Source of the DNA: a bacterium
GTDB taxonomy: Bacteria > Bacillota_I > Bacilli_A > Mycoplasmatales > Mycoplasmoidaceae
Direction of reading: 5' to 3'
NCBI GenBank assembly: GCA_017448105.1
Contig: JAFSMC010000007.1
Coordinates: 1 to 39,937 of the forward strand
Length of the DNA stretch: 39,937 nt
This document shows positions 1-39,937 of this stretch, piece after piece. Every line of letters starts with the position of its first letter. The first letter of the stretch is position 1. The position numbers and the translations under genes were made by a program. The notes under the pieces were generated by a model. That model did no database searches and had not been told where the DNA came from. It worked only from the letters and a program-made list of their open reading frames with translations.

Positions 1-182
1 GTATATAGTCGTAAATCAGATTTATTTAATGTAACCCCTTTAACAGTGTGTTCATTACTACAACTTGTTGATGCAGCAGCAATTGCTCCAATTGCTGATA
101 CTCCTAAAATTGGAGTCAATAATGATCTTATAATTTTTATTAATTTTCTCTTTCAGCGAGTTCATTTTTTTCTGTATGTCAT
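1..182 (-). CDS. lipoprotein N-terminus, cut by window edge
   Basis: About 60 codons are visible on the minus strand, beginning MTYRKKWTRWKRK and reading TGA as Trp twice. A basic N-terminus is followed by a hydrophobic stretch (residues 14-37) and a lipobox ending AASTSC with the acceptor Cys at residue 41. This is a standard mollicute prolipoprotein signal, so the protein should be exported and lipid-anchored on the outer face of the membrane. The mature part begins CSNEHTVKGVTLNKSD and leaves the window, so its function cannot be told. There is no Shine-Dalgarno sequence. A TATAGT hexamer lies 8 bases before the ATG, which would give a leaderless mRNA. A second TATAAT overlaps the ATG itself, so the start is slightly uncertain. 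Confidence 0.75.
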
Positions 183-243
183 TATACAATACTATACTAT
201 ATACTGCTTGATAGTACATGCCATGAAGCTTAAACTGCTATTT

Positions 244-270
244 TCAAATTAAGGAGTAACCTTAATTTGA
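244..270. terminator. inverted repeat, possible terminator
   Basis: Perfect 11-base inverted repeat (TCAAATTAAGG and its complement) around a 5-base loop, lying between the lipoprotein and the DUF2779 gene. The stop codon of the DUF2779 gene (262-264) is inside the right arm. There is no strong T-run on the minus side, so termination efficiency is uncertain. Confidence 0.45.
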
Positions 271-2139
271 ATGTTCTTTTAGTCAATATTCCAAAGCAAT
301 CATTGCACGGACATCATTTTCACAATATTGCTTTAGATATTCTTCTTTTTTCTTTCAGTCAGCATCATTTATTATGCTAAAGAAGCGATTATTGATTTCA
401 TTTTGAGCTTGTCCACCATTTTGAACATTAAGTGATTTATAGTTTTTACATCCTGCTTTTGCAAATGCTTTGGATTTTTTATCATACATAACAAAATCTA
501 AAACTTTTTTAATTGAATAAAACCCTTTTAAAGGTCAAATATAGCAAGATTCATTTCTTCTATTATCAAAGAAGTCTGCTAAGTCAAATAAATGATTTGC
601 TCCTTTTGTATCTAATGGCCCATTAAAGCTTACTATTTTATCTATATATTCTTTTTCATTTATGTAATGAGCCATATCATTCAAACACATATGTTCAAAT
701 GTTTTGTTGTAAACAACAAAACTATATTCATTAACATTGTCTATTCCTTCTAAAAGAGAATCAATAACTTTTTTAAATCACTTAATAGTAATGTTTTTTG
801 GGTCACAAATTAAATTTTTGCTTATTAATTTGCCATCACCATGGTCTTTAATAATCGAAGCTTGTACAACAACTTGTTTGTATGGATAACAACCATCAAA
901 TGCTGCTAAAGCAGAATTTAAAGTTTCAAAATCAAAATAAACTTTTTTCTTTTTTAGTTTTCTAGATAAAATAGGTAATGTTAATTCGGGAAACCAATAT
1001 TTTGGATTGTCTTGAATATTTGCCATTGCACTATGATATCTTATACCTGCTTTGATCAAACATTTTTCTTCACTTGCAATTTCAACCATTTTTTGTAAAT
1101 TAGTTGGGTCAATATCTTTATATTTGTCATACAAATATCAAATAGCAGTGTTTTGTAAAGCACGCGGATTAATAATTGCTTGAGTTGACAAACCAAAGAA
1201 TGGATATTTTGAAGAAACATAATAATATTCTTTAAAAAGTTGTCAGCTTTCATTGTCTCCAAAAGGACCACAATTATCATGGTTTGGTTCTAAACTAAAT
1301 GATGATGAAATTTTAGTTTGAATAAGTTCATCAATTCTATCTCAGAAATTATTAATAACATCTTTATAGTTATCATAAAAGTTTTGAATAATACTATCAC
1401 ATTTTACAATAGCAAAATTTGTTTTATATTTTCTAGCTGGTTTGCTATTATCAATAGTACATAATTGACATGATATTGAAAATGATAATTTAAATTCTTC
1501 TAATGCTTTTTCAATAATTTGTTTTTGATAAACTAGATCAAGGATATGTTTTTTTGACTTTTTATCAGTAAATTTCTTTTCATCTCAACCATAATTATCA
1601 TTTTTTTTATATTTACAAGTTGATTTTACTTCTATTAAAGTTAATTTATTACCTTGTTTTAAGATTGCATCTGGTTTGGCAATAGCTTTTCTAGTGGCAA
1701 TAAAGCATGCTTGAAAAATAAGGACATTTTCCTTATTTTTTAGTAATTTAAGTGTTTCTTTAGTAATTTGTTCATTAGATAATGATTTATATTTTGGATC
1801 ATCAAAGTTAACAACAAGATTTTTTGGATAGATACTTTTGATATACTGTCTTGCTAGTTTGTCAATGATTTGTCCTTCTTTAATGATTGCTTCATCTTTA
1901 TCTTCGTCATTAAATTGTTCTAGATCTAAATCTTTTTCATAATCAAAATTAATATTGTCTGCATCACTTGTATCAATAACCAAGTCTTTATGTTGTTTTT
2001 TATATTCAGCCATAATTTTATCAATCAAAACTGTTTCAATTTCATTAACTGGTCAAAATCATTGATCTTTTGCACGAGCATATGACCTTTTATAGTCATA
2101 TTTTCTAATATATTTAGGTTTAGTTCTTGATCAAGACAT
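262..2139 (-). CDS. DUF2779 protein with N-terminal PD-(D/E)XK-like nuclease
   Basis: A 625-residue protein starting MSWSRTKPKYIRK, with an in-frame stop just upstream of the ATG and several TGA-Trp codons. The first part carries a PD-(D/E)XK nuclease-like signature: PDA at about residue 156 and EVK at about 170-172 (TLIEVKST). The C-terminal half matches the mollicute DUF2779 family. It has YFDFETLN at about 401-408, where D and E are spaced as in DnaQ-like exonucleases, and a final YCENDVRAM near 605-613 that could supply another metal-binding Asp. I infer a two-nuclease-domain protein acting on nucleic acid; the substrate is unknown. The gene begins 3 bases after the stop of the AsnA-like gene, so it is probably the last gene of the lysS operon. 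The family assignment rests on memory of the motif layout. Confidence 0.75.
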
Positions 2140-2142
2140 AAA

Positions 2143-3150
2143 TTACATTATTTTGATTTTGCTTATTTCACAAAAATCAATAAAATCATCTGTTCAAACC
2201 GATTTAACTACTTCAGCTAAATGAATTTTATCTAAAAAATAGAACAAAACATTTGAACAATGGATAACGATTGAAGTATTTTGTGGTCTTGATGATGAGA
2301 AAAGACCTGGATCATATATTTTTTGATCAAACTCAACTGTATTGTATTTTAACAATTGATCTTTAGCTTGTTGACCAGATGGTCTAGAAGTAATGTCGAT
2401 TAAGTTAATCGCTTTTTGGCTATTATTATCAAAAACATATAACGAACATGAAGCATTTAGATTTTGACTAACAAAGTTAGGTTGTTTAAAGAAATTTTCA
2501 GATTTAAGTTGTTTTAAACTATCTAAAACAATAACATTTTTTTTACTTTGTGAGCAAAAGTGATCAAAAGCATTTTCTAATTTGAAAAAAGGATAATCAT
2601 TTTCAATTTTTTGAGCTCCGACACAAACATATTTTTTATTAGTTTTTTTAGAAGATGATATTTGATAGATTTTTAATAATTCATTTTGGCACATAACTTG
2701 GATAATGTCAGCAAATATTTGTAAGATCAAATTACTAAAGTGTTTTGTTGTTTGATGTGAAATAAGACTAGGAATTTCCAAATGAAGATCAATATTAACT
2801 ATGCTATCAACATTAGTTAATTTTGCATCTCTGTTGATTGTTTGGTTTAAACAAATTAAAGCTTTATCTTTAAATATATTAGAAAGAGACATTAAATATG
2901 TGTCAACATTTTGATTGATTAAAAAGATTTGATTTGTATTTAAGTTATCAAAACAAATTTCACGAACATTTTTTGAATATGACTTTATATTTTTAGAAAA
3001 AGAAGTAGCATGTGGGGCAACAACTAAATGTGCATCATACTTTTTAGTAAAAAAATTGATTAAATATTGATAAAAGTATGACGAATACAAATAAGTATCT
3101 TCAAGGGAGATTTTAGGTTTGTAGTTATATGGGAAATTGTAACGTTGCAT
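2143..3150 (-). CDS. degenerate AsnA-like (aspartate-ammonia ligase fold) protein
   Basis: 335 residues, close to the 330 of E. coli AsnA, with one TGA-Trp. The central block RDAKLTNVDSI (about 107-117) lines up with the AsnA block R-x-DEDLDNxHSI. The C-terminal block ending FLDKIHLAEVVKSVW (about 305-319) lines up with the AsnA ending LQKAHIGEVQASVW. The catalytic signatures around these blocks are gone: there is no HSLAKWKR, the VDQWDWE motif reads VNIDLHLE, and GGGIGQSR reads SIVIHCSN. I read it as a diverged AsnA or class II synthetase-core relative that has probably lost asparagine synthesis. It might bind an amino acid or tRNA, or act as a partner protein. It lies between lysS (8-base gap) and the DUF2779 gene (3-base gap), so it is co-transcribed. 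A wholly different identity is possible. Confidence 0.5.
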
Positions 3151-3158
3151 TTAACCAA

Positions 3159-4634
<1,476 letters not shown>

Positions 4635-4656
4635 AATTTAAATTAAGAGCAAAAAA

Positions 4657-5556
4657 TTATTTTTTGTCTCCAGCGAAGCTGGCTTGTCTCCTAGAATTAC
4701 AATTATAACTAAGTTTTTTGTTATTTGTTAATTGGACTAAGCGATCAAATAAACGTTCAACAATAGTCAATTTTGTTTCATTGTCTTCTTTACCATAAGA
4801 AAAATTTAAAATAATAGCATTTTTTAAGATTTTTGCTACTTTACATGGGTCAAAATTTGAGATAACAATGACTTTTTTGTTGTTTTCACAACGAGAATTT
4901 AGAATTATCAATAAAACATTTAAATAGAATCAGGCTGAAGTGTATTCAGCGCCAAAGTCATCTAGCACTAAAATATCAGCATCACAACAATAATCTATCA
5001 TTTTCTTATTTACAGAGCTATCTAAACCAAAGTTTTCTTTAATTTCTCTTACAAATTGAGGTAAGAAGACATAAGCAACAGTTTGGTTATGATTGATAAT
5101 CATATCATTACAATAAGAGATAATCTTATGAGTTTTTCCTATTCCGCTGTGCCCGTAAAAATATAAACCAATTCTTTCATTATTTTTTATTGATTCTTTT
5201 AATAAATCATCAATTTTGAATTCATCAGGATCAGTCATTGGGAATGGATTTTTATCATTTATCAATGATAAACTTAGTTTATTTGCTGCAAAGCCACGAA
5301 TAAGATAGTTGTTTTGAAGTTTTCTTTTTAGACAATAATAACTACCAATAACTATTTGTTTAGTTTTGCTATCGCGTTTTAAATAAATATGAACAAATGT
5401 TTCGTTACTACATTTATCGTTAGGAAGATTTTTGCAATCTTGATCTTGATAATAAATTTGTCAAGCAATCTCTTCTCATGTTTTTTTTTCTTGTTCGTTT
5501 AGTTTTAATGCTTTAATTGGTGGATAATCAAAGATATTCTTTAAATTCTTTTTCAT
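4657..5556 (-). CDS. dnaI: DnaI-like primosomal ATPase (helicase loader)
   Basis: 299 residues with TGA-Trp codons. The AAA+ core has Walker A GHSGIGKT at about 135-142 and Walker B ILVLDDFGAE near 200. The N-terminal ~100 residues are family-like and contain Cys residues that could hold the zinc found in DnaI N-terminal domains. DnaI loads the replicative helicase at origins and restarting forks. The gene begins 2 bases after the dnaB stop, the same dnaB-dnaI order as in Bacillus, which supports the call. DnaC/IstB-like ATPases of mobile elements look similar, but the context argues against that. Confidence 0.85.
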
Positions 5557-5558
5557 AA

Positions 5559-6716
5559 TTACAATTTAAACATTCCACAGCCAGTAGTAGCTTGAGCATT
5601 TTTAGGATTTAATTTGTGTTGTTGGACAAAATCTTTGAAATATTTAACACATGTTTCGCATGTATTAATGTTTAAACCATTAATTGTTTTAGCAGTTTTA
5701 AAGATGTATTTTTTGTTTAATTTGCCTTTAGTTCTAAACAAAACAAAATCAATCAAAACATTGATAGTTTCATCTATCAATTGATAGTCTTTTTTTAATT
5801 GGCCAATAATTTTACGATCATTTGAGGATAAATGGTTATTAAAAATATACATTAAGTATTGTTCAGCATTGTAACTCTTATAGTCAACAATAATTTCTTG
5901 TTCTTGTTGTTGATCTAGTAAACATTGAAACAATTTAGCATCACGGTTAAGACCAATTTTTTGCTTATCTGGAATCATTTTGTATTCTTCGTTAATGATT
6001 TTATTTAAATTAGCAACTAAGAAGGCCTGATTACAGATACAATTATTATTTGTATCAGTATCAATTGAGTCAAGAATAGCTTGTTCGATCTTTTTTAAGC
6101 TTAAACTTTGACGAAGATAAACATTTTCAATAATATCTTTGCAAGTTTGAGGAATAACAATATTGATTGATGTTAATTTTAATAAATCTTGATAAATTAT
6201 CGAAAAATCTAAGTTTTTTATTTGTTTGATATCTTGATCATTGAATACTGATTCAAAAGTCGAAGAAACATTTAACATTTTGTTATCAATTTCTCAATTA
6301 CTATTTAAATATTTGTATTCAAGGAATTGAAAGTTAGTTAAACCAATATTTTTAATAAGTAATGCTTTATATTTAGGTTTAGAAATAAATTCATAGAAAT
6401 CAAGAGGATTATTTAAAACAAATAAAAAATTCTTTTTATTATCAATAGGAAGAAATGTTTCTATTAGTCCCATTGCTTCTAGTTTTTTTCTAGCAGCAGT
6501 AAGTTCATCATGACTACAATTTAACTTTGTGCAAGCATCTTGCAATGAGAAAGATAAGTTTTTAATATTATCACAATAAGAAACGTCACTAGATAACATC
6601 ATAAAGAAATTATTAGCAACATGTCCTATGATTGGTAAGTAAAGATCTATTAATGAATGAGTGTTTATTTTGAAATTGTCTTTTTTAGTGACTGAATATA
6701 AAATAACACTATTCAT
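5559..6716 (-). CDS. dnaB: DnaB/DnaD-type replication initiation protein
   Basis: 385 residues, one TGA-Trp in the middle. The N-terminus (about 20-35, LIDLYLPIIGHVANNFF) matches the winged-helix start of Firmicutes DnaB, the helicase co-loader (not the helicase). A DnaB_2-like helical domain follows at about 220-330. The C-terminal tail (KNAQATTGCGMFKL) is short. It would help recruit DNA and DnaI at the origin. A strong Shine-Dalgarno (GGGAGGTC) precedes the ATG, so translation starts at 6716. It directly precedes dnaI with a 2-base gap and lies 63 bases after coaE; coaE-dnaB-dnaI proximity is also known in Bacillus. Confidence 0.82.
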
Positions 6717-6779
6717 TTTGACCTCCCATTTTTCAAAAACTTCACAGCTTTTGTTTGAAACAACAAAAACTATAATGAA

Positions 6780-7388
6780 TTAATTTACCAAAGCAAGAAA
6801 TTTTATAAGATTTTTTTTGAAAATATTTTTAGTTGAGGAATTATCAACAATGTAATCCACATTTATGGTAGATTTTTTATTTATTTTATTCTCTATTAAA
6901 TATAGAGAGGTTTTTACTTTTTTAGAGTTATCCACAAAAAATGTGGGAATCTTTTTAAGGTATGAAAGTTTTTTCTTTTTATTAATATTTTCTATATTTT
7001 TTGAGTTAAAAATTAATACAATTCGATCAAAAAATTTTGCAAAATACTTTGAATAATATAAATATGTTCCTAACTCAATGAATCATGTTTTTCTTGCATC
7101 AAGTGATTTTATCTTCTTTGCAAGCGATGGATTGATTAAATTGCTTAGTTTTTTTAACATATTTGACTTTGTAAAAACTAATTGACCTAATTTTTTACGA
7201 TCAACTTCTTTTGCATTTACATATTTGTTACCAAAGACTTTTTTAATTAGTCTGTAACCTTCCTTATCTTTTTTATAAATATCTGCGACATATTTATCAG
7301 TTTCAAAAATGTTGCATCCTCATGATTTGAAGTATTTTAAAGCTAGAGTTTTTCCTGATCCTGGTTTACCAGTAAGACAAATTTTCAT
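6780..7388 (-). CDS. coaE: dephospho-CoA kinase
   Basis: 202 residues. It phosphorylates dephospho-CoA, the last step to coenzyme A. P-loop GKPGSGKT at residues 7-14. The block FETDKYV and the CoaE signature VDRKKLGQLVFTKSNMLKKLSNLINP follow; the usual HP of this motif is NP here. Two Trp codons are TGA. The last part reads NVDYIVDNSSTKN, a CoaE-like ending. The gene starts 4 bases after its upstream neighbour, so it belongs to the lemA unit. The reading frame contains three DnaA-box-like 9-mers near its 3' end (6841-6936), see findings. Confidence 0.85.
6841..6936 (+). promoter_or_regulatory. cluster of three DnaA-box-like 9-mers
   Basis: TTATCAACA at 6841-6849, TAATCCACA at 6853-6861 and the consensus TTATCCACA at 6928-6936, all in the same orientation. 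They are inside the coaE reading frame, 125-220 bases upstream of the dnaB start. Part of the similarity comes from repeated Val-Asp-Asn/Tyr codons, so function is unproven. Confidence 0.3.
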
Positions 7389-7392
7389 AATT

Positions 7393-9204
7393 TTATTTTT
7401 TTGCTAATATTTCTTTAATCATTCTTTTAATTTCAGATACATTAGGACAAATGTCAAATTTGTGACAAGCTACTCCATGTGCAATAGTGAGTTTTTCATT
7501 TATTATTTTATCCGGGATTTGTTCGCCAATATTTACTGCAGCAGCAAAACAAAATTTTACAATGGGGATGTAGTCTACATAACGAACGGGTACAGCAGTA
7601 CCACCTGAAAAAATGGTTGTTACTTTATTAACCATTTTAAAGCTAAATGCATTAACTTTTGCAATTGAGACATCATATTTATCAATTTTGCATGTTTTGA
7701 CCATTTCAGTGTTAATAATACTTGGTGTTTCCCCATGTAAACCAAATAAATTGTTTGCATTGACTAATGCTTCAATTTCAATTTCCGATGGATAATTGTT
7801 TTTAATATGTATTTTTTTTAAATTTAAATCATATTCTTGGCAATAGGCAGGTGTGGCAGCAAAGGGCAATTGACAATAACCAAGTCTAGCCACAAATTCT
7901 TTTATTGTTTTGATCAATGTGTTTTTAAATTGTGCTAAATCATATCCAAAACAGGAAATACCATTACATCTAATGGTCGATTTATCATTTGAAAGTAATG
8001 AAGTATAAGTAATAGTTTTGTCTTTTTTTATGTCCATTGGAAATTCATTTAAAAATTTAACAAAATTTTCTTGAGCAAGAGGAGTAAAGACAACTCTATA
8101 CCCATGTTCTTCATTTCGAATTACTGAAAAAGATTTGTCAAAGTTTTTGTTTTCCATTGGCATATTTTTAATAGGATCAAATACTTTGACTTTTTCAAAT
8201 AATTTTCCATTTTGTTTAGTTGTTATAAATGATAACTTTGGTGCTACATTAGATTTGAAAGCGAAAGTATCACTTGTTTTTTTTCAAACAGGTTTTGGTC
8301 AAGGGAAAGTCGCAGTAATAACCTCAGTCTTCTTGCCATTACTAACTGTTGTACGTCCTTCATAGATTTGAATAATTCAGTCTTGTAATAGACAGTTATA
8401 AAAAACAAAAGGATGGTTATATAACTGTCCAGATAAAAGATTTAAGAATGAACAACAAGTAACATATCTGCCTGAATTAAAACCATTTTTTTGTAACTGT
8501 CTAGCATAAAATTTTTGACTGAATTTGGTAAACCATGATTTTTGTGCATTCACTGGCGCAAAGAAATTTTTATGATTTGGTTTACTATTAGAAAAGTAAA
8601 AATTATCATCATTAATATTTTTTGGTGTCATGCTGTGCATGGTGTTAAAAAGATCAGACATTAGTTGTTGTTGGTCAATTGTAAATGATTGATTAAAAGA
8701 AATAGTTTTTCATTTACTACTTATCAGTGAAAAAATTTTTTGATAGCTAAAAGTATTAATTAAAGGTAACAGCTGATCCGTTATTTTATTCTGTAAATCT
8801 GAAATTATTTCATTATTATCTTTAACATTGACATTTATTTGTTTAATCGATTTATTGCCTAAAACAACTAATACAACAGTAAGAACTATTAAACCACATG
8901 ATGGCAGTAAAAGTTCATAATATATGTGATGTTTGGTACATATGATTATTACACTAACAATAATTGAAACGATTGTAATAGAAAAAAATAATCATAAACA
9001 AATCATTCAAATAGTTTTAGTATGTTTAAGTCGTTTGTTGCTTTTTAGTTTGGCACTAAGCTTTGATGCCCATTCGCTATTAAGTTTTTCATTAATATTT
9101 GCTTCTTTTACTTTTTTATCAAAAAGCTCAGAGACTTCTTTGCTAATATCATCAACTAAATCATCAACCTGTTTGCTAGTTTCCAAGATTTGATTGTCAA
9201 TCAT
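7393..9204 (-). CDS. two-TM membrane protein next to LemA (DUF3137-like)
   Basis: 603 residues, with TGA-Trp codons. The N-terminal 65 residues are charged and likely helical or coiled (KQVDDLVDDISKEVSELF). Two transmembrane segments follow, about 66-88 (starting WMICLWLFFSITIVSII) and 97-116 (LLLPSCGLIVLTVVLVV). The remaining ~480 residues are soluble, with blocks such as VSNGKKTEVITATFPWPKP and, near the C-terminus, IFSGGTAVPVRYVDYIPIVKF. In many bacteria LemA is paired with a DUF3137 protein that has paired N-terminal helices and a large soluble domain, and the layout here is the same. The DUF assignment is inferred from context and architecture. It starts 27 bases after lemA and ends 4 bases before coaE. 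Confidence 0.6.
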
Positions 9205-9231
9205 CAGTTAAAAAATGTATTCGTCAGATTA

Positions 9232-9870
9232 TTATAGGTCTAAGTTAACATCTTTCTTTTGTGTTTCGCTTGCTTCAAATAAAGCAAATGTAGATAAATT
9301 TAATTTAGTAGCAGGAACACAAGTTGGTCATTGAAACAAAGAAGCATTAAAAGCAGTAACTTGTTGGTTGTAGATTCTTCTTGCTGCTGCAATTTCTCTT
9401 TCGGCATAGTCAGCATGAGACATTAATTGTTGAACAGTTTCAATACTTGCAATTTTTGGATAGTTTTCCATAGTGGCAATAAGTTTACTAAAGTTTCTTT
9501 CAACCATTCTTGAAGCAGTTTTTTCACTTCCAGAATCAACTTTTCTTAGTTTGGTGATATCAGTTAACAATGATTTTTCAAACTTCATTGATGATTTTGT
9601 TGCATCAATTAATTTGATTAATGTATCACGTCTTTGAGCCAATTGAACATCAATAGTTGATGAAGCTTTATTGATTTCTATTTGTTGAGCATTTAGTCAG
9701 TTTTTCTTTCTAATATACCAAATAAATGGTAGACCAACGAACAATATACAAATTATTCATCAACCAATCTTAGCACTAGCGCTTGCTTTAGCTTGGATAG
9801 GTTTGTTTTGAACTGTAGGGCTGAAGCCTTCTTTGCTGCTTGTATTTTTATTTCTTGTATCTATTAACAT
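9232..9870 (-). CDS. lemA: LemA family membrane protein
   Basis: 212 residues. An N-terminal cytoplasmic leader is followed by one transmembrane helix at about 35-53 (GWWIICILFVGLPFIWYI), then the LemA helical domain. Recognisable are QLAQRRDTLIKLIDATKSS, then ENYPKIASIETVQQL and AERE(I)AAARRIYNQQVTAFN, the usual family signature. LemA function is poorly known; it is often coupled to DUF3137 or TPM membrane proteins, and such a partner follows here. The start is fixed by a strong Shine-Dalgarno (GGGAGG) six bases upstream of the ATG at 9870. A clear promoter and an 18-base palindrome precede it. Confidence 0.9.
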
Positions 9871-9886
9871 CTTTTCCTCCCATACC

Positions 9887-9956
9887 ATCACTATACATAG
9901 TGATAAAATAAATACTTATCTATCTATCATTATACTTTTATTAATAAAAAATACAA
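9887..9956 (-). promoter_or_regulatory. lemA promoter with leader palindrome
   Basis: On the minus strand there is a -35 like TTGTAT (9951-9956), a 16-base spacer and TATAAT (9929-9934). Between the -10 and the Shine-Dalgarno lies a palindrome (9887-9904) with 7-base arms ATCACTA/TAGTGAT and a 4-base centre. It could be an operator or an mRNA hairpin. A TATC microsatellite (three copies) lies next to the -10. Confidence 0.6.
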
Positions 9957-9978
9957 ATTTGATTATTGTTAGAACAAC

Positions 9979-11031
9979 TTAGATATATTTATGCAATAAA
10001 GTTTTTAATTTGTTAATTTTAACACCAAGACAACGACCAAATTTTGCTTGTGGTTTGCCATCTAAATAAACTACATCTCCAGTAATATTTACATCTACTT
10101 TTAATAAAGAAGCACCAACTCCATATATATCTGCTGGAACTTTGTTGTCAACAAATGATTTGATTTTTTTATAGTCAAAACCGGAAGAAACAATAATTTT
10201 TGTTTTTTCTAAGCCACATTCATTTAGAGTTTTACGAGCATTTCTTACTAGTTTTTCATGAACACCGCCAAAAACTTTACTTTTTGGTAGCGATTTATCA
10301 ATTACACTTTTAGAAGTATCAATTCTAATTGATGATAAGTTAGGAAATTTACTTGCAATTTTTTTAATTGTTTTGCAAACATCATTATCATAATCTACTA
10401 AAGCAGACAATTTATCACCTTTATAGCAAAGTTGATAGTGATTTAATGTGTTAACTAAATCACCATTATGCTGTTGAATTAATGCATGAGGAATAGTTCC
10501 AACAACATAACAATCTTTAGGATTATCAATTAATTCTAAATGGGCATCAGTAACAAAATATTTTACACCAGCAACATATGCAGCATAGCCATCAAATGGT
10601 TGAGCAGTATAAACATCAGCACGGTCAGCCATAAAGATAAATTGTTGTGGTTTGATTAAAGATAAAATTTGTTTGCAACTATTGCAAACTGACGAACATC
10701 TAGCAATGATGCCATCAATTACTCCTTCAAAGATTGCGATATGAGCATAATTACCTTGAATTACTAAGATTGGCTGACCAGCTTTAACTAAATCACCATC
10801 TTTAACACCATATACTGAAATGTTTTTTTTATTGCCAATAACTTGTTTTAATAATTGAACGGCTAATGAGATACCACAAACATAAACTGGGTGTTTATTA
10901 AAATGTGTGAATCTTAAGATAGAGATAGAGTTACTTTTTAAAGTGGTTTGAACAATTTTCTTGGCTTTTTTCAAATATAGAGCAGAATAATAACCATCAA
11001 TAATCTTTTTTGTTTCTTTGAGTTTTAGCAT
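9979..11031 (-). CDS. pncB: nicotinate phosphoribosyltransferase
   Basis: 350 residues from the chosen ATG (MLKLKETKKIIDGYYSALY). It converts nicotinate and PRPP to nicotinate mononucleotide for NAD salvage. Family marks are DGYYSALY at the N-terminus, VYGVKDGDLVKAGQPILVI (a barrel-domain motif), VVGTIPHALIQQH, and DIYGVGASL near the C-terminus. An in-frame GTG lies 45 bases upstream (11076); I prefer the ATG at 11031 because AAGG lies just before it and the conserved part starts there. No TGA-Trp is needed. An 86-bp near-copy of its codons 43-72 lies at 15227-15312. Confidence 0.9.
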   Translation of the reverse strand: MLKLKETKKIIDGYYSALYLKKAKKIVQTTLKSNSISILRFTHFNKHPVYVCGISLAVQLLKQVIGNKKNISVYGVKDGDLVKAGQPILVIQGNYAHIAIFEGVIDGIIARCSSVCNSCKQILSLIKPQQFIFMADRADVYTAQPFDGYAAYVAGVKYFVTDAHLELIDNPKDCYVVGTIPHALIQQHNGDLVNTLNHYQLCYKGDKLSALVDYDNDVCKTIKKIASKFPNLSSIRIDTSKSVIDKSLPKSKVFGGVHEKLVRNARKTLNECGLEKTKIIVSSGFDYKKIKSFVDNKVPADIYGVGASLLKVDVNITGDVVYLDGKPQAKFGRCLGVKINKLKTLLHKYI

Positions 11032-11104
11032 ACTAAACCTTATGTCTAATTTTATGTTATTTTTAAATAGCTGCACAAAAATATTTTAAGGAGTATTTTT
11101 TTAA

Positions 11105-12826
11105 CTAGTTTTCAAAATCTTGAACTGAGTTAGCATTTTCGTCAAAAATTGTTGATCTAATTATTGGTTTTTTATGTTTATTGATTCAAACAAAATATGA
11201 AACTGTTTCATTAACAATTTTACGGATTTGTAAATTGTTTAATGGTTTTGGTGATTTAGCCATTTGTTTTTCAATGTTTTCTTTAATTGAATAACAAATT
11301 TTCTTTACTAAACTCATATAAGCATTGACATAGAAACAGCCACGAGTGATTAACATTGGCAAACCAACAATCTTTTTTTTTGCCCTATTTAAAACAATAG
11401 TTACATTAAATATTCCATCACTCCCTAAGATTCTTCTTGCACTCATGACTTTTGAATTATCAATGTTCATTTTGTTGTCATCAATATAAATTTCATTAGT
11501 TTCAACAAATTCATTAGTCACTGTAACATTATGATTTAGTAATTCAATTATTTGACCATTAGAAACTTGTAAATAGTTTTCTTTTTCTATTCCAAGGAAA
11601 GCAACATTGTCTTGCATTGCTGATAACATTTTATATTCACCATGAATAGGAATAATGTATTTAGGATTAATTAGTTTAATCATTAAAGCTAATTCGGTTT
11701 GTGAGGCATGCCCTGAACTATGCAGTTTGTTTTTTGGACTATTAACTACTACACGAATACCAGTTTTACATAAGCGGTTAAGTAGTTGTTCAACTTGTTG
11801 ATAGTTGCCTGGAATAGGATTTGATGACATTAATAATAAGTCAGATTGTTTAAGGATAATATGAGGATATTTTCCAGTTGCCATCATATTTAACACTGCT
11901 GAAGGCTCGCCTTGTGAACCAGTCAAAATAATTAGCAATTCTTTATCAGGAGTATTTTTAATATCTGATGGTTCAACAAAGTCTTGTTTATAAGTTTTTA
12001 ATAAGCCAATTTGTATTGAAGAATGGATGTTTGCATCCATTGTCTTACCAATAATACAAATTTTTCTTTTTAGGTTAATAGCAATTTCAATAATGTTTTC
12101 AATACGACGTAAATTTGAAGCAAAAGTAGTGACAAATACACGACCTTTTGCATTCATAATTTGTCTTTTTACTTCATCTAAAATATATTTTTCTGATTGA
12201 CTAAAACCAGGTGATTGTGCATTAGTGGTTTCGCATAATAAAATATCCACTTTTCTTTGAGAAATAGCACAAATCTTGTGAATATTAGTTTGTTCCATTT
12301 TCTTAAAGAAATCAAAACGGAAGTCGCCACAAGTAACAATGTTTCCATTTGGAGTTTGTAAACAAACACCAAAACATAATGGAATGGAATGACAAACACG
12401 GAAGAAATCAATTTTAAAATATTTAGTTTTAATTATAAAGTCATCAATAATTTCTACAAAGTTTGTTTTCTTAATATCATGATGTTCCTTTAACTTACGT
12501 TTTAAAATACTTAAAACTAGTGCTGATCCATAAACATTAGGTATCTCGATAGATTTTAATAAGTAAGGGACGCCTCCAATATGATCTTCGTGAGCGTGAG
12601 TGATAATTAATCCTTTAATTTTGTCTTTATTAGCAATTAAATAATCGAAAGGACAAATCACTGATGAAACGCCAGGAAGTTCATTTTCATCACTAAATTT
12701 GTTGCCACAATCAATGATGAATAATTCATCTTTGTATTCAAAGATATACATATTCTTGCCAATTTCTTCAATTCCACCTAAGGCAAAGATTTTAGTAGTT
12801 TCAGTATTTAAAGTTTGATTAGACAT
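11105..12826 (-). CDS. rnj: ribonuclease J
   Basis: 573 residues. This is an RNA-processing and decay enzyme with metallo-beta-lactamase and beta-CASP domains. The zinc motif is HAHEDH at 77-82. VCHSIP, TCGDFRFD, the beta-CASP stretch with TGSQGEP, HSSGHAS and PIHGEYKML complete the set of active-site motifs. It is slightly longer than the usual ~555 residues because one TGA-Trp (11186) near the end is read through, giving the tail VSYFVWINKHKKP. The ATG has a good Shine-Dalgarno (AGGAG), and it starts 7 bases after def. RNase J1 and J2 cannot be told apart here. Confidence 0.93.
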
Positions 12827-12833
12827 AATACTC

Positions 12834-13403
12834 CTAAATCATAATTAAATTTTCATTATTCAAAAATGTTTTCTCTTTTTTAATATGGTCATAAAATAAA
12901 ATCCCATCAAGATGTTCAATTTCATGTTGAAAACATACTGCTGGCAAACCACTTAGTTCCAAGATTATGTTTTTCTTGGCTAACATATCATAGCCTTCAA
13001 CAACTATGTGATATCAACGCTCAACATTACCCTCATGTTTTGTTTTAACACTTAAACAACCTTCGCCATTTGTTAAACAGCATTTTTGCAAACTATGTTG
13101 AATAATTTTGGGATTAGCAAGCAAATACTTGTAGATTTTTGTGTCATATTGAAAGTTGGTGTAAATAATTCTTTTATCGCAACCAACTTGTGGGGCAGCA
13201 ATTGCAATTCCTTCTTGCAAACCATATTTTTTACTTATTCCTTTTGCACATGCATCAATATAAGTTACCAATTTATTAACATATTCTTGGTCTTCTTGAT
13301 TTAAAGGTAATACTACATTTTTGCATTTAGTTCTTAATGCAGGATGCGTATCGTCTAATATTCAATCATTTGTGGGGTGTAAACCACCATTACTTTTAAA
13401 CAT
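12834..13403 (-). CDS. def: peptide deformylase
   Basis: 189 residues. It removes the formyl group from nascent N-termini and is metal-dependent. The three motifs are GIAIAAPQ (about 65-72), EGCLS with the metal-ligand Cys at 116, and QHEIEHLDG with His 160 and 164. The start is taken as [14 protein letters not shown]. Trp residues are encoded by TGA. The C-terminal tail [14 protein letters not shown] ends in the Shine-Dalgarno of rnj, so the two genes form a def-rnj unit. The promoter is in the 82-base gap shared with the divergent HPr-like gene. Confidence 0.9.
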
Positions 13404-13431
13404 ATAAAGATAAAAGAAATAAGCTAACATG

Positions 13432-13477
13432 ATTATACAACATATCAAAAAGCAAGTATTTATCTTGTTTGTATAAT
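13432..13477. promoter_or_regulatory. divergent promoters for def and HPr-like gene
   Basis: TATAAT on the minus strand at 13432-13437 (for def) and on the plus strand at 13472-13477 (for the HPr-like gene). Both are directly preceded by TTG, as in TTGTATAAT. No good -35 is seen for either. The plus-strand box is only 8 bases from the ATG, so that mRNA should be leaderless. Confidence 0.6.
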
Positions 13478-13485
13478 AAATATAT

Positions 13486-13764
13486 ATGAAACGAGCCACA
13501 GTTAGAATCATTGATAAACGATGATTATCTATTAAGTACATTGAAAAAATAACTATGCTTGCTAACAAGTATCGTTGTGATATTATCTTTAATTATGATG
13601 GTGATGTAGCTAATGCTAAGTCAATTATTAATTTAATGTCTATTTTTAGCCATATCAAAAAATTACCGGCAACTATTGAAATACTTTTTAAAGGTTGGAG
13701 TGATGCACAAGAAGCTTTCGATACTATTATTAGCACAATGAAAGAAACTAAATTTGTTCTTTAA
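13486..13764 (+). CDS. HPr-like protein lacking the phospho-His (Crh-like)
   Basis: 92 residues, beginning MKRATVRIIDKRWLSIKYIE and ending TKFVL. The HPr fold is clear: NAKSIINLMSI matches the region around the regulatory serine of HPr, with Ser at exactly residue 46, followed by ATIEILFKG and AFDTI. At the phosphotransfer site the usual GIHARPA is replaced by WLSIKYI: residue 15 is Ser instead of His and residue 17 is Lys instead of Arg. It therefore cannot pass phosphate from enzyme I to EIIs. Crh of Bacillus has the same combination (no His15, Ser46 kept) and acts in catabolite regulation; a regulatory role through HPr kinase is inferred. Its 3' end overlaps the convergent PHP gene by 17 bases. 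No Shine-Dalgarno; TATAAT lies 8 bases before the ATG. Confidence 0.75.
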
Positions 13765-14878
13765 TTTGCTCAAAAAACAAAAGTAATTGTTTTCAATTCT
13801 TTATTTTAGAAAAAGTTTCTAAAGGCAAATCGTAGTTGCTTTTATTTACAATGTAACAACTTGTTTGTTGATTAAGTTCATTACATAATTTTTGATCATT
13901 AGAAACAACAATACTTCATACTGGGTGAATATTGTGCTGCTTTAAATAATCTATAAAGTAACTTACTTTTTTTTGTTGATATGTAACTACTTGACACTTG
14001 TTTTTGTTTAATTCATCACGTAGTGATGGGCTAAGTAAATGATAAAGATTATTTTGAATAAAAATTACTTGTGGTTTTTTATCAAAGAATTTTACTTGTG
14101 GTTTTTTAATAATGTTTTTCTCTAACCCTCATTTATAAGCTAAAGCATAATTTTGTTCCACTCATTCTTGTTGAATGGTAGAAATGTCGTGACTATCATT
14201 TTCAATAATAACTTTGACTGGTGAATTAGCTACCATTTTCCAAAATTTTTCTACTGGATAGTGCCAAACACTTTTAGGTTGGGTGTAATTAATATTAAAT
14301 CCTAGTGGGATATCATATTTAATTGCACTAGCAATTATTTTTTTGCAAAGTTCATCAACCGTGTTATCTCATTTTTGATAAGAATTAAGGAAGATTTCTG
14401 GATGAGCTATTCAAGAATAAGTTCTTGATTCTAAAGCGGCCTCTAAATTTATTCAATATTGTTTAAGTTGGTCTTTAGTTTTGGTATCATAACATGTATA
14501 AATAAGTGGTTCTTCTTTTAAAACATTGTTATAGAAGTGATTACCACAGATCATAAACTCACAAATAGGATCTCTAGCTAACTTTTCAAAATAGTACCTA
14601 TTTTCTTGGCTGCATTCAGTTTCATAACCTAAATAAAGCTTAATTTTTTGTTTATGTTTTTTCGATAAATCGTTAATTTCTTTCTTGTAAGTAAATAATT
14701 GAGAGTATTTAACTCTAGAGTACTTATAATGTGAGGACTGAGTACCAGGTAGTGGACAATGTTCACAAAAATAAATAGCTTCGAAACTGTGTTTCAAAGC
14801 ATAGTCAACAATTTCTTGCACTTCATTACTAGAATGATTACAAATTTTGTTATGAATGTGATAAAGGAACATTTTCAT
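13748..14878 (-). CDS. PHP-domain phosphatase, HisK-like, with C-terminal extension
   Basis: 376 residues with several TGA-Trp codons. Residues 1 to about 275 are a PHP metal-dependent hydrolase: LYHIHNKICNH (His7, His9), YFCEHC, YLGYETECS, CGNHFY, SWIAHPEIF and IIENDSHD are in the order of the metal-binding motifs of histidinol-phosphatase-type proteins. The remaining ~100 residues (from about ALAYKWGLEKN) are not part of a normal HisK protein, and I do not recognise them. No histidine pathway is present here, so the real substrate is unknown. The start is preceded by TATAAT 8 bases upstream and no Shine-Dalgarno. Its end overlaps the HPr-like gene on the other strand. Confidence 0.75.
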
Positions 14879-14886
14879 AATAACTA

Positions 14887-14892
14887 ATTATA
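14887..14892 (-). promoter_or_regulatory. -10 box of PHP gene
   Basis: TATAAT on the minus strand, 8 bases before the ATG, placed in the T-rich tail of the ferredoxin terminator. A leaderless transcript is predicted. Confidence 0.5.
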
Positions 14893-14931
14893 AAAAATAA
14901 AAAACACCGTTGTTTTTGCAACGATGTTTTC
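14891..14931 (-). terminator. ferredoxin terminator
   Basis: On the minus strand a stem AACATCGTTG/CAACGGTGTT (one T-G wobble) with a CAAAAA loop is followed by a T-rich run. It lies 17 bases after the ferredoxin stop and separates it from the PHP gene. Confidence 0.8.
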
Positions 14932-14947
14932 AATAAAATATAATTTA

Positions 14948-15127
14948 CTATTTTACTTCGATAGCTTTAGCTGGACAAACACCTGCACAAGCACCGCAAC
15001 CAACACATTTTGCTTCATCAACAGTTGCTTTACCATCAGGACCAATTGTAATAGCACCTATAGGACATGTGCTTGTACAAGCCCCACACCCTAAACATTT
15101 ACTTTTGTCAACACTTGCTTTTGCCAT
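14948..15127 (-). CDS. 2[4Fe-4S] ferredoxin
   Basis: 59 residues. Two classic clusters: CLGCGACTSTCP at 11-22 and CVGCGACAGVCP at 41-52. This is a clostridial-type low-potential electron carrier, likely working with the [FeFe] hydrogenase at 30125-31549 and with other anaerobic oxidoreductases encoded elsewhere. Strong Shine-Dalgarno (GGAGG) before the ATG, its own promoter and its own terminator make it a single-gene unit. Ferredoxins are uncommon in mycoplasmas, which points to an anaerobic lifestyle. Confidence 0.96.
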   Translation of the reverse strand: MAKASVDKSKCLGCGACTSTCPIGAITIGPDGKATVDEAKCVGCGACAGVCPAKAIEVK

Positions 15128-15150
15128 ATTTGCCTCCTATATGTACTCTG

Positions 15151-15156
15151 ATTATA
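15151..15156 (-). promoter_or_regulatory. ferredoxin -10 box
   Basis: TATAAT on the minus strand, 23 bases before the ATG, directly preceded by TG. The -35 is not clear. Confidence 0.55.
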
Positions 15157-15226
15157 CATTAATATGGGACTAATATTGTGAAAACACGGTTTATTGAGCT
15201 AAATTGTATAAAAAATATAGTTAAAA

Positions 15227-15312
15227 CATTTTCATAAACACCCAGTTTATGTTTGTGGTATCTCATTAGTCATTCAATTATTAAAACAAGTTATTGGTAA
15301 TAAAAAACATTT
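15227..15312 (+). pseudogene. fragment of pncB
   Basis: 86 bases that match pncB (10818-10905, other strand) with only four substitutions and a 2-base shortening of an A-run. Translation gives HFHKHPVYVCGISLVIQLL against HFNKHPVYVCGISLAVQLL in PncB. It has no start, no full domain and a stop soon after (GVFK then TAG). It is a young duplicated fragment between the ferredoxin promoter and the T-box leader. The sequence on each side shows nothing I can match. Confidence 0.85.
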
Positions 15313-15426
15313 GAATAGAATTGGTGTGTTTAAATAGCTTTTGTGTTATGAAAATTATTTAACTAAATGATTAAATTAATAATTCCATATTTTATAAAAA
15401 TCCTAATATTTCTCAAAGAATAACAA

Positions 15427-15432
15427 TATAAT
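15427..15432 (+). promoter_or_regulatory. -10 box of the T-box/aspS operon
   Basis: TATAAT on the plus strand placed just upstream of the T-box stem I; no convincing -35 was found. Transcription should begin near 15440. Confidence 0.5.
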
Positions 15433-15439
15433 AATAGAT

Positions 15440-15698
15440 GCATTGAAGGGGACAGTAGCTTTAATGTTTTGTAAAAGTGAGCTAGGTATAGTGTAAACTA
15501 GTTGCAAACTTATTGTGAAAAACACCCCTGAGCTAACTACCGAAAAGATTTCTTAGTAGGCTAGTTCGATGGCAATCGTTAAATGTCAAGGCTGAAGAAG
15601 CTAAAGATTACATTAGGTGTAATGAATTAAGGTGGCACCACGGATTAAACATATTCGTCCTTATTAGTTCCAAAATGGATGGATATGTTTTTTATTTA
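15440..15698 (+). promoter_or_regulatory. T-box riboswitch, apparent Asn (AAC) specifier
   Basis: Leader of aspS-gatCAB. Stem I shows the conserved AGTA (15454-15457), the GTGAG bulge and terminal part near 15477-15502, and the specifier side GAAA-AAC-ACC, in which AAC at 15521-15523 holds the specifier position (compare GAAC-UAC-ACC in Bacillus tyrS). The T-box sequence AAGGTGGCACCACGG is at 15629-15643; its TGGC would pair with the ACCA end plus a G discriminator, as in tRNA(Asn) and tRNA(Asp). The terminator has 14-base arms at 15647-15660 and 15677-15690 with G-U pairs, then a T-run. Uncharged tRNA should favour the antiterminator and switch on the operon. The specifier reading was made by eye. 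Confidence 0.9.
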
Positions 15699-15715
15699 TA
15701 TTAGGAAGGTTAATA

Positions 15716-17470
15716 ATGAAAAATATTTATCATACTCATTATTGCAAAGATTTAAATGAAAAGAATATTGGTCAAAAAGTCACCATTTCAGGGTGAGTTG
15801 AAAATATTAGAGACCATGGAGGAGTATTATTTGTTGATATCCGTGATACTTATGGAATTTTACAAATAGTAAGTAATGACAATAAGTTATTCAAAGGCTT
15901 AAGTAAAGAAAGTGTTGTTTGTGTCAGTGGTTCTATTAGAGAAAGAAGTGCTGAAACAATTAATCCTAAATTGTTAACAGGTAAAATTGAATTACTTGTT
16001 GATAGTTTTAAAGTTTTATCAAAATCAAAAAGTGAACTGCCTTTTCCCATCTTTTTTTCCAAGAGCACTAAAGAGGATATCCGTTTAAAATACCGATACC
16101 TAGACTTAAGAAATAATAAAATAAAAGATAACTTGATATTACGGAGTAAAATTTTGCATTTTTTACGTAATAAAATGTTTGATCTTGGTTTTGTGGAAGT
16201 ACAAACTCCGATTTTAACTGCTTCAAGCCCTGAAGGGGCAAGAGACTTTGTAGTTCCTTCAAGAGCATTTAAAGGAAGATTTTATGCTCTTCCTCAAGCT
16301 CCACAAATTTATAAAGAATTATTAATGGTCAGTGGTTTTGAAAAGTATTTTCAAATTGCTCCATGCTTTAGGGATGAAGATTCTAGATCAGACCGTACTT
16401 TAGAATTTTATCAACTAGATTTGGAAATGAGTTTTGTTACTGAAGAAGACGTTTTAAAACTTGGTGAAGAAATTTTCTATGATGTGTTTAAAACTTTTTC
16501 AAAGAAAAAGATTTCTCCCAAGCCATTTAGAAGAATTGCTTACAATGATGCTCTAGAAATGTATGGAACTGATAAACCAGACTTAAGAAACCCATTAACA
16601 ATTCAAGATATTTCTAAAATTTTAAAAGATACAACTTTTAAACCTTTTCAAAAAGCCTTTATTAAAGCAATTAAAGTAGATGATATAGGTAACAAACCTA
16701 ATTCGTGGTTTAATGAAGTAGTTGATTATGCTATTAGCATTGGTATGCCAGGAATTGGTTATATCACCATGGTTAGTGATGATACTTTTAAAGGACCAAT
16801 CACTAAATTTCTTTCAGAAAAAGAAAGAAAAGAACTTATTGCTTTATGCAAGATGAAAAAGCAATCAGTATTATTTTTTATTGGTAATAGAACTAAAAAA
16901 CTTGCTCAAAAGTATGCTGGTTTAATTAGAGATAAGTTAGGTCAAATGTGTAATCTAATTGATCCTAATCGTCTTGAACTATGTATTATTAATGATTTTC
17001 CAATGTTTGAATATGATCCAAAAGCTAAAAAATATGAATTCTGTCATAACCCATTTAGTTTACCTAAGCAAGGAATTAAAGCTTTTGACAGCAAAAACTT
17101 AGATGATATCTTAGCTTATCAATATGACTTTGTATGTAATGGTAATGAACTTGCTTCTGGAGCAATTAGAAACCATGATTTGAAAAGTTTAGCTAGAGCT
17201 TTTAGTATTGTTGGTTATAAACCAGAAGAAATTAAGAAAAGATTCCAATCAATTTTTACTGCTTTCCAATATGGTTGTCCGCCACATGGCGGTATGGCAC
17301 CAGGGATTGATAGAATCATTATGTTAATCCAAGACGAATCAAACTTAAGAGAAGTTCAAGCTTTCCCAACCAGTGCTAGTGGCCAAGATTTAATGATGGG
17401 TAGTCCATCATATTTGACTAATGAACAGCTTGATGAACTTGGAATTATAATTAGGAAGGAAGAAAAATAA
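15716..17470 (+). CDS. aspS: aspartyl-tRNA synthetase, probably non-discriminating
   Basis: 584 residues, the length of a bacterial AspRS. The N-terminal OB-fold binds the anticodon; the class II core has motif 2 at FRDEDSRSDRTLEF and motif 3 GMAPGIDRIIML; a GAD insertion is present between them. The anticodon-domain loop reads RDHGG (His34) where discriminating E. coli AspRS has RDLGS; His at this place is associated with relaxed enzymes that also make Asp-tRNA(Asn). With GatCAB directly behind and an Asn-type T-box in front, I infer that it charges both tRNA(Asp) and tRNA(Asn). Shine-Dalgarno AGGAAGG. TGA-Trp at about residue 27. Stop overlaps the gatC start by one base. Confidence 0.94.
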
Positions 17471-17766
17471 TGACAAAGATTACTAAAGAAAATATTAAAA
17501 ACTATGCTGACAAATTATTGTTTGATTTAAATGATAAAGAATGCGATTTAATTTTACATGATTTTGATGATGTAGTTAAATTATGTCACACTATTTTGCA
17601 TGTTCCTGGTTTAGAAAAAACAAAACCGATGACTCATTGTCTTGACAACTTTATTGTTAAACTTAGAGAAGATAAAACTTTACCATCAGTTGAAATTGAT
17701 AAATTATTAGCTAATTGTGATGTATCTACTGAAAGAGAAGTTGAAATACCAAAAGTGGTAGAATAA
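17470..17766 (+). CDS. gatC: Asp/Glu-tRNA amidotransferase subunit C
   Basis: 98 residues, the normal size of GatC, which wraps GatA and GatB together. It begins MTKITKENIKNYADKLLF; the stretch VPGLEKTKPMTHCLDNF matches the usual GatC pattern with P(M)TH. The ATG overlaps the aspS stop (TAATG) and its stop overlaps the gatA start in the same way, so the four genes are translationally coupled. Confidence 0.9.
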   Translation: MTKITKENIKNYADKLLFDLNDKECDLILHDFDDVVKLCHTILHVPGLEKTKPMTHCLDNFIVKLREDKTLPSVEIDKLLANCDVSTEREVEIPKVVE

Positions 17767-19229
17767 TGAGCAAGTTTAATTATCAAGCAATTTCAATTTT
17801 GCATCAACAGCTTGTTGATAAGAAAATTAAACCACAAGATTTAATTAATGAATCTCTTGATTTATCACATCAAGTGCAAAAGAAATGTAATGCTTTTGTT
17901 ACTATTATGGACGATGCTAAAGCTAAAATATCAACATCAAGTAATTTACTTTCTAATATTCCTTATGGAATAAAAGAATTAATTTCTACCAAAGGAATTT
18001 TAACCACAGGATCATCAAATTCTTTAAAAGATTATGTTCCTTTCTTTAATGCCACTGTTATTGAAAAATTAGATAAAGCAGGTGCTATTAAAATTAATAA
18101 AACTGCTTGTGATGAATTTGGTTTAGGCGGAACTGGAACAACATGTCATACTGGTTTTGTTACTAATCCTTGAGACAGAACTAAAATGTGCTCTGGATCA
18201 AGCGCAGGTAGTGCAGCAGCTGTGGCAGCTGGAGTTTACCCATTTGCTTTAGGAACTGATACAGGCGATTCTGTTAGAAAACCAGCAGCATATTGTGGAA
18301 TTGTTGGTTATAAACCAACATATGGAATGATTTCTAGATATGGAATTTTCCCATTTGCTTCTAGTTTAGACCATTGTGGTGTATTTACTAGAAATGTTTT
18401 AGATGCAGCTATTGTTGTTGATGCAATAAAAGGCCTTGATGAAAAAGATATGACTACATGAGACTCATCAAAAATTAACTTACAAAAAACTATTGGCAGC
18501 AAAATTCCTAACAAGAAATTATGTTTTATCAAAGAAATATGCGACATTAAAGAGTACGATAATGCTTCAGAAACTTTAAAACAACACTTAAGCAACTTCA
18601 AAGAAGTTGTTAAGAAAATTAGAGAAAATGGTTTTGAGGTCGATGAAGTTTCAATTGACAAAAAAATTCTTAAAGCTGTTTTTCCAACATATTTAATTAT
18701 TTCTTGTGCAGAAGCAATTTCCAATCTTTCTAATTTAACCGGTCTTATTTTTGGACCTAGAGGAAAAGGCACAACATATAAAGAAGTAATCAAAGATCAT
18801 AGAACAACAGGATTTCATCCTTTAATAAAAAGACGTCTTGTGATTGGTTCATATATTTTACAAAAAGAAAACATTGATTACTTCTTTAAAAATGCCCAAA
18901 GATCTAGAAGAGTCATTGTTGATACTTGAAAACAACTATTTAAAAAATATGCTGCAGTTATTTTACCAATAGGTAGTGGTCCTGCTAAAGATTTTAAACC
19001 ATCAAGTCGTGTAGCAGAGACCAACTTAGACATTTTGGAAGAACATTTACAAATTGGTAACTTTGGTGGTTTTCCATCTATTTCTATACCAGACGGATTT
19101 ATTGAAGGATTACCAGTATCTTTGAATATCACTGGTAATTGTTATGATGACGCTAATGTTCTCAACATTGCCGCTTCCATTGAAGCATTAATGCCATACA
19201 AAGACCAAATTGCAAAGGAAAAACAATAA
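17766..19229 (+). CDS. gatA: Asp/Glu-tRNA amidotransferase subunit A (amidase)
   Basis: 487 residues once three TGA-Trp codons are read through. GatA releases ammonia from an amide donor for the transamidation reaction. The Ser-cisSer-Lys triad is visible: Lys70 in [10 protein letters not shown], Ser145 in CSGSSAGSA, and Ser169 in [12 protein letters not shown]. The usual GGS at the nucleophile is GDS here, so a Gly is Asp. The C-terminus [18 protein letters not shown] is family-typical. Overlaps gatC and gatB by one base each. Confidence 0.95.
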
Positions 19230-20662
19230 TGAAAAGCAAATATAAAGTAGTTATTGGTTTAGAAATGCATTGTGAATTAAAATCTAATTCTAAAGTTTTC
19301 TCACCATCAAAAAATAGTTATTGTGAAGTAACAAATACTAATGTTAACGAAATTGATTTAGGTTTTCCTGGTGTTTTACCAACTGTTAATGTTCAATGTG
19401 TTAAAAATGCCATAAAAATGGCTATGATTTTAAATTGCGAAATTCCTAAGTATATGGTGTTTGATAGAAAACATTATTTCTATCCTGACTTACCTAAAGG
19501 TTATCAACTTACTCAATTTACCCAACCAGTAGGAGTTAATGGTTCTTTGAAAATTAAAAACCAAGATAAAGAAATAGTAGTTGGTATTCATGATATTCAT
19601 CTTGAAGAAGATGCTGCAGCAATGGAACACAAAGAAAACTCTTCTATCATTGACTATAACAGAGCTGGTGTTCCATTATTAGAAATAGTTACTACTCCAT
19701 GTTTGCATTCTGCTCAAGAAACAGTAATGTTTTTGGAATGTATGAGACAAATTTATCAATATTGTGATATTTCTGATGCTGATACTAAAAAAGGTCAAGT
19801 AAGATGTGATGTTAACATCTCTATTTGTGATCCTAATGACACTAAACTAGGAACAAGAATAGAAATTAAAAATGTTAACTCATTTAGTAATGTTTATGAT
19901 GCTATTAACTATGAAATTAAACGTCAAAGTGAATTAAAAGATGCTGGAAGATATGATGAAGTTAAGCAAGAAACTAAACGTTATGATGAACAATTAGCCA
20001 AAACTATTACTATGCGAACAAAAAATGATGCAATAGATTATCGTTATTTTGTTGACCCTAATCTTCCTAAGTTTGAAATTACTGAAGAATGAAAACAACA
20101 AATTAAAAATGAAATACCTAGATTGCATTTTGAAAGAAAACAAAAATACATTAGTGAATATAGTTTAAGTGATGAAGATGCTAATATTCTTGTTAAAGAA
20201 AAAAGTATTTCTGATTATTTCGAAAAATGTTTAAAACTTAAAATTAGTCCAAAAGATGCATGTAACTGGATTAATGTTAATGTATTAGGTTATATGAATA
20301 AACATAATCTTAAGATCAACGATATCTTTTTAACCCCAGAAATGTTAGCCTTTTTATTAGATAAATTGAAACAACAAGTTATTTCATCTAAACAAGTTAA
20401 AGAAATTTTCTTTAAAGTTTTAGATGAGAAGAAACCACCTCAAACTTTCATTACTAAAGAAAGTTCACAAATTTCAGATGAAAAAGAATTAGAAAAAATT
20501 ATTGTTGAAATTATTAAGAATAATCCGGTCCAACAACAACAATATAAATGTGGAAAATCTAAAGTGTTTGATTTCTTTGTTGGTCAGGTAATGAAACAAA
20601 CAAAAGGTAAAGCTAATCCTAATGTCACAAAACAAATTTTGCAGAAGAAACTTAGTGATTAA
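19229..20662 (+). CDS. gatB: Asp/Glu-tRNA amidotransferase subunit B
   Basis: 477 residues with a TGA-Trp at about 288. GatB activates the mischarged aminoacyl-tRNA with ATP and amidates it. The N-terminal cradle signature VVIGLEMHCELKSNSK, HYFYPDLPKGYQLTQF and DIHLEEDAAAMEH are all present, and the C-terminal YqeY-like tail ends in GKANPNVTKQILQKKL. It is last in the T-box operon. No clear terminator is seen after it. Confidence 0.95.
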
Positions 20663-20900
20663 TTATTTTTCAGAATATGGGTATATTTAAACAAAATTAT
20701 TAGCATATTTTTCTTTTACATAGGTGCTTTTTTTAAAAAAGTACTATAGGTGTTTAAAAATTAATTGCATTGAACTTTCCATTGGCAGTTTAGTTAAATT
20801 TGCTAATGAAAAAAGAAGTAAAAATAGTTATTAAATGAGATAAAAAATATCATGAAGTTACTATTTTTAACTTGAATTTATTATTTATATAATAAATAAT
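20663..20900 (+). other. intergenic: promoter and weak small reading frame
   Basis: 238 bases between gatB and the lipoprotein gene. A TATAAT lies at 20888-20893, 7 bases before the next ATG. An A/T-only hairpin at about 20723-20748 has no value as a terminator on its own. A 28-codon frame (20806-20892, beginning MKKEVKIVIKWDKKYHEV with one TGA-Trp) ends inside the -10 box; I cannot show that it is a gene, and it may be a remnant. Confidence 0.4.
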
Positions 20901-23474
20901 ATGAAGAAGAATACATATAGAAATTTTGCCTTGATAAGTTACTTATCAGGTGTTGGTATTTTAGCTGCTTCGCAAATGACATCGTGTAGCTGTGCGACCA
21001 ACAAAACAACAGAATTATTAATAAATTTAAATGGTGAAAGTTTTCAAAAAGCAAATAAAGAAGGGGTAGTAGCTTTTAATTTTACAAGCAATTTTAATCC
21101 AGTTGGTGGTGTTTTTAATTTTAAATTGTTAAAACATGATGAAAATGCAATTGAATTAAAACAAACCTCATCTACTGTTATTAGGAATAATAGGCAGAAA
21201 CGGTGATACAACTTTGCTGTTGTATTGCAATTAAAAACAACTAATGCTCTTCCAGTTGAATTTGACTTGGAAATTAGTGGTAACCAAGGTTCAGAAGATT
21301 TAGTTATATCTAAATCTTTTAGTTTAAAAACAATGAGAGATGTGGATCCATCTGTTGCCGATGAACCAGGAGCACTGTTAAGAGAAGCATTATTTGATGA
21401 TGAAAATCAAATAGCAGAATTTACTTTTAACTTTGTTTCTGTACCGGATGATGGCATTGTGCAATTTACTTTACTTGACAATGATAAATTAGCCCTTGTT
21501 GATGACGGAGTTGTTAGTGTTGATCAATCAACACTTAAAGGAACATTAAAAGTTAAACCAAAATCTGAAATTAATGTTGGATCAGAATACTTATTCAATC
21601 TTCAAATATCTTTCCAAGTTAATGGTTTAACTTACAAATACGATTACCAAGGTTTTAAATGTACTTATAAAATTGATAAAATTGACTTTATTTCTAACAA
21701 CATTTCTACTGATATTATGAACACAAGCGAATTAGTCAACTATAAATTTAGTTTCTTACATGCTCCAAATGACGGAAAATGTGAAGTAACTGTTACTAGT
21801 GAAGATGACTCAATAGGTTTTGATGATGGTAAAACTACTTCAATTATCGCTGTAGATCCTAAAAATAAATTATGTGAATTTGCACTTAAAGTTATTAAAA
21901 ATATTGATTTAAATGACAAAGATTTTGTTACTATTCCATTTACTTTAAGTTTTAAATTTAATAGTAGTATTTTCAATGAAGAGAAAATTATTGATTATCC
22001 TCAACAACTGTCTATTTGTTTAATTAATGCTGATACAATGTTTATTTTTAATGGTGACAAAGTTGTTTCTACTAATTATGACATTGGTTCAATTGAATAT
22101 GAGGGATTTACATTAAATTCACAATTAAGTTTTGATTCTACTGAAAAACCAATAGATGTTATCAACTATGAGGTAATTAATGGTAGACAAGAATATATTA
22201 ACCAATTCTTGTTTAAAAAACTATCAGATGATACATATGGACTTATAGTAAGTTTAAATACAGATTTAATTAAACAAGACAAGGTTAAATCATTTACCTT
22301 TAATATCCATACCATTTACCATGCAATTAATAAAAACCAACAAAAAATAGAAAATCAAGATGATTTTGTAGGTTTTGAAATTCAATTTGCTGACATTATT
22401 AAACCAATTCCACAAGATGCACTTAATATTAATGGTGACAGCCTTATTGGTATTAAGGAAGATGCAAATATAAGTGATGGATATAATACTTTAGTAATTC
22501 CAAAGAATATTATTCGTATTGAAAAAGAAGCTTTCAAAGAAAAATTACCAAATAATATTACTAATTTGTTCTTTGAAGAAGAATCTTGGCTTCAAGAAAT
22601 TAAAGAAGGTGCTTTTGAAGGAAATGCAGCATTAACCAATGAACTAGTTTTGCCAGAAAGTCTATACAATATTGGTCAAAATGCTTTCAAAAATTGTTCA
22701 GGTTTGTCTGGCAAACTGGTAATTCCTGATCGAGTTGTTACTTTAGATACAAGTGCTTTTGAATCATGTAGAGGTTTAACTTCTCTAAAATTAGGTACAG
22801 CATTGATTATTGGTGCAAATTGTTTTAAAGATTGTATTAATTTATCAGGTGATTTAGTTATTCCTAAACGAACACAATTTATTAATGATAGTGCATTTGA
22901 AAATTGTGCTTCTTTATCAAAATTAATTTTTGAAAAAACAGCAATCATTCAATCAATTGGTCATAAAGCATTTTACAACTGTAGAAATATTACTTTTGTT
23001 GATCAAATTCCAGCTTCATTATTTTGAATTGGTAAGAATTGCTTTGAAGGTTGTGTTAACTTAACTCATGAAATAGATGATGACGTTCTTGTTATTAATA
23101 AAGGTTTAGCAATTGATGAATGTGCATTTTCAGGGTGTAATTCTATTAAAGCTGTTTCATTAATGGCCAACTCGACAATTGGTAATTCTGCATTTACCAA
23201 TTGTGTAAACATTGAAAAATTATTCATTTCCAAAGATGTTAATAAATACAACTGAACTGAAGCATTCTTCAACTGTTTTAAGTTAAATGAAATTGACTTG
23301 TCTGAATTTGAAACTGTTCCTGGGTCATGAGAATTTGGTAGTTCATCTGAAACCTTTAGTAATTGTGCTTCCAATGGGACAATTATTGTAAAAAATAGTG
23401 GAATTGGTGCCTCTTTACTAGAATTTATGCAATTAAAAGGTATTGGTTCTAACTGAACTTACAAAGTAAAGTAG
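20901..23474 (+). CDS. BspA-like leucine-rich-repeat lipoprotein
   Basis: 857 residues with TGA-Trp codons. A prolipoprotein signal ends AASQMTSC with Cys29. Residues ~35-490 hold about three Ig-like or beta-rich domains with repeated themes (VVAFNFTSNFNPVGGVFNF; IAEFTFNFVSVPDDGIVQF; LVNYKFSFLHAPNDGKCEV). From ~525 to ~840 there are TpLRR/LRR_5 repeats of the BspA type: AFKNCSGLSG, AFESCRGLTSL, CFKDCINLSG, AFENCASLSKL, AFYNCRNITF. It is surface-anchored; BspA-like proteins often bind host or microbial matrix. It has its own promoter with TATAAT 7 bases before the ATG and no Shine-Dalgarno, so the mRNA is probably leaderless. A strong terminator follows. Confidence 0.9.
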
Positions 23475-23492
23475 TAAACTAGAGCAAAAATA

Positions 23493-23530
23493 AAAAATAT
23501 GATGGGTCAAACCTATCATATTTTTGCTTT
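23493..23530. terminator. bidirectional terminator
   Basis: 15-base stem (AAAAATATGATGGGT with its complement, one G-U) and a CAA loop, with T-runs on both sides. It lies between the converging lipoprotein and GIY-YIG genes and can serve both. Confidence 0.85.
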
Positions 23531-23562
23531 TATTGGCAAAGATGAACCATTTTAATACAATA

Positions 23563-23592
23563 CACACCCCTGCACACCCTTGCACACCCCTA
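23563..23592. repeat. three tandem copies of CACACCC(C/T)TG
   Basis: Ten-base units at 23563-23572, 23573-23582 and 23583-23591 (the last incomplete). They are C-rich in an A/T-rich genome and touch the stop codon of the GIY-YIG gene, at the left border of the island with standard-code genes. Confidence 0.8.
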
Positions 23593-24351
23593 CTTATCAA
23601 CCTTACAGTACAAGAATGGGCTTACTTGACCTTTCTTTCTATATTTTTCAGGTATTCTTTTTCCTTTGAATATTTTTTGAACAGCTGGTTCTGCAACTTC
23701 ACCTGTAAATTCAGCTCGACCGCTTCTTCCTTCACAATAATGCCATTCATGAACTTTATAGACTTCACGAACTATGCCACCTGTAACGGATAAAACATAA
23801 GGATATTTCTTCGCAACTTCTGGCCTTAGTTTCCAAGCTGAACGAGTACAATCATATCTATCCTTTCGTTGATTAAGCCAATAATCCTTTACTTTAATAA
23901 TCATATATTTAGGATTAGAATCAGAATCTACATACTCTTTTGCTGCAAGGTTTCTTTGAAGAGTTATTGCATTCGTTGGCTCGCTGGAACTGAATCCTTT
24001 TATTTTGTTAGTTAATTTTCTATCAATAGAATAAGCATCGATTAAAGTACTTTCAATAATAAATGCATCTCTTTCTTCCAACCCATATTTTTGAATAATA
24101 TAAATTACTTCTAGACCAGCATCTTTTATTTCACGAATAGTTTTATACTTTAAATTTTCATCATCATCTTGTTCTGGGATGTAATCGACATCATTGTAAC
24201 TCTCTAAGGTACAATTTGCATGTGCAAAAACACGATTATCCTTTCCTTTTCCAACATAAAAAGTTTGCCCATTTCTTGGGTCGACTAATCTATAAACATA
24301 ATATTTTAATTCAGCACATACTTCAGGACTAAATTTGTTTAATTTTTCCAT
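23590..24351 (-). CDS. GIY-YIG nuclease family protein (LEM-3-like)
   Basis: 253 residues. The N-terminal nuclease domain has YYVYRLVDPRNGQTFYVGKG (about 17-36), equivalent to GIY and YIG, then Arg40 as the likely catalytic residue and a later Glu in FIIESTLIDAY. The C-terminal ~130 residues (from about NAITLQRNLAAKEY) are not assigned. It probably cuts DNA or RNA. All three Trp codons are TGG, unlike native genes that use TGA, which points to transfer from a standard-code bacterium. A strong Shine-Dalgarno (AAGGAGG) lies inside the upstream gene, whose stop is 2 bases away, so the pair is co-translated. Confidence 0.85.
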   Translation of the reverse strand: MEKLNKFSPEVCAELKYYVYRLVDPRNGQTFYVGKGKDNRVFAHANCTLESYNDVDYIPEQDDDENLKYKTIREIKDAGLEVIYIIQKYGLEERDAFIIESTLIDAYSIDRKLTNKIKGFSSSEPTNAITLQRNLAAKEYVDSDSNPKYMIIKVKDYWLNQRKDRYDCTRSAWKLRPEVAKKYPYVLSVTGGIVREVYKVHEWHYCEGRSGRAEFTGEVAEPAVQKIFKGKRIPEKYRKKGQVSPFLYCKVDK

Positions 24352-24353
24352 GA

Positions 24354-25274
24354 CTAATCCTCCTTCTTTCTATTGTTAAACCATATGTAATGATCTAGTT
24401 TTCTCTTTCTAAATGGAACATTAATTCCTAACTCATCAAGTTTTCCAGTCAAGTAATCATTGTAAGATTTGTAATCAAATGAATCTACCCATTTCTTTAT
24501 TTGGCTAGATGTAATATCTTCAAAATATTTAGGAAGAGACTTTTTTAAGACAGTATCAAAAATCGAATAATCATCTCTACCATATAAATTCTTATTGTGG
24601 TAACAACAATACTTTGTTGCAAAAGAGAATAAATTAATATTACCATTTGACCTAGCAATTTCATTTACTACTTCAGGATCACCATTTTTAATTCTATTAT
24701 CAATATCCTCGATTTTAACAATGCATTCAGCTAACTCTACAGCACTAATTAGACTCTTATGTTGTGATACATGTGTTGAATTAGTAATATCTATTAAACC
24801 CACCTTCATAGCAACAATTGTTACATCCGTGTTAGTTGGAAACCTTTTAAAACAATCAGTTATTAAATCATCTTCTTTGCCATAATTATTTGTAGCTTTA
24901 ACTTGCCTGTTGGCTTCTTCAATCATTTCATTAGTAATAATAATGCCATTTGTGGCATGAACTTTTGGATGTTTGATTTGTTTTTGTTTCATCTCTCTAT
25001 TGCTTAAATAATTAGCATTAATGCTACCAACTCTTCTAAAATGTGCTATTTCATTTTTCATATCAATGCGATATGATTCATATCCAACAGGCATCCAACC
25101 CCAAGACAAAGCGACAACAGAATCATTAGTCCAGTTAGCTCTATGCTTTCTAGCGGATGGAGATAACTTAAATCCTAGTATTTCTTCAATTTGACTAAAT
25201 GATAAAGTGACGTCATTTTCCCCCAATTTAGATAAATAATCTGCTAATGGTTGATATTTTGATTGTCTAGCCAT
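24354..25274 (-). CDS. DUF7662-domain protein
   Basis: 306 residues from the ATG at 25274, which has a Shine-Dalgarno (GAGGTGA); an upstream in-frame ATG is less likely. The N-terminus has the DUF7662 pattern: SKYQPLADYLSKLGENDVTL, FSQIEEILGFKLSPSAR, then ALSWGWMPVGYE, a domain thought to bind nucleic acid. The rest is unassigned; it includes SFATKYCCYHNKNLYGRDDY and DHYIWFNNR. All five Trp codons are TGG. It is paired with the GIY-YIG nuclease gene (2-base gap). A role with that nuclease, in defence or in a mobile element, is a guess. Confidence 0.75.
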   Translation of the reverse strand: MARQSKYQPLADYLSKLGENDVTLSFSQIEEILGFKLSPSARKHRANWTNDSVVALSWGWMPVGYESYRIDMKNEIAHFRRVGSINANYLSNREMKQKQIKHPKVHATNGIIITNEMIEEANRQVKATNNYGKEDDLITDCFKRFPTNTDVTIVAMKVGLIDITNSTHVSQHKSLISAVELAECIVKIEDIDNRIKNGDPEVVNEIARSNGNINLFSFATKYCCYHNKNLYGRDDYSIFDTVLKKSLPKYFEDITSSQIKKWVDSFDYKSYNDYLTGKLDELGINVPFRKRKLDHYIWFNNRKKED

Positions 25275-25353
25275 CAATGTCACCTCTTTCACAAAATGCA
25301 ATTATCATAATAAATTGTATCATTTTTCGAACTCTTTTTCTATCGACTAGAAC

Positions 25354-25378
25354 AAAAAAAGCTGCTATTTCTAGCAGC
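25354..25378 (-). terminator. terminator of the YSG-repeat gene
   Basis: On the minus strand a perfect 7-base GCTGCTA stem with a GAAA tetraloop is followed by seven T. It separates the repeat-protein gene from the DUF7662 gene. Confidence 0.9.
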
Positions 25379-25402
25379 CTCTCATTAGTGAAAATTAAGA
25401 TA

Positions 25403-25609
25403 CTAGAATCTTTTGCTTCCAATCTTATAAACCTTATCTCCACTCCATTCTACTCTTTCGTCATTAATTCTATATAATTTGTTCCCGGAGTATTCGATTC
25501 TTGCTCCACCAACTTTATATAATTTTGTTCCAGAGTATTCAACTCTCATATCACCAATCTTATAAAGTTTGTTTCCACTCCATTGAGGCTTTCCACCTTT
25601 CGTCACCAA
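25403..25609 (-). CDS. YSG-repeat small protein, probably truncated
   Basis: About 68 residues, made of tandem repeats of roughly 16 residues: WSGNKLYKIGDMRVE, YSGTKLYKVGGARIE, YSGNKLYRINDERVE, WSGDKVYKIGSKRF. Such repeats are seen in hypothetical proteins of Firmicutes and look like short beta-hairpins. No good start codon exists: the open frame runs upstream as FIDEFWLVTKGGKP to a stop at 25637, with only TTG or GTG available. It may be the 3' remnant of a longer gene. All Trp codons are TGG, as in its two downstream neighbours. Confidence 0.55.
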   Translation of the reverse strand: MVTKGGKPQWSGNKLYKIGDMRVEYSGTKLYKVGGARIEYSGNKLYRINDERVEWSGDKVYKIGSKRF

Positions 25610-25632
25610 CCAAAATTCATCAATAAAAAATT

Positions 25633-25672
25633 GGCTCTAAAAAATGATGATATTTTCATTCTCAAGAGCCTG
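25633..25672 (-). terminator. hairpin upstream of the YSG-repeat gene
   Basis: On the minus strand GGCTCT...AGAGCC extends to a 15-base stem with one mismatch and two G-U pairs, an 8-base loop and a T-rich tail. It could end upstream transcription or attenuate the repeat gene. Confidence 0.65.
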
Positions 25673-25711
25673 AATCTTAAAAAATACTATAGACGTTGGG
25701 TATCGAACCAT

Positions 25712-25744
25712 AAAAAAAGACCTTGACACTATTGTATCAAAGTC
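25712..25744 (-). terminator. tmRNA terminator
   Basis: On the minus strand GACTTTGATAC/GTGTCAAGGTC (two wobble pairs) with an AATA loop and seven T, 12 bases after the tmRNA CCA end. Confidence 0.85.
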
Positions 25745-25756
25745 GTTCTTTCAATA

Positions 25757-26146
25757 TGGTGGAGGTGGCGAGAATCGAACTCGCTTCCACAATACACCCA
25801 AAATAAGTTTCTACAGTTTAGTTTCATTTTGAAGCTTCATCAATACTCTTGTGTAATGAAACAACACGGTATTAAGATAGCTAAGTTAGGTATTCATCTT
25901 TTTTATTAGCATCAAAAGATATATTATTTTTAGCTAAAACAATAAATTAAAATAAAAAAATTTATTGAGTAAAAACCATGACTAAGCTAAAGCGTAATTA
26001 TAGTTTTGAGCTTGAAACTTACTAACGTAAAAAGCTCCTTTTACATTAGGTTGTTCATGTTCTGCACGTTTGTGCCTTGAGCTATAAGGGGCTAACCCCA
26101 CTGCTACTTAAACTAACATGTAAAGTGTCGAAACCTTTACACCCCC
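25757..26146 (-). ncRNA. ssrA: transfer-messenger RNA
   Basis: 390 bases. The 5' end GGGGGTG pairs with CACCTCC before the encoded ACCA end, giving a 7-bp acceptor. The T-arm GCGAGTTCGATTCTCGC and the first pseudoknot block GCAGTGGGGTTAGCCCC are canonical. The tag starts at a GCA resume codon and reads 27 residues, beginning AEHEQPNVK and ending NYNYALA before TAG, as expected for a mycoplasma tmRNA. It rescues stalled ribosomes. A TATAAT at 26161-26166 (minus strand) is the likely -10, so RNase P would trim a short leader. Confidence 0.96.
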
Positions 26147-26215
26147 ATCTAAGCATTTAGATTATAAAGTAAAAAATATCATTTGCTTATATTGGCAATA
26201 TTAATCAAAAATAAA

Positions 26216-26221
26216 TATAAT
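26216..26221 (+). promoter_or_regulatory. -10 box of the membrane-protein gene
   Basis: TATAAT on the plus strand, 31 bases before the ATG, in the spacer that also carries the ssrA promoter. Confidence 0.4.
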
Positions 26222-26252
26222 TGATAGAAAGTTATGCTTAATCATATATGTT

Positions 26253-26990
26253 ATGGAAGACAACAAAAATAATTTAGATGCAAAAAATGGAAATAGTTCT
26301 CAAAATAATGAGGCTAAGTCTATTACTAACACTGGTAATGATAGTGTTAGTGAACAAGAAAGAATTAAAAAATTACAAAATGAAGTACAACTTTCCAAAG
26401 AGATTTTTGGTGCTTCAGGTTCGGAAGACATCAACAAGAATTTAGGTGTTTTTACTGCTAAAGGACCATCTGTTGACCTTGTCTCTGCGCCTAACACTAA
26501 TCTAGATAAGCAAGATAAGATTAATTTTAAGAAGTTTGAAAATACTTCTAGACACAAAATTAAAACTGGTTATTCTAAAAGTAAATTTTTAGAATGATTC
26601 ACTGTTTTATTAAGAAGCAAAAAAGGTTTTTGAGCAATTGTTTCTTCAGAACTTTTTTTGCTTGTTATCATAATTACTGTTTCAATCATTTTACTTATAA
26701 CTACTAAATCAGTAATTTTTGGTTTTAATGGTGATGGTCCATTAAATAGTGAAAATTTAAGACATTTAGGATTTATTGGTTATGTTTTTTCCATCATTGC
26801 TATATGTCCATTGGCTATTCCATTTATTTATCTAATAACATCGTGGTTTATTGGGATTAACCAAGTGATATCATCTCGTAATTTTCACTTAGTAGTTTTA
26901 TTAATTATGATCATCTGCTTTTTAAGCTTAATTATTTCAATTGTTTGCTGCAGTATTCCACTTGTTGATAATGCCAATTTTGTTAGTTAA
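26253..26990 (+). CDS. membrane protein with polar N-terminus, unknown function
   Basis: 245 residues with two TGA-Trp codons. Residues 1-115 are Asn/Ser/Lys-rich and probably disordered (MEDNKNNLDAKNGNSSQNN). Three transmembrane segments follow: about 130-155 (SSELFLLVIIITVSIILLI), 168-195 (FIGYVFSIIAICPLAIPFIYL) and 207-235 (VVLLIMIICFLSLIISIVC). I do not recognise the family. It stands alone between ssrA and pflB, with no clear Shine-Dalgarno. Confidence 0.75.
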
Positions 26991-27021
26991 TTACAACTAA
27001 GTTAGACACAAAAATTATCCC

Positions 27022-27060
27022 TATAATAATAAATGTTAAATTATGATGTAATCATAATTT
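27022..27060 (+). promoter_or_regulatory. pflB promoter with 23-bp perfect palindrome
   Basis: TATAAT at 27022-27027. Eleven bases later lies a perfect palindrome, arms AAATTATGAT/ATCATAATTT around GTA (27038-27060), in the leader close to the expected start of transcription. This is a good place for a repressor; it could also be an mRNA hairpin. The Shine-Dalgarno AAGGAG follows at 27072. Confidence 0.65.
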
Positions 27061-27086
27061 ATTTAGTGTGTAAGGAGCAAGTAGTT

Positions 27087-29405
27087 ATGACTAATAACAA
27101 AATGTGGTTTAAGCAATGAGATGGTTTTAAAAAAGGTAAATGATGTGATAATGTTGATACCAGAGATTTTATTCAAAAGAACTATGAACCATATTATGAT
27201 GATGCTTCTTTCTTAAAAGGTCCAACTAAAGCAACAGTTAAACTATGAGGTATTATTAAAGACTTAATGATTAAAGAACAACAAGCTGGTGGTGTATTAG
27301 GGATGGACCCTAGAGCTAGTTTTATTAATGCTTATGGCGCAGGTTATATTGATAAAAACTTGGAAAAAATTGTTGGTTTGCAAACTGAAAAACCATTTGT
27401 TCGTGCTTTTATGCCACGTGGTGGAATTAGAATGGCTAAACAAGCTGCTGAACAATACCACTTTCCAACTGATAAGAATGTTGTTGATGCTTACTCTAAC
27501 TATTGTATCACTCACAATGATGCAGTCTTTATGACATATACAGATGAAATGCTACTTGCAAGAAAAAGTCATATCTTAACTGGTTTACCAGACACTTATG
27601 CTAGAGGACGAATCATTGGTGATTATCGTCGTGTTGCTTTGTATGGTGTAGATTATTTAATTGCTAAAAAACAAGCCGCTAAAAAAACAATTGATGGTCA
27701 AATGACTGATAACAAGATTTTACAAAGATATGAGCTTGCTTTACAAATTAATGCTTTAGAAGAACTGAAAAAAATGGCTTTAACTTATGGTTATGATATT
27801 TCACAACCAGCTAAAAATGCTCAAGAAGCTATTCAATGAACATACTTTGGTTATCTAGCGGCAATTAAAGATCAAAATGGTGCAGCTATGAGTATAGGTA
27901 GAAACTCTACATTCTTTGATATTTATATTCAACGTGATATTAAAAATAATTTATTAACTGAAGAACAAGCTCAAGAATTGATTGATCACTACGTGATGAA
28001 ATTAAGAATCGTTAAATTCATGAGAATTACTTCTTACAATGAAATCTTTGCTGGTGATCCAGTTTGAGCGACTGAATCACTTGCTGGTCTAGGCAAAGAT
28101 AAAAGACCATTAGTAACTAAATCATCATTTAGAATTTTGCATACTTTAAGTAATATGGGACCAGCACCTGAGCCAAATTTAACTGTTTTGTGGTCTAAAA
28201 AATTACCAGATAACTTTAAAAAGTTCTGTTGTCAATATTCTATTAGATACTCATCTATTCAATATGAATCAGATGATCTAATGCGTCCAATTCATGGTGA
28301 TGATTATGCTATTGCTTGTTGTGTTTCGCCAATGGCAATTGGTAAAGAAATGCAATTTTTTGGAGCAAGAGCTAATTTGGCTAAAGCTCTGCTTTATGCA
28401 ATTAACAATGGTCATGATGAATTACACCCTGAAATTAAATTAGGTCCAAAATTAAAACGTCTTAATTTTAATAAACCATTAACCTATAGCAAAATATGAA
28501 TTCGTTATAAGAAAGTTTTGCAATGATTGGCAAAACTTTACATTAATACTTTGAATGTTATTCACTATTCTCATGATAAACATTACTATGAAGCATTAGA
28601 AATGGGTTTACACGATGATAAAATTACTCGTTTTTTTGCTACTGGTATTGCTGGTTTTTCATCAGTTGTTGATAGTTTATCAGCAATCAAATATGCTAAA
28701 GTAAAAGCAATTGTTGATCCCAATACTAAAATTGTTAGTGACTTTAAAATTGAAGGCGATTTTCCTAAATATGGAAATGACAATGATAAAGTGGATAAGA
28801 TTGCTGTGAAAGTTACTAAATATTTTGTTAAAGAATTAAGAAAACACAAAGCTTATCGTCATGGTAAACATACTATGTCAATCTTAACTATTACATCTAA
28901 TGTTATGTATGGTAAATTTACTGGTGCTACTCCAGATGGCCGTAAAGCGTTTACGCCATTTGCCCCTGGGGCAAACCCAATGCATGGCCGTGATTGCTCA
29001 GGAGCAGTAGCAAGTTTATCATCTGTAAGTAAAATCCCATTTGCTTATGCAGCTGATGGAATTAGTAATACTTTTAATATTGTACCAATGGCTTTGGGCA
29101 ATAATAAACAATTTACTATCAGTAAAGATTCATCTTTTGATTTAGATAAGAAAAATATTGTCGGTAAAGAAAATTGTAGTCATGAACAAAACTTAAGTTC
29201 TTTAATTGATGGCTATTTTGCTAAAGGAGCACAACATCTCAATGTTAATGTTTTAAATAGAGACACTTTATTAGATGCACAAATCCATCCAGAGAACTAT
29301 CCTCAATTAACTATTCGTGTTTCTGGTTATGCAGTAAACTTCATTAAGTTATCTAAACAACATCAAGATGAAGTAATTGCAAGAACTTTCCATGTTTCTT
29401 TCTAA
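27087..29405 (+). CDS. pflB: pyruvate formate-lyase
   Basis: 772 residues (E. coli PflB has 760), with both TGG and TGA for Trp. It splits pyruvate with CoA into acetyl-CoA and formate without oxygen. The active-site pair Cys411-Cys412 is in IACCVSPM, and the glycyl radical is Gly747 in RVSGYAVNF near the C-terminus. [36 protein letters not shown] and [19 protein letters not shown] are PflB hallmarks. Good Shine-Dalgarno (AAGGAG). Its end overlaps pflA by 14 bases. In the cell it should feed acetate/ATP production. Confidence 0.97.
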
Positions 29406-30159
29406 AGCTAAAATCTTTAAAATTGAATCTTTTGGAGCAGTAGATGGTCCAGGTGTTAGACTAGTTTTCTTTTTTCAGGGTTGCTCATACCGTTGTTTGT
29501 ATTGTCACAACCCTGAAGGTTGACAACAGTCTTGCAGTTTGACTAAAAAGTTGTCAATAAGACAAATGTTAAAGATTTATCAAAATAATAAGTCATTTTA
29601 TACCAATGGTGGCATTACTGTTTCAGGCGGTGATCCATTATTACAAATTGATTTCTTAATCAAATTTGCTAAAGTATGTAAAAGAAAAAAAATTCATTTG
29701 GCTATTTGTACTGCGTGTGGTAACTTGCATCAAGATAAAAGTAAATATCTCAAATTACTTAAGTATGTTGATTTATGAATTATTGACGTTAAAGCCTTTA
29801 ATAAACAAGATCATCAATTTATTACTAAAAATGATGAATTAAATGAAAAAGAATTTGTTCAAATCTTAGAAGAACATAAAAAACCATATTGAATTAGTTA
29901 TGTTCTTGTTGACAAACTAACTAATCATCATAGTCAATTGGAAGAATTAGGTAGATTTATTGGTGGTCTAAAATACCTAGAAAAATTTCTTTTATTGTCC
30001 TATCATAATATGGCAATTAGTAAATATAATAATTTAAAGATAAATTATCCATTGGTAAGTACACCAGTATTGGATTCATCACAAAAACAACAAGCATTAG
30101 AAATAATAAGAAAGTTTAGTAAAAATGATAAAATTTGAAGCTCAGACTCAAAAACTTAA
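29392..30159 (+). CDS. pflA: pyruvate formate-lyase activating enzyme
   Basis: 255 residues. A radical-SAM enzyme that puts the glycyl radical on PflB. The cluster motif is [10 protein letters not shown] (CxxxCxxC), with [18 protein letters not shown] just before it and [13 protein letters not shown] after it, both typical of PflA. Trp residues are TGA. It starts inside the end of pflB and overlaps the hydrogenase start by 35 bases, so all three genes are one transcript. A reductant such as flavodoxin or ferredoxin is needed; the ferredoxin at 14948-15127 is a candidate. Confidence 0.95.
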
Positions 30160-31549
30160 AATTGATATCTTATCTAAAATTGCTACTTTTGCCTTTGAAG
30201 GCAAAAGGATAGATCAACAAATTATTAATCAAATAGTTTTAGACCTTTGTCCAGGTCCAAAAGCTAAGTATTATGGTGATCTAGAAACTGAAAGAACGAT
30301 TATTACCAAAATTATCAGTATTTTGCTAGATAGTAAGAATGAAAATATCATTCATGTTATTAAAGAAGCTTGTAATCGCTGTCCTGACGATGGTTACTTT
30401 ATTTCTAAAAGTTGTCAAGGCTGTGTTGCTCACAAATGTCAATGTGCTTGTCCTAAACAAGCTATTACAATTGGTCATGATGGTAAAGCGTTAATAGATA
30501 AATCTAAGTGTATTAATTGTGGTTTATGTGCCAAGGCTTGTCCATTTAATGCAATTATTAATCGTCAACGTCCATGTTTATCAGCATGTGCTATTAAAAC
30601 TATGGGCATGGATCAAGGAAAATATGCTCAAATTAACAAAAATAACTGTGTTAATTGTGGAGCATGTTTAAATGCTTGTCCTTTTGATGCCATTATTGAC
30701 AGTTCTCAAATAGTTGATGTTATCAATTTATTAGTAAATAAAGTAAAAAACCAAAAAGTTTATGCAATTATTGCTCCAGCTATTGCTAGTCAAATTCCAG
30801 GAGTATCTATTTCACAATTTGCTGCAGCAATAAAAGGATTAGGTTTTGATGTTGTAGCTGAAGCAGCTATTGGTGCAGATATGGTGGCAACTAATGAATC
30901 TAAAGAACTAGTAGAAAAGAAGTTACTAACTTCTTCATGTTGTCCAGCTTTTGTTAAATATGTTAAAAAATTTCATCCAAGTTTAATTAATAACATTTCA
31001 CATAATTTAAGTCCAATGGCGGCTTTAGGTCAATATATTTGCTCACAAAATCCTAATGCTGTTTGTGTGTTTATTGGGCCATGTACTGCCAAAAAAATGG
31101 AATCTCAATGAGAAACTGTCAAAAAATATGTTCCATTTAGTCTTACATTTGTAGAACTAATAGCTATGCTACAAGCTAAGAATATTGATCTATTTAAGGC
31201 ACAATCAACAGATTTATATACTGGTAGCTATTTTGGCCGTATATTTGCTAGATGTGGAGGACTATCAGAAGCAGTAGTACAAGCTCTAAAAGAACAAAAT
31301 ATCAATGATTTTGTTGTTAATGGAGTAGCTTGTTCAGGTTTAAATGAATGTGCCAGAGTAGTAACTGAAATTGAACAAAAGAAATCAGATAAGAATTTTG
31401 TTGAAGGAATGTGTTGTGTTGGTGGTTGCATTGGTGGTGCTGGAAGTTTAACTCACAATGCTGCAACTAAATTTTCAATTAATATTGCTGCAAAAACAAG
31501 CGATAGTCAAACTATTAAACAATCATTAGAAAAGAATGTTAAAAAATAA
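30125..31549 (+). CDS. monomeric [FeFe] hydrogenase, group B type
   Basis: 474 residues. All three H-cluster signatures are complete: TSSCCPAF (proton-relay Cys272, ligand Cys273), IGPCTAKK (Cys320) and EGMCCVGGCIGG (Cys431, Cys435). TSCCPA in place of TSCCPGW is typical of group B enzymes. The N-terminal half has a Cys-rich region (97-109) and two 4Fe-4S motifs, CINCGLCAKACP at 129-140 and CVNCGACLNACP at 175-186. It should make H2 from reduced ferredoxin, or consume or sense it. Active enzyme needs the HydE, HydF and HydG maturases, which are not in this window. Overlap with pflA shows it is co-expressed with formate production. One TGA-Trp at 329. Confidence 0.92.
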
Positions 31550-31556
31550 TTAAAAA

Positions 31557-32447
31557 TTATTTTTGATTAAAATTACTACCACTAATATATTTTTCAAAGT
31601 TATTAATTCGTAATTGTTGACCAATTTGTTTATATCTCTCTAGATTAAGAGACTTTTTAACAAAAGTATCAATTGTTAGGTTATCAAACAAATGAGTTTT
31701 TAAAGTTGCTAGTTTGTAACACAAATTTGCTTGTTTTTTACATTCAATAAATTTTTGCTTTTGTGATGGCGCTAATTCATCTAAATGTTGATAAATGTTA
31801 TTAATAGTTTGATATTTTTTTAATAAGTTGCTTGCTGTTTTAGGGCCAATGCCTTTAATTCCATTATAGTTATCTGATCCATCACCAATAATAGCTTTGT
31901 AATCAACAATTTGGCTTGGTTGTAAATCAAAAAATAGTTGTGAGAAGTTTTCAAAGGTATAAACTTGTGTAGTCGAGATACCTGTTTTAAACAAATGTAA
32001 ACTTGTTAAAGCATTAACAAGTTGTAATAAGTCTTTATCAGAGGTATAAACATCAACACTAATATTTTGTTGGTTCATAATTTTACAGAAACTGCCAACA
32101 AGATCATCAGCTTCAAAGCCTTCCATTGAATAACAATAAATACCCATAGCTTCTAAAGCACTTCTTATTCAAGGGATTTGGACTAGTAAATCATCAGGTG
32201 TTTTTTGTCTTTTTGCTTTATAGTCTTCAAAAAATTCATTACGAAAAGTCTTTTTGTAATGATCAAAAGCAAAAAACACATAATCATATGTGGTTGTATG
32301 GAGCAATTTACTCATCATTTGAATAACTAGTCTTAATGCATTAGAAGGTACTAGATTATTTTGATGATAAAAGTTTAACATTGATTGTGTTGCATAAAAA
32401 CAACGATATATTAATGAATTTCCATCAATCACTAATGCTTTTTTCAT
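31557..32447 (-). CDS. 5'-3' exonuclease (PolI N-terminal domain type)
   Basis: 296 residues, a stand-alone exonuclease as in other mycoplasmas that lack the polymerase part of PolA. Motifs: LVIDGNSLIYRCFYA, EADDLVGSF, YTSDKDLLQLV, and the helix-hairpin-helix GDGSDNYNGIKGIGPKTA. It removes RNA primers and flaps. ATG at 32447 with Shine-Dalgarno AGGTGG, which overlaps the end of dnaE; an upstream GTG in frame is less likely. Its 3' end faces the hydrogenase gene 7 bases away without an evident terminator. Confidence 0.92.
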
Positions 32448-32448
32448 A

Positions 32449-35373
32449 TTAACCACCTATATCTACTTTTATTTTCTCATCAATAGAGACAATTTTTAGA
32501 TTTTGTGAAGATTTAGAAATTGTTAATAATAAAAAATTGTTATCAGTTAAGAATTGACCATTTGGTGATTGTAAAACATTGTTAAAAGCCATAACACTAG
32601 AAACAATTGCTGATTCATCATCACAACTGATTCATGCCATATTAACATTGTTTTTAGTTTTGACTTTTCTAACTTTTAGTATTCTAACTAAAACTTGATA
32701 AGTTTTAAGATCACTTGGATTATTAACAATACTAGCTAAGTTGTTTTGATTTCATTGTTTATTTTTTTGTTTAATATTTACAATTGGATGTTGACTAAAA
32801 CTAATACCAATTAGTGATAATTGATCCATATTGTCTTGGTCAGTAGTTTTAGAGGTAGTAGGAATAGTTTTAATACTAATTTGTTTTAGTTGACCATATT
32901 TCTTGGTATATGTTTTTAATGAAACATAAATACCTTCTAGGTTTTGTAATAAAGTTATTCTATTTGGTATTTCCTTAGTAAACAGTTGATCAAAGCAACC
33001 AGCTTTAGTAAGAATTTCTAAAGTGTTAACACCAATGCCATTTTTTGCAAGAATAGTAATAATATCAATGATATTATTAAATTTATCTTGATGGTTTTTT
33101 CTAGCAGTAATAATTTTTTTAATTGTTTCTATCCCAATCCCTTTAATAGCTAAAAAGCCAAAGTTTATTTTGCCTTTGCAAATACTAAAATCAAATGAAG
33201 AATTAGTTATTGATGGTTGCACAACAATAATTCCATGTTTTTTAGCCTCAGAAATATATTGGTTGATTTTACTAAATAAACCATTGTTATATGTTAGTAA
33301 GCAAGTAAAAAATTCTAATGGATAGAAGCATTTTAAATAAGCCATTTGATAACTAATAGTTGAATAAGCATAAGAGTGACTGTGGTTAAAACCATAGAAA
33401 GCAAATTTAAAGACATAGTTAAAGATTTTTTCAGCATCTTCTTTAGTATATTTATTTTTAATAGCAGCTTGAATAAATTGTTTTTGTATGTCAACAAGTT
33501 TATCAACATTCTTTTTACTAATTGCTCTTCTAAATAAATCTGCTTGTGATAATGAGTAGTTAGCTACTTCTTGAACGATTTGGATCACTTGTTCTTGATA
33601 GATAATAATTCCAAAAGTGCTTTCAAGAATTGGTTTGATCTTTTGGTTAATGTAATTAATCATTTGAGGATATTTTTTATTTTCTAAATAAGCAGGGATG
33701 TTTTCTTGTGGACCCGGTCTAAATAAAGCCGAAGCAATTGAAATATCTTCAATTGTTTTGGGTTTAATTTTGACTACTACCTTAGTCATACCATAACCTT
33801 CAAGTTGAAAGATTCCTAAAGTTTCACCTTTTTGTAACATATTAAAAACTTTTGAATCATCTAGAGGGATTTTATCTATATCAACTTTCTTATGTTGATG
33901 CTTTTCTATTAAGTTAAGACAATCAGAAATGATGGATAAATTCACTAATCCTAAAATATCCATTTTAATTAATCCATTCATTTCTAGATATTCCATAGAA
34001 TATTGAGTAGTTAAAGTTTGTTCTGCAGATAAAGTGGTAGGGATTACTTCACATAATGGTTTATCTGAAATAACTACTCCAGCAGCGTGAACACCAATTT
34101 GTCTTGGCAAACCTAATAAATACCTTGCCAGACTAAATAATTGTTTATATGAATCAACAAGAGTTTTAATTTTCTTATTGTTTTTAATTTCATTGTCTAA
34201 ATCAATTTCAGCTTCTACAGTTAAACTCTTACAGATTAAATTTACTATTTTTAGATCTATATCTAAAATCCTAGCAATATCTCTAATGGCTGTTTTGATC
34301 TTGATTTTTTGGAAAGTAATAATGTGGGCTACACGATTATTGCCATATTTCTTAAATAAATAATCTACTACTTCATTACGACGATTATCCATAAAGTCAA
34401 CATCAATATCTGGCATAGTAGTTCTAACGCTATTTAAAAAACGTTCAAAAACTAAGTTATTTTTAATTGGATCTATATTAGTAATATTTAAAACATAACT
34501 TACCAATGAACCAGCAGCTGAACCACGGCCTGGACCAACCATAATTTTGTTTTTTTTGGCAAAATTAACATAGTCTTGCACGACTAAAAAATAATCATCA
34601 AAATTCATTTGATGTATTATTTTTAATTCATATTCAATACGTTCAAGATATTGTTTTGGGACTTTATCACCTATTTTAGCAATTAAACCTTGTTTACATT
34701 TTTCTTTTAGTAATTTAAATGAGTCTTGTTTGTCATCAAACTTAACAAAATGGTGAGTTTTGTTAAGAGGGATTTTTAAATTAACTAAATTAATAAGTTT
34801 TTCCAAGTTTGCTAATTGATTTTGACTAAAAAGCTGTTCTGCTTCTTTTTCAGTAAGCAGATATTTAGTCATAATTTTTTTGTTATCTGTTACTTCATGA
34901 AACATTTTGTCTTGTTGGATAGCTAATAGAGCTTTATATTTTTTATAGTCTTCTTTTTTAGCAAAGAAGGCTTCATGAAAAGCAAGATCAACAAAATTAA
35001 ATTTATGTTTTAATTGGTAATCATTAATATTTTCAGCAACCAAAATTAAATCATCATTAAGTAAATATTGTCATTTACCATCTGGTTGTTGAGCAAGAAA
35101 GGAAGAAATTTTACATAGTTGTTGGTAACCGCTATAATTTTTAGCAATTAAGTATATTTCTTTGCCTTTTTCATTAACACTTATTCCAACTATTGGTTGT
35201 AATGAGTGCTGTATAGCTTTATGATAAAACTCCATTACTCCATACATGACAGTTTTATCAATAAGACAGACATGTTTTTGTTTGTTTTCTAAAGCAAATA
35301 AAATAATTTCATCAATTGATATTGATGAAAGCATTATGGAATAATATGATCTAGTTGCTAAGTTAACAAACAT
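32449..35373 (-). CDS. dnaE: DNA polymerase III alpha subunit, DnaE type
   Basis: 974 residues with TGA-Trp codons. The polymerase core is clear: GPGRGSAAGSLVSYVLNIT, MPDIDVDF (two catalytic Asp), FNHSHSYAYSTISYQMAYLK and GIIIYQEQVIQI; the HhH region follows. The C-terminal OB-like part ends KIKVDIGG. At the N-terminus the PHP metal site is lost: where active PHP domains have HLHVHSEYS, this has NLATRSYYS. A proofreading PHP activity is therefore unlikely. It is smaller than full bacterial DnaE (~1100-1160). The stop is one base before the start of the exonuclease gene, so they are coupled. Confidence 0.93.
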
Positions 35374-35379
35374 CAAAAA

Positions 35380-35592
35380 CTATTTTTTTTCTTTAATAAT
35401 TTTTTTGATTAACTTCATTATCTTTGTATCATTTTCTTCATAATTTAAACGATAAAGAAGTTCATCAATAGTCATTTGACGTAGTTCTTGCTCAATTTTA
35501 GCAATATCTTCAACTTTTAAATCTTCAATTGAGATTTGCGAAGTTGGAGTAAGTTTAATTCTTTCAATATCTTGACTATTTTTTCTTGACAT
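35380..35592 (-). CDS. small conserved-looking hypothetical protein
   Basis: 70 residues, highly charged and helical, MSRKNSQDIERIK to LIKKIIKEKK. It has no Trp and no recognisable domain. It lies between nrnA (15-base gap) and dnaE (6-base gap), with an AAAGGA-type Shine-Dalgarno, so I believe it is expressed with dnaE. A role in replication is only suggested by its place. Confidence 0.7.
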   Translation of the reverse strand: MSRKNSQDIERIKLTPTSQISIEDLKVEDIAKIEQELRQMTIDELLYRLNYEENDTKIMKLIKKIIKEKK

Positions 35593-35607
35593 GCTCTTTT
35601 ATCCTTT

Positions 35608-36594
35608 CTAATATGTATTTTTGTATTTTTGAATATTACTATTTAAGTATTTTTTAATATCTTTATTGATAGTTTTAAATTCATGATGTTTATCAATAGT
35701 AAATCCGGCTGCTAAAATGTGCCCGCCACCATGGTATTTAATGGCAATTTGATTAATCGGCAAACTTTTACTTCTTAATGAACCCTTTCATTTCTTGGCC
35801 ACTTCGTCATAATAGAAAGCTAACCAAATTTTAATCCCTTTTAAGTTGTTTAAAACATGAACCATTGACATACGACCCACAATTTTATATTTAGTAAACA
35901 AGTTTTTGGGAATTTTTACTCATGCAAAACCTAACTTTTCATCAAATTTTGCCAAGTTTAGAACTTTAGCAGAGAAAAGAGCATAATTAATTGATTTTTG
36001 GTAAACAATGTTGTGGATTTTAGATCTATTACAACCTAGTTCATATAGTTTACTAACAATACAATAAGTTGAAGGCAAAACACTATCATAAAGCATCCTA
36101 TTAGTATCAGTAATAATACCAGCATATAAATAGTTACAAACTGGTGGAGTGACACATTTTGGGTCTCAACTAAGTAATCATTCAGCAATCATTTGACAAG
36201 TAGCAGGGTATTTAGGATCTATCCATTCATAGTCAGCAAATACTTCAGTGTGTGGGTGGTGATCTATTCTTGCTAATTCATGACAGAAGTTATGTCTTTG
36301 TGATCATACACGAGCAGAGTTAGAAGTATCAAAAATAATTCCAAAACTGTTAGTTAAAAAAGAGTTTGGAACATAAGTTCGATCAATAAAAAATAAATCA
36401 TTAAAAAAGAAGGAGTCTAAGTTATCAAGACCAACAATTTTAATGTTTTTATTAGGTCATTTATTTTGCAAAAAGAATTTCATAGCATAAGCACAACCTA
36501 AAGCATCTAAATCAGGTGTTTCATGAAAAAAAATAGCAATATTGTTGTTTTTTTCAATCTTTTGTGTAATAACTTCTAAACACTTACTAGTCAT
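35608..36594 (-). CDS. nrnA: DHH-family nanoRNase/pAp phosphatase
   Basis: 328 residues with TGA-Trp codons. DHH motifs: FFHETPDLDALG (His24, Asp28, Asp30), FDTSNSARV, IDHHPHTEVF, and a DHHA1 end with KYHGGGHILAAGF. NrnA-type proteins degrade very short RNAs and pAp; some act on cyclic dinucleotide products (pApA). A TATAAT-type box at about 36624 and AGGT upstream of the ATG mark a possible promoter and weak Shine-Dalgarno. It lies 56 bases after thiI. Confidence 0.9.
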
Positions 36595-36650
36595 ATATTT
36601 AGTACCTATATGAATATGCTATCTATTATAAATAATCAAAAAATATATTA

Positions 36651-37859
36651 CTAAAATTTGCTTTCAATAGTAATTTTTTTGTTTTTTAAGTCAATAGTTC
36701 TTTCAAAAAGACTATTTATTAGAAGTAATTTATTTTCTAAGTATTGGGTTTTTTTAATAGTTGGCTTAGTAATTGGATGGGCCGGGACAAATAAACTACA
36801 TGCATCTGGATAAGGTAAGATAGATGTTTCATAAGTATTAATTTTCTTTGCAATAGCAATGATTTCATTTTTATCAAAAATTAATAAGGGCCTTAAAACA
36901 CTTATGTTTTGATCTAAAACATTAGATATCGTATTAATACTTTCAATGGTTTGGCTAGCTACCTGTCCTAATGATTCACCAGTTGCTATAGCATCATAAT
37001 GGTATTTAAGAGCTAAAGCTTGAGCAATTCTAAAAAAATATCTTCTCATAATAGTTATCTGATAACTATGATCAAGAATATGGGCTATTTCATGTTGAAT
37101 TTCAGTAAAATGGCAAAAATATAGCAAACTTTTTTCTAATTTTTGGTTTAATGTGACTATTTTAATTAATTTTTTAACTTTATTTATTAGTTTTTTTGAT
37201 GTATGAGGTGGAGAAATAAAGGTTAAAAAGTCTACTTGGAAACCTTTTTTCATTAGTAAATGAGCAGCGACTGGCGAATCTATTCCACCAGAAAGTAATA
37301 ATAAAACTTTACCACTGATTCCGATTGGAAAACCACCTAATCCAGAAATTTTGTTAAAATAAACAATAAATCCATTAGTTAATATTTCAACATTAATTTT
37401 TAATTGTGGCTGGTGAATATCTACATAAAGATTTTTGCAGTTGTCTAAGACAAAACTACCCAAGTCTTTACTAAAATCCATTGAGTTAGTTGTATATTTC
37501 TTATCATGTCTTTTAGTTAAGACTTTAAATGATGTTTTCTTTTTATTTTTTATCTTTTTCTTTAGAAAACTTTGTAGCATTTTCAAGTTACGTGGTAATA
37601 AATAAGCTTCAATAATTAAACCAATCCCAGGAACCAATTTTAGGATGTCAATAATTTGCTGATATTTCCTATTTGAAAAGTTTGAAATGATAATGCAATC
37701 ATATTGACATTTAATTTCAAGTTTTTTAAAAGTTTGTAAGCTAGTTTTAATGTTTTTTAAAAGACAATTAGTAAAATCTCAACGATTTTTGCCTTTTAAA
37801 ACCAGTTCGCCAAATTTAATATAAATTATTTTTACATGTTTATTTGTTCTTTGAACCAT
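36651..37859 (-). CDS. thiI: tRNA 4-thiouridine sulfurtransferase
   Basis: 402 residues. N-terminal ferredoxin-like and THUMP domains (MVQRTNKHVKIIYIKFGELVLKG pattern, cut here in description), then the PP-loop SGGIDSPVAAHLLMKKG and, further on, ATGESLGQVASQT and PDACSLFVP, the Gram-positive ThiI end without a rhodanese domain. It makes s4U8 in tRNA. The start at 37859 gives the expected family N-terminus; it overlaps the end of the upstream gene by 28 bases. Confidence 0.93.
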
Positions 37860-38680
37860 AATTTATCGCTTTCATTCATGATTGGTGAAATGCCACCAAC
37901 TACATACTTATTGTATCATTCTTTAGCTTTTTCCACTTCTTTAGCAAATTTAGCTAAATTAACACTGAAGTCACATAGTTTTACTTCGTGTTCTTCAATG
38001 TTAAAATTATCAGGATTTAAATAATCATTAGGATATAGTCAAGTAATAGCAAACACGCCTTTAGAGATGTTACGTAAGTAAAGATATAAACCTAATTGAT
38101 ATTGATATTCAGGATTAATAACTAAATCATTAGTATGTTGGTTAAATCAAGATAGATATTTCTTTTTTGGTTCTTTAATTATTGGTAAACCGTTGATATC
38201 TTTTTTCATTTTCAATGAACCATTAACTTTTTCATAGGCTAAGCCATCATATGAACTAGTTTTAATTTCTAACATAGGTTGATTATTTGAATAATCAACA
38301 TTACCTAAATGGTTAATTGGTTCACCATCGGGGATTCCTCCAAAAATGTCATTATCTTTAAAGATATCTCAATTAACTTTCTTTGGGTCATAAACTTTGA
38401 AATTGAGATTTAGTTTATCAGTAACATATTGTCTAATTTTAGGTTCTATTACTTGACCAGCATTAGCTATGATTAGATCCATTTCTTCTCTATAAATACC
38501 AACAATAACTGTTCAAATTTTAAATGGAGAACAATACTTATTTTTAGCTAAAACACTAGCAAAACGTGAACCAGTTATTTTTTTAAATTTTTTGCTATTG
38601 TTTGCAAGATATTCTTTAGATAAAATAACTTGGTTGTTTTGCAAAAAAAAATCAGAATTTATTTTTTTTAAAAATGGCAT
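37832..38680 (-). CDS. predicted PD-(D/E)XK nuclease (YqaJ-like)
   Basis: 282 residues with mostly TGA-Trp. The centre carries GGIPDGEP followed by QPMLEIKTSS, the PD...ExK layout of the restriction-enzyme-like fold, and it resembles YqaJ/lambda-exonuclease-type nucleases and a conserved mollicute protein group. A role in DNA repair or recombination is inferred. It overlaps the thiI start by 28 bases and starts 1 base after the stop of a frameshifted small gene, so the three form one unit. Confidence 0.7.
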
Positions 38681-38681
38681 G

Positions 38682-38872
38682 TTAATTATTTAAGTCCTTT
38701 GATTCTGTTAAGATTTTATTAACAAGTTTTTTCAAAAACATTTGTTTTAGTAATAGGGCATAAAAATTATGTTGTTGACTATCATTAGATCAATCATTAG
38801 TTGATATTTTTGAAAAAAATATTTTTATTTCTCATTATCTAATTTTGCTTCTTTTCTTTTGTTATCATCCAT
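38682..38872 (-). pseudogene. small gene with a frameshift
   Basis: The first frame reads MDDNKRKEAKLDNEK and stops. In the next frame the text continues as IFFSKISTNDWSNDSQQH, then NFYALLLKQMFLKK, and stops just 1 base before the next gene. Total length is 191 bases, one base short of 64 codons. The break falls in an A-run/T-run (about 38810-38830). The tight coupling with the next gene suggests a real small protein of about 63 residues that is now broken, is read by frameshifting, or is affected by a sequence error. I do not recognise the family. Confidence 0.5.
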
Positions 38873-39311
38873 TATATATAGGTTATTAGTATACTTAAAT
38901 TTATTTCTTAGTCCTATTTTATTTTCGTTTAAAATGAATCAAAAATAAGACTGTTTTTGCATTATAAGTTAACAAAATAGAATATCATTTAGAAAAGTTT
39001 AGAAAAATATTTCTTTGATTTTTATTTCAATATTTTTCTTGGTTTGTTTGCACAGCTATTCAAAAAATTTCAAACTATAAGCAACTAAAAGAAAATTATC
39101 TCTAAGGATAAGTAATATTTATTTACTGTTTAGTGTAATTAAATGAGATAACAATCTAATAAAATTTTTAAAAAAAATAATCTTGATTATTTATTAATTG
39201 AGTTATTATAGACACAGAAGAATGATATATGCATAAAAGAGTTAAATCATATATCATTTCAGCCATTAAATCTTTAGGAACTTATTTTGATACGTTTATA
39301 AAGTGATTTTA
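38873..39311. other. gene-poor region
   Basis: 439 bases. A TATACT at 38888-38893 (minus strand) may be the -10 of the small gene. A 47-codon open stretch on the plus strand (ending KISNYKQLKENYL near 39101) and a second at 39232 (MHKRVKSYIISAIKSLGTYF) could be remnants of old genes, but neither has support. The rest shows nothing but A/T-rich sequence, apart from one hairpin at 39221-39258. Confidence 0.4.
39221..39258. terminator. 11-bp hairpin after the Big_2 protein
   Basis: Perfect stem AATGATATATG and its complement around a 16-base loop, about 55 bases after the stop of the right-edge gene. There is no T-run, so it may be a weak terminator or an mRNA 3' stabiliser. Confidence 0.4.
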
Positions 39312-39937
39312 TTATCTTATAAGGATCGTGATTCCGGCTGAAAAAGTTTTACCTGTATTTTTTTCTTCAATTTTTAGTTCAATTCGTACAACTCCATTTC
39401 TTAAGAAATTAACTACTCCATTTTTATCAACTGTAGCAATATTAGGATTACTTGAGGTTCAAGTTACATTGTATTCAGATGTAACATCTGCAGGCTCTAC
39501 CACAGGCAATAATTTCAAAGATGTGCCAGGTACAAAATCATCATCAGAATACATACTACTATCAGATAAAACTATAGTTTCACCATCAACAACTCTTCCT
39601 AACGCAACACTTTTAATGTATGACAAAACCACAATCTTACAAGTAGCTTGGTATCCACCATCTTCAGTTGTCACAGTAATAGTTGCTATACCTTCTTTAA
39701 CCGCCGTAACTACACCATTTTCATCAACTGTTGCAACACCAGGATTACCTGATTCTCAAATTAAATTTTTATTTGTTGCATTTTCTGGTGTTATAGTTGC
39801 AACTAATTGTTCTCTTTGGCCTTCAAATAGTTCTAATTGATTTCTATCTAAATCAACACTTTGAACAGGTATTACAACGTAAACTTTACAACTATCTATG
39901 TACCCGCCATCTTCAGTTGTCACAGTAATAGTTGCTA
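39312..39937 (-). CDS. C-terminus of a surface protein with Ig-like (Big_2) repeats, cut by window edge
   Basis: About 208 residues are visible. They contain at least two Ig-like repeats of ~83 residues, with the repeated end ATITVTTEDGGY at the edge and again at about 39660-39690, and the Big_2 pattern NPGVATVDENGVVTAV and SNPNIATVDKNGVVNFL. The last repeat is more diverged and ends TGKTFSAGITILIR. Such domains make stalks of surface proteins, often with BspA-type LRRs. The N-terminus lies beyond the window, so anchoring is unknown. Confidence 0.8.

Follow-up and report, generated by a model that had tools for sequence, protein, structure and literature searches.

A putative HPr kinase target lacking His15 in Candidatus Hennigella and other PTS-less Mycoplasmoidaceae

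Crh of Bacillus subtilis has the HPr fold, with His15 replaced and Ser46 kept as the site of HPr kinase (HprK), and has no role as a PTS carrier. It works beside a normal HPr, the PTS and CcpA. In the mycoplasmas M. pneumoniae and M. capricolum, which have no CcpA, HPr is phosphorylated by HprK at Ser46 (reviewed in PMC12689956); unlike the genome described here, both species have a complete PTS and His15. The proteobacteria Brucella (PMC2937029) and Xanthomonas (PMC6916182) keep HprK and HPr for regulation without PTS permeases and have HprK without CcpA, but their incomplete PTS retains enzyme I and the normal histidine of HPr/NPr. For Ureaplasma, Comas et al. 2008 (PMC2405797) had already pointed out a ptsH gene without ptsI in U. 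urealyticum, in a paper whose searchable text makes no mention of the lost histidine, and Pereyre et al. 2009 (PMC2751442) remarked on the incomplete PTS of U. parvum. An HPr without enzyme I is therefore known from Ureaplasma, and no description of His15 loss with co-retention of hprK was found in the full-text literature, whose coverage leaves out most subscription papers. In bacteria that lack CcpA, and especially in mycoplasmas, the roles of HprK and HPr-Ser46-P are poorly understood.

The window, as we call the whole stretch of 39,937 nucleotides analyzed here, corresponds to contig C6 in an assembly of 504,644 bases, which is 60.9% complete and belongs to Candidatus Hennigella, a genus of Mycoplasmoidaceae of the mammalian gut (PMC8957277). 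It contains a gene for an HPr-like protein (table 1) which, read with genetic code 4 (TGA=W at residue 13), has the sequence MKRATVRIIDKRWLSIKYIEKITMLANKYRCDIIFNYDGDVANAKSIINLMSIFSHIKKLPATIEILFKGWSDAQEAFDTIISTMKETKFVL. A random frame of 92 codons would remain open at the local base composition with a chance of about 0.002. The initial annotation had placed serines at positions 15 and 46 in exact HPr numbering, and both were confirmed by the translation and by an alignment with B. subtilis HPr that is free of gaps up to residue 55. The GIHARP loop, which carries His15 with Arg17, is absent and WLSIKY stands instead, so that Gly13, His15, Ala16, Arg17 (now Lys17) and Pro18 are all substituted. 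Arg17 of HPr is the helper of the phospho-histidine. In B. subtilis Crh, by contrast, Arg17 and the remainder of the loop are retained. The gene for Crh is found at the whiA (yvcL) operon position, whereas the window gene lies between def and a PHP gene. The orientation first described for these neighbors, divergent for def and convergent with a short overlap for the PHP gene, was verified, as were their families. Promoter and terminator scans gave no signal exceeding the shuffled background.

Table 1. Location of the HPr-like gene, its two diagnostic codons and its neighbors in the window
Feature	Position	Strand	Basis and remarks
HPr-like protein, 92 aa, Ser15 / Lys17 / Ser46	13486..13764	+	Translation with code 4, PF00381, structure model
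Ser15 codon TCT, replacing phospho-acceptor His15	13528..13530	+	Translation, alignment to HPrs
Ser46 codon TCA (HprK target site), within NAKSIINLM	13621..13623	+	Translation, alignment to HPrs
def, peptide deformylase, divergent neighbor, probable start	12834..13430	-	PF01327, 136.6 bits; no functional link claimed
PHP-domain protein, 376 aa, convergent neighbor	13748..14878	-	PF02811; 17-base overlap with HPr-like gene

The homology of the window protein to HPr is real and not due to chance. The PTS-HPr family PF00381 matched it with 32.8 bits (cut-off 23), phmmer against solved HPr and Crh structures gave a best E of 6e-4, and ordinary HPrs of Mycoplasmoidaceae are up to 46% identical to it (E down to 2e-12). 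The cut-off of NCBIfam TIGR01003 (47.9 bits) was not reached (29.6 bits), as expected because the active site is lost. The predicted AlphaFold model (pLDDT 92.8) has the open-faced beta-sandwich fold of HPr, in agreement with the initial reading as an HPr-like protein, and the closest PDB folds are HPrs (Z 15.0 to 1ptf and 2hpr; 14.8 to 1kkl_J and 1pch). The best PDB matches include HPr bound to HprK (1kkl; Z 14.8, rmsd 1.5) and to CcpA (2fep, 1rzr). A destroyed active site and a low identity to other HPrs might also be found in a decaying ptsH relic, a gene that drifts after loss of the PTS and in which Ser46 is left by chance; the open frame and the confident fold model argue against such decay.

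An hprK gene is present in the same genome (G000:C2:80826-81320, E 1.3e-46). Both HprK domains are present, and the gene adjoins one that resembles lgt, an arrangement shared with other mollicutes. The P-loop GRSGIGKS and the Asp-Asp (DD) pair are intact, while the signature has changes of Glu to Ala and Arg to Lys and the C-terminal PVxxGR loop is also altered. In the HprK tree this protein sits on a long branch, which would fit a relic, and the reversibility of the reaction (phosphorylase arm) may differ, or the protein may be drifting. Absence of hprK and of PTS genes had been named as the main sign that the HPr-like gene is a relic; with the kinase gene present, its P-loop intact and Ser46 kept, the window protein stands as a putative HprK target. 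Genes for ptsI, EIIC, a second HPr or a LacI-type HTH regulator such as CcpA were not found in the window genome (60.9% complete), and the window protein is the sole HPr detected there. The absence of ptsI, EIIC and a second HPr is weak evidence when this incomplete genome is taken by itself; in its relatives the absence carries more weight. Since the loop with His15 and Arg17 is lost and no enzyme I or EII was found, we agree with the earlier view that the protein is incapable of the normal PTS carrier role. The Crh arrangement first suggested is upheld in part: His15 is lost, Ser46 is kept and hprK is present, but the second HPr, ptsI, EIIC and LacI-type regulator were not found in this assembly.

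Ca. H. equi, the sister species, carries two HPr genes together with a fructose PTS. One HPr belongs to the operon manA-fruA-ptsH-ptsI (L033 4642-8667, G014:C44) and has His15 but Arg46; the genome also has hprK, and this carrier is apparently insulated from HprK. Contamination was rejected as the source of the operon, which uses TGA for Trp and lies beside infC-rpmI-rplT (named by eye). The second HPr (L032) is the ortholog of the window gene and is likewise convergent with a PHP gene. It has Ser46 and a degenerate loop, YIHRQM, in which the histidine itself is retained and Gly13, Ala16, Arg17 and Pro18 are lost. An insertion near residues 56-60 and Trp71 are common to it and the window protein. 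As judged from these residues, one double-task HPr is replaced in Ca. H. equi by two single-task proteins. The presence of two HPrs with a fructose PTS in this species, together with the 61% completeness of the window assembly, could be taken to favor a true Crh that acts with CcpA in catabolite repression and whose normal HPr is missing from the assembly. However, LacI/CcpA proteins were found in none of the six genomes of the genus and are missing from 93 of the 95 Mycoplasmoidaceae genomes, so that CcpA was rejected as a general partner. Moreover, hprK and a His15-less HPr without ptsI or EIIC were found in G016 (81% complete) and in ten Ureaplasma genomes, several of them 95-99% complete. 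We regard a true Crh as very improbable. The window gene is likely to encode a purely regulatory HPr, part of an HprK/HPr(Ser46) switch that acts on carbon metabolism without PTS or CcpA and follows the logic of Crh without being one.

The survey of the family covered 95 Mycoplasmoidaceae genomes, 31 of which lack both ptsI and EIIC. In 15 of these PTS-less genomes (G000, G016, G039, G069, G072 and G085-G094) hprK is present, and an HPr-like gene is found in exactly the same 15, while the remaining 16 have neither (Fisher p 3.3e-9, relatedness not corrected). All ten Ureaplasma genomes surveyed are among the 15. In every one of the 15 HPr-like proteins the HIARP-type active-site center is gone and Ser46 is kept. 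The initial annotation associated this arrangement with Bacillus and not with mycoplasmas; it is in fact present in 10/10 Ureaplasma genomes and in other Mycoplasmoidaceae. The Ureaplasma proteins share with the window protein the family, the presence of hprK, the lack of ptsI and EIIC, the lost loop and the kept Ser46. The G069 and G072 proteins score just under the Pfam cut-off, and that of G016, the most divergent, was found only through its similarity to the window protein. Weak matches in genomes such as G068, G042 and G047 were dismissed as chance: these genomes have no PF00381 hit and the frame in G068 does not resemble HPr.

On the HprK tree, the His15-less proteins need three changes, one in Hennigella, one in G039 and one in the clade of G069/G072 and Ureaplasma; the strongly supported branches force two. 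Across the order, HPr and hprK are strongly associated: 238 of 320 genomes have both, 49 have neither and 33 are mixed. Within the order but in a different family, the genome G206 (99% complete; L144 1480-1752) has GIDALLAS in place of GIHARPAS, with His15 changed to Asp, Ser46 kept and hprK present; on these residues its HPr is an independent, further case of His15 loss. Low-scoring HPrs (family f11; G184, G115 and G247) were rejected as further cases, the readable ones having His15. In G039, the HprK (L086 3457-4395) lacks the C-terminal PVxxGR loop and has the signature Arg changed to Lys, and may have lost phosphorylase activity.

Conservation within these proteins is uneven. In the 15 PTS-less proteins the column entropy is 1.1-3.2 bits at positions 13 and 15-19, versus 0 in the PTS HPrs of the family, and 0-0.35 bits at Lys45, Ser46, Ile48 and Asn49. 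Among 16 active-site-degenerate HPrs, Ser46 is invariant and Lys45, Ile48 and Asn49 are invariant or nearly so. Four Ureaplasma copies of the HPr-like gene gave dN/dS values of 0.21-0.33, and a derived insertion near residues 56-60 and Trp71 are common to the HPr-like proteins of three Hennigella species. A drifting relic would agree with the complete loss of the HPr gene from 16 other PTS-less genomes. It does not agree with a Ser46 segment that is almost unchanged while the His15 loop is scrambled, with features common to three species, with purifying selection in Ureaplasma or with persistence of the gene exactly where hprK persists. We therefore consider a relic, the alternative raised at first, to be quite unlikely.

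Ser46 by itself is not a sufficient argument. It caps helix 2 in the established HPr structure. Ser46 is kept in 7/7 order members from outside Mycoplasmoidaceae in which an ordinary HPr is present and hprK is missing, and its conservation alone was rejected as proof of phosphorylation. Because hprK-less genomes keep it, the case for phosphorylation is built on the co-retention with hprK and on the way in which the His15 loop, unlike Ser46, has been scrambled. The same genomes point to a role of Ser46 apart from the kinase, as helix 2 cap, and HPr of other bacteria binds enzymes and regulators, as in its solved complexes with Rsd and with glycogen phosphorylase. The window protein could then be a binding partner, for instance of transketolase, that works without phosphorylation, with HprK kept for another substrate. 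This is unlikely in view of the one-to-one retention of hprK and the HPr-like gene in PTS-less genomes. Since the pair is kept together after loss of the PTS, HprK regulation at Ser46 is the simplest account, and we infer that Ser46 is phosphorylated.

In the regulatory HPr that we favor, selection on the His15 active site would have ended when the PTS was lost in the lineage, and the site would have decayed, while the Ser46 face would have stayed under selection because HprK still phosphorylates it. High levels of glycolytic intermediates and ATP would lead HprK to phosphorylate Ser46, and low levels would lead it to reverse the reaction. The two forms of HPr would bind a target protein differently, and carbon metabolism could be tuned in this way without PTS or CcpA. 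Phosphofructokinase (PFK) is found in 13/15 hprK+ versus 5/16 hprK- PTS-less genomes (p 0.003), which agrees with HprK sensing glycolytic intermediates; G039 keeps the hprK/HPr-like pair without PFK.

The Ureaplasma HPr gene is located directly upstream of the transketolase gene (tkt) in 9/10 genomes, and in several of them it overlaps the tkt start by some 15 bases; deoC adjoins HPr or tkt in 9/10 (L064-L070, L036, L038). In G090 the His15-less HPr gene is beside deoC, with no tkt next to it. The neighbor families were confirmed in one Ureaplasma genome and assigned by eye on sequence similarity in the rest. The Hennigella gene, by contrast, lies by def and the PHP gene and has no conserved enzyme operon. 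In B. subtilis, HPr-Ser46-P reportedly binds GapA and inhibits it (Pompeo 2007, cited in PMC12445079). Central-carbon enzymes are tentatively our preferred output and may be the best candidate targets because of the PFK association, the tkt/deoC neighborhood in Ureaplasma and the inhibition of GapA in B. subtilis. P-Ser-HPr is known elsewhere to bring about inducer exclusion by way of a MalK-type ABC transporter. A common target of this type was rejected here, as none of the 36 genomes examined, which included 31 PTS-less ones, gave an OB_MalK domain. Chances are about even that a stand-alone HprK/HPr-Ser46 switch, independent of PTS and CcpA, acts directly on central-carbon enzymes (in Ureaplasma perhaps on transketolase) and was distilled repeatedly in mollicutes by the loss of all but the kinase and the serine. 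Lineages without PTS and CcpA are natural experiments, in which effects of losing hprK or HPr must reflect a third output, and the transketolase/deoC neighborhood of Ureaplasma offers a concrete target candidate.

Other features were found in the window. A tmRNA is present at 25757-26146 on the minus strand (Rfam RF00023). A T-box leader (15434-15665, plus strand; Rfam RF00230, 117 bits) is located directly upstream of aspS (15716-17470), and would place an aminoacyl-tRNA synthetase of a mollicute under T-box control. The window also has a 2[4Fe-4S] ferredoxin (14948-15127) and, at 27033-31549 on the plus strand, a row of genes for pyruvate formate-lyase, its activating enzyme and an [FeFe]-hydrogenase-like protein (assigned by eye from the sequence). 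These genes point to an anaerobic and probably H2-producing fermentation in this member of Mycoplasmoidaceae.
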